Source: Microbacterium sp. W4I20 (GTDB taxonomy: Bacteria; Actinomycetota; Actinomycetes; Actinomycetales; Microbacteriaceae). From it: a stretch of DNA of 64,000 bases. A program made the position numbers and the translations under genes. Below are positions 1 to 64,000 of this stretch, in pieces. The DNA lies in the NCBI RefSeq assembly GCF_030816505.1, contig NZ_JAUSYB010000001.1:2542001-2606000 (forward strand), read 5' to 3'. The notes under the pieces were generated by a model. That model was not told the origin of the DNA and ran no database searches. It saw nothing but the letters and a program-made list of their open reading frames with translations. The first letter of the stretch is position 1. Every line of letters starts with the position of its first letter.

Positions 1-1
1 T

Positions 2-50
2 CTCTGTCATGTCCGACCCCGGCTCTACCTTAGATGTATGTCTGACAGAG
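2..50. promoter_or_regulatory. inverted repeat over the start of the first gene
   Basis: CTCTGTCA at 2-9 and TGACAGAG at 43-50 are perfect inverted copies. The right arm lies just inside the coding start at 38, so a dimeric regulator bound here would cover the promoter and start region. No regulator is identified, and the window edge hides what lies upstream. Confidence 0.3.
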
Positions 51-493
51 GTATATCTAACCTCCTGACAACCATGATGGCTGCTGGGGGCGTCGCACGG
101 CTAGATGCGCGAGACCATCATTTGATTCACGCGGCGCTTCGTCGCTTGCGTGAGACGGCGGATGGAGCAGCTGTTCTGGCCGCGTTCGGAGTATCCGAAA
201 ACTGGCAGGCCGATCCGGAGGTGGGCATGCGAGTGCCGGGTGTGACCACCGCCCTGTGGGATGCCGTCCGTGACGGGCGGCTGCGCGTCGAAGACCAAAT
301 CACCTCAGCCGACTTTGTCCTCGCTATCGGTGAGACTGCATCGGCGCGGCGCCGTCTCAGCCGCCTTCCGGCCGCTCAAGCCACGGCGATCTACCGGACC
401 GCAACAGACTGGGCTTCCTCTTCGACTAAACGGAAGAACTCGGCCAGCGCAGCATCGTCTCCCACGGCGGTGCGCCGGGCGAACCGCGCGTAA
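38..493 (+). CDS. hypothetical protein, convergent with a kinase gene
   Basis: This reading frame encodes about 151 residues of unrecognised function. The first ~115 residues look like a soluble, mainly helical protein, with an Arg/Leu-rich stretch near residues 30-45 and a conserved-looking segment around 60-100. Codon third positions are mixed and less GC-biased than in the core genes, which suggests acquired DNA. The last ~35 codons run antisense over the end of the convergent kinase gene; this tail is Ser/Ala/Arg-rich and is probably not conserved. The start is an ATG inside an 8-bp inverted repeat (2-9 and 43-50) that could be an operator. It may be a small regulator or partner of the neighbouring kinase, but that is inference only. 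Confidence 0.5.
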   Translation: MSDRGISNLLTTMMAAGGVARLDARDHHLIHAALRRLRETADGAAVLAAFGVSENWQADPEVGMRVPGVTTALWDAVRDGRLRVEDQITSADFVLAIGETASARRRLSRLPAAQATAIYRTATDWASSSTKRKNSASAASSPTAVRRANRA

Positions 494-1518
494 CCGCGCC
501 ATGTATTGCCCCCGTCTCGGCTCCACGAGGCTGACAGCTGCTGGTAGCCAGCGTTTCGCCCACCGAGATCTGCGGCAGTCACCTTCAGCAGTCGTTGGCG
601 TGCTGCGCGTTCTCTCGGCGGCCAGACACCACACCATTCACCGTCGCCTACCTTCGCCCAATTGACATAGGTCAGCTTGTGAAGGGCGCGGAGCGCTTCA
701 TCCGCTGTCTGGAACCGCTTCGCAAGGTCTGCGTGCATCAACTTTCGGACGAAACTGGCTACGGCCGGTCCCACCCACGGCCGAAATGACAGATGCGACG
801 CCCCAATTGCTGGCTTACCCTCGCTCGCCCTGCGGTCGAGGGAGGCGTTGGCGAGAGCGTCGTAGTCGAGCGGCCCGTTCAACATCTCAAACAACGTGAG
901 CCCCGTCGAATACAGGTCAGCACGCTCATCCACCTCGCCGCTGGCGTACTCGGGCGGCCGGTACAGGAGTGTGCCGCCGGCCGCAGCAGCAGTCCCTTTG
1001 ACAGGGTCTAACGCGGCAGCGCTGCCGAAGTCCCCAACGAAGCCTTCCGTTCGTGGCCCATTGAGCATGATGTTCCCCGGCTTGATGTCGCCGTGCACGT
1101 ACCTCTTGGTCGCGTGCAGGTACGCCAGCCCTTCGAGGATGCAAGCGGCGATGTCCAGGGCTGCCTTCGCAGCGAACTGGTGTCCATCTTGAAGGGCCGC
1201 GTGAATGCTCTCACCCTCGTAGTAGTCCGTCACGAACGTGAGCGCTTTCGTTGTCGCGGGATAATCCGCGTCCCACTGGGCGTCGCGAACCCGGATCAGT
1301 CGCTGGTGCTGAAGATCTTCCAACAACTTCGGCTCATTGGTGGCGACCGCGTTGGGCATACCAAGCATGCTGACGGTCTTCTGAACGAACAGCTTTCCGA
1401 AAACGGTGTGCCTATACAAGCGGGTGACGCCGGTGTTCCCCTCTTGAATGGTGCGCAAGAAAGAGTATGCCGCGGGCTGAAAGTCTTTGATCCGCGCGCT
1501 GTCCCCCAGGATCGCCAT
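391..1518 (-). CDS. serine/threonine protein kinase with unknown C-terminal domain
   Basis: A 375-residue protein kinase-like enzyme. Visible catalytic elements are a short glycine loop (GNTG, 27-30), Lys47 in FVQK, HGDIKPGN at 142-149 (HGD rather than the usual HRD, with catalytic Asp144, Lys146 and Asn149 kept), DFG at 163-165 and PPEY at 188-191. The kinase fold ends near 280. The final ~95 residues are Trp- and Arg-rich and match nothing I know. There is no transmembrane segment, PASTA or FHA domain, so it is a cytoplasmic kinase unlike PknA/PknB in this window. The start overlaps the stop of the upstream RuvC-like gene as TAATG, so the two are probably translationally coupled. Its 3' end overlaps the convergent gene at 38 by ~100 bp. 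Its substrate is unknown. Confidence 0.85.
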   Translation of the reverse strand: MAILGDSARIKDFQPAAYSFLRTIQEGNTGVTRLYRHTVFGKLFVQKTVSMLGMPNAVATNEPKLLEDLQHQRLIRVRDAQWDADYPATTKALTFVTDYYEGESIHAALQDGHQFAAKAALDIAACILEGLAYLHATKRYVHGDIKPGNIMLNGPRTEGFVGDFGSAAALDPVKGTAAAAGGTLLYRPPEYASGEVDERADLYSTGLTLFEMLNGPLDYDALANASLDRRASEGKPAIGASHLSFRPWVGPAVASFVRKLMHADLAKRFQTADEALRALHKLTYVNWAKVGDGEWCGVWPPRERAARQRLLKVTAADLGGRNAGYQQLSASWSRDGGNTWRGYARFARRTAVGDDAALAEFFRLVEEEAQSVAVR

Positions 1519-1985
1519 TAGCCGCTCGATTTCAGTTCCGCGACAGCGACGAGAGCCGCGAGATCGCGTTTGCCCGTCCAGTGCGGAGCGTGCGCGTCGA
1601 GCACTGTGGCGGCAAGGTCACTGAGCTTGCCGTTCTTCGCAAGATCCATGACTGATCGAACCCGGGCGCGAGGAATCCGAGCCGCAGTGATGCCATGCTT
1701 ATGCGCGGCATACATCATTGCCGCCTCCAAAGAGATCCGTGGCACCAGTTGCGAGTAGCTCGGGGCGTTCCTGCGGCCCGTCTCCGCATCAAGGATCACG
1801 ACGGCATCAACGCTGAAGCGGTCAAACAGACGCGTCGCATCATCAACGGCAAGGGCGATCTGCTCGTCAAGGGGCGTGTTACTGGCGAGGGCAAAGTTAT
1901 GTGGTGCGTCGAGGACGTCACCGACATCAGACACGACAGCCAGCCATAGACAACTCGTGGTCCCGTTGACGCCGAGAATAGCCAT
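1518..1985 (-). CDS. RuvC/RNase H-fold-like protein, first gene of a kinase operon
   Basis: A 155-residue protein whose layout resembles small RuvC-type or RNase H-fold proteins. An N-terminal strand, MAILGVNGTTS, sits where RuvC has an ILGxDxG strand. A hydrophobic strand ends in LDAET (65-69), a helix at 84-98 carries LEAAMMYAA, and a C-terminal helix starts at KRDLAALVA with Asp141. Asp66/Glu68 and Asp141 could be acidic ligands, but the first position is Asn7 instead of Asp, so catalysis may be altered or lost. A strong AAGGGGGA ribosome site precedes the ATG. It is the promoter-proximal gene of a two-gene operon with the kinase. The fold call rests on pattern recognition only and needs a profile search. 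Confidence 0.55.
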   Translation of the reverse strand: MAILGVNGTTSCLWLAVVSDVGDVLDAPHNFALASNTPLDEQIALAVDDATRLFDRFSVDAVVILDAETGRRNAPSYSQLVPRISLEAAMMYAAHKHGITAARIPRARVRSVMDLAKNGKLSDLAATVLDAHAPHWTGKRDLAALVAVAELKSSG

Positions 1986-2100
1986 CGTTCCCCCTTGAAC
2001 CGAGCCCGACCGTCGACCACGGGTTCAAGAGGAGACTACCGACGCGCCTCGGACCGCGCCACGGTGGCTTGCCGCGAGTCGCCCGCCGACCGCAACGCAA

Positions 2101-2130
2101 GAGCCGGTCGGAAACTTCTCCGACCGGCTC
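2101..2130. terminator. hairpin upstream of the kinase operon
   Basis: Perfect 12-bp arms, GAGCCGGTCGGA and its complement, with a 6-nt loop. There is no clear T-run. It is the first of four strong hairpins in the tRNA-Leu-proximal array and could be a terminator left by an earlier integration or rearrangement. Confidence 0.5.
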
Positions 2131-2241
2131 CTCTGGATTACGAAACAGATTGCCCTGATTTGACGAACAGGGCCCACTTTGCGCGACGGCGGACTCGAGT
2201 CCCCCCGGATCATCGAGGGGCCGCACTCGCGTACAGATAAG

Positions 2242-2284
2242 AATGAGAGAAGGCCGAACCCTCCGGGCCCGGCCTTCTGTCATT
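2242..2284. terminator. hairpin of repeat unit 0
   Basis: Arms AATGAGAGAAGGCC and GGCCTTCTGTCATT, 14 bp with one mismatch, around a GC-rich loop. The sequence closely matches the hairpin at 2631-2673. Confidence 0.55.
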
Positions 2285-2435
2285 GATCCTGTGCGCGAGG
2301 GGGGACTCGAGTCTCTCCGGCGCACTTCACCCGCCGCCTCGTTCCCGACATCGGCGAACGCGGGAGCATCGGGCGGCGCGCGGAGCCTCCGCGCCGGTGG
2401 GGTCCTGATTATCGAGGGGCCAACCTCGCGCCTAT

Positions 2436-2478
2436 AACGAAGAAGAGCCAGACCCTCTGGGCCTGGCTCTTCTTCGTT
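2436..2478. terminator. hairpin of repeat unit 1
   Basis: Perfect 16-bp arms, AACGAAGAAGAGCCAG and complement, around an 11-nt loop. The stem sequence differs from the flanking hairpins but its position in the unit is the same, so pairing was kept while sequence changed. Confidence 0.6.
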
Positions 2479-2630
2479 CTGTGCGCGAGGGGGGACTCGA
2501 GTCCCTCCGGCGCACTCCACCCGCCGCCTCGATATCGACCTCGGCGAACGCAGGAGCATCAGGCGGCGCGCGGAGCCTCCGCGCCGGTGGGGCCCCGATC
2601 ATCGAGGGGCCTCACTCGTGCCCAGATAGG

Positions 2631-2673
2631 AATGACAGAAGGCCGAACCCTCCGGGCCCGGCCTTCTGTCATT
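2631..2673. terminator. tRNA-Leu terminator hairpin
   Basis: Perfect 14-bp arms, AATGACAGAAGGCC and complement, located 8 bp beyond the 3' end of the minus-strand tRNA-Leu gene. It is the likely transcription terminator of that tRNA and the parent of the other array hairpins. Confidence 0.7.
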
Positions 2674-2680
2674 CGTTCTG

Positions 2681-2763
2681 TGCGCGAGGGGGGACTCGAA
2701 CCCCCACATCCTTTCGAATACTGGCACCTGAAGCCAGCGCGTCTACCATTCCGCCACTCGCGC
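2681..2763 (-). tRNA. tRNA-Leu (anticodon CAG)
   Basis: The reverse complement folds as a class II tRNA. The acceptor stem is GCGCGAG/CTCGCGC with discriminator A, the anticodon arm is CTGGC-TTCAGGT-GCCAG giving CAG, there is a long variable arm, and the T arm is GGGGGTTCGAGTCCCCC. CCA is not encoded. Degenerate copies of its 3' end lie downstream, which suggests that it serves as an integration site. Confidence 0.92.
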
Positions 2764-2908
2764 GAGTGGTCTCGCTCCGAAGAACTCAACTTCCCGAGGA
2801 TATCACGCGATTTCGGGCGTCTCGCACATGCGAAACTCGTCTTCGGCGGCGTTCCCCCAGGTCACCTGGCTACGATGTCCGTACCGGTCGGCATGCCAGA
2901 GGAGCCCA

Positions 2909-3628
2909 GTGGGACTACTTGACAGCTTTGAGAAGGGTCTCGAGCGCGCTGTGAGCAGCGCGTTCGCGAAGACCTTCCGCAGCGGCATCCAGCCGGTGGA
3001 GATCGCTTCGGCGGTCCGTCGTGAAGCCGACACGAAAGCGGCGGTCGTCAGCCGCGATCGCATCATCACGCCCAACAGCTATGTCGTGCGTCTCAGCGCC
3101 GACGACGCGGAGCGGATGCGCGGCCTCGGCAGCGCACTGACCGACGAGCTGCACGCTCTCCTCACGAAGCACGCCAAGTCGCAGGGCTACAGCTTCTCCG
3201 GCCCGCTCTCGATCACCCTCGAAGCCGACGAGAAGGTCCCGACCGGCACCGTGCGCGTCAGCTCCGGCACGGTCGAGGGTCGCGTCAACTGGCAGGCCGT
3301 GATCGACGTCGACGGACGCCGCCACTCGCTCTCCCGCGCCCGCACCGTGATCGGCCGGGGAACGGATGCCGACATCACGATCGCCGACGCCGGATCGAGC
3401 CGCAAGCACGCCGAGGTGCTGTGGGACGGCGAGCGCGCCATGATGCGCGACCTGGGCTCCACCAACGGCACGAAGGTCAACGGTCAGAAGCTCCGCGAAG
3501 CCGCGCTCCCCACCGACACCACGATCACGATCGGCCGCACCGATCTGGTGTTCCGGATCGTTCCGGTCGCCGCCGCCCCGTCGCGGCCTACCGACGACTC
3601 CACCCGCGCGTTCGGAGGCATCGGATGA
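2909..3628 (+). CDS. fhaA: FHA domain protein FhaA
   Basis: A 239-residue phosphothreonine-binding adaptor. Residues 1-115 form the DUF3662/FhaA N-terminal domain. The FHA domain spans ~145-225, with GR at 149-150, SSRKHAE at 163-169 and STNGTKVNG at 184-192. I chose the GTG at 2909 because GAGGAG lies just upstream and the protein then begins VGLLDSFEKGLE as in the family; a longer frame exists from 2828. In mycobacteria FhaA binds phosphorylated PknB/MviN partners and tempers peptidoglycan synthesis. It heads the fhaA-fhaB-pstP-rodA-pbpA-pknA-pknB operon here. Confidence 0.93.
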   Translation: MGLLDSFEKGLERAVSSAFAKTFRSGIQPVEIASAVRREADTKAAVVSRDRIITPNSYVVRLSADDAERMRGLGSALTDELHALLTKHAKSQGYSFSGPLSITLEADEKVPTGTVRVSSGTVEGRVNWQAVIDVDGRRHSLSRARTVIGRGTDADITIADAGSSRKHAEVLWDGERAMMRDLGSTNGTKVNGQKLREAALPTDTTITIGRTDLVFRIVPVAAAPSRPTDDSTRAFGGIG

Positions 3629-3651
3629 CCCTTCGACAAGCTCAGGGACCC
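3629..3651 (+). repeat. dispersed CCCTTCGACAAGCTCAGGGACC repeat, copy 1
   Basis: This 22-mer-type repeat starts 1 bp past the fhaA stop codon, in the short fhaA-fhaB gap. Related copies in either orientation occur at 16642, 27462, 31696 and 51054. The GGTCCCTGAGCTTGTCGAAGGG motif is common in intergenic DNA of many high-GC actinobacteria. Confidence 0.6.
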
Positions 3652-3668
3652 AGCTGGGAGAGCATCCG

Positions 3669-4199
3669 ATGAGCACTCCCAGTGAACTGATCCTCCTGCT
3701 GCTGCGCGTCGGCTTCCTGATCGTGCTGTGGTTCTTCGTGTTCGGCGTCGTGTACTCGCTGCGCGCCGATCTCTTCGGTGTGAAGGTGCGCAAGCTCCCC
3801 GCCGAGGCGACCGCCGGCGCGGCATCCGCCCCGGCCGCACCTGCGAAACCGGCCGCCGCGAAGCCGGCATCCTCCCGCCCCTCGACTGGCCCCGCGACGG
3901 TCGCCACGGCCAAGCGCCTCGTGATCACCTCGGGCCCCAAGGCGGGACTCGAACTCCCTCTCGGCGCGGACTCGCTCACCATCGGCCGCTCCAGCGAGTC
4001 GGCGCTCGTCATCCGCGACGACTACACCTCCAGCCACCATGCCCGCCTGATGCTGCGCGGCGACAGCTGGGCCATCCAGGACCTCGACTCCACGAACGGC
4101 ACCTTCGTCGCCGGCCAGCGGGTCCAGGGCGCACCGGTCAACCTCTCGCTCGGCACCCCGATCAAGGTGGGCGCCACGACCTTCGAGCTGCGAGCCTGA
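3669..4199 (+). CDS. fhaB: FHA domain membrane protein FhaB
   Basis: A 176-residue protein with one N-terminal transmembrane helix (about 7-30), an Ala/Pro-rich linker (45-80) and a C-terminal FHA domain (~95-170). Phosphopeptide-binding signatures are GRSS at 106-109, SSHH at 121-124 and STNGTFVAG at 141-149. It is the counterpart of mycobacterial FhaB/FipA and probably recruits kinase-phosphorylated division or wall proteins to the membrane. It lies 40 bp after fhaA, separated by a dispersed repeat, and 7 bp before pstP, so co-transcription is likely. Confidence 0.92.
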   Translation: MSTPSELILLLLRVGFLIVLWFFVFGVVYSLRADLFGVKVRKLPAEATAGAASAPAAPAKPAAAKPASSRPSTGPATVATAKRLVITSGPKAGLELPLGADSLTIGRSSESALVIRDDYTSSHHARLMLRGDSWAIQDLDSTNGTFVAGQRVQGAPVNLSLGTPIKVGATTFELRA

Positions 4200-4206
4200 C
4201 CCCGGC

Positions 4207-5511
4207 ATGGTCTTCGAAGGCTCGAGCGTCGCGATCTCCCACACCGGGAAGGTCCGCTCCAACAACCAGGACTCCGGATACTCCGGAGCGAACCTGTTCG
4301 TCGTCGCCGACGGCATGGGCGGCCACGCGGGCGGCGACGTCGCCTCGAGTATCGCGATCCACCGCCTCGAGCCCCTCGACCAGGCCTACCGGTCCACCGA
4401 AGACGCCCAGGCCTCGCTGCAGGCGGCGGTGACGACGGCGGCCGGAGACCTCATCCGCGCCGCGAAGGATCGCCCCGAACTCGCCGGCCTCGGCACCACG
4501 GTCAGTGCGATCATCATGGTCGACGAGTACGCCGTCATCGGCCACATCGGCGACTCGCGCATCTACCTCTACCGCGACGACGCCGTCACCCAGATCACGG
4601 CCGACCACACCTTCGTGCAGCGTCTCGTCGATTCGGGCCGCATCACCCCCGAAGAGGCGCGGTACCACCCCCGCCGTTCGGTGCTCATGCGCGTGCTCAG
4701 CGACATGGATTCCGATCCCGAGCTCGACATGTTCGTCATGCACACGCAGCCCGGCGACCGCTGGCTGCTCTGCTCCGACGGACTCTCCGGGGTCGTCGAC
4801 GAGACCCAGATCCTCAAGGCCATGCAGCTCGGGCTCGCTCCCGGTCGCACCGCCGACATCCTCCTCAAGCGCGCCCTCGACGGCGGCGCCCCCGACAACG
4901 TCACCATCGTGCTGGTCGACGTCGGCGGTCAGCATCCCGTGCATTCCGGCACGCCGACCGTCGTCGGGTCGGCCTCGAACCCGTCGGGTGTCTACGTGCC
5001 CCCGGTGCGCACCACCCGCGGCAACTGGCTCCACCCGGTGCGCCAGGCGGCCAACGAGCCGAGCCACTTCGAGCCCGCGCCGGAGTACCTCGAGGAGCTC
5101 ATCGAAGAGGATCGCCGCCGCGCCAAGCGCCGCCGCCTCGGCTGGATCGCCGGGGTTCTCGTCGTGATCGCGATGCTGGCCTTCGCGGCCTTCGCGGCAT
5201 ACAGCTGGACGCAGACCCGCTACTTCATCGGCGCCGACGACGACAGCGTCGTGATCTTCCAGGGCGTGCAGCAGAACATCGGTCCGATCGTGCTGTCCTC
5301 CCCCATCGAAGACACCGACATCCTCCTCGCGGACCTCCCGCCGTATCAGCGGGCATCCGTCGAACGCTCGATCTCGGCGCGTTCCCTCGCCGACGCGATG
5401 GCGATCGTCGACCGCCTCCGCACGGGCGCCGAGGCGAACGTCATCGAGCAGACGCCGCTCCCCACCCCGGCGCCGAGCCCCAGCGAGACCCCCGCCGGAG
5501 GTGACGGATGA
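4207..5511 (+). CDS. pstP: PP2C-type Ser/Thr phosphatase PstP
   Basis: A 434-residue membrane phosphatase that reverses PknA/PknB phosphorylation. The PP2C catalytic domain covers ~5-240. Metal ligands appear as Asp22 in NNQDS, DGMGG at 35-39, CSDGLSG at 189-195 and PDNVTIV at 229-235. A single transmembrane helix at ~312-334 leads to a ~100-residue outer domain ending in a Thr/Pro-rich tail. The last codons overlap the rodA start by 4 bp (ATGA), pointing to coupled translation. Confidence 0.95.
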   Translation: MVFEGSSVAISHTGKVRSNNQDSGYSGANLFVVADGMGGHAGGDVASSIAIHRLEPLDQAYRSTEDAQASLQAAVTTAAGDLIRAAKDRPELAGLGTTVSAIIMVDEYAVIGHIGDSRIYLYRDDAVTQITADHTFVQRLVDSGRITPEEARYHPRRSVLMRVLSDMDSDPELDMFVMHTQPGDRWLLCSDGLSGVVDETQILKAMQLGLAPGRTADILLKRALDGGAPDNVTIVLVDVGGQHPVHSGTPTVVGSASNPSGVYVPPVRTTRGNWLHPVRQAANEPSHFEPAPEYLEELIEEDRRRAKRRRLGWIAGVLVVIAMLAFAAFAAYSWTQTRYFIGADDDSVVIFQGVQQNIGPIVLSSPIEDTDILLADLPPYQRASVERSISARSLADAMAIVDRLRTGAEANVIEQTPLPTPAPSPSETPAGGDG

Positions 5512-6893
5512 GCACCGACGTCACTGCCGACACCAGCGTCATCAAGGCGCTCAAGCGCATCCGGATGCCGCAGACGCAGCGCAACCGGGAGTTCTGGCTG
5601 CTGCTCTTCGCCTGCGCGATCAGCGGCGCCTCGCTCACGCTCGTGCAGCTCGGCGCGCTCGGCGTGATCGACCCGGTCGTCCTGGCCATCGGCGGCGGGC
5701 TCGCAGTCCTCGCCTTCGCTGTGCACTTCGTGCTGCGCGCGGTGGCATCCGACGCCGATCCGTTCGTCCTCCCGATCGCGACCCTGCTCACCGGGGTCGG
5801 CATCGCGATGATCTACCGCATCGACATCGCCAAAGCCAACACCGGCTGGGACGCGTACTCCACCAAGCAGCTCGCATGGACGGCGATCTCCCTCGCCGGC
5901 GCCATCGCCGTGGTCATCCTGCTGCGCAACTATCGGATCCTGTTCCGGTACACCTACATCTTCGGCCTCGCCGGCATCCTGCTGCTCCTCCTCCCCTTCG
6001 TGCCGGGCCTGCGCATCGACGACGCGAACGCCGCGGTCTGGGTCTCGCTCGGCGGAGCGTTCGCCTTTCAGCCCGGTGAGATCGCGAAGATCTGCCTCGC
6101 GATCTTCTTCGCCGGCTACCTGGTGCGCACGCGCGAGAGCCTCACCTCGGTCGGAAAGCGGATCATGGGCATCACTTGGCCGCGCATGCGCGAGCTCGGA
6201 CCCGTGCTCGTCGTCTGGGTCATCTCGCTCGGCATCATCGTCTTCCAGCGCGACCTCGGCACCGGAACCCTCATCTTCGGCATGTTCGTCGCGATGCTCT
6301 ACGTCGCCACCGGCAAGACGAGCTGGGTGGTCATCGGCCTGACCCTGGTGCTCGCCGGAGTCGCGCTCGCAACCCAGATCCTCAGCTACGTGCGCGGCCG
6401 CTTCATCAATTGGCTGTTCCTCTTCGATGCGAACCAGGTCGACCCCGACGTCGCCGGCTACCAGCCCATGCAGGGTCTGTTCGGCCTCGCTCGCGGGGGT
6501 CTCATCGGCACCGGCTGGGGTCAGGGACGTCCCGAGATCACGCCGCTCGCGCACAGCGACTACATCATCACCAGCCTCGGCGAAGAGCTCGGCCTGATCG
6601 GACTGTTCGCGATCCTGTGCCTCTACATGGTGTTCGTCAGCCGCGGCATGCGCATCGGCCTCGCGGGTCAGGACGACTTCGGCAAGCTGCTCGCGACCGG
6701 CCTCTCGTTCACGATCGCTCTGCAGGTGTTCATCATGGTCGGCGGCGTCACCCGCATCATCCCCCTGACCGGTCTCACGACACCGTTCCTCGCGGCCGGC
6801 GGCTCGTCGCTCGTCGCCAACTGGCTCATCGTGGCGCTGCTGCTGCGCATCTCCGACGGCGTCCGCCGCCAGCCGAGGGTGGTGATCGGCTGA
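5508..6893 (+). CDS. rodA: SEDS peptidoglycan glycosyltransferase RodA
   Basis: A 461-residue polytopic membrane protein of the FtsW/RodA/SpoVE family that polymerises lipid II into glycan strands. About ten to twelve hydrophobic segments fill the protein. Family signatures near the C-terminal half include YQPMQGLFGLARGGLIGTGWG, HSDYI and LGEELGLIG. Its partner PBP is encoded 1 bp downstream, the usual RodA-PbpA pairing for wall elongation. It is probably tuned by the kinases of the same operon. Confidence 0.95.
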   Translation: MSTDVTADTSVIKALKRIRMPQTQRNREFWLLLFACAISGASLTLVQLGALGVIDPVVLAIGGGLAVLAFAVHFVLRAVASDADPFVLPIATLLTGVGIAMIYRIDIAKANTGWDAYSTKQLAWTAISLAGAIAVVILLRNYRILFRYTYIFGLAGILLLLLPFVPGLRIDDANAAVWVSLGGAFAFQPGEIAKICLAIFFAGYLVRTRESLTSVGKRIMGITWPRMRELGPVLVVWVISLGIIVFQRDLGTGTLIFGMFVAMLYVATGKTSWVVIGLTLVLAGVALATQILSYVRGRFINWLFLFDANQVDPDVAGYQPMQGLFGLARGGLIGTGWGQGRPEITPLAHSDYIITSLGEELGLIGLFAILCLYMVFVSRGMRIGLAGQDDFGKLLATGLSFTIALQVFIMVGGVTRIIPLTGLTTPFLAAGGSSLVANWLIVALLLRISDGVRRQPRVVIG

Positions 6894-6894
6894 T

Positions 6895-8349
6895 ATGACG
6901 AAGGAACTCCGTCGCCTCAGCATCGTGATGCTGTTCATGTTCATCGCCCTGTTCGCCGCGACCAGCTGGATCCAGGTCGTCGAGGCCGACAGCCTCGCCC
7001 AGAACAGCCACAACAAGCGCACGCGCCTCGACAGCTACGAGATCCAGCGCGGCTCGATCATCGTCGACGGCAACGCCAACGCCACCTCGGTGCCCAGCGA
7101 CGACACCTACAAGTTCCAGCGCGTCTACGAGGATGCGCCGATGTGGGAGCCGGTGACCGGCTACTTCAACGCGGCGCTGAACTCGCAGACCGGCATCGAG
7201 CAGGCGATGAACGCCGATCTCTCCGGCACCGGTTCGAACGCGTTCCTCGCCGAGGTCGAGCGCATCCTCTCCGGACAGCCGCAGCGCGGGTTCAGCGTCG
7301 AGCTGTCTCTGAACGCTGCGGCGCAGAAGGCGGCCTATGAGGCGCTCGGCGAACTCAAGGGCGCCGTCGTCGCGATCGACCCGAAGACGGGGCGGATCCT
7401 CGCGATGGTCTCCACCCCCGGATTCGACACGAACCTGCTCGCCACCCACGACGCGGATGCCGCGAACTCCGTCTACGACGAGCTCCTCGCCGACCCGGAC
7501 AAGCCGCTGTCGAACCGCGCGATCGCGGGCGACCTGAACCCTCCCGGCTCCACGTTCAAGATCGTCGTCGCTGCCGCCGCCTTCGCGAGCGGTGACTGGA
7601 CTCCGCAGTCGACGCTGCCGAACCCGGCCCGCTACAAGCTTCCGGGCTCTGAGAACCAGGTCTCCAACGCCTCGGGCACGACCTGCGGGTCAGGGTCCAC
7701 TGTGACGATCGCCGACGCGGTCCGACTGAGCTGCAACATTCCGATGGCCGAACTGGCCGTCGAACTGGGCGACGAGGCGATCCGCGAGATGGCGGAGAAG
7801 TTCGGCTTCAACAAGAGCTTCTCCCTCCCGCTCGAGTCGACGCCGTCGAGCTACCCCGAGGCACTCAACGACCCGCAGACCGCTCTCTCCGGCTTCGGCC
7901 AGGGCCAGGTCACCGCGACCCCGCTGCAGATGGCCATGGTGGCAGCCGGCATCGCCAACGACGGCGTCGTGATGAACCCTCAGATGGTGGATGCCGTGAT
8001 CGGCAACGACCTGTCGGTGGTCCGCGCGTTCGAGGACAGCGAGTTCGGTCGTGCGATGGAACCGGACGTGGCCGACGAGGTCACCGCAGCCATGGTCGCC
8101 AGCGTCTCATCCGGCGCAGCGCAGGGTGCAAGAATAGACGGGATCGACGTGGCGGGTAAGACCGGGACGGCAGAGAACGAGAACAGGCCGCACACGCTGT
8201 GGTTCACCGGTTTCGCACCGGCGAACGACCCCGCGGTCGCAGTAGCGGTCGTCGTCGAAGACGGCGGCGGACAGGGGCAGTCCGGAAGCGGCGACACCAT
8301 CGCCTCTCCGATTGCGAAGAAGGTCATAGAGGCGGTGCTGGGCAGATGA
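6895..8349 (+). CDS. pbpA: class B penicillin-binding protein PbpA
   Basis: A 484-residue transpeptidase with an N-terminal membrane anchor (~8-27), a dimerisation/linker region and a C-terminal transpeptidase domain. The three active-site motifs are STFK at 219-222 (acylated Ser219), SCN at 279-281 and KTGTAE at 422-427. It cross-links peptidoglycan and pairs with RodA encoded just upstream. Its stop overlaps the pknA start (ATGA at 8346-8349). Confidence 0.95.
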   Translation: MTKELRRLSIVMLFMFIALFAATSWIQVVEADSLAQNSHNKRTRLDSYEIQRGSIIVDGNANATSVPSDDTYKFQRVYEDAPMWEPVTGYFNAALNSQTGIEQAMNADLSGTGSNAFLAEVERILSGQPQRGFSVELSLNAAAQKAAYEALGELKGAVVAIDPKTGRILAMVSTPGFDTNLLATHDADAANSVYDELLADPDKPLSNRAIAGDLNPPGSTFKIVVAAAAFASGDWTPQSTLPNPARYKLPGSENQVSNASGTTCGSGSTVTIADAVRLSCNIPMAELAVELGDEAIREMAEKFGFNKSFSLPLESTPSSYPEALNDPQTALSGFGQGQVTATPLQMAMVAAGIANDGVVMNPQMVDAVIGNDLSVVRAFEDSEFGRAMEPDVADEVTAAMVASVSSGAAQGARIDGIDVAGKTGTAENENRPHTLWFTGFAPANDPAVAVAVVVEDGGGQGQSGSGDTIASPIAKKVIEAVLGR

Positions 8350-10088
8350 GACCGACGCAGGGTGTGTCGTTCGGTGGTCGCTACGAGCTGTTGTCGCGGA
8401 TTGCGATCGGCGGCATGGGCGAGGTGTGGGAGGCGACGGATCACGTCATCGGACGTACCGTCGCCATCAAGATCCTCAAGGACGAGTACATGGGGGACCC
8501 CGGGTTCCTCGAGCGATTCCGAGCCGAGGCTCGGCATGCCGCGCTCGTCAACCACGAGGGCATCGCCAGTGTCTTCGACTACGGCGAGGAGAACGGCAGC
8601 GCCTTCCTCGTCATGGAGCTCGTCCCCGGCGAGGCTCTGTCGACCGTGCTCGAGCGCGACGGCGCGCTGAGCGCCGACAAGACGCTCGACATCGTCGCGC
8701 AGACGGCGTCCGCCCTGCAGGCCGCCCACGCGGCGGGTCTCGTGCACCGCGACATCAAGCCGGGAAACCTGCTGATCACGCCCGACGGCCGGGTCAAGAT
8801 CACCGACTTCGGCATCGCCCGCATCGCGGATCAGGTGCCGCTGACCGCGACCGGCCAGGTGATGGGCACCGTGCAGTACCTGTCGCCCGAGCAGGCGTCC
8901 GGCCACCCGGCATCCCCCGCGACCGACACCTACTCGCTCGGCATCGTCGCGTACGAGTGCCTGGCGGGCAAGCGCCCGTTCACCGGCGAATCGCAGGTCG
9001 CGATCGCGATGGCGCAGATCAACGAGCAGCCTCCGCCGCTGCCGCCGACCGTGCCGATCCCGGTGCAGAACCTCGTCATGGCGATGATCGCCAAGAAGCC
9101 GTCGGATCGTCCGTCGTCGTCGGCGACGGTCGCGCGCGCCGCGCAGGCCCTGCGTCGCGGCGACCTGAACTCGGCCGCGATCGCTGTTCCCGCCATCGCG
9201 ACCGGCGGCATCGCCGGTGATGACGACGCGACGCGGATGCTGTCGGCCACCGGAGACGACGGCGCCACGCGCATCCTTCCCACCACGGCGCAGCTTCCCA
9301 CCGAGGGTGCCGCGGAGGAGAAGGAGAAGAAGAAGCGCAGCCCATGGACCTGGCCGCTGATCGCGCTGATCGCCCTCCTGGTGATCGTGCTCGTCCCGAC
9401 GGTGTGGGCACTGACGAACCAGGGCGACGGCAAGGACGCCGACCCCTCGAAGGCGCCGCCCACCAGTGCGTCCTCGACGCCGAGCAGCTCGCCGACGCCG
9501 TCCGACACCCCCGAGGAGACCCGCGTCGACGTGACGACGCTCAACCTCAAGGGCATGGACTGCAACACCGCGACCGCCACCCTGAAGGATGCCGGATTCA
9601 CGAGCATCACGTGCGTGGACGGCGACCCGGCTCCCACTGACGCCGAAGTGGGCCAGGTGTACAACTTCGCGCCCTCCGGCAACGTCGAGACGGCCACGCC
9701 GATCCAGCTCACCGTGTACGCGGCCCGCGCGGCGCTGCCGACTCCGACCGACACCCCGACGATCACCGGTGACCCCGCCGCCGGCAGCACCGTCACGATC
9801 GCGTGGGGCGCCGGATTCACCTGCCCGAGCGGCACGACGCTCTCCGGCTACGTGGTGTCTCTGCAGAACGGCACGTTCGTGTCGGGCGGGCCGAACTTCC
9901 AGCCCACCCAGCGCAACACGCAGATCCAGATCGCGAACGCCGAAGGCCAGCAGCTCATCGTCACCTACCAGGGCACCTGCTCGGGTGGCGATCAGCGCAC
10001 GTCGAACGCGTCTCCCCCGCTCTCGATCGCGATCACCGCGCCGGCGGACCCCGGCGAGGGTGACGGCGGCGGGGAGACCGACGGGTAG
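8346..10088 (+). CDS. pknA: Ser/Thr protein kinase PknA-like with PASTA-like outer domain
   Basis: A 580-residue receptor kinase. The cytoplasmic kinase domain covers ~12-270, with Lys42, HRDIKPGN at 134-141 (Asp136), DFG at 154-156 and SPEQ at 180-183. A basic stretch precedes the transmembrane helix at ~335-357. Outside are a Ser/Thr/Pro linker, one PASTA-like repeat (~395-459, containing LKGMDC and AGFTSITCVDG with two Cys) and a final ~120-residue domain with Ig-like character. Mycobacterial PknA has no such outer domain, so this version could sense wall fragments itself. I chose the ATG at 8346 because it overlaps the pbpA stop; the longer frame from 8199 would overlap pbpA extensively. 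Confidence 0.92.
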   Translation: MRPTQGVSFGGRYELLSRIAIGGMGEVWEATDHVIGRTVAIKILKDEYMGDPGFLERFRAEARHAALVNHEGIASVFDYGEENGSAFLVMELVPGEALSTVLERDGALSADKTLDIVAQTASALQAAHAAGLVHRDIKPGNLLITPDGRVKITDFGIARIADQVPLTATGQVMGTVQYLSPEQASGHPASPATDTYSLGIVAYECLAGKRPFTGESQVAIAMAQINEQPPPLPPTVPIPVQNLVMAMIAKKPSDRPSSSATVARAAQALRRGDLNSAAIAVPAIATGGIAGDDDATRMLSATGDDGATRILPTTAQLPTEGAAEEKEKKKRSPWTWPLIALIALLVIVLVPTVWALTNQGDGKDADPSKAPPTSASSTPSSSPTPSDTPEETRVDVTTLNLKGMDCNTATATLKDAGFTSITCVDGDPAPTDAEVGQVYNFAPSGNVETATPIQLTVYAARAALPTPTDTPTITGDPAAGSTVTIAWGAGFTCPSGTTLSGYVVSLQNGTFVSGGPNFQPTQRNTQIQIANAEGQQLIVTYQGTCSGGDQRTSNASPPLSIAITAPADPGEGDGGGETDG

Positions 10089-10132
10089 CCTTGATCCAGC
10101 TCAGTCACTGTCGTTGCAAGGGGGGTTAGTCC

Positions 10133-11836
10133 GTGTCCACAGAGCCACGCGTTCTCGCGGGTCGTTACCGCGTCGACGAGCTCATCGGGCACGGCGGCAT
10201 GGCGAAGGTGTACCGCGGGCATGACTTGACGCTCGGCCGTGAGGTCGCGATCAAGATCCTCGATCCCGACCTGGCCCGCGACACGGCGTTCCGCACCCGG
10301 TTCCGGCTCGAGGCGCAGGCCGCCTCGCGCATGTCGCATCCGTCGATCGTCCGCGTCTTCGACGCCGGCGATCCGTCCGCACCCTCCGCAGGAGGAGTCG
10401 CGTCCGACACGGAGCCACCGTACATCGTGATGGAGCTCATCAGAGGCACCCTTCTGAAGGACATCATCGCCCGGGGCCCCGTGCCCGTGGAAGATGCGGT
10501 GCGCTACGTCGACGGCATCCTCGAGGCGCTCGACTACTCGCATCGGGCGGGCGTCGTGCACCGCGACATCAAGCCGGGCAACGTCATGGTCACCGACAAG
10601 GGCCAGGTCAAGGTGATGGACTTCGGCATCGCCCGCGCGGTGTCCGACTCCTCCTCCACCGTGGCCGAGACGACGCAGATCATCGGCACCGCCGCGTACT
10701 TCTCGCCGGAGCAGGCCAAGGGCGAACCCGTCGATGCGCGTGCCGACCTCTACTCCACAGGCGTCGTGCTCTACGAGCTGCTCACGGGGCGTCAGCCGTT
10801 CCGTGGGGAGTCTCCGGTCGCCGTCGCCTACCAGCACGTCAGCGAGACACCGGTCGCGCCGACCGAGGTGAACGAAGACGCCCCGGGCGCGCTCGACCCG
10901 ATCGTGCTGCGGGCTCTCGCGAAGGATCCCTATCAGCGGTTCCCGGATGCCGCGCACTTCCGGGCCGCGCTCGACTCGGCTCTCACGGGCGCCGCGCCGA
11001 CCCGCAAGCAGGTCGGCGCGCTGACCAGTGAGCTCTACGGGCCCAGCCCGCGGCAGGCGCAGGAGACGGCGCGGTCACTGCGCCAGCTCAGCACCGACAC
11101 CACGATGTCCCGCACGCAGTCCGGCCCGCCGGTCGCATGGATCTGGGCCGGTGTCGCTCTGCTCGCCGTGCTGCTCGCCTCGGTCCTGTTCTGGGTGTAC
11201 ACGATCAGCCTCCAGCCGTCCGAGGTGCCCAGCACGTCTCGCACCATCCCCGATCTCGTGAACGTCTCGGCCGAGCGCGCCCAGGACGAACTCGCCGAGC
11301 TCGACCTGACCGCCACGCTCATCGTCGAGGCGAGCTCCGACATCGCCGACGGCAACGTGATCCGCACGGATCCCGGAGTCGGTGTGGCGGTCGAGGAGGG
11401 CGACGCGGTCACCGTGTACGTCTCCTCGGGTGCGGAGACGGTGACCGTCCCGAAGCTCGAAGGCATGTCGCTCGTCAACGCCAAGAAGGCGCTGGCGGAT
11501 GCCGGACTCGAACTCGGTACCGTCATCGAGCGCAACGACAAGGAACTCGCGGCCGACACCGTGATCTCGGCGAGCGAGAAAGCCGACGACGAAGTGGCCC
11601 CGAAGACCGTGATCAATCTGGTCGTCGCGAGCGGGAAGGTGACGCTCACCGATCTCTCCGGCTGGACGGTGGATGCCGCGACCACGAACCTCACCGATCT
11701 CGGCCTCACGGCGAGCCCGGAGGAGCAGGCGGACTGCCCGGCCACCGATCCGCCGACAGTCGACTCGATGTCGGTCGCACCCGGCGATGTGGCGATCGGC
11801 TCGACCGTCGGGCTGAGGTTCTGCACCGGGGAGTAG
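10133..11836 (+). CDS. pknB: Ser/Thr protein kinase PknB with three PASTA repeats
   Basis: A 567-residue receptor kinase. Kinase domain ~11-275: Lys41, HRDIKPGN at 143-150, DFG at 163-165, GTAAYFSPEQ at the activation segment. A juxtamembrane Ser/Thr-rich region may be phosphorylated. The transmembrane helix is ~334-356. Three PASTA repeats follow at roughly 371-437, 438-505 and 506-567; in the family these bind muropeptides or lipid II. It starts at a GTG with a strong AAGGGGGG site, 44 bp after pknA, and is the last gene of the operon. Confidence 0.95.
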   Translation: MSTEPRVLAGRYRVDELIGHGGMAKVYRGHDLTLGREVAIKILDPDLARDTAFRTRFRLEAQAASRMSHPSIVRVFDAGDPSAPSAGGVASDTEPPYIVMELIRGTLLKDIIARGPVPVEDAVRYVDGILEALDYSHRAGVVHRDIKPGNVMVTDKGQVKVMDFGIARAVSDSSSTVAETTQIIGTAAYFSPEQAKGEPVDARADLYSTGVVLYELLTGRQPFRGESPVAVAYQHVSETPVAPTEVNEDAPGALDPIVLRALAKDPYQRFPDAAHFRAALDSALTGAAPTRKQVGALTSELYGPSPRQAQETARSLRQLSTDTTMSRTQSGPPVAWIWAGVALLAVLLASVLFWVYTISLQPSEVPSTSRTIPDLVNVSAERAQDELAELDLTATLIVEASSDIADGNVIRTDPGVGVAVEEGDAVTVYVSSGAETVTVPKLEGMSLVNAKKALADAGLELGTVIERNDKELAADTVISASEKADDEVAPKTVINLVVASGKVTLTDLSGWTVDAATTNLTDLGLTASPEEQADCPATDPPTVDSMSVAPGDVAIGSTVGLRFCTGE

Positions 11837-11864
11837 ATCCCAGGCCCGCCCCACCTGCCGCCTG

Positions 11865-12497
11865 TCAGCGGGAGAGCGGATGCAACCGCTCGGAGAGCAC
11901 GACCGCATCGGTGTCGCCGCAGAGCTCGAGCCAGTTCGCCAGCAGTCGGTAGCCGCCCTCGGTGAGCACGCTCTCGGGGTGGAACTGCACCCCGAGTATC
12001 GGCAGGTCACGGTGCGCCAGCGCCATGACCGTCCCGGTGCCGGTCCACGCGGTCACCGTGACGTCGGCGGGAAGAGCGGATGCCGGCAGCGCGAGCGAGT
12101 GGTACCGCCCGGCTTCGAACGGCGAGGGGATGCCGGCGAACAGCGCCGAGCCGTCGTGGGTCACCGCCGAGACCATGCCGTGCATGAGCTCCGGGGCTTC
12201 ACCGACGGGTGTGCCGAACGCCTCGCCGATCGCCTGATGCCCGAGGCACACCCCGAGCAGCGGGATGCGCAGCCGGGCGGCCACGCGAACCGCGTCGAGC
12301 GATGCGCCCGCTTCACCGGGCGTGCCGGGACCCGGGGAAAGCAGCACCGCGTCGTAGTCAGGGAGAAGACGCTCCAGCTCGGCGGCATCCGTCGTGTCCG
12401 ACTCGATCATGGTGGTCTCGGCGCCGAGCTCGCGCAGGTAGCCGACCAGGGTGTGCACGAAGCTGTCGTGGTTGTCGACCACGAGAACTCGCGTCAT
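11865..12497 (-). CDS. class I glutamine amidotransferase (TrpG/PabA type)
   Basis: A 210-residue glutaminase subunit of the anthranilate / aminodeoxychorismate synthase type. It has SPGPGTP at 54-60, the nucleophile elbow GVCLGHQ with Cys84, and FHPES with His173 and Glu175. No chorismate-binding partner subunit is encoded nearby, so the physiological partner is uncertain. A trpG-like gene next to pknB is typical of actinobacteria. The ATG at 12497 overlaps the stop of the small membrane gene upstream (ATGA). The longer frame from 12611 is rejected because its first 38 residues overlap that gene antiframe. Confidence 0.88.
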   Translation of the reverse strand: MTRVLVVDNHDSFVHTLVGYLRELGAETTMIESDTTDAAELERLLPDYDAVLLSPGPGTPGEAGASLDAVRVAARLRIPLLGVCLGHQAIGEAFGTPVGEAPELMHGMVSAVTHDGSALFAGIPSPFEAGRYHSLALPASALPADVTVTAWTGTGTVMALAHRDLPILGVQFHPESVLTEGGYRLLANWLELCGDTDAVVLSERLHPLSR

Positions 12498-12649
12498 TCG
12501 ACGTCGACTTCGCCCGGCGTGATGATCGGGCTGACCCAGGGGAAGACGTACCAGAACAGTCCGTAGAGCACGGCGGCGATGACCACGAGCACGATGAGCA
12601 GGCGCAGCCACCAGGGGCCGGGCAGCAGGCGCCAGATTGCGGCGTACAT
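12494..12649 (-). CDS. 51-residue membrane protein between sortase and amidotransferase
   Basis: A short gene of 51 codons. The product starts MYAAIWRLLPG, has one long hydrophobic segment (~15-40, including LLIVLVVIAAVLYGLFWYV) and ends in the acidic tail GEVDVE. The ATG at 12649 lies 28 bp after the class E sortase stop, and the stop overlaps the amidotransferase ATG. This tight packing on the same strand supports a real gene. The family is common beside class E sortases in actinobacteria but I know no function; it may be a sortase-associated membrane component. Confidence 0.75.
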   Translation of the reverse strand: MYAAIWRLLPGPWWLRLLIVLVVIAAVLYGLFWYVFPWVSPIITPGEVDVE

Positions 12650-12677
12650 CAGACTTCTCTCTCGTCGGTGCGCATGA

Positions 12678-13472
12678 CTACACGGAGGGTGCGGCCGGGG
12701 GCGGCGGCGGATCAGTCAGCGCGGCGGGCGGTCCCTCCGCGCGCGGCTGGAAGCTCTCGAACACGCCGTAGGCGACGATGCGCTCGGCGAGCGAGTACAG
12801 CGGCGAGCAGGCCGTCAGGGTGATGTACCGCTCTCCGGTCTGCTGCTCGGGCATCTGCGGCACGTCGGCGAGCACGTCGGTCTGCGAGGGCTTGACGTAC
12901 TCGAGCGTCCGGAAGCGATAGGTGAACCACCCGTCGGGCGTCTCCACGACGATCGCGTCGTTCAGCTGGAGCTTGTCGAGCTGGTTGAAGGGCTTGCCCC
13001 AGGTCGTGCGGTGGCCGGCCATCGAGAAGTTGCCGACCTCGCCGGGCATCTTCGAGTCGGTGTAGACGCCGATGCCCTTCTGATCGAGGGTCCGGGCGCG
13101 GCTCGTGCCGCCGTAGATGCCGTAGTTGTAGCCGGCACCGAAGCGGGGGATGTGCATCTGTCCCAGTTGCTCCGCGTCGGCGGGCACCTTCGGGATGACG
13201 GGCTCGTAGTAGGTCGCGCCGTCGTCGGCCTCCACCAGCGGCGGCGGTTCCGGCGCAGGCCCTCTTGCCCACTCCTCGGAGATCGCCGCGCCTTCATCGT
13301 TCTTCTGTGCGCTGATGATGATGTCGCCGATCCACATCTGCCACGCCACGAACAGCAGCACGAGCACGCCGGCGGTGAGGAGCAGTTCGCCGAGCACGCT
13401 CGCGAAGGTCGCGCGGGATCGCGGACGCTCGCGTCGGGGACGACGCCCCCCAGGCGCGACGGATGCAGTCAT
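12678..13472 (-). CDS. class E sortase
   Basis: A 264-residue membrane-anchored transpeptidase with a basic N-terminus, an anchor helix at ~27-46 and an extracytoplasmic sortase fold. The catalytic triad is visible as His153 (MAGHRTT), Cys222 (TLTACSP) and Arg231 (LAERIVAYG). Class E sortases of high-GC Gram-positives attach proteins with LAXTG-type signals to peptidoglycan. In this window the phosphoesterase at 57,496 ends in LATTG plus helix plus Arg tail, and the protein at 52,697 ends in LPGTG, so both are candidate substrates. It heads a three-gene operon with the 51-residue membrane protein and the amidotransferase. Confidence 0.92.
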   Translation of the reverse strand: MTASVAPGGRRPRRERPRSRATFASVLGELLLTAGVLVLLFVAWQMWIGDIIISAQKNDEGAAISEEWARGPAPEPPPLVEADDGATYYEPVIPKVPADAEQLGQMHIPRFGAGYNYGIYGGTSRARTLDQKGIGVYTDSKMPGEVGNFSMAGHRTTWGKPFNQLDKLQLNDAIVVETPDGWFTYRFRTLEYVKPSQTDVLADVPQMPEQQTGERYITLTACSPLYSLAERIVAYGVFESFQPRAEGPPAALTDPPPPPAAPSV

Positions 13473-13549
13473 GGCGTGATCCTATCGCTCGCAGCTGGTC
13501 GCTGGACGAAGGTATGGGTGCGCAGAGGCCTCATGGGTAGAATGTCGGA

Positions 13550-13789
13550 ATGGCCCGTGAGCGTAGAACCGAAGAACCCGTCGTCGAGCGCGCCGAAGGC
13601 GACGCCGCTCCCAACGCCGTATGGTTCAAGCCCGTGATGATCGGCTTCATGCTGCTCGGTCTCGCGTGGATCCTGGTCTTCTACATCTCCGGCATGCAGT
13701 TCCCGATCCCGGGACTCGACAACTGGAACCTGGCCATCGGCCTCGGCATCGCCCTGATCGGCTTCCTGATGACCACGCGCTGGCGCTGA
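13550..13789 (+). CDS. crgA: cell division protein CrgA
   Basis: A 79-residue protein with a charged N-terminus and two transmembrane helices (~27-46 and ~58-75), ending MTTRWR as in the CrgA family. CrgA coordinates septal peptidoglycan synthesis by contacting FtsZ and penicillin-binding proteins. It is divergent from the sortase gene, with the usual position next to the pkn cluster, and is followed by a strong terminator. Confidence 0.92.
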   Translation: MARERRTEEPVVERAEGDAAPNAVWFKPVMIGFMLLGLAWILVFYISGMQFPIPGLDNWNLAIGLGIALIGFLMTTRWR

Positions 13790-13807
13790 CCCAGCTCCGC
13801 TTCTTTG

Positions 13808-13840
13808 AAGGCCCCTCGCTCAGCGGGGGGCCTTTCTTCT
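13808..13840 (+). terminator. intrinsic terminator after crgA
   Basis: AAGGCCCC at 13808-13815 pairs with GGGGCCTT at 13827-13834, followed by a T-rich tail (TCTTCTT). It ends crgA transcription. Confidence 0.8.
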
Positions 13841-13875
13841 TGCCCACACGGGGTCGGATGCCGGTCGTCGCAAAG

Positions 13876-13928
13876 TTATCCACAGGTTTGTGCACAGCCT
13901 GGGGAGAATTACACCGGTGTTATTCACA
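13876..13928 (+). promoter_or_regulatory. DnaA-box cluster between crgA and rhomboid gene
   Basis: Consensus boxes TTATCCACA (13876-13884) and TTATTCACA (13920-13928), plus the near-box TTGTGCACA (13888-13896), lie in the same orientation within 53 bp. The surrounding ~110 bp is distinctly AT-richer than the genome and includes GTTAACAAG. Both flanking genes point toward it. It is 19 kb from oriC and may titrate DnaA or tune initiation. Confidence 0.65.
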
Positions 13929-13958
13929 GGGGTCGAAAACCCTGTTAACAAGTGGCGA

Positions 13959-14855
13959 TCAGGCCAAAATGATGAGCGGTGGCACGAAGGCGACGAGGAT
14001 GAGCAGCGCGACGGTGACGACCGCGAGCAGGACGATCTGCCAGACACGTTGCTCGCGCCGCTTCGTGCGCGTGAAGATGAAGGCGATCAGCGCGCCGATG
14101 ACCGCGCCCCCGAGGTGGGCCTGCCAGGCGATGTTCCGCAGGAAGAACCCCAGGGCGAAGTTGACGCCGAGGATCACGAGCAGCCCCGTGACGTTCGCGC
14201 CGATGTGCCGTCCGACGATGAGGAGCGCGGCCATCAAGCCGAAGATCGCTCCGGATGCCCCCACCGTCGAGGTCTCGGGCGCGATGACGGCGACCGCGAC
14301 GGAACCACCCAGTCCGCTGATCAGGTACAGCGCGATGAAACGCGCGCGACCGAGCAGGGGTTCGAGGTTCTGCCCCAGCATCCACAGGGCGAGCATGTTC
14401 AGCGCCAGGTGGAAGAAGCCGCCGTGCACGAACATCGCGGTGAGCAGACGCCACGGTTCGAACGGGAGGAGCGAGAGGTCGGGATAGAGGTAGGCGGCGT
14501 TGAAGGCAAGCGCCTGCCTGATGGGACCGTCGAGTCCGGGGATGAGCTGCACCAGGCCGATGAACGAGGTCACCGCAAGCAGCACATAGGTGACGATGGG
14601 CTTGCCGCCGCGGGTCATCGCCATGGCGGCGCCGGAGCTCCGGCCTCCCCATCGACGCTCCGCCTTCTTCTGCGCGGGGGTGCGGTTCTTGCGCTCGGCC
14701 TTCATGCACTCGGGGCAGATCACCCCGACGGGTGCGGGCGTCTGGCACTCTCCGCAGATCGTGCGCAGACACCGCTGGCAGAGCACGAAGCTCTGCCGAT
14801 CCGGATGCCGGTAGCAGAAGTTGTCGCGGTTGTCCGCGAACTCAGGCGTCGTCAT
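13959..14855 (-). CDS. rhomboid family intramembrane serine protease with zinc-binding N-terminus
   Basis: A 298-residue protein. The N-terminal ~50 residues carry a B-box-like zinc module (Cys14, His17, Cys26, Cys29, Cys34, Cys37, Cys47, Cys50). Six or so membrane helices follow. Rhomboid signatures are His144/His149/Asn153 in the second helix, catalytic Ser201 in GASGAIFG and catalytic His247 in WQAHLGG. It cleaves membrane proteins within the bilayer; the substrate is unknown. The gene precedes nothing on its strand before the crgA gap and lies 21 bp downstream of the cyclophilin gene, so the two are probably one operon. Confidence 0.92.
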   Translation of the reverse strand: MTTPEFADNRDNFCYRHPDRQSFVLCQRCLRTICGECQTPAPVGVICPECMKAERKNRTPAQKKAERRWGGRSSGAAMAMTRGGKPIVTYVLLAVTSFIGLVQLIPGLDGPIRQALAFNAAYLYPDLSLLPFEPWRLLTAMFVHGGFFHLALNMLALWMLGQNLEPLLGRARFIALYLISGLGGSVAVAVIAPETSTVGASGAIFGLMAALLIVGRHIGANVTGLLVILGVNFALGFFLRNIAWQAHLGGAVIGALIAFIFTRTKRREQRVWQIVLLAVVTVALLILVAFVPPLIILA

Positions 14856-14876
14856 CCGGATCGGCCGCAGCTGTCG

Positions 14877-15434
14877 TCAGGCCGCGACGATGTCGATCGA
14901 CTGCAGCACGACCGGCTCGACCGGACGGTCGCCCGCAGCGGTCGGGACGGCGGCGATCGCGTCGACGACGGCGCGAGAGGCGTCGTCCGCGACCTCGCCG
15001 AAGATCGTGTGCTTGCCCTGAAGCCACGGCGTCGGGTCAGTGGTGATGAAGAACTGCGAGCCGTTGGTGCCCTCGGGCTTGCCGGTGATGGCGTTGCGAC
15101 GGAGGCCGGCGTTCGCCATCGCGAGGATGTACGGCTTGTTGAAGTCGAGCTCCATGTTGATCTCGTCGTCGAAGTTGTAGCCGGGGCCTCCGACGCCCTG
15201 TCCGAGCGGGTCGCCGCCCTGGATCATGAAGTTCGGGATGATGCGGTGGAAGATGACGTCCTTGTACAGCGCGCCCTCGCCCGGCTTGCCGGTGGCGGGG
15301 TGCGTCCACTCCTGGGTGCCGTCGGCGAGGCCGACGAAGTTCTTGACCGTCTTCGGGGCGTGGTCGCCGAAGAGGTTGATGACGATGTCACCGTGGTTGG
15401 TGTGCAGGGTTGCGACGTGGGAAGCGTGGGCCAT
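14877..15434 (-). CDS. ppiA: peptidyl-prolyl cis-trans isomerase, cyclophilin type
   Basis: A 185-residue cytosolic cyclophilin. It contains the family motifs FHRIIPNFMIQGGDP, GSQFFIT and WLQGKHTIFGEV, and begins MAHASHVATLHTNHGDI. It accelerates proline isomerisation during folding. It lies upstream of the rhomboid gene on the same strand, a conserved arrangement near the actinobacterial origin. Confidence 0.94.
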   Translation of the reverse strand: MAHASHVATLHTNHGDIVINLFGDHAPKTVKNFVGLADGTQEWTHPATGKPGEGALYKDVIFHRIIPNFMIQGGDPLGQGVGGPGYNFDDEINMELDFNKPYILAMANAGLRRNAITGKPEGTNGSQFFITTDPTPWLQGKHTIFGEVADDASRAVVDAIAAVPTAAGDRPVEPVVLQSIDIVAA

Positions 15435-15607
15435 GCCTCCATTCTCTCAGAGCTTCCGGGGAGTTCGCCCGTCGTGACCGCCGCGAGAGGGCGGCAGGCA
15501 CCGTACATCGCGTGTCGGAAGTTTGCAAGGGTTCGTGATTTCCCGACCCCCGCCCAGCCTCTTCTGGCAAGATGGGGAACCCGCACTGCAATGGACAGGA
15601 GAACATC

Positions 15608-16114
15608 GTGAGCCTCAGCCGCAAGCGGAAGAAGCAACTGCGTCGTCTGCAGAAGGACGCCACCCAGCTCTGGGAGTCGCAGCAGGAAGTCGTCGGCCAC
15701 GCCGCCGATGTCGCTCGCGAGGCCAGCCGTCAGCTCGGTGACCTCGGTCGCGAGCAGGTGCTCCCTGTCGTTCAGGACACGTACAACCGTCGTCTCGCCC
15801 CGGTCGTCGACCGCGGTGTGAGGATCGGTCGCCACGTCGTCGACGACAAGGTCGTCCCCATCGTCGGTGGTGTCGTGGGCAGTGCCCTCACCGCCTGGGA
15901 CTTCGCGAACGCCAAGCGTCACGGCACCGCGGTCCCCGCGCCCCGTGGTGCGTTCGGCAAGAAGCAGAAGTCCGGACCGGGCCTCGGTTCCGTCGTCGCG
16001 ATCATCCTCGGCGCCGCCGCCGCGGTCGGCGTGCTCTACGCCGCGTGGCAGGCGCTCCGCGCTGACGACGAGCTCTGGGTTGCAGACGACCCGCTCTCTG
16101 CTCCCGACGCGTGA
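15608..16114 (+). CDS. conserved hypothetical protein with one membrane helix
   Basis: A 168-residue protein. The N-terminus is strongly basic (LSRKRKKQLRRLQ). The middle (~20-85) is rich in Val/Arg/Asp and could be amphipathic helix, and a hydrophobic helix lies at ~130-150 (VVAIILGAAAAVGVLYAAW) near the acidic C-terminus. I chose the GTG at 15608 because of the AGGAGAACATC ribosome site; an in-frame ATG at 15572 lacks one. Its last codon overlaps the next gene. Similar proteins are widespread in Microbacteriaceae but no function is known to me. Confidence 0.8.
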   Translation: MSLSRKRKKQLRRLQKDATQLWESQQEVVGHAADVAREASRQLGDLGREQVLPVVQDTYNRRLAPVVDRGVRIGRHVVDDKVVPIVGGVVGSALTAWDFANAKRHGTAVPAPRGAFGKKQKSGPGLGSVVAIILGAAAAVGVLYAAWQALRADDELWVADDPLSAPDA

Positions 16115-16632
16115 CCGCATCTGATCTCCCCTCCGTCGCCCCTGGTGCCGGAGGGGATCAGCATGTCCGGGTGCGGGAGGCCGCCGCAGCGCGCGGCCTG
16201 ACCATCGACATCCAGCAGCGACCTGCGGCGAACAGTCTGTTCGAGGCGGCCGAGCTGCTCGGCATCCCCCCATCGAGCATCGTGAAGACGCTCGTCGTGA
16301 AGCGGTCCGATGACACTTATCTGTTCGCCCTCATCCCGGGTGGCCGGTCGATCTCGTGGCCGAAGCTTCGCACCCTGGTGGGCGTGAACAAGCTACGCCT
16401 GCCGGAACCCGAGCTGGCACTCGCCGCCACCGGGTACGAACGCGGCACCATCGTGCCGATCGGCAGCACCACCGACTGGCCGATCTACGCCGATGAGTCG
16501 ATCGTGGGTCAGCGCATCGCGATGGGTGCGGGGGCGCACGGCTTCAGTCTGTTCGTCGAGGCCGACGACCTGATCGCGGCATACGGCGCGACAGTCGCCG
16601 ACATCTCCGTCCCCGAGCAGCCGCGCGCCTGA
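16111..16632 (+). CDS. YbaK/EbsC family aminoacyl-tRNA deacylase
   Basis: A 173-residue YbaK/ProRS-editing domain protein, probably hydrolysing misacylated tRNAs such as Cys-tRNAPro. Typical features are the LGIPPSSIVKTLVVK segment with the conserved Lys, FALIPGGRSISW, and the MGAGAHGFSL turn near the end. It starts at a GTG overlapping the stop of the preceding gene, so translation is probably coupled. Confidence 0.88.
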   Translation: MTASDLPSVAPGAGGDQHVRVREAAAARGLTIDIQQRPAANSLFEAAELLGIPPSSIVKTLVVKRSDDTYLFALIPGGRSISWPKLRTLVGVNKLRLPEPELALAATGYERGTIVPIGSTTDWPIYADESIVGQRIAMGAGAHGFSLFVEADDLIAAYGATVADISVPEQPRA

Positions 16633-16641
16633 CGCAACCCG

Positions 16642-16663
16642 GGGTCGCTGAGCTTGACGAAGC
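16642..16663 (-). repeat. dispersed GGTCCCTGAGCTTGTCGAAGGG repeat, diverged copy
   Basis: GGGTCGCTGAGCTTGACGAAGC lies between the convergent YbaK and Nudix genes. It matches the repeat at 3629 in inverse orientation with several changes. Confidence 0.45.
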
Positions 16664-16664
16664 G

Positions 16665-17087
16665 TCAGGCGAGGCCGGCCATGCGGATCGCGATGTCGAC
16701 GAGCTTGACTCGCTGCAGATCGGCCACCGCCTTCAGGGGGAACCACTCCGCCATGTCGGTGGAACCCTCGGTCTCGAAGCGCAGCTTGCCGCCGGTGACC
16801 TCGGCGCGGTAGAGGATGCGCAGCGTGTGCAGCGGAACGGCGGCCTTCTGCACGCGCCGCCCGGCGGGAATCACCCGGGAGTGGATGCCGAGGAGCTCGC
16901 CGACCTTGACCGTGTAGCCGGTCTCTTCGCGGAGCTCGCGCCGCACGGCATCCTCCGGGTCCTCGCCGGGCTCCAGCCCGCCGCCCGGCATGGTCCAGGC
17001 CACGCGCCGCCCCTCGGTCCAGCGCGCGAGCAGCAGCCGCCCGCCGTCATCGGTGACGACTGCGTATGCCGCGACACGCAGATCCAT
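16665..17087 (-). CDS. Nudix hydrolase
   Basis: A 140-residue Nudix enzyme that likely hydrolyses a nucleoside diphosphate derivative. The Nudix box runs from GGGLEPGEDPEDAV through RRELREETGY (about residues 38-60), with the REXXEE metal-binding core intact. I chose the ATG at 17087, since the frame upstream of it has no ribosome site or conserved look. The substrate cannot be told from sequence. Confidence 0.9.
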   Translation of the reverse strand: MDLRVAAYAVVTDDGGRLLLARWTEGRRVAWTMPGGGLEPGEDPEDAVRRELREETGYTVKVGELLGIHSRVIPAGRRVQKAAVPLHTLRILYRAEVTGGKLRFETEGSTDMAEWFPLKAVADLQRVKLVDIAIRMAGLA

Positions 17088-17238
17088 GCGACTCACACTA
17101 TCCGCAGCGCGGCATCCTGCTGTTCGTCGATCACACCAGTCGCGTGCCGCCGAGGTGGGTCTCGCGCACAATGGTCTCTCCGATTCCGCTCGGTGGCAGG
17201 CACTGGACGGCGTCTCGCCGGAGCGGGATCATGGGCAG

Positions 17239-17736
17239 ATGGTCTTCGAAGTCGTCGACGGTCCCCGTATCGAGCGCCGAAGCTCGGTGCCGACCGTCGG
17301 CATCCGTCTGGTCACTCCGTTCCGCGGCATGCTCGCAACTCGCGATCGCCTCCTCGCCGAGCTCTTCTCGTGGCTGGACGACCGCGGTGTGCAGGCCGAA
17401 GGCCCGTTCTACCTGCGGCTGCATGTGGTCGACATGGCGGCCGACATGGACATCGAGGTCGGCGTGGCCGGCGTGGTCGCAGAGGGCGCCGGGCGAGTGA
17501 CGGCCGGGACGATGCCGGCCGGCGAGTACGCGATCCTCGCCTATCGCGGCAGCTCGCTGCAGGCGAATCGGATGCTGCTCGGCTGGGTCGACGACTCGGA
17601 GCGGAGCTTCGACGCCAACCCGGCATCCGGTGCCTGGGCCGGCCGGTACGAGATCCTCCGCACCGACCCACGCGTCGAGCGGCGCAAGACCGCGTGGACG
17701 ACGGAGCTGGCGTTCCTCCTCGCGGCATACGGATGA
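17239..17736 (+). CDS. GyrI-like effector-binding domain protein
   Basis: A 165-residue stand-alone AraC-type effector-binding/GyrI-like domain: an N-terminal beta strand (MVFEVVDGPRIERR), a RLVTPFRGM segment, a long helix with LLAELFSWLDDRGV, and a duplicated strand-helix layout with GPFYLRLH and AGEYAILAYRG. Such domains bind hydrophobic small molecules or act as gyrase inhibitors. No DNA-binding domain is attached. I chose the ATG at 17239; the long upstream extension of the frame is antisense to the Nudix gene. Confidence 0.8.
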   Translation: MVFEVVDGPRIERRSSVPTVGIRLVTPFRGMLATRDRLLAELFSWLDDRGVQAEGPFYLRLHVVDMAADMDIEVGVAGVVAEGAGRVTAGTMPAGEYAILAYRGSSLQANRMLLGWVDDSERSFDANPASGAWAGRYEILRTDPRVERRKTAWTTELAFLLAAYG

Positions 17737-17818
17737 TCGGTCAGGAATCGAGAAGCCGGCGCGGTGACGCCTCCCTACGCTGAAGAACAGCATCCGGACA
17801 CGAACGAGAGGAACGGTC

Positions 17819-18268
17819 ATGGCTGAGGACACGAAGAACTTCACCGCCGAAGAGCGCGAGGCCATGCAGGCCGCAGCGAAGGAAGCGAAGGCGAAGCGCT
17901 CGCGGGCGAAGAAGACGCCGGAGGAGCAGCGCGCCGCCGGTGAGGCCGACCTGATGGAGGCGATCGCGAAGCTGCCTGACGAGAACGACAAGAAGCTGGC
18001 CACGAGCCTGCACGAGCTGGTCATGGAGGTCGCCCCCGACCTCATGCCGCGCACCTATTACGGCATGCCGGGCTGGGGCAAGGACGGCAAGGTCCTGTGC
18101 TTCTTCCAGCCGGCGAGCAAGTTCAAGGTGCGCTACGGCACCTTCGGCTTCGAGCCGATCTCGAACCTCGACGACGGCACCATGTGGCCGACCGCCTACG
18201 CGGTGCTGGAACTGACATCTGCGAACAGGAAGCTCCTCTCGGAGCGGATTCGTCTCGCGATCAGCTGA
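17819..18268 (+). CDS. DUF1801 domain protein
   Basis: A 149-residue protein. The first ~50 residues are a charged Lys/Glu/Ala-rich extension. Residues ~60-149 match the DUF1801/YdhG-like fold, with TYYGMPGWGKDGKVLCFF, FKVRYGTFGFE and the final RIRLAI helix. The fold resembles frataxin; a function in metal handling is only a guess. It is a single gene with a good AGAGGAACGGTC ribosome site. Confidence 0.82.
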   Translation: MAEDTKNFTAEEREAMQAAAKEAKAKRSRAKKTPEEQRAAGEADLMEAIAKLPDENDKKLATSLHELVMEVAPDLMPRTYYGMPGWGKDGKVLCFFQPASKFKVRYGTFGFEPISNLDDGTMWPTAYAVLELTSANRKLLSERIRLAIS

Positions 18269-18330
18269 CCGGAGGGGGTCCGGCTGGAAGGGCGGAGACA
18301 GCGTCGGAATCGCGCAGTAGCGTGGACGCC

Positions 18331-19449
18331 GTGAGCATCCTGCCGTTCCCCTCTGCCGTGTACGCCGCCCGCCTCGAACACGCTGTCGCCCTGGCGACGG
18401 ATGCCGGTCTCGACGCGATCATCGTCGGTCCCGGCCCGGATCTGCAGTACCTCGTCGGCGTCGAAGGCGACACCATCGAACGCCTGACCGCGTTGGTGCT
18501 CGGCCCCGGCATCGCGCCGACGATCATCGTGCCGCGCATGGAGCTCGCGAAGGTGCGGTCGACGGCCGTCGGCGAACTCGGCCTCGGCGTGAGCGACTGG
18601 GTCGACGGGGAGGACCCATACGACCTGGTCGCCGCGGCGGTCGGCGCGGTCGCGCGACTCGGAGTCTCGGATGCGCTCCCGGCTCTGCACGTGATCCCGA
18701 TCGGTGAGCGCTTCGGCATGCGGCTCGAGCTCGCCACCCCGGTGCTGCGCGAAGGACGGATGATCAAGGACGCCACCGAGATCGCCGAGCTCCGTCGCGC
18801 GGGCGAGGCGATCGACCGCGTGCACCGCGGCGTGCCGGGCTGGTTGCGTGCCGGACGCACCGAACGCGAGGTCGCCGCCGACATCGCCGAAGCGATCGTG
18901 GCGGAGGGCCACCACACGGTCGAGTTCGTGATCGTCGGCTCCGGCCCGAACGGCGCCGACCCGCACCACGAGGTCTCCGACCGGGTCATCGAAGACGGCG
19001 ACATCGTCGTGGTCGACATCGGGGGAGCCGTGCCGACGGGCTACAACTCCGACAGCACGCGCACCTACGTCGTCGGCACTCCCGATCCGGTGGCGGCTGA
19101 GCGGATCGCGGTGCTCGTGCGGGCGCAGCAGGCCGCCGTCGACGCGGTGCGGCCTGGCGTGACGGCATCCGCCGTGGATGCGGCGGCGCGTACGGTGCTC
19201 GCCGACGCGGGCCTGGGAGACGCATTCCTGCACCGTACCGGCCACGGCATCGGAGTCTCGGTGCACGAGGAGCCATACATCGCACCGGGCAACGACCTGG
19301 TGCTGCGCGAGGGCATGGCGTTCAGCATCGAGCCGGGGATCTACTTCGCCGGCCAGTGGGGCGCGCGCATCGAGGACATCGTGGTGGTCACGGCTGCCGG
19401 CTGCGAGCGACTCAACGTGGCGCCTCACGAGCTGGTGGTCGCGGGCTGA
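18331..19449 (+). CDS. M24 family Xaa-Pro aminopeptidase
   Basis: A 372-residue metallopeptidase. The N-terminal creatinase-like domain covers ~1-135 and the pita-bread catalytic domain ~145-365. Dinuclear metal ligands are visible as Asp in VVVDIGG, Asp in NSDSTRTY, His in GHGIGVSVHEEP, Glu in SIEPGIY and Glu in RIEDIVVV. It removes N-terminal residues before proline. I prefer the GTG at 18331; a GTG at 18322 is equally possible. It has no secretion signal. Confidence 0.9.
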   Translation: MSILPFPSAVYAARLEHAVALATDAGLDAIIVGPGPDLQYLVGVEGDTIERLTALVLGPGIAPTIIVPRMELAKVRSTAVGELGLGVSDWVDGEDPYDLVAAAVGAVARLGVSDALPALHVIPIGERFGMRLELATPVLREGRMIKDATEIAELRRAGEAIDRVHRGVPGWLRAGRTEREVAADIAEAIVAEGHHTVEFVIVGSGPNGADPHHEVSDRVIEDGDIVVVDIGGAVPTGYNSDSTRTYVVGTPDPVAAERIAVLVRAQQAAVDAVRPGVTASAVDAAARTVLADAGLGDAFLHRTGHGIGVSVHEEPYIAPGNDLVLREGMAFSIEPGIYFAGQWGARIEDIVVVTAAGCERLNVAPHELVVAG

Positions 19450-19546
19450 GTCTCCCGCGGACCGATCCGTGGGCCTTTCATGACGCGACAACCAGCATTC
19501 CGGGTCGATCATGGTCGGGGTGCAGAAATGTCGTAGGAATGGATGC

Positions 19547-20428
19547 ATGACATCTCTTTCCAGAACCGGATTCGCCGCGCTCGGGGTGGTGGCCCTCGCC
19601 GCCGCCGGCATGCTCGTGGCCCCCGCATCCCCCGCATCCGCCCATGGTTATGTCGGCGGCACTTCATCGTCGCTCATCTCGCGCGCGGCCTGGACGGCGA
19701 ACGCCGACCGCGGCGCGGTGCAGTACGAGCCGCAGAGCCTCGAGGCGCCGAAGGGCTTCCCGGCGGCGGGGCCCGCCGACGGAAAGCTCGCGTCGGCTGG
19801 CGGACTCTTCGGCGGCACCCTCGATGAGCAGTCGTCGACGCGATGGGCCAAGAACGTCGTGCAAGCGGGACCGGTGCAGGTCGCGTGGTCGCTGACCGCC
19901 GGGCACCGCACCTCCGAGTGGCGCTACTTCATCACGAAGCAGGGCTGGGACCAGAACGATGAGCTCGAGCGTGCCGACCTCGAGCCGCTGACGAGCTTCG
20001 ACGGGGGCGGGGCGATCCCCGCCGTTCCGACCGTGCACACGCTGAACATCCCGGCCGACCACAAGGGATACCACGTGATCTACGCGGTCTGGGACATCGC
20101 CGACACGCAGAACGCGTTCTACAACACCATCGACATCGACATCCGCGGCGGGGGAGCAGTGGACCCGGTCGACCCCGTCGACCCGGTGGACCCGATCGAT
20201 CCGGTGGACCCGGTCGACCCGGTCGATCCGGTCGATCCGGTCGATCCGGTCGAGGGGATCGCGCCGTGGTCCGCGACAGGCGTGTACTCCATCGGAGACC
20301 TCGTGCAGCATCAGGGCACCGTCTACCGCGCTGTGCAGTCGCATCGCGGATGGGGTGACGCGTCGTGGATCACCGCCCTGTCACTCTGGGAGCCGACAAC
20401 CGCCACCGAGCACACCCACACCCATTGA
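19547..20428 (+). CDS. secreted AA10 lytic polysaccharide monooxygenase with CBM5/12
   Basis: A 293-residue secreted chitin-active enzyme. A signal peptide (1-32) cleaves at SPASA|H, leaving His33 as the N-terminal copper ligand. The second copper ligand is probably His120 in TAGHRTSEW. The AA10 domain (33-~203) is followed by a PVD-repeat linker and a C-terminal CBM5/12 chitin-binding module (~242-285: APWSATGVYSIGDLVQHQG, WITALSLWEP). The tail is EHTHTH, an unusual His-rich end. I chose the ATG at 19547 over one at 19511 because it gives a proper signal peptide. Confidence 0.92.
   Translation: MTSLSRTGFAALGVVALAAAGMLVAPASPASAHGYVGGTSSSLISRAAWTANADRGAVQYEPQSLEAPKGFPAAGPADGKLASAGGLFGGTLDEQSSTRWAKNVVQAGPVQVAWSLTAGHRTSEWRYFITKQGWDQNDELERADLEPLTSFDGGGAIPAVPTVHTLNIPADHKGYHVIYAVWDIADTQNAFYNTIDIDIRGGGAVDPVDPVDPVDPIDPVDPVDPVDPVDPVDPVEGIAPWSATGVYSIGDLVQHQGTVYRAVQSHRGWGDASWITALSLWEPTTATEHTHTH
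20160..20250 (+). repeat. in-frame PVD repeat linker in the LPMO gene
   Basis: Nine-base units such as GACCCGGTC and GATCCGGTC repeat about ten times and encode Asp-Pro-Val/Ile. The near-identical units make replication slippage and strain-to-strain linker length variation likely. Confidence 0.7.
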
Positions 20429-20560
20429 CCGTTCCGGTCGCGAAAAGGCACTTATCCTGGCGACGGATGCCTGCCTTATCGCGACCGGAACGAAGACGAG
20501 ACTGCTGCGCCATTCGTCAAGACCCTTCGCCGGCGGCGGGAGCCGGACCAGACTGCACTC

Positions 20561-21073
20561 ATGACGACGACCGAACGCGGATCCGGGACCGACGAGGGAC
20601 CGGAGCGCACGGCCGACGGCCACCACATCACCGTGAACGGACGCCGTTGGCGCGCGACAGACCCGGCGATCCCCGACACCTTCCGCCAGGAGCTCGTCGA
20701 CGAGCTGATGGCGGCGCGGCGTGCGGTGAAGTCCGACGAGCCTGATGCGCGCCGGCGGGTGCACGACGCGAAGACCGCACTCGGCGAGCGCGGTGCACCC
20801 TGGTGGGAGGAGCCGACGGATGCCGCGTTCGAGGAACGAGCCGCGGCGGCGATGCGTGCTCTCACCCGCAAGCGGAGCGAGTCATCGATCTGCCCGAGCG
20901 ACGTGGCGCGTGCGATCGGCGGCGAGTCATGGCGATCGCGGATGGACGATGTGCGCCGGGTCGCCGCCGACCTCGCCGCGCGCGACGAGGTCGTCGTGAC
21001 GCAGAAGGGCGAACCGGTACGGATCGAGGAGGCACGCGGCCCGGTGCGGATCATCCGCGGTCCCGCGCTCTGA
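20561..21073 (+). CDS. DUF3253 domain protein
   Basis: A 170-residue protein. The N-terminal part has an HHITVNGRRWRATDP strand and then a helical region (~45-85) with a WWEEP motif. The C-terminal ~75 residues match the DUF3253 winged-helix-like domain: SICPSDVARAIGG, WRSRMDDVRRVAADLA, and VVVTQKGEPV. DUF3253 proteins have no known activity; the fold suggests nucleic-acid binding. Confidence 0.8.
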   Translation: MTTTERGSGTDEGPERTADGHHITVNGRRWRATDPAIPDTFRQELVDELMAARRAVKSDEPDARRRVHDAKTALGERGAPWWEEPTDAAFEERAAAAMRALTRKRSESSICPSDVARAIGGESWRSRMDDVRRVAADLAARDEVVVTQKGEPVRIEEARGPVRIIRGPAL

Positions 21074-21121
21074 GGCGGATACGACGGAGGCCCCGAACGA
21101 TGCGGGGCCTCCGTGAAACTG

Positions 21122-21194
21122 TGGAGCCTAGGAGATTCGAACTCCTGACATCCTGCTTGCAAAGCAGGCGCTCTACCAACTGAGCTAAGGCCCC
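21122..21194 (-). tRNA. tRNA-Ala (anticodon TGC)
   Basis: The reverse complement folds as a 73-nt tRNA with GGGGCCT acceptor stem, anticodon arm CCTGC-TTTGCAA-GCAGG, and T arm with GTTCGAATC. CCA is not encoded. It follows tRNA-Ile on the minus strand, the order seen downstream of gyrA in mycobacteria. Confidence 0.95.
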
Positions 21195-21220
21195 GTGAGG
21201 GTTTTTCTTGAGTTGCAGGG

Positions 21221-21294
21221 TGGGGCTACCAGGACTTGAACCTGGGACCTCTTCATTATCAGTGAAGCGCTCTAACCGCCTGAGCTATAGCCCC
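21221..21294 (-). tRNA. tRNA-Ile (anticodon GAT)
   Basis: The reverse complement is a 74-nt tRNA with acceptor GGGGCTA, anticodon loop CTGATAA (GAT) and T arm GGTTCAAGTCC. CCA is not encoded. A 26-bp spacer separates it from tRNA-Ala, so both are likely made from one transcript. Confidence 0.95.
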
Positions 21295-21380
21295 GTCAAC
21301 CTCCAAGACTTTACCGGAGAAAGGCGGAAAATCCGAATCGAGCGCGGGGGCTCACGTGCAGCCCCCGCGCTCGGGTCCGG

Positions 21381-22334
21381 TCAGTTCCCCGGGCGGATGT
21401 TCACGCTTCCCGCGGAGAGACTCACATCGATCGACCGCTTCCCGGTTCCGGACTGCTCGATCTTCGCGTCGAGGGATCCGGCGCTGATGTCCTGCGTCAA
21501 GGTATAGCCGACGTCGGGCACCGTCAGATCGAGGGATCCGGCGCTGACATCGATGGTCGTCGTCGACGGCGGCGTGCCCGTCAGCTCGACATCGAGCGAT
21601 CCCGCCGAGACTCCGAGCACGGCATCGTCGACGCCGTCGAGCAGGACATCGGCGCGACCGGCGTTCATCTGCATGTCGAGGCTGTCCGCCGATCCGTTCA
21701 CGTCGAGAGACCCGGCACTGACCTCGACATCGAGGTGACCGTAGTCGCCTTCGACCTCGAGACTCCCCGCATCGAGGTTGAGGTCGCCGTCGAGCCCCTC
21801 TCCGCTCAAGCTCTCGGGCAGGGTGAGCACGGCGATCTCCTCGTCGCCGAACCAGTTGCCGAACCACCAGCCCCACGACGACTCCGGGCCGTGCACGACC
21901 AGCTCGTCACCCTCGCGCTCGAACGTCCACGCAGGGCCTCGCGCGTTCGTGATCGAGAGTTCCGCCTCGTCGACGTCGCCGAACTCGATGCGCATGTTGC
22001 TGCCGTCGACATCCAGGTCGATCGTGTCGATGCCGTCGACCTCGACCGTCTGCACGGCGTCGGGACGGCCGGCGCCCATGAGGTTGCCGGTCGCCGCCAG
22101 CGCCGCAGTGCCACCGGAGCCCACGAGAGCGATGCCGCCGACCACGGCCGTGACGATCATGATGGCATTCACGCCGGACGATCGCGGGGCAGCGTCGGGA
22201 CCCGCGGTGCGCGACGTCTCGACCGGCTCGGCGGTCCAGGGATCGGCATCCGGCGTCGCCGACGCAGCGGCGTCGGCGGGCGGGGGAGTGAGCGGAGTGT
22301 GACCGCCCGCGAAGTCGTTCTGTTCGTTCGTCAT
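21381..22334 (-). CDS. DUF4097-type beta-repeat membrane protein
   Basis: A 317-residue protein. The N-terminal ~45 residues are Pro/Asp-rich and cytoplasmic, one transmembrane helix lies at ~52-75, and the remainder is an outer beta-rich domain with repeated SAGSLDV / ISAGSLD motifs, the hallmark of adhesin-like DUF4097 beta-helix repeats. It lies in a short operon with the two-component system, overlapping the response regulator by 4 bp. It may be the cell-envelope target or sensor partner of that system. Confidence 0.8.
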   Translation of the reverse strand: MTNEQNDFAGGHTPLTPPPADAAASATPDADPWTAEPVETSRTAGPDAAPRSSGVNAIMIVTAVVGGIALVGSGGTAALAATGNLMGAGRPDAVQTVEVDGIDTIDLDVDGSNMRIEFGDVDEAELSITNARGPAWTFEREGDELVVHGPESSWGWWFGNWFGDEEIAVLTLPESLSGEGLDGDLNLDAGSLEVEGDYGHLDVEVSAGSLDVNGSADSLDMQMNAGRADVLLDGVDDAVLGVSAGSLDVELTGTPPSTTTIDVSAGSLDLTVPDVGYTLTQDISAGSLDAKIEQSGTGKRSIDVSLSAGSVNIRPGN

Positions 22335-23020
22335 CGTGACGCTCCTGTCGGGCCGGCCGGCGGGGTGGGCCCGCCGGTGTTCTCGATGTGGGCGAGGGCT
22401 GCGAGCACGCGACGGTTACCCGACTCGCCCTGCTCGAACCCCAGCTTCTGGAAGATGGAGGTGATGTGCTTCTCGACGCTCGCCTCGGAGAGGAAGAGCA
22501 GCCCGGCGATCGCCTGGTTCGACTTGCCCTCCGCGATCAGCGCCAGCACCGTGCGCTCGCGCTCGGTGAGCCGCAGCATCCGATCGTCACGGTTCCGCCG
22601 CGTGAGCAGCTGGGCGACGACCTCGGGGTCGAGCACCGTGGCGCCTTCGGAGATCCGCTGCACCGAGGCGAGGAACTCGGCGACATCCGCGACACGATCC
22701 TTGAGCAGGTAGCCGAGCGGGCCGCCCTGCGCCGCGATCAGGTCCGACGCGTAGCGCTCCTCGACGTACTGAGAGAGAACCAGGATCGCGAGCGACGGAT
22801 GCGTCTGCCGCAGGCCGAGCGCCGCGCGGATGCCCTCGTCCGTGAAGGTCGGGGGGAGCCGCACGTCGAGGATGCAGAGCTCGGGATCGGTCTCTGTGAC
22901 CGCGTCGCCGAGTCCCGTCGTGTCGGGAAGCGCGGCCACCACCTGGTGACCGGCATCTTCGAGGAGCCGGACGAGGCCTTCGCGCAGCAGGACGGAGTCC
23001 TCGCAGATCAGGATGCGCAT
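22331..23020 (-). CDS. LuxR/NarL-family response regulator
   Basis: A 229-residue regulator. The receiver domain (1-~120) has the acidic pair Glu7/Asp8, phospho-acceptor Asp52 in ILDVRLPP and Lys in YLLKDR. The C-terminal LuxR-type helix-turn-helix (~150-210) carries LTERERTVLALIAEG and SVEKHITSIFQKLG. It follows the histidine kinase with a 13-bp overlap and precedes the DUF4097 gene. Because the kinase frame is broken, the signal input may be impaired. Confidence 0.93.
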   Translation of the reverse strand: MRILICEDSVLLREGLVRLLEDAGHQVVAALPDTTGLGDAVTETDPELCILDVRLPPTFTDEGIRAALGLRQTHPSLAILVLSQYVEERYASDLIAAQGGPLGYLLKDRVADVAEFLASVQRISEGATVLDPEVVAQLLTRRNRDDRMLRLTERERTVLALIAEGKSNQAIAGLLFLSEASVEKHITSIFQKLGFEQGESGNRRVLAALAHIENTGGPTPPAGPTGASR

Positions 23021-24277
23021 GGCACGTTCACCTCCAGCGACGTCGGTCCGCCGACGGGGCTGTCGAGACGGAACGTGCCGCCGGCAGCGAGGGTGCGGTT
23101 CGCGATGCCGTCGAGGCCGCCGCCGGGCTGCACCTGTGCGCCGCCCATCCCGTTGTCCTCGACGCGAGCCCAGAGCACGTTGCCCTCTCGAAGTCGCACC
23201 ATCACGCGAGCCTCACTGGCCCGGGAGTGCTTCGCCGCATTGGTGAGCGACTCCGCGATGGCGAAGTACACGGCGGCTTCCGCCTCGCGGCTGCAGCGCC
23301 CATCCATGCGCACGTCGAGATGCACGGGGATGTGGGAGCGGCCGGCGAGGGCGGAGAGCGCCGCATCCAGACCGCGGTCGTCGAGCACCGAGGCGTGGAT
23401 GCCGCGGGCGAGCTGGCGCAGTTCGGTGATGGCCGCCTTCGTGGAGGTGTGCGCCTCCGCGATGAGCTCCTTCGCGGCATCCGGATCGTTGTCGATCTCT
23501 CTGCTGGGCGAGGCCGAGGGTCATGCCGACCGAGACCAGTCGCGGCTGCACGCCGTCATGCAGGTCGCGTTCGATGCGGGTGCGCTCGACATCTGCCGCC
23601 CGCACCGCTCCGGCCCGCTGCGCGGTCGTCGTGCGGACGCGCTCGGTCAGCTCGGCCTCCCGGCTGCGGACCACGATGGCGAGGGACAGAGTGCGGTGCA
23701 GCAGGGCGAGACCGAAGATCCCGAACCCGGATGCCGCGATGCCGAGGATGCCGACCAGCGGTGCCCACTCGACGGCGATTCCTCCGCCGCCGAAGGGACC
23801 CATCACGAACTCCGCCCCGGTGAACGGTGCGAAGGCGATGAAGGCCGACCAGACGAAGCTCCACGCGAGGCGGAGGACGATCCATCCGAGGATCGCGGCG
23901 ATGGCGAAGTTCGCGACCGCCCGCCACATGCGTCCGTCGATCGCCTGGCGACCGAGTGAACGCAGCCAGCCGACGAAGCCGGGGCGCTCGCGGGGACGCA
24001 GCCGCAGCGGCGCGATCGGCGTGCGGTAGAGCGCTCCGATCCGTGCGACCTCGAACCAGCCGACTCCGAACAGCGCATAGACCAGGCCGACGAGCAGGAC
24101 GACGCCGATACCCGCGGCGAAGAGAAGACCGAGGCCGGTGCCGAGAAGGCCGCCGAGGGTGGTGAAGATGAAGCCGCCGATAACGCCGACGCCTGCGAGA
24201 TGCAGGATCGTGAGGAAGACGCGCAGCGGCGGCTTCGCGGCCACGGCCGTCGGCGGGGGCGCAGTGTGTGTCGTCAT
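23008..24277 (-). pseudogene. sensor histidine kinase, frameshifted
   Basis: A NarX/DesK-type histidine kinase of about 420 residues in two frames. The upstream part (from ATG 24277) has a membrane-helix region and a HisKA_3 dimerisation helix with the phospho-His in ERDLHDGVQPRL. The frame then breaks right after MTLGLAQQ, within an AGAGAG tract at ~23495-23503. The next frame continues smoothly as IDNDPDAAKELI, then LRQLARGIHASVLDDRG and the HATPase_c domain with ESLTNAAKHS and VEDNGMGG. Removing one base restores a complete kinase. It may be a true inactivating or reversible frameshift, or a sequence error. Confidence 0.8.
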
Positions 24278-24362
24278 GGTTCCAAGGTACGCACGCGTCC
24301 CCCGCGCCGACACGGAGTCATCCGGACACCTGCGTTCGGGTTTTCCCGAACGCCCTCTGGCG

Positions 24363-24423
24363 TTTCGAATCGCTTGAATGGGGAGTTTCGGGGCCTTGGG
24401 ACACCCATTTGCGCGATTCGAAA
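24363..24423. repeat. large imperfect palindrome between histidine kinase and DUF3566 genes
   Basis: TTTCGAATCGC at 24363-24373 and GCGATTCGAAA at 24413-24423 are perfect inverted copies. Pairing extends inward to 20-bp arms with three mismatches (to 24382 and from 24404), leaving a 21-nt loop. It lies upstream of the sensor kinase start and beyond the terminator of the gyr operon. Confidence 0.65.
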
Positions 24424-24440
24424 GCCGAGGAGGGAACGAC

Positions 24441-24472
24441 GAAGGGGCGGATGCCGCAGCATCCGCCCCTTC
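24441..24472 (-). terminator. terminator of the gyrase-DUF3566 operon
   Basis: Perfect 14-bp arms GAAGGGGCGGATGC and complement, with a 4-nt loop, begin 12 bp past the DUF3566 stop codon. Confidence 0.75.
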
Positions 24473-24483
24473 GAGGAGTCAGG

Positions 24484-24881
24484 TCAGTTCGACATGAAGC
24501 CGACCAGCAGTCCGCCGGTCACCTTCACGGCAAGGTTGTAGATACCGGCGATCACGGCGCCGAGAACGGTGAAGACGATCAGGTTGAGGATCGCGACGAC
24601 GGCGGCGAAAGCCATCACCTGCGGCAGGCCGACGACCTCGGTGAGCACGATGGTGCCATCCGAGAACTTGGCCACGAATTCACTGGCCGACGCCATGATC
24701 GTCGCCTGGAGCACCAGGAAGATCAGGAAGAACGAGACCATGGTGACGACCGCGAGGGCGACCGCTCCGAGGAACGACAGCTTCACCGCCGACCAGAAGT
24801 CCACGTACACCAGACGCAGGCGGACCTGCTTGCCGCCGGTCTTCCGTGTGGACTTCTTCGCCAGCTTGTCGGCTACCGTGC

Positions 24882-24885
<4 letters not shown>
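24484..24885 (-). CDS. DUF3566 membrane protein
   Basis: A 133-residue protein with a basic N-terminus and two hydrophobic helices (~35-63 and ~90-125). It matches DUF3566, a family found just downstream of gyrA across actinobacteria. It starts with ATGA overlap to the gyrA stop, so it is co-translated with gyrase. Its function is not established. Confidence 0.9.
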
Positions 24886-27449
<2,564 letters not shown>

Positions 27450-27461
27450 GAGTCATTTCCT

Positions 27462-27513
27462 GGTTGCTGAGCTTGACGAAGCATCCGGGTCCCGTCGACG
27501 AGTTCAGGGACCC
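27462..27513. repeat. dispersed repeat and hairpin in the gyrB-gyrA gap
   Basis: GGTTGCTGAGCTTGACGAAGC (27462-27482) is a diverged copy of the dispersed repeat. GGGTCCC (27487-27493) and GGGACCC (27507-27513) form a 7-bp stem. It may modulate the gyrB/gyrA ratio, but the stem is short. Confidence 0.45.
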
Positions 27514-27522
27514 CGGTCTCCA

Positions 27523-29631
<2,109 letters not shown>

Positions 29632-29725
29632 TCACGAACTCCCATTCTAGCGGGAATTCGTCGCGATATGCGGCTCAGCGGCCGCGTGTGCGCCTCTGAG
29701 CGTTTCAGACCCCTCGGATGGTGTC

Positions 29726-30232
29726 CTACCCGTAGGTATCGCGCGGGCCCCGTCCTGGAACGGCTCTGGGACCCCATTTCCAGGAGGGGACGTCCGGTCC
29801 GATGAAGCGCAGGTTGTCGACACCGGCATCCGGATACCGACGAGTGATCTCGGTGATGATCGTCGCGCGCATGAACTGGAGGTTCTTCGCCCAGGCCGTC
29901 GAATCGCACTTCACCGTGAGCAGACCGCGCTCGAGCGAGACCGGTTCCGAGTGCTTCGCCGTGTCGGCGCCGGCGAGATCGGCCCACTGGCGCACCAGAT
30001 CCTCACGGGCCAGCGTCGTCTGCCAGCCGGAGTCACGGCTGAGGCGGTCGAGCACCGCGCCCAGTGCACCCGGGTCGCGCCCCGGAGTGAACGGGGCGTT
30101 CTCGTCATCGTCGACGATGCGGCGCTTGCGCTTCCACGACGAGGAACTCGGCTTCAGACCGCGCAGACGCAGATACGTCGCCACCGTCTCAGGAACATCG
30201 GATGCCGCGGGGGCAGGCACGGCGTCAGTCAT
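29726..30232 (-). CDS. DciA-type DUF721 helicase-loading protein
   Basis: A 168-residue protein with a C-terminal KH-like DUF721 domain (~75-155; WADLAGADTAKHSEP, LLTVKCDSTAWAKNLQ). DciA is the common bacterial helicase operator that helps load DnaB at the origin. The N-terminal half is charged and likely flexible. The ATG at 30232 overlaps the recF stop, a conserved recF-dciA-gyrB order; the in-frame start at 30289 lies deeper in recF and is less likely. Confidence 0.9.
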   Translation of the reverse strand: MTDAVPAPAASDVPETVATYLRLRGLKPSSSSWKRKRRIVDDDENAPFTPGRDPGALGAVLDRLSRDSGWQTTLAREDLVRQWADLAGADTAKHSEPVSLERGLLTVKCDSTAWAKNLQFMRATIITEITRRYPDAGVDNLRFIGPDVPSWKWGPRAVPGRGPRDTYG

Positions 30233-31439
30233 CGTCACCCTCCCCACCGGCATCCTGAGCCTCACGCTCATCGCTGATCGTTCCGGCACTGATCCGCACC
30301 ACGTGCGCGTGCAGCACCTCGGGGATATCCTCCTCCACCGCTGCCGTGACCACCACCTGCTCGTAAGCCGCCGTCAGCGAGGCGAGCCGCTGACGACGAT
30401 CGGAATCGAGCTCGGCGAAGACGTCGTCGAGGATGAGCACCGGGTCACCGGCCGGCGATTCGCTGCGCAGCAGCTCGGCCGAGGCGAGCCGCAGAGCGAG
30501 GGCGATCGACCAGGACTCTCCGTGCGAGGCGTACCCCTTCACCGGAAGATCCCGCACCCGCAGGACCAGATCGTCGCGGTGCGGACCGGTGAGCGTGAGG
30601 CCGCGGTCGAGCTCGTTCGACCTCTTCGCCGCCAGCGACGCCCGGAACATCTCGGCGATGATGCGCGTCTCGCTCACCTTGTCGCGGGGCGCGTCGTCTT
30701 CGGCATCCGTCGTACCGGCCTCGTCGTCCTCCGGATCGGCCCCGCTCACCGACAGCGCCCACTCCAGCTGCGGCCGGTGATCCTCACCCGCGATCGCCTC
30801 GTACGCATCGGCCACCGGCTGCTGCAGATCAGCCGCCAGCCTCTGTCGGGCCACGATGATCTCGGACCCCAGCGAGACGAGCTTGTCATCCCACACGTCC
30901 AGTGTGCTCAGCCCCTCACCGCGGATACCGCGGGCCCGCGCCGACTTCAGCAGCGCATTCCGCTGCTTCAGCACCCGGTCGTAGTCGGCGAGCACCGCCG
31001 CCATGCGGGGTGTCCGCTGGATCAGCAGCTGATCCGCGAAACGGCGCCGCGCCGACGGATCGCCGCGTACGATCTGCAGATCCTCCGGAGCGAACAGCAC
31101 CACGTGCGCGTACCGCGGCAGCTCGTTCGCCTTCGACGGCGACCCGTTGATGCGCGCCTTGTTCGACCCCTGCCGGTTCAACTGCACCTCGATGAGCACC
31201 TTGCGCTCCCCATGCGAGAGCCGAGCACGGATGATCGCGAACTCATGCCCATCGCGCACCATCGGCGCATCCGACGACACCCGATGAGAACCCAGAGTCG
31301 CCAGGAAGACCACAGCCTCGGCGAGATTCGTCTTGCCCTGACCGTTGCGACCGACCAGCACGTTCGGTCCGCGGTGCAGGGAGAGTTCGGCGGTCGCGTA
31401 ATTGCGGAAATCGACCAGGCTCAGGTGTTCCACAATCAC
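30225..31439 (-). CDS. recF: DNA replication/repair protein RecF
   Basis: A 404-residue SMC-like ATPase of recombinational gap repair. Walker A is GRNGQGKT at 30-37. The signature region contains LTGPHRDDL and GESWSIALALRLA, and Walker B is PVLILDDVFAELD. An acidic insertion (EDDEAGTTDAEDD) lies near 240. It starts at a GTG at 31439. It is separated from dnaN by 292 bp that carry a palindromic element. Confidence 0.95.
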   Translation of the reverse strand: MIVEHLSLVDFRNYATAELSLHRGPNVLVGRNGQGKTNLAEAVVFLATLGSHRVSSDAPMVRDGHEFAIIRARLSHGERKVLIEVQLNRQGSNKARINGSPSKANELPRYAHVVLFAPEDLQIVRGDPSARRRFADQLLIQRTPRMAAVLADYDRVLKQRNALLKSARARGIRGEGLSTLDVWDDKLVSLGSEIIVARQRLAADLQQPVADAYEAIAGEDHRPQLEWALSVSGADPEDDEAGTTDAEDDAPRDKVSETRIIAEMFRASLAAKRSNELDRGLTLTGPHRDDLVLRVRDLPVKGYASHGESWSIALALRLASAELLRSESPAGDPVLILDDVFAELDSDRRQRLASLTAAYEQVVVTAAVEEDIPEVLHAHVVRISAGTISDEREAQDAGGEGDDD

Positions 31440-31498
31440 GGGATCAGCCTACCTTCGGGGTCCGACAGTCTGCGGGGTGAGCACTATGGCGTCGAGGC

Positions 31499-31590
31499 GG
31501 ACGTCGGGATGCTCCCTTCGTTCGCAGAGCGGGTTCCCTCCCGCTGCGCGGGCCCCTCCCGATGCTCACGCCGGGAGCATCCCGACGTCC
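31499..31590. repeat. palindromic element, copy A (recF-dnaN gap)
   Basis: Perfect 18-bp terminal inverted repeats, GGACGTCGGGATGCTCCC (31499-31516) and its complement (31573-31590), flank an internal hairpin (CCCGCTGCGCGGG). The reverse complement shares the core GAGCATCGGGAGGGG with copies B and C. The gap otherwise holds a short inverted repeat (CGCATCTC/GAGATGCG) and a dispersed repeat, with no gene. Confidence 0.75.
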
Positions 31591-31695
31591 TCAGGTTTCG
31601 CGCATCTCGAGGTTTCGCGTGGGAGATGCGAGGGGTAAAGGGGGGAGGCAGCGGCTCGCTTCGCTCGCCGACTGCGTGCGATACGGGAGTGGGCT

Positions 31696-31718
31696 GGGTC
31701 CCTGAGCGTGGTGAAGGG
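31696..31718 (+). repeat. dispersed GGTCCCTGAGC...GAAGGG repeat, recF-dnaN gap
   Basis: GGGTCCCTGAGCGTGGTGAAGGG lies 13 bp beyond the dnaN stop. It is another copy of the element at 3629, in inverse orientation with a central change. Confidence 0.55.
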
Positions 31719-31731
31719 TTCGAACCGAGGG

Positions 31732-32874
31732 TCAGCGGAGGAGAAGGTTGGGCTGCAGGAGGTACTTGAACGAATCGAGACCGGCCTGGTCGACCGACGT
31801 CTGGCTCGTGATCAGCACCGGGCTCAGCTTGTTCGCGTTGTCGCTCGAGGTGAAGGTCACGCGCACGAACTCGCTCTTCACCGCACCGAGAGCCTCGATC
31901 AGGTACTGCGGGTTCAGGCCGAGCGTCACGTCTTCGCCGCCGTTGAGGATCGCATCGACCGACTCGGACGCGCGGGCGTGCTCGCTGCCGGACGCATCCA
32001 TCGTCACACTGTCGCTCGTGAAGGTGAAGCGCAGCGGAGCCGCGCGATCCAGCACCAGCGACACACGGCGCACGGCCTCGACAAGATCGGCGGTGTTCAC
32101 GACCGCATAGTGCTCGGTCTGCTCGGGGAACAGGCGGCGAACGGGCGGGAAGTTGCCCTTGATGAGCAGCGACGTGACCGTCTTGTTGCCCGCCGTGAAC
32201 GCGATGATCTCGCGCTCGCCCGCTCCCGAGAACGCGATCTGGATGGTGCCGGCGTGGCCGAAGGTCTTTCCGACCTCGACGAGCGTACGAGCGGGAACCA
32301 GTGCCGTCGCTTCGACAGCCTCGCCGTCCCACGGCACGTCGCGGATCGACACCCGGTAGCGGTCGGTGGCGACGAGGCTCAGGCTCTGACCCGACACGGC
32401 GAGCTGCACACCGGTGAGCACCGGGGTCACATCGTCGCGGGAGGCGGCGAAGCCGACCTGGGCGATCGCGGTGCCGAAGTCGTCGGCGGGGACGACGCCG
32501 GAGGATCCGGAGACCTCGGGGATCGACGGGTATTCCTCGACCGGCATGGCTGCGAGCGTGAATCGTGCAGACCCGCAGGTGACCGTGATGCCGCCGTCGT
32601 CCTCGACGGCGATCTCGATCGGAGCGTTCGGAAGCCTGCTGGCGATGTCCGACAGCAGACGGCCGTGGACCAGGATCGTGCCCGCTGTCTCGACCGTCGC
32701 CTCGATGGTCGTCCGAGCGGATGCCTCGTAGTCGAATGCCGAGAGCGTCAGGCCGGAGCCCTCTGCCTCGATCAGCACACCGGCGAGGATCGGCTGAGGA
32801 TTGCGCTGGGGAAGCAGCTTGACGACGAACGACACTGCCTCGCTGAAGACATCGCGGTTGACCTGAAACCTCAC
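31732..32874 (-). CDS. dnaN: DNA polymerase III sliding clamp (beta subunit)
   Basis: A 380-residue ring-forming clamp of three similar domains. It begins MRFQVNRDVFSEAV and ends LLQPNLLLR, with family motifs VHGRLLSDIASRLP and FPPVRRLFPEQ. It tethers the replicase to DNA. It lies across oriC from dnaA, on the same strand. Confidence 0.96.
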   Translation of the reverse strand: MRFQVNRDVFSEAVSFVVKLLPQRNPQPILAGVLIEAEGSGLTLSAFDYEASARTTIEATVETAGTILVHGRLLSDIASRLPNAPIEIAVEDDGGITVTCGSARFTLAAMPVEEYPSIPEVSGSSGVVPADDFGTAIAQVGFAASRDDVTPVLTGVQLAVSGQSLSLVATDRYRVSIRDVPWDGEAVEATALVPARTLVEVGKTFGHAGTIQIAFSGAGEREIIAFTAGNKTVTSLLIKGNFPPVRRLFPEQTEHYAVVNTADLVEAVRRVSLVLDRAAPLRFTFTSDSVTMDASGSEHARASESVDAILNGGEDVTLGLNPQYLIEALGAVKSEFVRVTFTSSDNANKLSPVLITSQTSVDQAGLDSFKYLLQPNLLLR

Positions 32875-33367
32875 GGGTGCTCCCTTGTCGTCGTTCTGTG
32901 ACTCGTCGTCTTCGGTCCTGCCAGTGCAGGGCTTCCCATGCTAGCCCCACAGCCACGCCGATCCCTACGCTCGGATCTTTTGGGATCCGGTCGGCCGTTC
33001 TCCCCACCGTCTGGTGATCGGATCGCCCATTGAAAGACTTAACTCCTTAACGGTGTTAACCGCTGTGGATTCTGTGGATAACTCGGTGGATAGTAGTCGC
33101 GAGTAAGGAACTACACGGCTGTCACTTGTGGAATCCCTGAGGAATCCGCGGGTTCCGGGCATCCGGCCCCTTCGCTGTCCTCCCGGAGTTATCCACAGGT
33201 TTGGTCCGAGAACCCACATTCGTCCCGATCTGCAACACAGTCATCCACAAGTTATCCACATGTGCATAGAAGCATTTATCGGATGCTGCATCGGCATGTC
33301 GTGACGAAGAAAGAGGGGTCCACCGCACACCTGACGGTTGCGGAGGACCCCTCTTGAGGGCTGCAGG
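32875..33367. other. oriC: origin of replication oriC (dnaA-dnaN gap)
   Basis: This 493-bp gap has no gene. Consensus DnaA boxes are TGTGGATAA at 33073-33081 (inverse orientation) and TTATCCACA at 33189-33197 and 33252-33260, with a near-box TCATCCACA at 33241-33249. An AT-richer stretch at ~33028-33062 (GAAAGACTTAACTCCTTAACGG) could be an unwinding element. The dnaA terminator closes it at 33311-33355. Position and content match actinobacterial origins. Confidence 0.9.
33311..33355 (-). terminator. dnaA terminator
   Basis: AAGAGGGGTCC (33311-33321) pairs with GGACCCCTCTT (33345-33355). Inside, CCGCA pairs with TGCGG after a single A-A mismatch, giving a ~17-bp stem. It lies 12 bp past the dnaA stop. 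Confidence 0.85.
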
Positions 33368-34759
33368 TCAGCGACGGCCGAGCTGCGTGGTGATCTCGGT
33401 GACCTGGTTGTAGATCGAGCGACGCTCCTTCATGAGCTCGCTGATCTTCTTGTAGGCGTACATCACCGTGGTGTGATCGCGATTGCCGAACAACTGTCCG
33501 ATCTTCGGAAGAGACAGGCTGGTGCGCTCACGGCACAGGTACATGGCGATCTGACGTGCCGTCGCGATCTGCTGCGAACGACTCGAGCCGTAGAGGTCGT
33601 CGACGGTCAGCTTGAAGTAGCCGGCGGTCGCGGTGATGATGTCGGTCGGCGAGATGATGTTGTCCTCGGCCGTGTCGATGATGTCGCGGAGCACCGTCTG
33701 GGCGAGGGAGATGTCGAGCGACGAGCGGTTCAGGCTCGCGAAGGCCGATACGCGGATCAGGGCACCCTCGAGCTCGCGGATGTTGGACGAGACGACCGTG
33801 GCGATGTACTCGAGGACCTCGTCGGGGATGTGCAGCGCCTCGCTCTGGGCCTTCTTGCGGAGGATCGCGATGCGGGTCTCAAGGTCGGGCGCCTGCACAT
33901 CGGTGATGAGGCCCCACTCGAAGCGGCTGCGCATCCGGTCCTCGAAGCCGGTCAGGTGCTTCGGCGCCACGTCACTCGTGATCACGACCTGCTTGTTGTG
34001 ATCGTGCAGCGTGTTGAAGGTGTGGAAGAACGCCTCCTGCGTCTCGGCGCGACCCTGCAGGAACTGGATGTCGTCGATGAGGAGGATGTCGACGTCGCGG
34101 TAGCGGGCTTGGAACGCAGCGCCGCGGTTGTTCGCGATCGAGTTGATGAAGTCGTTCGTGAATTCCTCGCTGGAGACGTAGCGGACCTTCACCCCGGCGT
34201 AGAGAGACTGGGCGTAGTCGCCGATCGCGTGCAGCAGGTGGGTCTTGCCGAGCCCGGAGTCCCCGTAGATGAAGAGCGGGTTGTAGGCCTTGGCAGGAGC
34301 CTCGGCCACGGCGACCGCCGCAGCATGTGCGAATCGGTTGGACTGACCGATCACGAAGTTGTCGAAGGTGTACTTCGGGTTGAGGCGCGATTCGTGACGC
34401 AGCTGCGTCGGCTGCTCCATCGGAGACTCGATGCGCACGGGCTCGTGCCTGCCGAAGTCCGCGACGGCCATCTGCTCGTTCGGCTGCTCGGCGAGCTCGT
34501 GGTTGACGACCACACGGTACGAGGTGACCTCGTCGCCGATGTGGGAGAGCGCCTCCATGATCGGCAGACGCAGACGCTTGTTGATCTGGGCGGCCGTGAG
34601 ATCGTTCGGCACTTCGAGGTAGAGCGTCGCCGACATCACGCCGGCAGGAACCGCGAGGCTGAGGAAGCCCTGCAGCTGAGGGGTGACGCGGTCGTCATCC
34701 ACCAGGAGCTCCTGCACCGTGGTCCAGATCGGAACGTCGGGCTGGGCAGGTGAGGACAT
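33368..34759 (-). CDS. dnaA: chromosomal replication initiator DnaA
   Basis: A 463-residue initiator. Domain I starts SSPAQPDVPIWTTVQELL. The AAA+ domain has Walker A GDSGLGKTH and Walker B ILLIDDIQFLQ. The domain IV DNA-binding signature is CRERTSLSLPKIGQLFGNRDHTTV. I chose the ATG at 34759, preceded by acceptable spacing, because it gives the family N-terminus; the longer frame from 34855 adds unconserved residues. DnaA boxes upstream suggest autoregulation. Confidence 0.96.
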   Translation of the reverse strand: MSSPAQPDVPIWTTVQELLVDDDRVTPQLQGFLSLAVPAGVMSATLYLEVPNDLTAAQINKRLRLPIMEALSHIGDEVTSYRVVVNHELAEQPNEQMAVADFGRHEPVRIESPMEQPTQLRHESRLNPKYTFDNFVIGQSNRFAHAAAVAVAEAPAKAYNPLFIYGDSGLGKTHLLHAIGDYAQSLYAGVKVRYVSSEEFTNDFINSIANNRGAAFQARYRDVDILLIDDIQFLQGRAETQEAFFHTFNTLHDHNKQVVITSDVAPKHLTGFEDRMRSRFEWGLITDVQAPDLETRIAILRKKAQSEALHIPDEVLEYIATVVSSNIRELEGALIRVSAFASLNRSSLDISLAQTVLRDIIDTAEDNIISPTDIITATAGYFKLTVDDLYGSSRSQQIATARQIAMYLCRERTSLSLPKIGQLFGNRDHTTVMYAYKKISELMKERRSIYNQVTEITTQLGRR

Positions 34760-34805
34760 GACGCTCCGGACGGGGGCTCGGGTAGGGGTGGATATGCCGT
34801 GCCCC

Positions 34806-34914
34806 CTGTGGATAACTTCGGTTGCCACGGTAGTCATCGCGGCTGGGAACGGCAACCTGCCCTTGCAAACACGCGCGCGTGTTGTGCATCGCGGATGGCG
34901 GGGGTTGTGGATAA
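34806..34914 (-). promoter_or_regulatory. DnaA boxes in the dnaA-rpmH gap
   Basis: TGTGGATAA occurs at 34806-34814 and 34906-34914, both consensus DnaA boxes in inverse orientation, within the 315-bp gene-free gap between divergent dnaA and rpmH. They probably mediate DnaA autoregulation or form a second origin module. No ORF of interest is seen in this gap. Confidence 0.75.
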
Positions 34915-34960
34915 TGGCTGTGCGGTACGTGCCGGATGCCGTCCCTCCGAGCGCGCAGAT

Positions 34961-34989
34961 TTGCTCTGCGCGCCGCGAAGACGTACCCT
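34961..34989 (+). promoter_or_regulatory. possible rpmH promoter
   Basis: TTGCTC (34961-34966) and TACCCT (34984-34989) are spaced by 17 bp, resembling a housekeeping -35/-10 pair about 85 bp upstream of rpmH. The match is moderate and based on sequence alone. Confidence 0.35.
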
Positions 34990-35074
34990 AAGTCGGTTGA
35001 CTTATGCCATTTTTGGCAGTTCCCCATGTCTCCGGTCGCAGTGAACCCGGTGGCAGTATTCCCGGAGTGATTCC

Positions 35075-35212
35075 ATGACTAAGCGCACTTTCCAGCCCAA
35101 CAACCGTCGTCGCGCCAAGAAGCACGGCTTCCGCGCCCGCATGCGTACGCGCGCCGGCCGCGGCATCCTTGCTGCACGCCGCGCGAAGGGCCGCACCGAG
35201 CTCTCCGCGTAG
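35075..35212 (+). CDS. rpmH: 50S ribosomal protein L34
   Basis: A 45-residue, very basic ribosomal protein. It begins [19 protein letters not shown] and ends RTELSA, the full family pattern. It lies divergent from dnaA and 6 bp before rnpA, as in nearly all bacteria. Confidence 0.97.
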
Positions 35213-35218
35213 TCCGCT

Positions 35219-35575
35219 GTGCTCGCCCGTCCGCACCGGCTGACTCGCGGCAGCGACTATCGAATGGTCGTTCGCCGCGGTTCCCGTTGTGGCGGGTCGC
35301 GCCTCATCACGTCGATGCTGTCGACGGGTGAGAGCGGAACCGTACGGTTCGGTTTCATCATCAGCAAGCAGGTGGGCACTGCAGTGGTGCGCAACACCGT
35401 GCGCCGGCGACTCAAAGCCGTGTGTGCGGAGGCGCTCCCGCGAGTTCCCCAGGGCACGGATGTCGTCATCCGTGCCCTTCCTGCGTCTGCCACGGCATCG
35501 TTCGCCGAGCTCCGCGCAGACGTGGACCGCTGTCTTACCCGGCTGGCGCCGGCGTCGGCTGCGGGCACCCCGTGA
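35219..35575 (+). CDS. rnpA: ribonuclease P protein component
   Basis: A 118-residue basic protein that assists the RNase P RNA in tRNA 5' maturation. The family core RFGFIISKQVGTAVVRNTVRRRLK is present in slightly divergent form around residues 40-63. It starts at a GTG at 35219 and overlaps yidD by 4 bp. Confidence 0.95.
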   Translation: MLARPHRLTRGSDYRMVVRRGSRCGGSRLITSMLSTGESGTVRFGFIISKQVGTAVVRNTVRRRLKAVCAEALPRVPQGTDVVIRALPASATASFAELRADVDRCLTRLAPASAAGTP

Positions 35576-35922
35576 CTGCCCTGCCGGCGTCCTCGATCGG
35601 ATCGGCGCACCTGCAGTCCGGCGATCTCCTCCGCAGCATCCCGCTGGTTCCCCGCAATCTGGTGCTGGGGTTCCTCACGGCGTACCGCAAGACCATCTCT
35701 CCTCTCTATGGAGATGTCTGTGCGTACTACCCCAGCTGTTCCGCTTACGCTGTAGGTGCGGTGCAGCAGCACGGTGCCGTGCGGGGAACCCTGTTCTCCG
35801 CGTGGCGCATCCTCCGCTGCAATCCCTGGACTCGCGGAGGCGTCGACGACGTCCGTCCGCACGAACACTTCCGCTACGACCTGACTTCTCACGGTTTCGT
35901 CGTCCCTGCCCGAAAGGACTGA
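35572..35922 (+). CDS. yidD: membrane protein insertion efficiency factor YidD
   Basis: A 116-residue protein with the YidD signature AYRKTISPLYGD, YYPSCSAYAV and WRILRCNPWTRGGVDDV. It aids YidC-dependent membrane insertion. It starts at a GTG overlapping the rnpA stop and precedes yidC by 3 bp. Confidence 0.94.
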   Translation: MTALPASSIGSAHLQSGDLLRSIPLVPRNLVLGFLTAYRKTISPLYGDVCAYYPSCSAYAVGAVQQHGAVRGTLFSAWRILRCNPWTRGGVDDVRPHEHFRYDLTSHGFVVPARKD

Positions 35923-35925
35923 ACG

Positions 35926-36996
35926 GTGGGTCTTGACCTTCTGCTCGCCAGCAACACCCCCAGCGATGCGCCCGCGGCGGGTGGCTTCGACCTGATCGGC
36001 ACGATCCTGTGGCCGCTCAAGTGGGTCGTCGAGATGATCCTCGTCGCCTGGCACTGGCTGCTCACCGCGGTCGGTCTGCCCGCGGCATCCGGTCTCACCT
36101 GGGTGCTCTCCATCGTCGGTCTCGTCATCGTCGTCCGTGCCGCTCTGATCCCGCTGTTCGTGAAGCAGATCAAGAGCCAGCGAAAGATGATGGAAATCGC
36201 TCCTGAACTGCGGAAAGTTCAAGAGAAGTACCGCGGCAAGAAGGACCAGCTCTCTCGCGAGGCCATGAGCCGCGAGACCATGGGCCTGTATAAGAAGCAC
36301 GGCACGACGCCGATGTCGAGCTGTCTTCCGCTGCTGGTGCAGATGCCGATCTTCTTCTCGCTGTTCAGCGTGCTCAGCGACGTCAGCAAGCACGCCAAGG
36401 ACAACATCGGCGGCGTCGGGCTTCTCAGCCCAGAGCTCACCAAGGAGTTCTACGACGCCAAGCTCTTCGGTGTCGCTTCGCTGCACGAGACGCTCGGCAA
36501 CGCGGTGGATGCCGGCAACACCACGGCCATCGTGATCCTGGTCACGCTCGTGGTGCTGATGATCGGCTCGCAGTTCTTCACGCAGCTGCAGATCATCTCG
36601 AAGAACCTGTCGCCCGAGGCCAAGACCGGCCAGGCGTACCAGATGCAGAAGATCATGCTCTACGTGCTGCCGCTGGGCTTCATCTTCTCGGGTGTGTTCT
36701 TCCCGCTCGGCGTGGTCGTCTACTGGTTCATCTCCAACCTCTGGACCATGGGGCAGCAGTTCCTCGTGATCCGCGAGATGCCGACCCCCGGGTCGGAGGC
36801 CGCGAAGGCTCGTGAAGAGCGACTCGCGAAGAAGGGCAAGGCGATCGATTCGTCGGGCAAGGTCGTCCCGATGGCTGCGTACGAGGCCGAGCAGCAGCGT
36901 CTGCTCGATCTGGCGGAGAAGGCGAAGGCCGAGGCACCGAAGCGCCAGCAGCCTGTCGGCAAGAAGCGTGCGAAGAAGAAGGGCAGCGGTTCATGA
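35926..36996 (+). CDS. yidC: membrane protein insertase YidC
   Basis: A 356-residue Oxa1-family insertase. There are about five hydrophobic segments, with the conserved Arg in VVRAALIPLFVKQIKSQRK and the charged cytoplasmic hairpin around 85-120. The C-terminal tail is Lys-rich (KKRAKKKGSGS), typical for ribosome contact. It starts at a GTG at 35926, and its stop overlaps khpB. Confidence 0.95.
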   Translation: MGLDLLLASNTPSDAPAAGGFDLIGTILWPLKWVVEMILVAWHWLLTAVGLPAASGLTWVLSIVGLVIVVRAALIPLFVKQIKSQRKMMEIAPELRKVQEKYRGKKDQLSREAMSRETMGLYKKHGTTPMSSCLPLLVQMPIFFSLFSVLSDVSKHAKDNIGGVGLLSPELTKEFYDAKLFGVASLHETLGNAVDAGNTTAIVILVTLVVLMIGSQFFTQLQIISKNLSPEAKTGQAYQMQKIMLYVLPLGFIFSGVFFPLGVVVYWFISNLWTMGQQFLVIREMPTPGSEAAKAREERLAKKGKAIDSSGKVVPMAAYEAEQQRLLDLAEKAKAEAPKRQQPVGKKRAKKKGSGS

Positions 36997-37484
36997 GCGA
37001 GGTCGCGACCGAGACCACCGAACCCACGGTGGCAGAGCTGGAGAACGAGGGCGATGTCGCCGCGGACTTCCTCGAGGAACTCCTCGACATCGCCGACATC
37101 GACGGCGATCTGAACCTGGATGTCCGTCAGGGTCGGGCCTATGTGTCGGTGGAGGCCGAGGGTGATGGACTCGCCCTGCTGTCGGCGCCCGACACCGTGC
37201 AGGCCCTGCAGGAGCTCACGCGTCTCGCGGTGCAGAACCGCACCGGATCCTTCTCGCGACTGATCCTCGACATTGGCGGATCGCGCGACACCCGTCGTCG
37301 TCAGCTCGAGACGCTGGTGGATGCCGCGGCCGCGAAGCTCGACGAAGGCTCATCCCAGGCATCCCTGCCGTCGATGTCGAGCTACGAGCGAAAGCTGGTG
37401 CACGACATCGCCGCCGATCGCGGTCTGGTGTCGGAGTCGTACGGCGAGGGCGCAGACCGCCACACCGTCCTACGCCGTCGCTGA
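36993..37484 (+). CDS. KhpB/Jag-type R3H RNA-binding protein
   Basis: A 163-residue protein with an acidic N-terminus, a KH domain (~35-100; LLDIADIDGDLNLDV, VQNRTGSFSRLILDIGG) and an R3H domain (~105-163; MSSYERKLVHDIAAD, SYGEGADRHTVLRRR). KhpB homologues bind RNA and affect cell length and division. An ATGA overlap links it to yidC. A parS site begins at its stop codon. Confidence 0.92.
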   Translation: MSEVATETTEPTVAELENEGDVAADFLEELLDIADIDGDLNLDVRQGRAYVSVEAEGDGLALLSAPDTVQALQELTRLAVQNRTGSFSRLILDIGGSRDTRRRQLETLVDAAAAKLDEGSSQASLPSMSSYERKLVHDIAADRGLVSESYGEGADRHTVLRRR

Positions 37485-37485
37485 T

Positions 37486-37501
37486 GTTTCACGTGAAACA
37501 T
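37486..37501. promoter_or_regulatory. parS: parS site 1
   Basis: Perfect TGTTTCACGTGAAACA, flanked symmetrically by GA/TC, between khpB and rsmG. It is a ParB-loading site. Confidence 0.97.
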
Positions 37502-37530
37502 CGTCGGGCTCAGGGCCGCTGGGTGCGGCG

Positions 37531-38154
37531 ATGAGCGAACTCGAAGTCGAGCCGGAGGTCGCGGCTCAGCTGTTCGGGGACCGTATCGACGTCGCACGCT
37601 CGTTCACCGAGGCTCTTGCTCGGGAGGGGGAGGAGCGAGGGCTCATCGGTCCTCTCGAACTTCCTCGATTGTGGACCCGCCACATCCTCAACAGCGTGAT
37701 CGCCGCTCCGCTGTTCCACGGCTCGGTGGCAGACATCGGTTCCGGCGCGGGCCTCCCCGGTCTGGTGCTGGCCATTGCCCGGCCCGACGTGCAGTGGACA
37801 CTGATCGAGCCGATGGAGCGCCGCATCACCTGGCTCGATGAGCAGGTGGCTGCCCTCGGACTGACCAATGTGGACGTCGTGCGAGCCAGAGCCGAAGACG
37901 TACGCCCTGCTGAGGGATTCGATGTCGTGACGGCCCGCGCGGTGAGCGCACTGCGCACACTGATCCCGCTGACAGCGCCTCTGGTGCGCGATGGGGGAGA
38001 GCTGACCGTTCTCAAGGGGATCAACGCAACCAACGAGATCGATGCTGCGGCGAAGCAGATCAAGAAGTTCCGACTGACCGATGTGCGCGTCGAGGTGTTG
38101 GGTGAGGGCGTTCTCCCGGAGATCACACGGGTCGTGCGGGCGATCGTCCGATAG
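37531..38154 (+). CDS. rsmG: 16S rRNA (guanine527-N7)-methyltransferase RsmG
   Basis: A 207-residue SAM-dependent methyltransferase. The SAM-binding loop is VADIGSGAGLPGL, followed by TLIEPMERRITWL and FDVVTARAVSAL. It methylates G527 of 16S rRNA. I chose the ATG at 37531, 47 bp after khpB; the longer frame begins inside khpB. Confidence 0.95.
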   Translation: MSELEVEPEVAAQLFGDRIDVARSFTEALAREGEERGLIGPLELPRLWTRHILNSVIAAPLFHGSVADIGSGAGLPGLVLAIARPDVQWTLIEPMERRITWLDEQVAALGLTNVDVVRARAEDVRPAEGFDVVTARAVSALRTLIPLTAPLVRDGGELTVLKGINATNEIDAAAKQIKKFRLTDVRVEVLGEGVLPEITRVVRAIVR

Positions 38155-38167
38155 GTCATCATCGTGA

Positions 38168-38183
38168 TGTTTCACGTGAAACA
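38168..38183. promoter_or_regulatory. parS: parS site 2
   Basis: Perfect TGTTTCACGTGAAACA with GA/TC flanks, 14 bp after the rsmG stop. Confidence 0.97.
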
Positions 38184-38734
38184 TCACGGTGTCGCGCGGT
38201 GATCCGGGGACGTGGTTGAACGCCTGATGGCCGTCCATAAGCACTGATCGCTATCGTCGCGGCTTCGCTCCCGTCGGTTGCGAATGCTGTGACCGACCTG
38301 CGCAGAGGACCCTCGTTCTGGATTCCATGATCAGAAAGCTCTATGGCTGCGCTGACGCGACCGTGGGGGTTTCGTTGGACTGATGACCTGGGCCTACGGC
38401 TCGACGCTGTAGCCGGCGAATGGGTTCGACCACACGGGGACGTCACGTCACGTGACACCTCTCTACACGCGAACTCCGACGTGGCCACCCGCGAACTCTG
38501 GTTTGTCGCTCGTGGACGATCGTGTTCACGAAGCATCGTGCCGCACGACGTCAGAGGCGCCGACACATCGTGCACCCGCTCCAGAGCCTTGCGCGCCGCA
38601 CGGTGCCAATGACGGATGAAGATCATTCCTTCATCAATGCCGGCATGCGCGCCCGACTTGATTGGCTGCGGCAGCTGTCTCCTCTGGTGCCTGCAAAGCG
38701 AGCCACCCGCCGATGCCCCGAGCGTTCTGCGCAC

Positions 38735-38750
38735 TGTTTCACGTGAAACA
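38735..38750. promoter_or_regulatory. parS: parS site 3
   Basis: Perfect TGTTTCACGTGAAACA in gene-free DNA. Confidence 0.97.
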
Positions 38751-38952
38751 TTGGTCACGGTTACAGGGAGCATCGGGGCCACCGGCCGACCCCGGCATTC
38801 TCGCCCAGTGGCCAGAGAACGACGCAGACGACCGTGCGTCTCGCACGAGCGCTCATACGGCGTATCGCACCGCTGCCAAGTGCCGCGCGTCGTCGCTGCG
38901 GGGACGGGCAGAGGTGTGGCGCATCGTCGCCGGGGGATCCCAACCACCACCG

Positions 38953-38968
38953 TGTTTCACGTGAAGCA
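38953..38968. promoter_or_regulatory. parS: parS-like site 4, one mismatch
   Basis: TGTTTCACGTGAAGCA has one change from the palindrome in its right arm. It could be a weaker ParB site. Confidence 0.75.
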
Positions 38969-39106
38969 TTCACCTCGCGCTCCGGCTGTACTCCCCCTCC
39001 TCACCCGCGGAGTGCTCGATGGATCGACTTCCGCTGCCATTCGATCCCGTTCGCGCCGTCAGGCTCGAGCCGCTCGATTCCTCATCGATCTCCAGCACAA
39101 CCCGCA

Positions 39107-39122
39107 TGTTTCACGTGAAACA
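39107..39122. promoter_or_regulatory. parS: parS site 5
   Basis: Perfect TGTTTCACGTGAAACA with A/T flanks. Confidence 0.97.
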
Positions 39123-39397
39123 TCGACATCGCATCGAGTTGACGACATGTGCTGAATCTCAGCCCGTGCTCGCGGCACACACCCGCCCATCGCCGCCAAC
39201 ATTCGACCCGGCGTCGCTAGGTGCACTGGGGGTGTGGGGGAGTACCAACGGATCGCGGAAGCACCTTCGCTCGAGGCAAGAACTTCAGTATCGGCAGCCG
39301 TCCTACTCGATACCCATAGCTCCGCCCATCTCACTGACTCAGCTCCCCGCCCAGGCCGACTCCGCGGGTCCCTCGTCTCTACCGGGGGGACCGCGAA

Positions 39398-39413
39398 TGT
39401 TTCACGTGGAACA
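39398..39413. promoter_or_regulatory. parS: parS-like site 6, one mismatch
   Basis: TGTTTCACGTGGAACA has one change in the right arm. Confidence 0.75.
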
Positions 39414-39706
39414 ACGACTCGGGCTTAGGGTGCCTCACTTCGGCGCCCGAAGACACGCCTTGTCGAATACTCCCGCCCGACCGGCGCCTCTTCAGCGGGG
39501 CATGCATATGACTGCTTCGTAACGTGAGGGTGCAGGGGTCGCCTGCCATAAAGCAAGATGTCACGCATCACCGAACGCCCAACGGCATTCCGCGGTACGC
39601 GTCGGAATAGGGCGTGGGGTGGTCGCGCCGCGAAGTTGAATACTCGTCTCATCATTCCGGATCGAGGTGTGAACCCCGCGAGACTGAAACCCGCTCGGCA
39701 CCGAGA

Positions 39707-39796
39707 GGGTGGGATGCTCCCGTGAGTGAGCATCGGGAGGGGTCCCCGCTTGCGGGGAGGGTGCCCGTTCTGCGAAGGAGGGGGAGCATCCCACCC
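39707..39796. repeat. palindromic element, copy B (rsmG-parA gap)
   Basis: Perfect 15-bp ends, GGGTGGGATGCTCCC (39707-39721) and complement (39782-39796), enclose an internal hairpin (CCCCGCTTGCGGGG). The core GAGCATCGGGAGGGG is shared with copies A and C. Its length equals that of copy A. Confidence 0.75.
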
Positions 39797-39928
39797 GGCC
39801 CCACAGAAGCAGCTGAGACATCCCCGAGCAGCCGGACGCAGAGCCGTCTTCACCACCCCCACCACCCTCCCTCGGCTCCCAACGCCGCCCCCAGCGATTA
39901 GAGTGGAACGCGGCCCCGAAAGGAGTGG

Positions 39929-40855
39929 ATGTTTCACGTGAAACAATCCGAAAAGGCATCTTCGAGCGAATCGTTCGGGATGGATACACCGCTCGCGCGG
40001 GAGCTCGCCGATCTTTCCGCTCGGCGCCGGGCGCTCGAGGGTGCGAAGGTCGAATTCACGGGCGAGACGCGCGTTCTCACCGTCTCGAACCAGAAGGGTG
40101 GCGTGGGTAAGACCACGTCGGCCGTCAACATCGCCTCCGCTCTCGCCGGTCTGGGTGCGAAGGTCCTTGTCATCGACCTCGACCCGCAGGGGAACGCATC
40201 CACCGCGCTGGGAGTTCCCCACAGTGCCGAGGTCCCCAGTGTCTACGACGTGCTGATCGAGGACTTCCCGCTCGCTGACATCGTGCAGCAGAGCCCGGAG
40301 GATCCGAATCTCTTCTGTGCACCGAGCACCATCCACCTCGCGGGCGCCGAGATCGAGCTGGTCGCCCAGGTGGCGAGAGAGCACCGCCTGCGCCGCGCAC
40401 TTGAGGTGTACCTCGTCGACAGCCCGATGGACTTCGTCATCATCGACTGCCCACCGTCGCTGGGGCTGCTCACGATCAATGCTTTCACCGCAGCATCCGA
40501 GGTCTTCATCCCGATCCAGTGCGAGTACTACGCGCTGGAGGGTCTCAGCCAGCTGCTCGGCAGCATCCAGATGATCCAGAAGCACCTGAATCCTTCGCTG
40601 CACCTCTCCACCATCCTGCTGACGATGTTCGACGGGCGTACGCGGCTCGCACAGCAGGTGGCCGATGAGGTGCGCACGCACTTCCCCGAGCAGGTGCTGA
40701 CGACGGTGATCCCGCGGTCGGTGCGCGTGTCGGAAGCACCGAGTTTCGGACAGACCGTGATCGCCTACGATGGGCAATCCGCCGGTGCGATCGCGTACCG
40801 CGAGGCCGCCGTCGAGATCGCGTCGCGGACGGCGACGCAGAGCAAGGAGAAATGA
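39929..40855 (+). CDS. parA: chromosome partitioning ATPase ParA
   Basis: A 308-residue ParA/Soj ATPase that drives origin segregation. The deviant Walker A is KGGVGKTT at 56-63 with the signature Lys56, and Walker B-like VIIDCPPSLGLL follows. An N-terminal extension (1-47) precedes the ATPase fold. The ATG at 39929 has a strong AAGGAG site 5 bp upstream, although it is built from a parS site. The stop overlaps parB. Confidence 0.95.
   Translation: MFHVKQSEKASSSESFGMDTPLARELADLSARRRALEGAKVEFTGETRVLTVSNQKGGVGKTTSAVNIASALAGLGAKVLVIDLDPQGNASTALGVPHSAEVPSVYDVLIEDFPLADIVQQSPEDPNLFCAPSTIHLAGAEIELVAQVAREHRLRRALEVYLVDSPMDFVIIDCPPSLGLLTINAFTAASEVFIPIQCEYYALEGLSQLLGSIQMIQKHLNPSLHLSTILLTMFDGRTRLAQQVADEVRTHFPEQVLTTVIPRSVRVSEAPSFGQTVIAYDGQSAGAIAYREAAVEIASRTATQSKEK
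39930..39945. promoter_or_regulatory. parS: parS site 7, inside the parA start
   Basis: Perfect TGTTTCACGTGAAACA starting at the second base of the parA ATG, so the site encodes the first residues MFHVKQ. ParB bound here would cover the parA initiation region. Confidence 0.95.
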
Positions 40856-41817
40856 TGGCGAAGCGCACTGGACTGGGCAGGGGCATCGGAGCCCTGATCC
40901 CGACGGCAGACCAGGCGGAGCGTCCGGTGGACGTGTTCTTCCCGGGTGCCAACCTGCGCCCGAGCGAGGTACAGATCAGCACGGTGGCGCAGGAGCCCGA
41001 TCTCGCGGTCGTCCCCGGCATCCATCTCGTGCAGGTCGATCCGCACCAGATCGTTCCCAATCCCCGGCAGCCGCGCACGCACTTCAACTCGGACGATCTC
41101 GCCGAGCTGGTGCACAGCGTCCGCGAGTTCGGTGTGCTGCAGCCGGTGGTCGTGCGCAAGAACAGCGACGGCGAGTACGAGCTGATCATGGGGGAGCGGC
41201 GTACGCGCGCCGCCCGCGAGGCCGGACTCGACACGATCCCGGCCATCGTCCGCGAGACGGCTGACGAGGATCTCCTCCGCGACGCCCTGCTCGAGAACCT
41301 CCACCGCTCGGAGCTCAACCCGCTCGAGGAAGCCTCCGCCTATCAGCAGCTGCTCGAGGACTTCGGCATCACGCAGGAGGAGCTCGCGACGCGCATCGGA
41401 CGTTCGCGTCCGCAGATCAGCAACACCATCCGACTGCTCAAGCTGCCGGTTCCCGTGCAGCAGCGTGTCGCCGCAGGTGTTCTGACCGCGGGTCACGCCC
41501 GCGCCATCCTCAGCCTGGAGACTCCGGAGGCGATGCAGAAGCTCGCCGACAAGGTCGTGAACGAAGACCTCTCGGTGCGTGCCACGGAAGAGGCCGCGAA
41601 GTCCCAGCCCTCCGCCGGGAAGAGCACGAAGCCTACGCCGGGAGCCCGACGCGCCTACCTCGACGAGGTCGCCGGCAAGCTCGGCGACCGCCTGAACACG
41701 CGCGTGAAGATCGCTCTCGGTGCGCGCAAAGGCCAGGTCACGATCGATTTCGCTTCCATCCAGGATCTGAACCGGATTCTCGAGGAAATCGGCGAAGAGG
41801 GATACGGCCGCAGCTGA
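40852..41817 (+). CDS. parB: chromosome partitioning protein ParB
   Basis: A 321-residue CTPase/DNA-binding protein that loads at parS. The N-terminal CTP-binding domain has NPRQPRTHF and MGERRTRAAREAGL, plus ENLHRSELNPLEEA. A helix-turn-helix core contains IGRSRPQISNTIRLLKLP. A C-terminal dimerisation domain ends EEIGEEGYGRS. Two adjacent ATGs (40852 or 40855) can start it. The nearby parS sites are its expected targets. Confidence 0.95.
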   Translation: MMAKRTGLGRGIGALIPTADQAERPVDVFFPGANLRPSEVQISTVAQEPDLAVVPGIHLVQVDPHQIVPNPRQPRTHFNSDDLAELVHSVREFGVLQPVVVRKNSDGEYELIMGERRTRAAREAGLDTIPAIVRETADEDLLRDALLENLHRSELNPLEEASAYQQLLEDFGITQEELATRIGRSRPQISNTIRLLKLPVPVQQRVAAGVLTAGHARAILSLETPEAMQKLADKVVNEDLSVRATEEAAKSQPSAGKSTKPTPGARRAYLDEVAGKLGDRLNTRVKIALGARKGQVTIDFASIQDLNRILEEIGEEGYGRS

Positions 41818-41878
41818 TCACCCCCGACGTCCCCGGGGAGGCCTAGACTCGCGTCAGATGACGTCGAGGAGGGGCACA

Positions 41879-43327
41879 ATGTCGCGCACACAACCTGGAT
41901 CCGCCATACGAGGCCGCGTCATCGCGGTCAGCATCGCCGCCGCCCTGGGCGGCTTCCTGTTCGGTTTCGACACCGCGGTGATCAACGGCGCAGTCGACGC
42001 GCTGGCCGGCAGTCAGTCGGGCTTCGATCTCGGTGTGGGCCTCAAGGGCTTCGCCGTCTCGTCGGCACTGATCGGATGCGCGGTCGGGGCGTGGTTCGCG
42101 GGCCCGCTGGCGAACCGCTTCGGCCGCATCCCGATCATGGTGGTCGCCGCCGTGCTCTTCCTGCTGTCTTCTCTCGGCTCCGGCTTCGCGTTCGGCGTCG
42201 TGGACCTGATCATCTGGCGCGTCGTCGGCGGCCTCGGCGTGGGCGCAGCATCCGTCATCGCCCCGGCCTACATCGCCGAGGTGTCGCCGGCGAACATCCG
42301 CGGGCGACTCGGTTCGCTGCAGCAGCTGGCCATCGTGACCGGTATCTTCATCGCCCTGCTCTCGGACGCCATGCTCGCGAACGTGGCCGGGGGAGCGGCC
42401 GAGCCGCTGTGGGGTCTGGACGCCTGGCGCTGGATGTTCATCGCCGGCGCCGTGCCCTCCATCGTCTACGGCGCGATCTCGATGAGACTGCCCGAGTCTC
42501 CGCGGTACCTCGTCGCCAAGGGGGAGATCGACAAGGCCTCCGAGGTGCTCACGACGGTCACGGGTGCGGTCGACGTGAAGGCGAAGATCGCCGAGATCAC
42601 CGGCACGCTCAACACCGAGCGCACGGAATCGCTGCGTGATCTTCGCGGCAACCGGCTGGGCCTGAAGCCGATCGTGTGGGTCGGCATCCTGCTGTCGGTG
42701 TTCCAGCAGTTCGTCGGCATCAACGTCATCTTCTACTACTCCACGACCCTCTGGCAGTCGGTCGGATTCGGTGAATCCGAGGCGCTGCTGATCACCGTGA
42801 TCACGTCGGTGACGAACATCGTCGTGACGATCGTCGCGATCCTGCTCGTCGACAAGATCGGCCGACGGATCATGCTCCTCGTGGGCTCGGTCGGCATGAC
42901 CGTCACCCTCGGCCTGATGGCTCTCGCCTTCTCCTTCGGCACGTTGGATGCCGAGGGCGCGGTGACGCTCCCGGACCCGTGGGCGACGGTCGCACTGATC
43001 TGCGCCAACGGATTCGTCGTGTTCTTCGGAGCCACCTGGGGCCCGCTGGTGTGGGTGCTGCTGGGGGAGATGTTCCCGAACTCGATCCGTGCCGGTGCCC
43101 TCGCGGTGGCTGCTGCAGCGCAGTGGGTGGCGAACTTCTTCATCTCGACGACGTTCCCGGCCTTCTCGGCGATCGGCCTGCCGTTCGCCTACGGCTTCTA
43201 CGCGTTCTTCGCGCTGCTGTCGTTCTTCTTCGTGTACTTCAAGGTCGCCGAGACCAAGGGCAAAGAGCTCGAGGACATGCGCGAAGACACGAAGGTCGAG
43301 CGCCGGAGGCGCCCCAGTCGGACGTAG
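41879..43327 (+). CDS. MFS sugar porter
   Basis: A 482-residue sugar transporter with 12 predicted membrane helices. Sugar-porter marks are GGFLFGFDTAVINGA in helix 1, the LANRFGRIPIM loop, LPESPRYLV after helix 6, VFQQFVGIN in helix 7 and the C-terminal FKVAETKGKELEDM. It resembles glucose/xylose:H+ symporters. I chose the ATG at 41879 for its GGAGGGG site; 41858 is in frame. It interrupts the usual parB-trxA neighbourhood. Confidence 0.9.
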   Translation: MSRTQPGSAIRGRVIAVSIAAALGGFLFGFDTAVINGAVDALAGSQSGFDLGVGLKGFAVSSALIGCAVGAWFAGPLANRFGRIPIMVVAAVLFLLSSLGSGFAFGVVDLIIWRVVGGLGVGAASVIAPAYIAEVSPANIRGRLGSLQQLAIVTGIFIALLSDAMLANVAGGAAEPLWGLDAWRWMFIAGAVPSIVYGAISMRLPESPRYLVAKGEIDKASEVLTTVTGAVDVKAKIAEITGTLNTERTESLRDLRGNRLGLKPIVWVGILLSVFQQFVGINVIFYYSTTLWQSVGFGESEALLITVITSVTNIVVTIVAILLVDKIGRRIMLLVGSVGMTVTLGLMALAFSFGTLDAEGAVTLPDPWATVALICANGFVVFFGATWGPLVWVLLGEMFPNSIRAGALAVAAAAQWVANFFISTTFPAFSAIGLPFAYGFYAFFALLSFFFVYFKVAETKGKELEDMREDTKVERRRRPSRT

Positions 43328-43336
43328 GCTGGAAGC

Positions 43337-43672
43337 ATGTCCGAGTCCGTTCAGCGCCGCGCCAGCCTCGAAGTGCTGCGTGCGGAAGCCGCCGACGAAC
43401 TGGCCGTGCTCATTCAGGAACGCCTCCTCGGCGGCGAGGATCCGTGGGAGTTCATGGAGGAGCTGCCGAGCGTCGACGAACTCGTCGTCTACCTGCTGCG
43501 GGCCGACAACATCAACGCGAACGACGGCGTGCGACCCAACGCGGCGCGGCATTACCGCGTGCTGCGGCAGATCGCGCTGGAGTACCCGGAGCTGACCCCC
43601 GCGGTCTGGGGGCTGCTCGACGAGAAGCAGCGCCACCGCCGGTGGGATCCGACGGTCGCCGACCGCTCCTGA
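43337..43672 (+). CDS. conserved hypothetical protein
   Basis: A 111-residue acidic, helical protein without membrane segment. Recognisable stretches are WEFMEELPSVDELVVYLLRADNINAND and HRRWDPTVADRS, but I know no function. It lies 9 bp after the transporter and 1 bp before the GrpB-family gene on the same strand. Confidence 0.7.
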   Translation: MSESVQRRASLEVLRAEAADELAVLIQERLLGGEDPWEFMEELPSVDELVVYLLRADNINANDGVRPNAARHYRVLRQIALEYPELTPAVWGLLDEKQRHRRWDPTVADRS

Positions 43673-43673
43673 C

Positions 43674-44201
43674 ATGCCCCGGATGCTGGTGCAATACGAC
43701 CCGCGCTGGCCGGAGCAGTTCGAGGAGATCGCCGCTGAGCTGCGGGCACACGGCGATCCAGACTGGGTGATCGAGCACATCGGTTCGACCGCCGTCCCCG
43801 GCATGCGCGCGAAACCGATCATCGACCTCGCCGTTCGCCTCGAGAGCGTTGCTGACTTCGACGCGCGTCGACCAGCTCTGGAGGCGATCGGCTGGCACCT
43901 GGGCAGCAGCGTGCAGAGCCACCCGGTGATGGTGTTCGAGGAGAACGGCACCCGCACCCGCATCGCGCACTTCTTCGCCGCGTCCGACTGGGAGACCGTC
44001 AACCAGCGCATCCTGCGGGACTGGCTCCAGGCTCATCCGGCGGATGCGGATCGCTACGTCCACGCGAAATGCGACGCCGTCGCCGCTGCCGCCCGCGGCA
44101 CATCGACCTACAACGCCGCCAAGACCCCCGTCATCCAGGACCTCGTCGACCGCGCCCGCGCGTCGCGCGGCCTCCCCACGGTCCCTGTCTCCGACAAGTA
44201 G
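43674..44201 (+). CDS. GrpB family (UPF0157) protein
   Basis: A 175-residue protein of the nucleotidyltransferase-like GrpB family. It shows the hallmark VQYDPRWPEQFEEIAAEL, IEHIGSTAVPGM and AKPIIDLAV motifs. The activity is unproven; a nucleotidyltransferase fold is assumed from the family. It is the last gene of a three-gene run and is followed by a large hairpin. Confidence 0.88.
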   Translation: MPRMLVQYDPRWPEQFEEIAAELRAHGDPDWVIEHIGSTAVPGMRAKPIIDLAVRLESVADFDARRPALEAIGWHLGSSVQSHPVMVFEENGTRTRIAHFFAASDWETVNQRILRDWLQAHPADADRYVHAKCDAVAAAARGTSTYNAAKTPVIQDLVDRARASRGLPTVPVSDK

Positions 44202-44208
44202 CCCGCGT

Positions 44209-44254
44209 CGCAGCATCCGCCGTTCCCGCGCTGCGCACGCAGCATCCGCCGTTC
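44209..44254. repeat. 17-bp direct repeat
   Basis: CGCAGCATCCGCCGTTC occurs at 44209-44225 and 44238-44254, 12 bp apart, in the gene-free gap after the GrpB-family gene. Confidence 0.6.
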
Positions 44255-44299
44255 ACGATCTGCGGATGCTTCCGCCCAAAGCATCCGCAATTCGTGAAC
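44251..44299 (+). terminator. long hairpin after the GrpB-family gene
   Basis: Arms of 21 bp with two mismatches: GTTCACGA plus TGCGGATGCTT on the left pair with AAGCATCCGCA plus TCGTGAAC on the right around a 7-nt loop. No T-run follows. It may act as a terminator or as a repeated palindrome. Confidence 0.6.
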
Positions 44300-44381
44300 C
44301 CCTCCGCAGATTGTGCCTGCACCGGAACCCCTGTATCCACCCCCGCGGCGACTGCATACGTGCGCAACACCGTAGGGCGCA

Positions 44382-44457
44382 GGGTGTTCCCCGAACGAGC
44401 ATCGGGAGGGGCCCGCGAAGCGGGAGGGTCCCCGTTCCGCGAGTGAGGGGAACATCC
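44382..44457. repeat. palindromic element, copy C (GrpB-trxA gap)
   Basis: Ends GGGTGTTCCCC and GGGGAACATCC are inverted with one mismatch. The core GAGCATCGGGAGGGG and internal hairpin CCCGCGAAGCGGG align with copies A and B; the element is shorter, ~76 bp. The remaining 352-bp gap holds hairpins but no gene. Confidence 0.7.
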
Positions 44458-44500
44458 GGAGCCCGGAACCACCAGAAGAAACAACACAGGAGCACGCAGA

Positions 44501-44537
44501 AAAGGCCGCCACCCCCGAAACGGAGGTGACGGCCTTC
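44501..44537 (-). terminator. trxA terminator
   Basis: AAGGCCG, CACC and CCG on the left pair with CGG, GGTG and CGGCCTT on the right around AAA, with two small internal mismatches. It ends 17 bp before the trxA stop codon. Confidence 0.75.
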
Positions 44538-44553
44538 TCAGGGTCTCAGAGGA

Positions 44554-44877
44554 TCAGCCGATGAATGCGGCGAGGTCCTTCTCGAGGGCGAACTTGGGCT
44601 TGGCGCCGATGATGGTCGTCTTGACCTCACCGCCGTCGAACACCTTCATCGCCGGGATCGACGTGATCTGGTACTTCATCGCCAGCTCGGGGTTCTCATC
44701 CACGTTGAGCTTGAGGATGGTGATCTTGTCGGGGTTCTCGGACTGGATCTCGTCCAGAACCGGGGCGACCATGCGACAGGGACCACACCACTCGGCCCAG
44801 AAGTCCACCAGCACGGGACCGTCGGCCTGCAGAACGTCCTGTTCCCAGGTCGCCTGGCTCGTTGCCTTTGCACTCAT
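44554..44877 (-). CDS. trxA: thioredoxin
   Basis: A 107-residue thioredoxin with the redox motif WCGPC (Cys31, Cys34) and the cis-Pro region ITSIPAMKVFDGG. It reduces protein disulfides and is recharged by TrxB encoded just upstream. The trxB-trxA pair is on the same strand with a 67-bp gap. Confidence 0.96.
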   Translation of the reverse strand: MSAKATSQATWEQDVLQADGPVLVDFWAEWCGPCRMVAPVLDEIQSENPDKITILKLNVDENPELAMKYQITSIPAMKVFDGGEVKTTIIGAKPKFALEKDLAAFIG

Positions 44878-44944
44878 CAGAGTTCTCCTTGATTCGAGGT
44901 TCGTCAGCTATAACAGCCGACGGGGTGAAAGTGTTCCCGCGCGC

Positions 44945-45919
44945 CTACGCGGTGAGGATCTCGGCGGCCTCCGCGGCCGGGAACTCGACGGAGGCGTCTT
45001 CCAGATCCGCAAGGAAGTGCTCCGCGTCGAGCGCGGCGATCGTGCCCGTGCCGGCGGCCGTGATGGCCTGACGGTAGGTGGGGTCGATCACGTCGCCGGC
45101 GGCGAACACACCGGGGACCGACGTGACCGAGGAGCGGCCGTCGACCCAGATCGTGCCTTCGGCGGTGAGCTTCAGCTTGTCGTGCACGAGGTGCGTGCGC
45201 GGGTCGTTGCCGATGGCGATGAACAGGCCGTCGAGCGGGAGCTCGCTGAGCGTGCCGTCGACCGTGTTGCGCAGCTGCACACCGGTCACCGCGTCGCCGC
45301 CGAGGACCTGGGCGACCTCGCTGTTCCACACGAACTCGATCTTCTCGTTCGCGAAGGCGCGCTCCTGCATGATCTTCGAGGCGCGCAGGGTCTCCTTGCG
45401 GTGGATCACGTAGACCTTGTCGGCGAAGCGCGTCAGGAACGTGGCCTCTTCCATGGCGGAGTCGCCGCCGCCGACGACCGCGATCGTCTTCTGGCGGAAG
45501 AAGAACCCGTCGCAGGTGGCACACCAGGAGACGCCGTAGCCGGAGAGGCGCTCTTCGCCCTCGATGCCGAGCTTGCGGTAGGCGGAGCCGGTGGCGTAGA
45601 TCAGCGTCTGCGTCTCGTGCACCGCGCCGCTGCCGAGCGTGACCGTCTTGACGGGTCCGTCGAGCTGCAGGTCGGTGACGTCGTCGTAGAGCACCTCGGT
45701 GCCGAACTTCTCGGCCTGCTCCTGGAACTTCGCCATGAGCTCAGGGCCCATGATGCCCTCGGGGAAGCCCGGGTAGTTCTCGACCTCGGTGGTGTTCATC
45801 AGCTCGCCGCCGACCTCGACGGAGCTCGCGATGAGCAGCGGCTTGAGGTTCGCGCGCGCGGCGTAGATGGCGGCCGTGAATCCGGCGGGGCCGGAACCGA
45901 TGATGATGACCTGACGCAT
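44945..45919 (-). CDS. trxB: thioredoxin-disulfide reductase
   Basis: A 324-residue flavoenzyme with an N-terminal FAD site GSGPAGFTAAIYAAR, the redox-active CATC at 133-136, the NADPH site VVGGGDSAMEEA and the C-terminal VFAAGDVIDPTYRQA FAD contact. It passes electrons from NADPH to thioredoxin. Confidence 0.96.
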   Translation of the reverse strand: MRQVIIIGSGPAGFTAAIYAARANLKPLLIASSVEVGGELMNTTEVENYPGFPEGIMGPELMAKFQEQAEKFGTEVLYDDVTDLQLDGPVKTVTLGSGAVHETQTLIYATGSAYRKLGIEGEERLSGYGVSWCATCDGFFFRQKTIAVVGGGDSAMEEATFLTRFADKVYVIHRKETLRASKIMQERAFANEKIEFVWNSEVAQVLGGDAVTGVQLRNTVDGTLSELPLDGLFIAIGNDPRTHLVHDKLKLTAEGTIWVDGRSSVTSVPGVFAAGDVIDPTYRQAITAAGTGTIAALDAEHFLADLEDASVEFPAAEAAEILTA

Positions 45920-46022
45920 GTGCTCTCCGTCGTAGAAAAATGGATGCCGTCGAAAGACGTTCCGACTGGTTCAACCCATGGTAACCGCGCGGCATTCCCT
46001 GAGCTGAGAGCGCGCGGCGCGC

Positions 46023-47658
46023 TCAGCGACCGGGCAGGAATCTCCGCACCAGGGAACCTGCGACCCTGAGCTCGGGGGCGCGCAGCAGGGCGAGGATGCC
46101 GAGGTACACGACGACCACGACGAGGCCGATGACCGCGGTGCCGATCGCGCCGAGCAGCTGGCCGGCCAGCATCCACCCGTCGATCCCTCCGCTGAGGAGA
46201 TAGACGCCCCAGCCGGCGAACCCTGCCGGGATCGCTGCGAGGGCGAAGCGGCCGATCGCCGCCATCCACGAGCCGATCTGCAGCCCACCGATCTTCCGGT
46301 GCAGCAGGAAGGCGGCCACGATCGTCTGCAGGATGCTGGCGATGGACTGCCCCAGTGCGACCGCGGCCGCCAGGAGACCGAGCGGGATGACGCCGGCCTC
46401 GAACAGAGCCCAGGAGGCGAGGGCCGTGGCCACGATCAGCGCGCACTGGAACATCGTGAACCAGAACGGCGTGCGCGTGTCGTCGTAGGCGTAGAAGGTG
46501 CGCTGCACGATGAAGAGGATCGTCAGCGGGACGAGTCCGAGGAGGTAGCAGAGCAGGACGACGGCCGCGGACTGCGCGGCCGCCTCGGCTGTCACGAACT
46601 CCGTGGCCTTCGAGAACACGCGCGACGCGGGAACAGCAGCGGCCGCGACGGCGGCGACGGCCGCCGCGATGAAGAAGAGAAGGGTGCGGATGCTGCGCGC
46701 GATGTCGGCTCGCACCTCGTCATGCCGTCCGGCAGCGGCGTGCTCGCTGATCTGCGTGAAGTAGGGCGTTCCGATCGACAGCACGATGACCGAATAGGGG
46801 AGCATGAAGATCAGCCAGGCGTTGCCGGTCACCGTGGCGGAGGCGTCGCTGCCGGCGGCCGCGCTGATGACGAATCCCTGCAGCACACCGGCCGCGAGAC
46901 TCGCGAACGCCATCAGGAATGTCCAGCCGGCGAGGCGGCCGACGTTGCCGAGCCCGACTCCGCGCCAGCGGAAGTCCGGCTTGAGGGCGAGACCTGTGGC
47001 GCCGCCAGAAGATCAGCAGCACGACGGCCTGGAGGGCGATCCCGAGCGTCGCCGTGCCGCCCAGCAGCGCGATCATCGACGGGGTCCATTCGGACGCGCG
47101 CGAAGGTACGGGGCCGAAGAGCGCGCCGAGTGCGAGGAACCCGGCGATCGAGACGATGTTGTTGACGACCGGCGCCCAGGTGAACGGTCCGAAGATGCGG
47201 CGTGCGTTCAGTGCTTCGCCGAGCAGGGCGTACAGACCGTAGAGGAGGATCTGCGGGAGGCACCAGTAGGCCAGGGCGGTCGCGAGTGCCAGGAGACCGG
47301 GCTTCGCCTGCCCGGCCACCAGCTGAACGAGCCAGGGCGCACACGCGGTGGCGAGGGCGGTGAGCACGACGAGCACCACGGTGCCGAGCGTGAAGAGCTT
47401 CGAGATGAAGGCGTTCCCGCCGTCGGTATCCACCGTCGCCTTCACGATCTGCGGCACGATCACCGCGGTGAGAATACCCACCGAGATGAGGGAGAAGACG
47501 CTGTTCGGAAGCTGATTCGCGTAGGTGAACGCGTCGGCGGCATCGGAGCCGATCGCCCCGAGGACCCCGACCAGCACGATGCTGCGCAGCAGTCCGGTGA
47601 CGCGCGAGACGAGCGTGCCGGCGCCGATGACGGCGCTCGCGCGCCCGAGGCTACTCAC
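46023..47658 (-). pseudogene. murJ: lipid II flippase MurJ, frameshifted
   Basis: A MurJ/MviN family flippase of about 545 residues split by one extra base. From the GTG at 47658 the product runs LGRASAVIGAGTLVSRVTGLLRSIV through ~7 helices to LIFWRR, then leaves frame at ~46996-47002 (plus strand TGTGGCGCC). The next frame continues exactly where expected: GLALKPDFRWRG, NVGRLAGWTFLMAFASLAAGVL and onward to the C-terminal helices. MurJ is essential in most bacteria, so a sequence error or a second flippase elsewhere is more likely than loss. The start overlaps the stop of the DUF6049 gene. Confidence 0.85.
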
Positions 47659-49849
47659 CTCGTCCGTCCTTCGGCTCGAATGCCTCCGGTGCGAGCGCTG
47701 CTCTGATCGCCTCTGCTTCGGCCGCGTCGTGATCGGATCCGAGAGCGGCCGCCTCGGCCGCCTCGCGGCGTCGGCGCAGCACCGTGCGGACGACACCGAG
47801 ACCGATGAGCAGCACGATGAGGGTGCCGAGGATGGTGAGCCCAATGGCCTCCCAGTCGGCGCGCACGGCCACCCGGAGGGTCTGATCGTCTTGGATCAGC
47901 ACACCGGTCGGGCTGTGCAGGCCGAGTCGCAGGTCGACTTCGCCGCTGCCGACGCGAGCCGATACCGGCACCTTGACGATGATCGTGGTGTTCGCCTGCA
48001 CCACCGTGTCGACCAGCGGCTTCACGTCGAGCCGGGGGTCGGTGGGACGCACCGAGAGCTTCACGTTCACCGGCCAGGGCAGGTCGTTGCGCACCCGGAT
48101 CGGCAGATCGGTGTTGGCCGAGATCAGCTGGATCGTGCTCGAGGGCGGGATGCTCACTGCACCGAGCGTCTCGCGGGTCTGAGCCTGGTGGGCGAGGATG
48201 TTCTTCGCGCGGTCCTCCGGGGTCGTGCCGACGGCGAGGATGCGCAGGATCTGGATGCGCTCCCGGCTCAGCAGGTCCTGAGGCTCGGTGAGGATGCTCG
48301 CGAAGGCTCCGAGGGTCTGCTCATCGCTCAGGAGGCCGCTCAGCGGAGCGGCAGCCGGCGCCTCGGCGTCGACCGAGAGCTTCGCCGCCACGGGCTTCGT
48401 CGACCGCACGGCCGACAGCTCGAAACCGATCGAATCGGCCGCCGAGATCACTTCGCGCAGGGCGTCGGACGTCCGGTTCTCGTCGCGGTCGAGACCGATC
48501 AGCAGCGGCGCCCCCGGCGTTCTGCTCGATGCGAGGTACAGATGCGCGGCGGCCTCGTTGAGCAGCCGCTGGCGGGCGAACGGGTCGGACTCGGCCGCGG
48601 CATCGGACAGGGCAGCGGATGCTGCGGCATCGGTCACCAGCAGATCCTGGTCCGCGGTGGTCGCGTGAGCCGCGCTCCGACCCCCGACGGCTGTCGACGA
48701 GACGATGGTCGTCGTGCCCTCACCGAGGTAGCCCGCGAACGCGGCGAGGTTCTCGGCGGTGACATCGGTGCGAGGCCACAGCATGCGCGGAAGCGCACCC
48801 TCGATGTCGGTGAGGTCCTCATCGTCGGGGAGTGCGGGCGTCTCCGTGGCAGCGGGCGTGGGGTCGGCCGTGCCGTTCGGGTCCTCGGTCGGCTCGGTGG
48901 GTACGCGAGTCAACGGGAAGTTCGTCGGCTCCAGGAACGGGGAGAGTGTCGTCGGTCCCAGCAGCTCGGGCAACTGCGCCTGAGCCTGCACCGTGGCATC
49001 CGCGTCTCCGAACTGCAGCGCGAACCGGGTGTTCGGCAGGTCATCCAGACGCTCGAGCCACTCGGTGGCCTGCTCCGGTGCGGCCGATCCGAGCACGCGG
49101 ATCGCCGCAGGGATGGAGGGGTCGATGGCCAGTACGGCCGTGGTGCCGGCGACCCCGTCGAGTTGGGCGGTCAGCGCGCCTTCGGGCGAGGTGAGCGCGG
49201 TGAGCTCGTCGGCGGTGAGCAGCACGCCGTCCGCAGGTGTCGCCGTGATCGGTACGAGCACGCCGACCTGCGTGGTCCGTGCGGCGGTCACGACCAGCAC
49301 GCTCGTGGCCGTGGCGTCTCGGGCGACCGTCTCATCGGCTGAGGGGCCGCCGGTCGTCGCTCCCGTCAGTTCTGCGCGCAGCGGATAGACCCCCGGTGCG
49401 AGGGCGCCGAGAGTCTCCTCGGGCACATAGACCGTGGTGGTGGCGGATTCGCCGCCCTCGATGGACTCTGTGCTTTCGGAGCCGAGTGTCGTGAAGGTCC
49501 CCGGCGCCTCCTCGTCGTCGAGCCAGCTCGAGACCGCGGCCTCGTCGGCGAGCGGGGTGCGGCTGATCTGCACCTGGACGCGTCCGTCGGACAGCGGCGA
49601 GTCGGTGGCGTTCTGCACCGTCAGGATGGCCGACATCGATGCGCCGGGAGCGATCGTGCCGCGGAGCCCCGCGGACACGTGCAGCTCGACGGTCTTCCCG
49701 TCATCGTCCGCCGGCGGCGTCTCCTCTGCGGAGGCAACCGTGGGAACCCCGGAACCCGCGATGCTCAGCACGATCGCGAAAACGGCCGTTCGACGTACGA
49801 GCCGCTGCAGGCGCGCACGGAAGCCGGTTTCGGGGGGTTTCACGGACAT
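47651..49849 (-). CDS. DUF6049 family secreted/membrane protein
   Basis: A 732-residue envelope protein. A signal peptide (~1-42, ending TVASAEE) is followed by a large outer region with beta-rich and Ala-rich parts, a Pro/Thr linker (~310-335), a C-terminal Ig-like domain and one membrane helix (~680-702) before a charged tail. DUF6049 proteins sit upstream of murJ across actinobacteria and are thought to act in wall biology, but the role is not known. I chose the ATG at 49849 with GGAAGA upstream; the longer frame is spurious. Confidence 0.9.
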   Translation of the reverse strand: MSVKPPETGFRARLQRLVRRTAVFAIVLSIAGSGVPTVASAEETPPADDDGKTVELHVSAGLRGTIAPGASMSAILTVQNATDSPLSDGRVQVQISRTPLADEAAVSSWLDDEEAPGTFTTLGSESTESIEGGESATTTVYVPEETLGALAPGVYPLRAELTGATTGGPSADETVARDATATSVLVVTAARTTQVGVLVPITATPADGVLLTADELTALTSPEGALTAQLDGVAGTTAVLAIDPSIPAAIRVLGSAAPEQATEWLERLDDLPNTRFALQFGDADATVQAQAQLPELLGPTTLSPFLEPTNFPLTRVPTEPTEDPNGTADPTPAATETPALPDDEDLTDIEGALPRMLWPRTDVTAENLAAFAGYLGEGTTTIVSSTAVGGRSAAHATTADQDLLVTDAAASAALSDAAAESDPFARQRLLNEAAAHLYLASSRTPGAPLLIGLDRDENRTSDALREVISAADSIGFELSAVRSTKPVAAKLSVDAEAPAAAPLSGLLSDEQTLGAFASILTEPQDLLSRERIQILRILAVGTTPEDRAKNILAHQAQTRETLGAVSIPPSSTIQLISANTDLPIRVRNDLPWPVNVKLSVRPTDPRLDVKPLVDTVVQANTTIIVKVPVSARVGSGEVDLRLGLHSPTGVLIQDDQTLRVAVRADWEAIGLTILGTLIVLLIGLGVVRTVLRRRREAAEAAALGSDHDAAEAEAIRAALAPEAFEPKDGRGE

Positions 49850-49947
49850 GAAGGTCTTCCTCGAACGCCTCGGACCGAGGCTGCTCGTGAGTACTGACCT
49901 TGCGATTCTAGGAGGCGCAGGGAAGGAGAACCCTGAAGACGCGTAGA

Positions 49948-51564
49948 GTGACGGCCGTGTCCGACCACCCCGTACCCGTCCCCGACGCGCGGAACTGCGC
50001 TGCGCTCGCCGCCGACCTCGATGCGGCAGACCTCCGATCCGAGCCGCTGCGTCGGCTGTGGGGCGAAGAAGCCGATGATGCTCTGCCCCGCGGCATGCGG
50101 GAGCCGATCCTGCGCGCGATCTCCGGGGACTCCGGAGTTCTCGCGACACTCGGACGCCTTCTCGTGCTCGGGATGCCACAACCCCGGGCGGCGGTCGCCG
50201 ATGCCCTGCCGCGTCTCGGCGTCGACGGGCTCGTGGCTCTCGGGCTCGCCACCGACGACGGCACCGCTGTGACGCCGACCGCATTGCTGCGCCCGCAGTC
50301 GTTCGTCGATGCGGAGGGCGTCGGGGAGTGGTGGATCGCCAGCGACCTCGACGAGGTGGCGCTCGACGGCCCGCTGCCGGCCGACCACGTGCTCGGCGTC
50401 GGAGGTGCTTCGCGCACCCTCGCCGAGACGATCGTGCCGCGCGAGGTCGGTCGCGCACTCGACCTCGGCACGGGGTGCGGCATCCAGGCTCTTCTCGTCT
50501 CGCGCTGGGCGGGCACGGTGGTCGCGACCGACATCTCGGCCCGTGCTCTGGCGTTCGCCGAGGTGAACGCGCGCGTCAACGGCGTGGGGAACATCGAGTT
50601 CCGTCAGGGCAGCATGTTCGAGCCGGTGGAGGGGGAAGCGTTCGATCTGATCGTCTCGAACCCGCCGTTCGTCATCACCCCGCGGGTCGACGGCGTGCCC
50701 GCATACGAGTATCGCGACGGCGGGATGGTGGGGGATGCTCTCGTCGAGCAGTTCCTGCGTACCGCTCCAGCCCACCTCACGGTCGGCGGCATCGCCCAGC
50801 TGCTCGGCAACTGGGAGTCGCGCGCCGGGGTCACCGGGCTCGCCCGTGTGCAGGCCTGGGTTCCGGCGGACCTCGACCTGTGGGTGATCGAGCGCGAGGA
50901 GCTGACGCCCCTCGGCTATGCGGAGCTGTGGATCCGCGACGGCGGCACCACCCCGCGCGACCCGGGGTTCACTCCGCTCCTCACTGCCTGGCTCGACGAC
51001 TTCGCCGATCGCGGGGTCTCGTCGATCGGCTTCGGGTACGTGCTGCTGCGGCGCCCTTCGTCAGGCTCAGGGACCGGAGGGGTCGGTTCAGGGACCGGAG
51101 GGGACGGTTCAGGGACCGGAGGGGTCGGTTCAGGGCCCGGAGGGGACGGTTCAGGGACCGGCGACCGGACCGCACCGCTCCGTCGCATCGAGAAGGTGCC
51201 GCAGCCGGTGTCGAACGTCGGTGCGGCGCTGGGCACCGGACTGGCCGCCCACGACCTCCTGGCGGCGGGGCTGCCGGCGATCCTGCTCACCGCCCCCGAC
51301 GTCACCGAAGCGCGCCACCTGCTTCCCGGCAACGATGACCCGAGCGTGATCGAGTTGCGCCAGGGCGGCGGCTTCGCGCGCACGATGAACGTCGATCCCG
51401 CGCTCGCCGCATTCGTCGGGGCGTGCGACGGCGAGCTCACGGTCGGCCAGATCGCCGCGGCCCTCGCCGACCTCTTCGAGGTGCCGCTGCGTGAGCTGTG
51501 GGCGGAGCTCGAGCCGCGCATCCGCTCGTTGGTCTTCGATGGCCTTCTCGTGCCGGGGGAATAG
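49948..51564 (+). CDS. class I SAM-dependent methyltransferase with NPPF motif
   Basis: A 538-residue protein. A ~140-residue N-terminal helical domain precedes the Rossmann methyltransferase core with DLGTGCG at 172-178 and SNPPF at 237-241, the signature of N-methyltransferases acting on RNA bases or glutamine. A C-terminal ~120-residue domain follows a Gly/Ser-rich repeat insert at 373-408. The substrate is unknown; a PrmC- or RsmC-like target is possible. The start may be GTG 49948 or GTG 49957. Confidence 0.85.
   Translation: MTAVSDHPVPVPDARNCAALAADLDAADLRSEPLRRLWGEEADDALPRGMREPILRAISGDSGVLATLGRLLVLGMPQPRAAVADALPRLGVDGLVALGLATDDGTAVTPTALLRPQSFVDAEGVGEWWIASDLDEVALDGPLPADHVLGVGGASRTLAETIVPREVGRALDLGTGCGIQALLVSRWAGTVVATDISARALAFAEVNARVNGVGNIEFRQGSMFEPVEGEAFDLIVSNPPFVITPRVDGVPAYEYRDGGMVGDALVEQFLRTAPAHLTVGGIAQLLGNWESRAGVTGLARVQAWVPADLDLWVIEREELTPLGYAELWIRDGGTTPRDPGFTPLLTAWLDDFADRGVSSIGFGYVLLRRPSSGSGTGGVGSGTGGDGSGTGGVGSGPGGDGSGTGDRTAPLRRIEKVPQPVSNVGAALGTGLAAHDLLAAGLPAILLTAPDVTEARHLLPGNDDPSVIELRQGGGFARTMNVDPALAAFVGACDGELTVGQIAAALADLFEVPLRELWAELEPRIRSLVFDGLLVPGE
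51054..51170 (+). repeat. dispersed repeat expanded into a 21-bp tandem array inside the methyltransferase gene
   Basis: CCCTTCGTCAGGCTCAGGGACC (51054-51075) is a copy of the dispersed repeat. From 51067 its right half is followed by about five 21-bp units (TCAGGGACCGGAGGGGTCGGT and close variants), each coding for SGTGGVG or SGTGGDG in frame. Confidence 0.8.
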
Positions 51565-51592
51565 GCGCAGCATCCATGCGTTGGAATACATC

Positions 51593-52648
51593 ATGAAGGC
51601 TTTCGGATTCCTCTCCTTCGGGCACTACGCAGATGTGCCCGGCTCGTCGACCCGCACGGCGGGGGACATGCTGAAGCAGACGATCGAGATCGCGGAGGGT
51701 GCCGACGAGATCGGCGTCAACGGCGCCTCGGTGCGCGTGCATCACTGGGCACGCCAGGCCGCGTCCCCGATGCCGCTGCTGTCGGCGATGGCTGCGCGCA
51801 CGAAGCGCATCGAGGTGGGCACCGGCGTGATCGACATGCGCTACGAGAACCCGCTGCAGTTCGCCGAGGAGGCCGCCGCGCTGGACTACATCGCCGACGG
51901 ACGCATCGCGCTCGGCGTGAGCCGCGGTTCACCCGAGACGGCGCTGCGCGGCTACGAGACCTTCGGCTACGTCGACGAGGAGGACCCGGAGCGCGGCAGC
52001 GTGCTGGCCCGAGAGAAGTTCGACATCTTCCTGCGCGCGATCGAGGGCGAGCGTCTGGCCCCCGGCGACCCGCGCATGGTGGGCGAAGGCCGGTACCTCG
52101 CGATCGAGCCGCAGTCACCGACACTCCGCGATCACATCTGGTGGGGATCGGGGTCGCGCGCGACCGCCGAGGAGACCGGACGCAAGGGACTCAACCTGAT
52201 GAGCTCGACGCTCATCACCGAGGCGACCGGACAGCCTTTCCACCAGCTGCAGCGCGAGCAGATCGATCTGTTCCGCGGCGCCTACAAGGAGGCGGGCCAC
52301 ACCGGCACGCCGCGCGTCTCGGTCAGCCGCAGCGTCTTCCCGCTGATCTCCGACATGGACCGGGCCTACTTCGGGCTGCGCAGCGAGGAGAACGGCGACC
52401 AGATCGGCATCATCGACGGGTTCCGTTCCACGTTCGGCAAGACCTACGCCGCCGAGCCCGACGTGCTGATCGAACAGCTGAAGCAGGATGAGGCCGTGAT
52501 GTCGGCCGACACCCTGCTGCTCACCATTCCGAACCAGCTCGGACCCGCGTACAACCTGCACGTCCTGGAGTCCTTCGCGACCCACGTCGCGCCGGCGCTC
52601 GGGTGGAAGCCGAACACGGAAGGCCCCGTTCAGGGGTCCGCGATCTGA
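51593..52648 (+). CDS. LLM-class flavin-dependent oxidoreductase
   Basis: A 351-residue luciferase-like TIM-barrel monooxygenase. It begins MKAFGFLSFGHYADVPG and shows RTKRIEVGTGVIDM-type strand, DYIADGRIALGVSRG and WWGSGSRATAEETG. It probably uses FMN or F420; the substrate is unknown. It lies 28 bp after the methyltransferase gene. Confidence 0.88.
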   Translation: MKAFGFLSFGHYADVPGSSTRTAGDMLKQTIEIAEGADEIGVNGASVRVHHWARQAASPMPLLSAMAARTKRIEVGTGVIDMRYENPLQFAEEAAALDYIADGRIALGVSRGSPETALRGYETFGYVDEEDPERGSVLAREKFDIFLRAIEGERLAPGDPRMVGEGRYLAIEPQSPTLRDHIWWGSGSRATAEETGRKGLNLMSSTLITEATGQPFHQLQREQIDLFRGAYKEAGHTGTPRVSVSRSVFPLISDMDRAYFGLRSEENGDQIGIIDGFRSTFGKTYAAEPDVLIEQLKQDEAVMSADTLLLTIPNQLGPAYNLHVLESFATHVAPALGWKPNTEGPVQGSAI

Positions 52649-52696
52649 GCCGAAGGTCCTCTTCACCGGCATCCGATATACCGGTACTCTGACCGC

Positions 52697-54643
52697 ATGC
52701 GTGCGCCTCGGAGCGGAATCCTCGCGGGAATGATCGTCCTCGTCGTCGTGCTCGTCGGCGCCGTGCCGGCGGCTGCGGCGACGGTGAACTCGTGGGCCAC
52801 TTGGCAGCCCCTGGCCGGCGCGGGCGGGGCGTACACGACGACGGTCCAGGTGGCCGCGCAGCCGGCCGTCACCGCGACGATGACCAGCGATTCCCGTGGC
52901 GGCGGGCCCGCTGTGATCACCGGTGCCTCGACCTGGCTGTCGGAGGGCACCCCGATCGGCGCGAAGTACGGTTCGAGCCGCGACCAGCCCTACCTGAACC
53001 TGCGACCGAAGGCCGACAACGCCACCAGCCCTTCCACGACGACCTACTCGTTCGCCGACCCCACGCCCTCGTCGGGGTGGGCCTTCGCCCTCGGCGACAT
53101 CGATGCGGATGCCGTGCGCATCCAGGCCATCGGTCCCGACGGGCAGGCGCTCGACGCGACGGAGCTCGGCTTCCAGGGCGGCTTCAACTACTGCGCCCCG
53201 GGTGTCGCCGGCAAGCCGTCGTGCACCGGCGTCGCCACCGACGTGCCGGGCTGGGATCCCGCGACCCTGACCCTCACCGGGAACGCGGCCGCCGCGGACA
53301 CGAGCGGATCCGCCGCCTGGTTCGAGCCGGCCGCGCCGATCAGTTCGCTCACCTTCTTCTTCACCCGCCGGGCCGGGTTCCCCGTCTACCAGACCTGGTT
53401 CGTCTCGCAGGCCCGCGACATCACCGGCTCGGTGGTCGACGTCGTGGACGGACCGCTGACCGGCGTCGGGCTCACGCTCGTCGACGGCAATGGCACGGTC
53501 GTCGGCACGACGACCACCGCCGCCGACGGCTCGTACTCCTTCCCGGGTTACGTCGCGACCGACGGCTACGTCGTGCGGGTCGCCCCGCCGACCGGCAAGA
53601 TCTCGACCGGCGCGACCAGCGTCGCGGTCGATCTGACGACCGCCGACGCGGTCGCCGACTTCACGGTGCGCGACATCGTCCCGGTGGCCGTCTCCGGGCG
53701 GGTGCTCGATGACGACGGCGACCCCGTGCCCGGCGTCACCGTGACGATCGACGGACAGACGACCACGACGGATGCCGCCGGCGACTACCTCTTCGACTCG
53801 ATCCCGGTCGGCACCCACACGGCCATGATCACCGCGCCTTCGGGCTACACGATCACCTCGACCCCGCCCGACTTCACGATCCCGGCGGGCAGTGAGGATC
53901 CGATCGAGAACGTCGACTTCGTGGTCGCCGAGAGTCCGACGCTGAGCGGCTCGGTCACCTCGAACGGCTCCGGCATCCCGGGAGTCACCGTCACCGCCAC
54001 TGGGCCGGGCGGACCGATCACCGCCGTCACGAACGGCAATGGCGACTACTCGTTCCCGCGGCTGCCGGCCGGAGACTACGACATCACCATCACGGCTCCT
54101 CCCGGCTACGTCGCCGCGGGTCCGCTCACCCGGCAGGAGCAGGTCGCAGCGGATGACGTCGCCGACGTCGACTTCGCCCTCGCGCGGCTGGGGGCCTTCG
54201 ACGGCACGGTGCGCACCGACGACGGAGACCCGATCGCCGGGGTCGTCGTGCAGGTCGACGGACCAGGAGGCACGCAGCAGCTGACCTCCGACGCCGATGG
54301 AGCCTTCGGGCTCGGAGCACTGCCGCCCGGCACCTACACGCTGACCGTCGTGCCGCCGAGCGGCAGCCTGGTCGTGGGAGCCGCGACCAGGACCGTCGTG
54401 ATCACCGCCGCCGGTGAGTCGGTGGTCGAGCAGGACTTCGCGCTCGCCGCCGCCGTCGTCGTTCCGCCGGACCCCGACCCTGATCCCGATCCCGATCCGG
54501 ACCCGCCGGTCGGCGGCGGAGGCACACTGCCGGGTACCGGGCTCGGTCCGGAGACGCTCGCCTGGGCCGCGGGCGGTGCGGCCGTGCTCGTCGTCGGCGC
54601 GACCCTGCTGATCGTCGCCCGCCGGCGCGCGCCGAAGGAGTAG
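52697..54643 (+). CDS. LPXTG-anchored surface protein with carboxypeptidase-regulatory/SdrD-like repeats
   Basis: A 648-residue surface protein. A signal peptide (~1-30, AAAAT) leads to a ~200-residue N-terminal domain, then four or so Cna-B/SdrD-like or carboxypeptidase-regulatory beta repeats, each with GVTVT(I/A)xG, TDAAGDYLF or NGNGDYSFP and GTYTLTV-type turns. A Pro/Asp linker precedes the sorting signal LPGTG (611-615), a hydrophobic helix and the RRRAPKE tail. It is a probable adhesin or wall-stalk protein attached by a sortase, possibly the class E enzyme at 12,678. Confidence 0.9.
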   Translation: MRAPRSGILAGMIVLVVVLVGAVPAAAATVNSWATWQPLAGAGGAYTTTVQVAAQPAVTATMTSDSRGGGPAVITGASTWLSEGTPIGAKYGSSRDQPYLNLRPKADNATSPSTTTYSFADPTPSSGWAFALGDIDADAVRIQAIGPDGQALDATELGFQGGFNYCAPGVAGKPSCTGVATDVPGWDPATLTLTGNAAAADTSGSAAWFEPAAPISSLTFFFTRRAGFPVYQTWFVSQARDITGSVVDVVDGPLTGVGLTLVDGNGTVVGTTTTAADGSYSFPGYVATDGYVVRVAPPTGKISTGATSVAVDLTTADAVADFTVRDIVPVAVSGRVLDDDGDPVPGVTVTIDGQTTTTDAAGDYLFDSIPVGTHTAMITAPSGYTITSTPPDFTIPAGSEDPIENVDFVVAESPTLSGSVTSNGSGIPGVTVTATGPGGPITAVTNGNGDYSFPRLPAGDYDITITAPPGYVAAGPLTRQEQVAADDVADVDFALARLGAFDGTVRTDDGDPIAGVVVQVDGPGGTQQLTSDADGAFGLGALPPGTYTLTVVPPSGSLVVGAATRTVVITAAGESVVEQDFALAAAVVVPPDPDPDPDPDPDPPVGGGGTLPGTGLGPETLAWAAGGAAVLVVGATLLIVARRRAPKE

Positions 54644-54671
54644 GACCGGGAGCGCTCGTCGAAGGAGTGAG

Positions 54672-56426
54672 TCACCCCTTCGACGGGCCGAACAACCCTT
54701 CGCCGTGCTCGTGCAGCAGCCGATACGCGTCGGCGAACGTCTCGGGCTCGGGTTCGCCGGGCTTGCCGTAGCGGGCGATGAGCAGACCCAGGAGGCCGCG
54801 TGCCGGCGGTGTCAGCGGCTTCAAGCGAGCGGCATCCCCGGGGTGGGGTGCAGCCTGCTCGGGATTCGGGGGCGTGTAGGCCGGTGTGGTGACGGGCCAG
54901 TCGGACGGATGCCGCGGCTGGTCGAGGTTCACGACGTTCATCAGCGTGTTGGCGGACTGGTCGCGGTCGTTCAGCGGCTCGAGTCCGTGCAGGCGCGACA
55001 GCGTCGCGGTCACCGATCCGTGGTGCATCTCGTCGTGGATGATCGTTCCGCGCCTCGTGTAGGCCGACACGGCGATGGCGGGCACGCGGCATCCGAGCCT
55101 GTCGAAGGTGAACCCCATCTCGCCAGCGCCGCTGTCGGGCGTCGGTCTCGTCGCGGCGGGAGGCGGCACATGGTCGTAGCATCCGCCGTGCTCGTCGAAG
55201 GTGATGAGCAGCAGGGTGTTCACGGCATTCGACCCGTCAGGAGTGGCGCTCGTGCGCACCGCTTCGTAGATGTCGTGGATCAGCCGGTCGCCCGCGCGGA
55301 CGTCGGACACCGCGCTGTCGAAGATCTCCTCGCTGTTATCGGCGCTCTCGCGCACGGCCCCGAACGGCGGATGGAAGTCGTTGTGGTCGTAGACCATCCG
55401 CGGCTCGATGAACGCGTACGCCGGGAGCGTGCCTGCCTTCGCCTCGGCGTAGAAGTCCTCCATGGTGCCGAAGTGCTCGGTGCGCCAGTACTTCTCGAGC
55501 ACTGCTGCATGCAGCATCCCGGTGAACGAGACGAGTTGAAGCTTGTCGAGGTAGATCTTCCAGCTGAGCTTCTTGTCTTCGAGTCGGTTGAAGACGGTCG
55601 GTGCGGCAGGGGCGTCGAGCCATTTTCGGTAGCCGTCGCCACCCTGATTCGTCACGAAGCCGTGCGAGGTCGACGCGTGGAAGAAGGAGCGGTTGCAGAA
55701 CGTCTGTGACGGCACCCCCGCATACCAGTGGTCGAACACCGCGAACTCGGCGGCGAGCGTCGACAGCACCGGCAGCATGTCGGGCGAGAACGAGCCCATG
55801 ATGTGCCGTGCCTCCTCCGTCGACGGCGGGGCGCCCCGGCGCAGACGGCGGAAGTTGATGATGTAGTCCTCGAGGAACCCCGACATCGTCGCCTTCTCGC
55901 CGTGGACCGGGGCGTTGAAAGGGGACGTCATCTGGTCGACGAAGAGGTCGGCGTTGGTCTTCGGATCCACCGTGCCGAAGATCTGCGTGTTCACGTGCGG
56001 GTACTCCTCGCCCGGATCCGGGTCGGGGAGGCTCATGATGCGGTCGGTGTCGCCCTGGTAGATGTGAGCGTCCACGACCGTGCCGTCGGATGCCGTATTG
56101 CTGTGGTCGCCGAAGGCCAGGCCGTCGAAGGTCTCGCCCTCGGGCAGAGTGTCCTTCGAGTACAGGTAGCCGAGCAGGTTGTCGAAGGAGCGGTTCTCGC
56201 CCATCACCACGACGACGTGGTCGAAGCCCGGCTCGCTGCGCGGAGTGAGCGCGGCGAACGGATCAGCATCCGTCGCGAATCCGTCACGCGCACCCGCCGC
56301 GATCGTCGCGCCGATCGCGGCACCGCCCGCTCCGCCCACCACCGCGCCGGCCAACGCGGCGCCACCCATCTTGAGAAAACCTCGGCGGGACGTGTCGGGA
56401 ATGGAAGGAGCGTCGTCGTCGGCCAC
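54672..56426 (-). CDS. Tat-exported phosphoesterase (phospholipase C / acid phosphatase family)
   Basis: A 584-residue phosphoesterase family enzyme. The N-terminus carries a twin-arginine signal, SRRGFLKMGGAALAG, with an Ala-rich helix. The catalytic domain shows VVMGENRSFDNLLGYL near the start, ASTSHGFVTNQGG, and LLITFDEHGGCYDHVPPP with metal-binding Asp/His residues. It likely hydrolyses phospholipids or phosphate esters outside the cell. I chose the GTG at 56426, since the upstream extension lacks a Tat context. Confidence 0.88.
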   Translation of the reverse strand: MADDDAPSIPDTSRRGFLKMGGAALAGAVVGGAGGAAIGATIAAGARDGFATDADPFAALTPRSEPGFDHVVVVMGENRSFDNLLGYLYSKDTLPEGETFDGLAFGDHSNTASDGTVVDAHIYQGDTDRIMSLPDPDPGEEYPHVNTQIFGTVDPKTNADLFVDQMTSPFNAPVHGEKATMSGFLEDYIINFRRLRRGAPPSTEEARHIMGSFSPDMLPVLSTLAAEFAVFDHWYAGVPSQTFCNRSFFHASTSHGFVTNQGGDGYRKWLDAPAAPTVFNRLEDKKLSWKIYLDKLQLVSFTGMLHAAVLEKYWRTEHFGTMEDFYAEAKAGTLPAYAFIEPRMVYDHNDFHPPFGAVRESADNSEEIFDSAVSDVRAGDRLIHDIYEAVRTSATPDGSNAVNTLLLITFDEHGGCYDHVPPPAATRPTPDSGAGEMGFTFDRLGCRVPAIAVSAYTRRGTIIHDEMHHGSVTATLSRLHGLEPLNDRDQSANTLMNVVNLDQPRHPSDWPVTTPAYTPPNPEQAAPHPGDAARLKPLTPPARGLLGLLIARYGKPGEPEPETFADAYRLLHEHGEGLFGPSKG

Positions 56427-56546
56427 GAGGCCGATCCTACGACTGCGGTCGTCCTGGAGCGACTGGGTTGAGGGACAGCAGAGGCTTGCGTCGATGTCGC
56501 TGCCTCCGCCTATCATTTCTCACGACCCACCGATGGGGGAGCCACC

Positions 56547-57419
56547 ATGTCCGACGACGACGTCATCCACGCCGCCGACGTGCGCGGGACGACCGCGCCC
56601 GCACACCGCAGGAACCCGGAGGAGTGGCTCGTCGCGATCGACCTCGACGGCACCACGATCGATGAGGGAGGGCGGGCGAGCGCCGCGGTCAAGGCGCAGT
56701 TGCGTCGGGTCGAACGCGCCGGTCATCACCTGCTCGTCGCGACCGGACGGTCTGCGGCGACGACGCTGTCGGTGCTCGACCACATCGAGGCGTGGCCCGA
56801 GTACGTCGTGTGCTCGAACGGCGGAATGGTCCTGCAACGTGATCCCGGCGAGGCGAGCGGCTACCGCCGGCTGCGCGTCGCGGGGTTCGAGGCCGCGCCT
56901 GTGCTGCACGCCGTTCGTCGGCACCTCCCCGATGCTCTCGTCGCGGTCGAGGACGAGCGCGGCGCCTACCGCTTCACGCATCCGTTCCCCTCGGAGACGA
57001 CCGTGCCGGATGTCGAGCAGGCCATCGTGCCGTTCGAGACCCTGGTCGAAGGGAGGGCGGTCCGGGTCGTGGCGATCGCGCCGACGGCCGAGATCGACGG
57101 CTTCCGCCGGACCGTCGAGCAGATGGACCTCCGGGGCGTGACGTTCTCGCTCGGGTGGACGGCCTGGCTCGACATCGCGGCAGAGGGCATCACGAAGGCG
57201 ACGGCGGCCGAAGAGCTGCGCGGGGTGCTCGGCTTCAGCCGCGACCGGGTGATGGCCGTCGGCGACGGCTTCAACGACATAGAGCTGCTCACCTGGGCGA
57301 GCGCGCACGGCCGCGGCGTGGCGATGGGGCACGCGCCGGAGGAGCTCATCGTCACGGCATCCGAGGTCACCGGCACGATCGCCGAAGACGGACTCGCGCA
57401 GGTGCTCGCCACCCTGTGA
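56547..57419 (+). CDS. Cof-type HAD hydrolase
   Basis: A 290-residue HAD phosphatase with a C2 cap. Motif I is AIDLDGTTID, motif II is the Thr in LLVATGRS, Lys lies in GITKATAAEEL, and motif IV is GDGFNDIELL. It dephosphorylates a sugar phosphate or cofactor, unidentified. It is divergent from the Tat phosphoesterase gene. Confidence 0.9.
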   Translation: MSDDDVIHAADVRGTTAPAHRRNPEEWLVAIDLDGTTIDEGGRASAAVKAQLRRVERAGHHLLVATGRSAATTLSVLDHIEAWPEYVVCSNGGMVLQRDPGEASGYRRLRVAGFEAAPVLHAVRRHLPDALVAVEDERGAYRFTHPFPSETTVPDVEQAIVPFETLVEGRAVRVVAIAPTAEIDGFRRTVEQMDLRGVTFSLGWTAWLDIAAEGITKATAAEELRGVLGFSRDRVMAVGDGFNDIELLTWASAHGRGVAMGHAPEELIVTASEVTGTIAEDGLAQVLATL

Positions 57420-57440
57420 AGTCCTGAGCGTCTGACGCAC

Positions 57441-57478
57441 GAAGGCGCCGCCGGAGCCGAAGCCCCGACGGCGTCTTC
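57441..57478. terminator. terminator between convergent HAD and phosphoesterase genes
   Basis: GAAGGCGCCGCCGG (57441-57454) and CCGACGGCGTCTTC (57465-57478) form a 14-bp stem with two imperfect pairs, about 20 bp past each convergent stop codon. Confidence 0.65.
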
Positions 57479-57495
57479 CTGATGAATGCTGCGGA

Positions 57496-60033
57496 CTACT
57501 CGGCGTGCTGCCGACGACGGCGCAGCACGACGAGGCCGAGGCCCAGTGCGAGCAGCACCACGGCCGCGATCACGTACGGGGTGCTGTCGGCACCCGTCGT
57601 CGCGAGGTCGCCGTCGGACGCGCCGCCGGTGCCGTCACCCGGGGTGACCGCTCCGCCACCCGACGTTGCCGCCGTGACCGTCAGCGAGGCCGTGACCTCG
57701 GTGCCGTCCGCGAGGATCACCGCGAGGGTGTGCTTTCCGGCGGGCGTGGCCGCCGGGATCGTGACGCTGCGCGAGAACGCACCGGCACCATCCGCGGTGA
57801 CCGTACCCAGCTGCACCGGGTCGGACCGCAGCTCGAGGCGTGCCTCGGCCTTGGCCTCGAAGCCGGTGCCCGAGACGGTGACCTTGCCGCCGGCCTGGAC
57901 GGATGCCGCGCTCAGCGCGACCTCGGCCGGAACCTCGGGCTCGGTGACCGGAGGCGTGACGCCGGCCTCGGTGACCCACTTCTCACCGGCATCCGACTTG
58001 GTGATGGTGAAGGTGTCGTAGACCGCGCCGACGGGAAGGTCGGTCGTGGCATCCGGCTGCTTCTCGGCGAGGTACGAGCGGTAGACGAGCTGACCGTGTG
58101 AGACGTCGATCACCTGGTACGTGGTGACGCCCTGACCGCGCAGCACCTGGGTGGCGCCGTTGTTGGTCCAGACGTTCTTCTCGGGGGTCTCGAGCTCGTA
58201 GTGCTTCGCGCCCGAGTTCGACACGACGTACACCGGGCCGGTCGTGAGACCGGGGGTCTCGGTGGCGTCGGTGTTCACGTAGCCGCGGGCGTACGTGTGG
58301 TCGTGGCCCATGAGCACCAGGTCGATGTCGTTGCGCTGGAAGACCGGAACCCAGTCGGCGCGCAGCTTCGGCTCGTCGCGACCCTCGGATGCCGAGAACA
58401 CCGGCTGGTGGAACGTGACGACGTTCCACTTCGACGGGCTGTTCTGCAGGAGCAGGTCGAGCCAGGCGCCCTGGAAGCGGATCCACAGCTCCTCGCCCTT
58501 GGTGATCGGGCAGTCGTCACCCGTGCACGAGGGGAGTGCCGGCGGCGTGAGGAAGGTCGCATCGCGCGTCGCGTTCAGCGTGATGAAGCGCACGTCCTGG
58601 TAGTCGGTGTAGTACGCGGTCTCGGCGGCGAACTTGCTCCAGTGGTCGAAGAGCGAGCGGTACTGCGCCGCGACCTCGGTGTCACCCTTCGCCAGGTCGG
58701 CCAGTTCGCCGATCGAGGAGGTCGACGGGTTGTTGCGCGGATACTCGAAGGCGGCCTTCCAGGCGGTGAGCAGCTTATCGCCCGAGTACTCGTGGTTGCC
58801 GGGGGCGGCCATCACGTTGGTGCGCGTGGCGGAGTCCTCCATGCCCTTGAACCAGTTGAGCCACTCGTTCTCGTTGCTCGACGTGTTGATCAGGTCGCCC
58901 GCGTGCACGGAACCGATCGAGCGGGGAGCGTTGGCCTCGGCCTGCTTGACCACGCTCGGCCAGGTGGTGTCGAGGCCGATCTGCGCGTCGCCGTAGTACA
59001 CGAACTGGAAGTCGGTCGCCTTCGGGTCGGCCGTCGTGAACTCGAACCAGTCGCTCCAGCTGCCGGGCAGGCCGACGCGGTAGCGGTAGTCGGTCGCGGC
59101 GATGAGGCCGGTCACGGTGGCGGAGAAGTGGTGGTTCGGGTTGCCGTTCACCACGCCCGCGTCGTACGCGTCGACGGTGCGGCTCTCGCCACCCGCGGCC
59201 GGCGCGATCTCGACCTGACCGATCGTGTGCGAGGCGTCACCGGCGAGCCAGGAGAACGACTGCGAGATCTCGGGCTTCTCGGTCGGCGTCAGGATGACGC
59301 GGGTCGGGGGCGCGACGACCGGGGTGCCGGGGTCGGAGGCCTTGACCAGGGTCAGCGACGACATGTCGAAGTAGATGTCGGAGCTGCTCTCGCGGTCCTG
59401 GTGCAGCGCGACGGCGATCGTGTTCGTGCCGTCCTTGAGCACGTCGCCCTCGGCCGAGATGGTGCTCGTCAGCGGGTCGCCGTTCGAGTCGCCGGCGTAC
59501 TCGACGTTCTGCGTGTCGGTGATGCGGCCGTCGACGTAGCGCGCGACCTCCGTGCCGTTGATCCACACCACGAGCGCGTCGTCGTAGGTGACCGTGCTCG
59601 CCAGCGACGCGACCTGGTCGGCCACGCCTGCGCCGAGCTCGAACGTCGTGCGGAAGAAGTACGTCGGCACCGTCGGGGCCTTGGTGCCGTCGAGGTAGTG
59701 GTTCAGGAGAGTCTTCGGCGTGACGGGGCCGACCGCGCCGAGCTTGCCGTTCTTCACACCGAACGAACCGGGGGCCGTCTTCCAGGCGCTGTCATCGTAG
59801 GCGGGCAGCGTCCAGTCGCGGAGGGCCGCGGGCTTCGGCGACGGGTCGGAGCCGTCATCCAGGTAGTGCCAGGCGGTGTCGCCGGTGATCAGTGATCCGG
59901 TCGGCACCTCGGGCGCAGCATCCGGTGCGGCGAATGCCGCGGGGGCGACGACGGCGCCGCCGAGCAGGGCGAGCAGCGCGACGGACGTCAGTCCGCGACG
60001 ACGCCACCGCACCGCAGGGGTGGGGGAGGTCAT
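57496..60033 (-). CDS. sortase-anchored purple acid phosphatase-like metallophosphoesterase
   Basis: An 845-residue secreted enzyme. After a signal peptide (~1-35) come a beta-rich N-terminal domain (~45-230), a fibronectin-like purple-acid-phosphatase N domain (~240-335) and the calcineurin-type catalytic domain (~340-580). Metal-binding motifs are YGDAQIG, HAGDLIN, GNHEY, TFHQPVFS and GHDHTYARGY. An Ig-like C-terminal domain leads to LATTG (810-814), a hydrophobic helix and an Arg-rich tail, an LAXTG signal matching class E sortase preference. It probably frees phosphate at the wall. Confidence 0.92.
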   Translation of the reverse strand: MTSPTPAVRWRRRGLTSVALLALLGGAVVAPAAFAAPDAAPEVPTGSLITGDTAWHYLDDGSDPSPKPAALRDWTLPAYDDSAWKTAPGSFGVKNGKLGAVGPVTPKTLLNHYLDGTKAPTVPTYFFRTTFELGAGVADQVASLASTVTYDDALVVWINGTEVARYVDGRITDTQNVEYAGDSNGDPLTSTISAEGDVLKDGTNTIAVALHQDRESSSDIYFDMSSLTLVKASDPGTPVVAPPTRVILTPTEKPEISQSFSWLAGDASHTIGQVEIAPAAGGESRTVDAYDAGVVNGNPNHHFSATVTGLIAATDYRYRVGLPGSWSDWFEFTTADPKATDFQFVYYGDAQIGLDTTWPSVVKQAEANAPRSIGSVHAGDLINTSSNENEWLNWFKGMEDSATRTNVMAAPGNHEYSGDKLLTAWKAAFEYPRNNPSTSSIGELADLAKGDTEVAAQYRSLFDHWSKFAAETAYYTDYQDVRFITLNATRDATFLTPPALPSCTGDDCPITKGEELWIRFQGAWLDLLLQNSPSKWNVVTFHQPVFSASEGRDEPKLRADWVPVFQRNDIDLVLMGHDHTYARGYVNTDATETPGLTTGPVYVVSNSGAKHYELETPEKNVWTNNGATQVLRGQGVTTYQVIDVSHGQLVYRSYLAEKQPDATTDLPVGAVYDTFTITKSDAGEKWVTEAGVTPPVTEPEVPAEVALSAASVQAGGKVTVSGTGFEAKAEARLELRSDPVQLGTVTADGAGAFSRSVTIPAATPAGKHTLAVILADGTEVTASLTVTAATSGGGAVTPGDGTGGASDGDLATTGADSTPYVIAAVVLLALGLGLVVLRRRRQHAE

Positions 60034-60197
60034 GTGAGTCCTTTGTGGGGTGGGGGTTCGTGCTCAGCCGCACGTGGCCCTCACAGACCATCGAAACCGG
60101 ATGACCGCAGGCTGACGCCGAGGCGTCGGGGAGATGAACAGAGCGGATGCCGCGGGCTCCGGGTTGCTTCGGGCAGCTGCGAGGTGCCGCCGCTCGT

Positions 60198-60596
60198 CTA
60201 CTCCGGCTGCGTGTCGGTGACCGTGTCGATGGAGGCGGTGCCTTCGACATCGGTGGCCGAGCATCCGTCCGTCTGGTCGCTGTACCCGCCGCCCCCGGTC
60301 ACGCGATCTCCGACGCGCACGGCGCCGAAACCCTCCACCTCCACCGACTGCTCGTCCGGCCCGAGCGTGGAACCGTAGGGCCACTCGATGAGCCAACGCT
60401 CTCCGTCGGCCGACAGGATGAAGCAGTCGCCCTCCACACTCACGACGCCGTCGATCAGAGCTTCCCTCACCGCTTCCGGGCGCGAATCGGCCGTGAGCAG
60501 CCCAGGATTCGGCGACGTCTGCGCTGCGGGCGCGCATCCCGCCAGCAGCACCGCGAGCCCGCAGAAGAGGAGGACGCTCGTCCGGCCAGATCTCAT
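60198..60596 (-). CDS. small lipoprotein
   Basis: A 132-residue protein with lipobox LLAGCAP (Cys near residue 20). The mature part is acidic with Gly-rich turns (RVGDRVTGGGGYSD) and may form a beta barrel or OB-like fold. The function is unknown. I chose the ATG at 60596 because it gives a proper lipoprotein signal. Confidence 0.8.
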   Translation of the reverse strand: MRSGRTSVLLFCGLAVLLAGCAPAAQTSPNPGLLTADSRPEAVREALIDGVVSVEGDCFILSADGERWLIEWPYGSTLGPDEQSVEVEGFGAVRVGDRVTGGGGYSDQTDGCSATDVEGTASIDTVTDTQPE

Positions 60597-60672
60597 GCGG
60601 CCGAGTCTAGGGGCGCCCACGCGCGCGGCATCGGTTCGCGCGTCGCCATCCCCCGACCGCTAACTTGGGCTC

Positions 60673-60966
60673 ATGACCTACGCCGGTGACCCCTCGATCG
60701 ATGCGCGCGTCCGAGAGGTCGTCGCGGATTACGGCCGTCGGCAGACGCGGCTGTTCCTGATGTTCGCGCTGATCGAGGGCGTGGTGCTGGCTGCGCTGGC
60801 CATCGTCATCTACGGCTTCGCGCTGATCGAGCCCGAGATCGGCATCTGGTTCATCGTGGCCGTCGCCGCGATCGGCGGGTTCCTGCTGAGCATGGCGCTG
60901 GTGCGGATGATCCAGGCGCGGACCCGGGCCATCGCCCAGGCGAAGGGTGAGAACCCGCTGTTCTGA
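60673..60966 (+). CDS. small membrane protein
   Basis: A 97-residue protein with two transmembrane helices (~26-48 and ~53-77), a positively charged cytoplasmic tail (RMIQARTRAIAQAKGE) and no known motif. Its 3' end overlaps the convergent HD gene by ~116 bp. Confidence 0.7.
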   Translation: MTYAGDPSIDARVREVVADYGRRQTRLFLMFALIEGVVLAALAIVIYGFALIEPEIGIWFIVAVAAIGGFLLSMALVRMIQARTRAIAQAKGENPLF

Positions 60967-61606
60967 GTGAGCCCGCGGCGGGCCCGCTCAGTCCGGCGAA
61001 ACCCGGCGACCGCTCCAGCGGGTGATTCGCCAGCTTGCCCACGACGCCGCCCTCGACCAGCCGATGCGCGGACGTGTGCGGCTTGCGCGCCGCCTGATCC
61101 ACGACGCCGTCCCCGAACTCGCGTGCGAGTTCCAATCGCGGATACTCAGCCAGCACCTCCTGGATGAACTCGGCAGGGAGCACGTCTGCCCGCGCGCCGG
61201 AGATGTCGAGCGCGGTGCCGATCTCGAGCAGGTAGCCCTCGGCATCCATCGCGGGATCGACCGAAGGCCAGTTGTGGCGGACGATGACCTCGAGCGCCCG
61301 CTGACTCCGCGCAGCATCCCACCCCGCGCCGGTCGTGAGGGCGACAGCGACGTGCCCGCCAGCCTCTTCGTACGAGATCTGGACGTTGTCGAACTCGGGC
61401 ACGATGCCGATGTCGTGCAGCAGCGCCGACACGTAGAGCAGTTCGTGGTCGATATCGCTGCGCTCTTCGGCGACCGCGAAGGCCTCGGCCCACAGCCACG
61501 ACCGCACCACGTGATTCTGCATCGACTCGGAGTGATACCGCTCGGCCAGCGCCCGTGCCGCGTGAGCGGCGGGCGTCTCGGGAGGCGTGAAGGTGTTCAG
61601 CTGCAT
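60851..61606 (-). CDS. HD domain hydrolase with extended C-terminus
   Basis: A 251-residue HD-domain protein. Metal-binding residues appear as His32 (MQNHVVRSW), HD in LLHDIG and later His/Asp in IVRHNWPSVD. The catalytic part ends near 200 (KLANHPLERS). The last ~50 residues are low-complexity and antisense to the neighbouring membrane gene, suggesting loss of the usual stop. It could act on nucleotides or cyanamide-like compounds; the substrate is unknown. It follows the lactonase gene by 7 bp. Confidence 0.82.
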   Translation of the reverse strand: MQLNTFTPPETPAAHAARALAERYHSESMQNHVVRSWLWAEAFAVAEERSDIDHELLYVSALLHDIGIVPEFDNVQISYEEAGGHVAVALTTGAGWDAARSQRALEVIVRHNWPSVDPAMDAEGYLLEIGTALDISGARADVLPAEFIQEVLAEYPRLELAREFGDGVVDQAARKPHTSAHRLVEGGVVGKLANHPLERSPGFAGLSGPAAGSLRTAGSHPSPGRWPGSAPGSSAPAPCSAGTRRSRRRPR

Positions 61607-61613
61607 GATGACG

Positions 61614-62228
61614 TCAATCCTCGCTCGTCCAGGCGGTGTGCTCGTGACTGATCCAGACGTGCTCCGGATGCAGCGACAGGATCAGCCGCTGGCCTTCGGT
61701 CTGCGGGTCTTCGAGTTCGCCGAACCACACTGCGGTGTCTCCTGCGATGATCGTCGGCCTCTCGCCGGTGTCGACGACGACGATCTGCGAGCCGCGGGTG
61801 TGGCCGGGAGCGGGAACAAGGCGCACCCCGGGAAGCAGTTCGTGCTCTCCGTCCACCGGCACGTAGTTCACCCCGGGCGGATCGACCCACTCCCGGATCG
61901 TGTAGTCGTCAAGGGTGCGAGCATCGTCGAGTTCCTGGCGCTGGACGTAGATCGGAGTGCCGGGGAGGAGGTGATTGCCGCCGCAGTGATCGAAGTGCAG
62001 ATGGGTGTTGACGACGAAGTCGACGCTCGCGAGATCGAGATCCTGCGTGTCGAGCGGATACGGCCGCGGCTCGAGGTCGGCTGTGGCGGGATGGGCCTCG
62101 GTGAAACCGGTGTCGACGAGGACCCTGCCCTCGGGATGCTCGATGAGGTGTACGTAGACCGGCATCGGTTTCCCGTCGGCGCTCAGGTCGCCGACATGAA
62201 TGGGCGTGATTCGGATCGCTGCGGGCAC
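61614..62228 (-). CDS. MBL-fold hydrolase, lactonase-like
   Basis: A 204-residue metallo-beta-lactamase fold enzyme. Zinc ligands are HLHFDH at 76-81 and later His residues in APGHTRGS and SHEH, with Asp in IAGDTAVW. It resembles N-acyl-homoserine lactonases and other lactonases in size and in the VDTGF segment. Signal quenching is possible but unproven. Confidence 0.88.
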   Translation of the reverse strand: MPAAIRITPIHVGDLSADGKPMPVYVHLIEHPEGRVLVDTGFTEAHPATADLEPRPYPLDTQDLDLASVDFVVNTHLHFDHCGGNHLLPGTPIYVQRQELDDARTLDDYTIREWVDPPGVNYVPVDGEHELLPGVRLVPAPGHTRGSQIVVVDTGERPTIIAGDTAVWFGELEDPQTEGQRLILSLHPEHVWISHEHTAWTSED

Positions 62229-62308
62229 AGGATCGAATCTAGGCTCACGTCGGGTCGGGGGGAAGGGGCGAAGACGGCCGCGGCATCCGTCCCGGTACGC
62301 TGGAACCC

Positions 62309-63736
62309 ATGCTCAACATGGCCGACGGCCTCGTCCGTCTCGGTGCGCTCGCCGAGAATCCGGTCGTCCGCACCCTCGCCACTGCCTTCGCCGATGCCGG
62401 GTTCGACCTCGCCGTCGTGGGCGGACCGGTGCGCGATGCGCTGCTCGGACGCGAGACGCACGACCTCGACTTCACGACGAATGCCTCGCCCGACGAGATC
62501 CTGAAGATCGTCAAGCCGATCGCGACCGCGCACTGGGACATCGGCCGCGCATTCGGCACCATCGGCGCGCGCGTGCAGGGCGAGCAGGTCGAGATCACGA
62601 CCTACCGCGCCGACAGCTACGACGGCGTGACCCGCAAGCCGACCGTCGAGTTCGGCGACTCGATCGAGGGCGACCTCGTGCGCCGCGACTTCACCGTGAA
62701 CGCGATGGCATTGCAGGTGCCGTCGACGAAGCTCGTCGACCCGACCGGCGGCGTGGAAGACCTCATCGCCGGGGTGCTTCGCACGCCCGCGGATCCCGCC
62801 ATCTCCTTCGGCGACGACCCGCTCCGGATGCTGCGGGCCGCCCGCTTCAGCGCCCAGCTCGGCTTCCGCGTCGACGACGACACGTTCGACGCGATCGAGC
62901 AATTGCGCGGCACTCTCGGCATCGTCAGCCCGGAGCGCGTGCAGTCCGAGCTCGTGCGCCTCATGCAGACCGACGACCCGGTGCGCGGCATCCGCGTGCT
63001 CGTCGAGTCCAGGCTCATCGACGAGTTCCTCCCGGAGGTCAGTGCGCTGCGCCTCGAGGTCGACGAGCACCACCACCATAAAGACGTTTACGAGCACTCG
63101 CTCACGGTGCTCAGCCAGGCCATCGAGCTCGAGCACTCCCGGCACCCGGGTGCCGCGCCCGACGTGCCGCTGCGCATCGCCGCGCTGCTGCACGACATCG
63201 GCAAACCCCGAACCCGCAAGCTCGAAGACGGCGGAGTGGTCACGTTCCACCACCACGACGTCGTCGGTTCGCGTATGGCGCGCAAGCGTCTGCAGGCGCT
63301 GCGCTTCGACACGGCGACGACGGATGCCGTCGCCACCCTCGTCGAGCTGCACCTGCGGTTCTTCGGCTACGCCGAGGGGACATGGACGGATGCCGCGGTG
63401 CGCCGCTACGTGCGCGATGCCGGCGACCTGCTCGAGCGCCTGCACATCCTCACCCGCGCCGACGTCACGACCCGCAACAAGCGCAAGGCCGGGCGTCTCG
63501 CCGGCGCCTACGACGACATCGAGTCGCGCATCGCGGCCCTCCGCGAGCAGGAGGAGCTCGACTCCATCCGCCCCGAGGTCGACGGCAACCGCATCCAGGA
63601 GGTGCTGGGCATCAAGCCGGGCCGCGAGGTCGGCGAGGCCTACCGCTTCCTGCTGGACCTGCGCCTCGACGAGGGCGTGCTGGGTGCCGAGGCCGCGGAG
63701 CAGCGGCTGCGCGAATGGTGGGCAGCGCGGGGCTGA
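62309..63736 (+). CDS. CCA tRNA nucleotidyltransferase
   Basis: A 475-residue class II CCA-adding enzyme. Nucleotidyltransferase motif GGPVRDALLGRETHDLDFTT, the conserved RRDFTVNAMA and DDPLRMLRAARFSAQLGF are present, and an HD domain follows (LLHDIGKPRTR, HHHDVVGSRMA). None of the tRNAs in this window encodes CCA, consistent with need for this enzyme. Confidence 0.95.
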   Translation: MLNMADGLVRLGALAENPVVRTLATAFADAGFDLAVVGGPVRDALLGRETHDLDFTTNASPDEILKIVKPIATAHWDIGRAFGTIGARVQGEQVEITTYRADSYDGVTRKPTVEFGDSIEGDLVRRDFTVNAMALQVPSTKLVDPTGGVEDLIAGVLRTPADPAISFGDDPLRMLRAARFSAQLGFRVDDDTFDAIEQLRGTLGIVSPERVQSELVRLMQTDDPVRGIRVLVESRLIDEFLPEVSALRLEVDEHHHHKDVYEHSLTVLSQAIELEHSRHPGAAPDVPLRIAALLHDIGKPRTRKLEDGGVVTFHHHDVVGSRMARKRLQALRFDTATTDAVATLVELHLRFFGYAEGTWTDAAVRRYVRDAGDLLERLHILTRADVTTRNKRKAGRLAGAYDDIESRIAALREQEELDSIRPEVDGNRIQEVLGIKPGREVGEAYRFLLDLRLDEGVLGAEAAEQRLREWWAARG

Positions 63737-63748
63737 CGCGGAGCCCGT

Positions 63749-64000
63749 TCAGCGCCGCTCGGGCACGACGATCTCAACTTCGTCGGCGACGAGCTCGAAG
63801 TCTTTCGCGTTGAACGTGACGAGTTTTGCGCCCAGGGCATTCGCGTGGCCGGCCAGCATGATGTCGGTGCTCCGAGCGTGGGATGCGCGCCGTGTCGCCA
63901 CACGGGCGGCAAGACGAGCGTAAGACTCGGCAGCGTTCTGATCGAAGGACAACCACGGCGTTGGGAACATCGCGTTCACCCGCGCAAGATCTGCCACCCT
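63749..64000 (-). CDS. PIN-domain toxin (VapC-like), 5' end outside the window
   Basis: The last ~83 residues of a PIN-domain ribonuclease. Visible are the ARSTDIMLAGHANALGAKLVTFNAKDFELVADEVEIVVPE region with Asp in STDIMLAGHA and the AKDF-type acidic site. Families of this type are ~130 residues, so the N-terminal half and any antitoxin gene lie beyond 64,000. It is convergent with the CCA enzyme, 12 bp apart. Confidence 0.82.
   Translation of the reverse strand, partial: RVADLARVNAMFPTPWLSFDQNAAESYARLAARVATRRASHARSTDIMLAGHANALGAKLVTFNAKDFELVADEVEIVVPERR

Follow-up and report, generated by a model that had tools for sequence, protein, structure and literature searches.

What might a protein kinase do in the company of a protein of RuvC fold, when the two genes share a base and lie beside a tRNA gene? 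The locus that raises this question is at the left end of the window (the whole stretch of DNA analysed, 64,000 nucleotides, C1:2542001-2606000 in a genome of 4,310,960 bases). An earlier, sequence-only reading placed three ORFs there, and all of them are present: a small gene of 151 aa on the forward strand (38-493), helical by eye and without a family; a protein kinase of 375 aa on the reverse strand (391-1518); and, first in the pair, a protein of 155 aa on the reverse strand (1518-1985), which has a RuvC fold in its predicted structure and is predicted to be catalytically dead. The stop codon of the RuvC-like gene and the start codon of the kinase have one base in common (TAATG), and the 3' end of the kinase gene overlaps the small gene, which is convergent with it, by 103 nt. 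A module of three genes is nevertheless too short a description: on its other side, the small gene adjoins a fourth one, which is oriented divergently. It encodes 109 aa on the reverse strand, looks like a ribbon-helix-helix protein by eye, was matched by no Pfam family and has only its first ten bases inside the window (1..10, continued to the left at L006:681-1010). Besides the window locus, the same genome contains three weaker DNA matches. The closest homologues with a name come from Microbacterium and Curtobacterium, which places the genome among the Microbacteriaceae, as far as can be judged. To judge from sequence comparisons, the module is real, mobile and conserved.

The mobility of the module is suggested by its surroundings. 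The edge of the variable region is marked by a tRNA-Leu gene (cag; ARAGORN, 2680-2763, reverse strand), and beside this intact gene lie, in tandem, three degenerate copies of its 3' tail with hairpins (2177..2510, given without strand), which start at 2177, 2289 and 2479; the tRNA and its degenerate ends had been recognised from the letters alone, and the tail copies are possible old attachment sites. The nearest relative, G094, likewise has repeated matches in this region. Its left flank (a hydrolase-like gene) and its right flank (the tRNA-Leu and the fha genes) are retained at 82-90% identity, and between them are 4.2 kb of different sequence as against 5.2 kb in the window genome. In three further relatives (G100, G071, and G174), the right flank alone was matched within the fetched 9.5-11.5 kb, and the tRNA-Leu is present in all four. 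The GC content of the island is 0.60-0.64 (window 1-2000 and L005 17001-20000) compared with mostly 0.65-0.75 around it, with one further dip to 0.63 at L005 1501-2250. A variable island beside a tRNA, with other sequence between kept flanks in G094, thus supports the proposal that the locus was acquired horizontally. A search of the left edge (L005) for a further copy of the tRNA tail gave nothing, and a scan of six island ORFs turned up no integrase.

Other genes of the island and of its counterpart may be described here. The island has a TIR-domain protein (L005:18400-19221; PADLOC TIR-TM, 6.7e-34; Pfam TIR_2, 1.1e-6), the C-terminus of which resembles the tudor-like domain of PcrA/UvrD. 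A 379-aa ORF (L005:17046-18185) shows a PD-(D/E)XK-like motif by eye and matched no Pfam or PADLOC family. The alternative cargo of G094 (L081:4966-7922) consists, by eye, of a patatin-like ORF and an HNH-like ORF.

The module is scarce in whole genomes, having been found in 1 of 366 genomes of the genus, 1 of 398 in a family sample and 2 of 394 in a class sample, with its own genome included each time. Other loci of the window's type were found in Actinomadura (L009), on a Curtobacterium plasmid (L010, the one opened of three matching plasmid records) and in G822, G1169 (L110), and G1348. All five have the order RuvC-like gene, kinase and convergent ORF, which makes six of six with the window and goes beyond chance; the convergent ORF overlaps the 3' end of the kinase by 85, 88, 100, 103, 106 or 136 nt. 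The exact one-base coupling recurs in four of the six (window, L009, L010, and L110), the start of the kinase being uncertain in G822 and G1348. The identity of the convergent protein to that of the window is 62% in the three Curtobacterium records, 39% in Actinomadura, 27% in G1169, 15% in G1348 and 14% in G822. The Curtobacterium and Actinomadura proteins are clear homologues and that of G1169 is a probable one, while the ORFs of G1348 and G822 are counted as equivalents because of their position; the small gene is, in short, a real one. The divergent fourth gene is 70% identical in Curtobacterium and 39% in G1169, and is a broken fragment in Actinomadura; in its place, G822 and G1348 have another ORF, with a helix-turn-helix and a coiled coil by eye. 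No relative was found in viral contigs scanned with A2, the small protein, and the Rhizobium partner (see below) as queries, or in phage records searched with the window partner.

Two of these loci have neighbours related to mobility. In G1169, a tyrosine-integrase-like ORF adjoins the module (L110:3140-4378), and there is a helix-turn-helix ORF at 4709-5287 (both by eye). On the Curtobacterium plasmid, the module is next to genes for TniQ and an AAA ATPase (L010:12516-18802), a possible transposition unit.

The identification of the partner as RuvC-like, made by eye, is confirmed insofar as the protein is predicted to fold like RuvC. At the level of sequence, the protein has no convincing family: Pfam gave none at E<=10, PADLOC no match, and the best matches in PHROGs and NCBIfam were at 0.3 and 0.097, respectively. 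The main alignment for the active site comprised 30 partners (19 of the window's family, two of the G822 type, and nine enterobacterial or SPbeta) and 12 RuvC proteins. The column of D7 contains N, Q, H, A or R and that of E66 contains L, V or R, so that D is found at the former and E at the latter in none of the 30; in a smaller alignment, the partners from Methylocystis and Rhizobium likewise lack D7 and E66. A C-terminal D is found in 18 of the 19 members of the window's family and in none of the 11 other partners in one alignment, while in a second, smaller one the window protein has K and L in the positions of the C-terminal acids. The suggestion that the partner acts as a nuclease is not supported because the first two active-site acids of RuvC are gone. 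Since these acids are lost in the partners and the kinase motifs are retained, the partner is probably a dead resolvase while the kinase should work.

The kinase had been described as having a variant HGD loop and an intact DFG, and both can indeed be read in it (HGDIKPGN and GDFG); it matches Pfam Pkinase at E=4e-30. The motifs HxDxKxxN and D(F/L/Y)G are retained in 17 of 17 kinases, and that of the window is probably catalytically active. From residue 282 onwards follows a Trp/Arg-rich domain of about 94 residues (394..675, reverse strand), to which no known domain could be tied. Its identity is 56% in Curtobacterium, 40% in Actinomadura and 21% in G822, and no profile link was found to the C-termini of the Rhizobium or enterobacterial kinases. 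A protein search with this domain listed two proteins including itself; it was not exhaustive, since the kinase of Curtobacterium was missing from the list. A search of the class with its profile gave two strong matches (its own genome and G822, both of them rows of the profile) and nine marginal ones (E 0.001-0.009). The whole kinase matched 132 plasmid records, of which only three, all Curtobacterium, matched over at least 80% of its length.

The sequence-only reading had proposed, as a test, that kinase and RuvC-like genes should co-occur in unrelated genomes. They do so in Actinomadura, on the Curtobacterium plasmid, in 933W-type phages, in IMG/VR loci and in Methylocystis. The pair spans several phyla as well as phages, and its two genes keep a constant order and overlap or almost do so. 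Eight plasmid loci were opened, chosen by hand from tblastn matches (40 of 189 records listed for the G822 kinase, 30 of 375 for the Rhizobium kinase), and in five of these hand-picked loci (Rhizobium, Providencia, E. coli, Klebsiella, and Methylocystis), an intact RuvC-like ORF lies directly upstream of the kinase, the Methylocystis partner being identified only from its alignment and its position (hhalign 31.5 to the window's family). In Methylocystis parvus, the plasmid-borne pair is flanked by hsdS and hsdR in a type I restriction operon (L057:457-7032); this operon also has a gene for a GIY-YIG nuclease. In Cupriavidus (L018), the remains of an interrupted partner match the Rhizobium partner at 2.7e-6. 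In Sinorhizobium (L015), an ORF cut by an IS is RuvC-like by eye only, and a later comparison gave it no support. In Caballeronia (L059), the kinase lies beside type VI secretion genes and has no annotated partner, one weak antisense piece (E 0.005) being disregarded.

The enterobacterial partner, which corresponds to phrog_3875 ("RuvC-like Holliday junction resolvase"), leads to phages. At 38 loci in IMG/VR (22 distinct pairs), an ORF with HxDxKxxN lies directly downstream of it in 36, with an overlap of 4-8 nt, and in the other two the downstream ORF is truncated. Among 50,697 phage records, 14 contain this partner: 12 are of the coliphage 933W/Stx type, matched over the whole protein, and two are SPbeta-like, matched over part of it. 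In phage SPbetaL7, the kinase (Pkinase, 7.2e-41) is a neighbour of the RuvC-like ORF, and both are annotated as hypothetical proteins (L060:2986-4538). The loci annotated as stk in the 933W-type phages have the RuvC-like partner, and in the record of phi24B, this ORF is unannotated, lies between cI and stk and overlaps stk by 4 nt (L112:1484-1942). A megablast search found the pair in 223 of 5,426 E. coli genomes, in 221 of them with at least 80% of the query.

An important question is whether these pairs form one lineage or several. An unrooted tree was built from 19 kinases and seven controls. An intact partner accompanies 16 of the 19, the Cupriavidus kinase has its interrupted one, the Sinorhizobium kinase has a doubtful one and sits on a long branch, and P0021 is of unseen context; the controls, few and hand-picked, are five plasmid kinases without an annotated partner and the window's two core kinases. 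A single branch splits the two groups, with a support of 100/99 and in 100% of 200 bootstrap trees, so a single kinase lineage is likely. Another possibility is that RuvC-like proteins joined kinases repeatedly, in which case the analogy with Stk would say little about the window locus. In favour of such independent pairings are the weak link between window-type and enterobacterial partners (hhalign probabilities of 20 and 50.7 in two comparisons), the lack of any link between groups in the kinase C-terminal domains, and the Rhizobium partner, which is a DUF3010 protein. The kinase domains are, however, all on one side of the branch relative to the seven controls, and the gene order, the overlap and the lost active-site positions are the same, which makes several pairings very unlikely as a general account, even if some partners may have been recruited independently.

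The pairs in 933W-type phages bring in a known function. Exclusion by Stk is usually attributed to a single kinase that an infecting phage triggers; how this kinase is held and triggered is, to our knowledge, not settled. According to two publications, Stk of coliphage 933W, for which the original paper is that of Friedman et al. 2011, blocks HK97 (PMC6356687) and has little or no activity until infection by HK97 activates it (PMC3681748). The role in conflict that had been suggested for the window pair is therefore likely, given that the pair shares its architecture with the locus of a published phage-exclusion kinase. Because of this common architecture, the window module may be read as an abortive-infection switch with a dead RuvC as its sensor. 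The principal reading, to which we give a probability of about 0.5, is that of a mobile defence cassette with a core formed by a dead RuvC protein and an active Stk-type kinase. In such a cassette, the RuvC-like protein would bind foreign DNA that is branched or replicating (or a phage protein associated with such DNA), leave the DNA uncut, and restrain or activate the kinase; infection would then trigger the kinase, which would phosphorylate host or phage proteins so that the infection is aborted, as is reported for 933W Stk upon HK97. The sensing of DNA by the partner is a guess from the fold. In the window's type, the small convergent protein and the divergent one of DNA-binding type probably regulate the cassette, or else act as a co-sensor or substrate.

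Several other functions have to be weighed against this defence cassette. In a toxin-antitoxin-like pair, the kinase would be a toxin that stops growth, the RuvC-like protein, made first, would be its inhibitor, and addiction would keep the cassette on plasmids and islands. Tight coupling with the small partner in first place, the presence of the pair on plasmids and in phage-like regions and the divergent ribbon-helix-helix-like gene (a fold common in antitoxins) are all consistent with this; nevertheless, a partner with a full RuvC fold is unusual for an antitoxin and the module contains extra genes, so that such a pair is unlikely. In the immunity region of phi24B, the pair has cI on one side and the OL sites on the other, a position that points instead to a module of lysogeny or host modulation, in which the kinase adjusts functions of the host or of the element and has no part in defence. 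This seems rather improbable for a pair that is also found in a type I restriction-modification operon and in an island of low GC content that encodes a TIR protein, and whose phage version, Stk, is reported to block HK97 (PMC6356687, PMC3681748).

In a last alternative, the RuvC-like protein would serve a mobile element as an active resolvase, and the kinase would be a bystander. The closeness of the fold to RuvC and the one C-terminal D retained in 18 of 19 members of the window's family (in one alignment) would fit an active enzyme, and yet the loss of D7 and E66 in 30 of 30 partners, together with the kinase that comes next downstream at 36 of the 38 viral loci, renders it extremely improbable.

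A wider proposal, on which we would bet at slightly less than even odds, is that of a widespread and unrecognised class of defence switches, in which a dead RuvC senses branched or recombining phage DNA and gates a eukaryote-like kinase, Stk being half of such a pair and the window's relatives a four-gene version. No paper describing the pair was found in a literature search of titles and the starts of abstracts, most subscription papers lying outside it, and the partner of the Stk-type exclusion kinase seems to have been overlooked; the window's type adds two further genes. The conserved and probably dead resolvase that accompanies an Stk-type kinase, in lambdoid phages as well as in the window's relatives, is a candidate for the sensor; if this is true, kinases join the effectors gated by repurposed DNA-repair folds.

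How does the module compare with known systems? The partner shares a close fold with the RuvC Holliday-junction resolvase (PF02075) but differs from it in lacking the first two catalytic acids and in adjoining a kinase and not RuvA. DUF3010 (PF11215), an RNase H-like family near RuvC, is related to the question through the partner in Rhizobium BG6, which belongs to it (3.5e-26) and whose kinase is on the family side of the tree; the window protein, in contrast, has no match to the model (no families at E<=10). In the accessible part of its text, the paper that places DUF3010 beside RuvC reports the exonuclease-like active-site residues to be conserved and does not use the word kinase (PMC3985635).

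Among defence systems, the MADS kinase MAD6 and the PD-T4-6 kinase have a kinase domain in common with the window kinase, as shown by PADLOC (2.5e-35 and 3.4e-33, respectively, in both cases over this domain alone and with no cut-off given for PD-T4-6). The window kinase nevertheless scores 99.9 bits against an NCBIfam cut-off of 460 for MAD6, and 25.4 bits against one of 990 for PglW of BREX; the PADLOC scan found no other MAD genes among the five other island ORFs. We know of no RuvC-like partner described for MAD6 or PD-T4-6. The closest likeness is to the stk locus of 933W-type phages, where a RuvC-like ORF of about 153 aa likewise lies directly upstream of, and overlaps, a kinase of about 350 aa in a mobile setting; the window kinase also matches phrog_2361 (1.4e-28), although only over residues 60-282, its kinase domain. 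The two differ in that the window module has two more genes, the partners are barely alike in sequence (N at the D7 site in the window partner, R in the 933W-type one) and the kinase C-terminal domains are not detectably related. The view that no known system fits thus holds in that the module is absent from every library searched, and falls short in that its pair has the architecture of the 933W-type stk locus.
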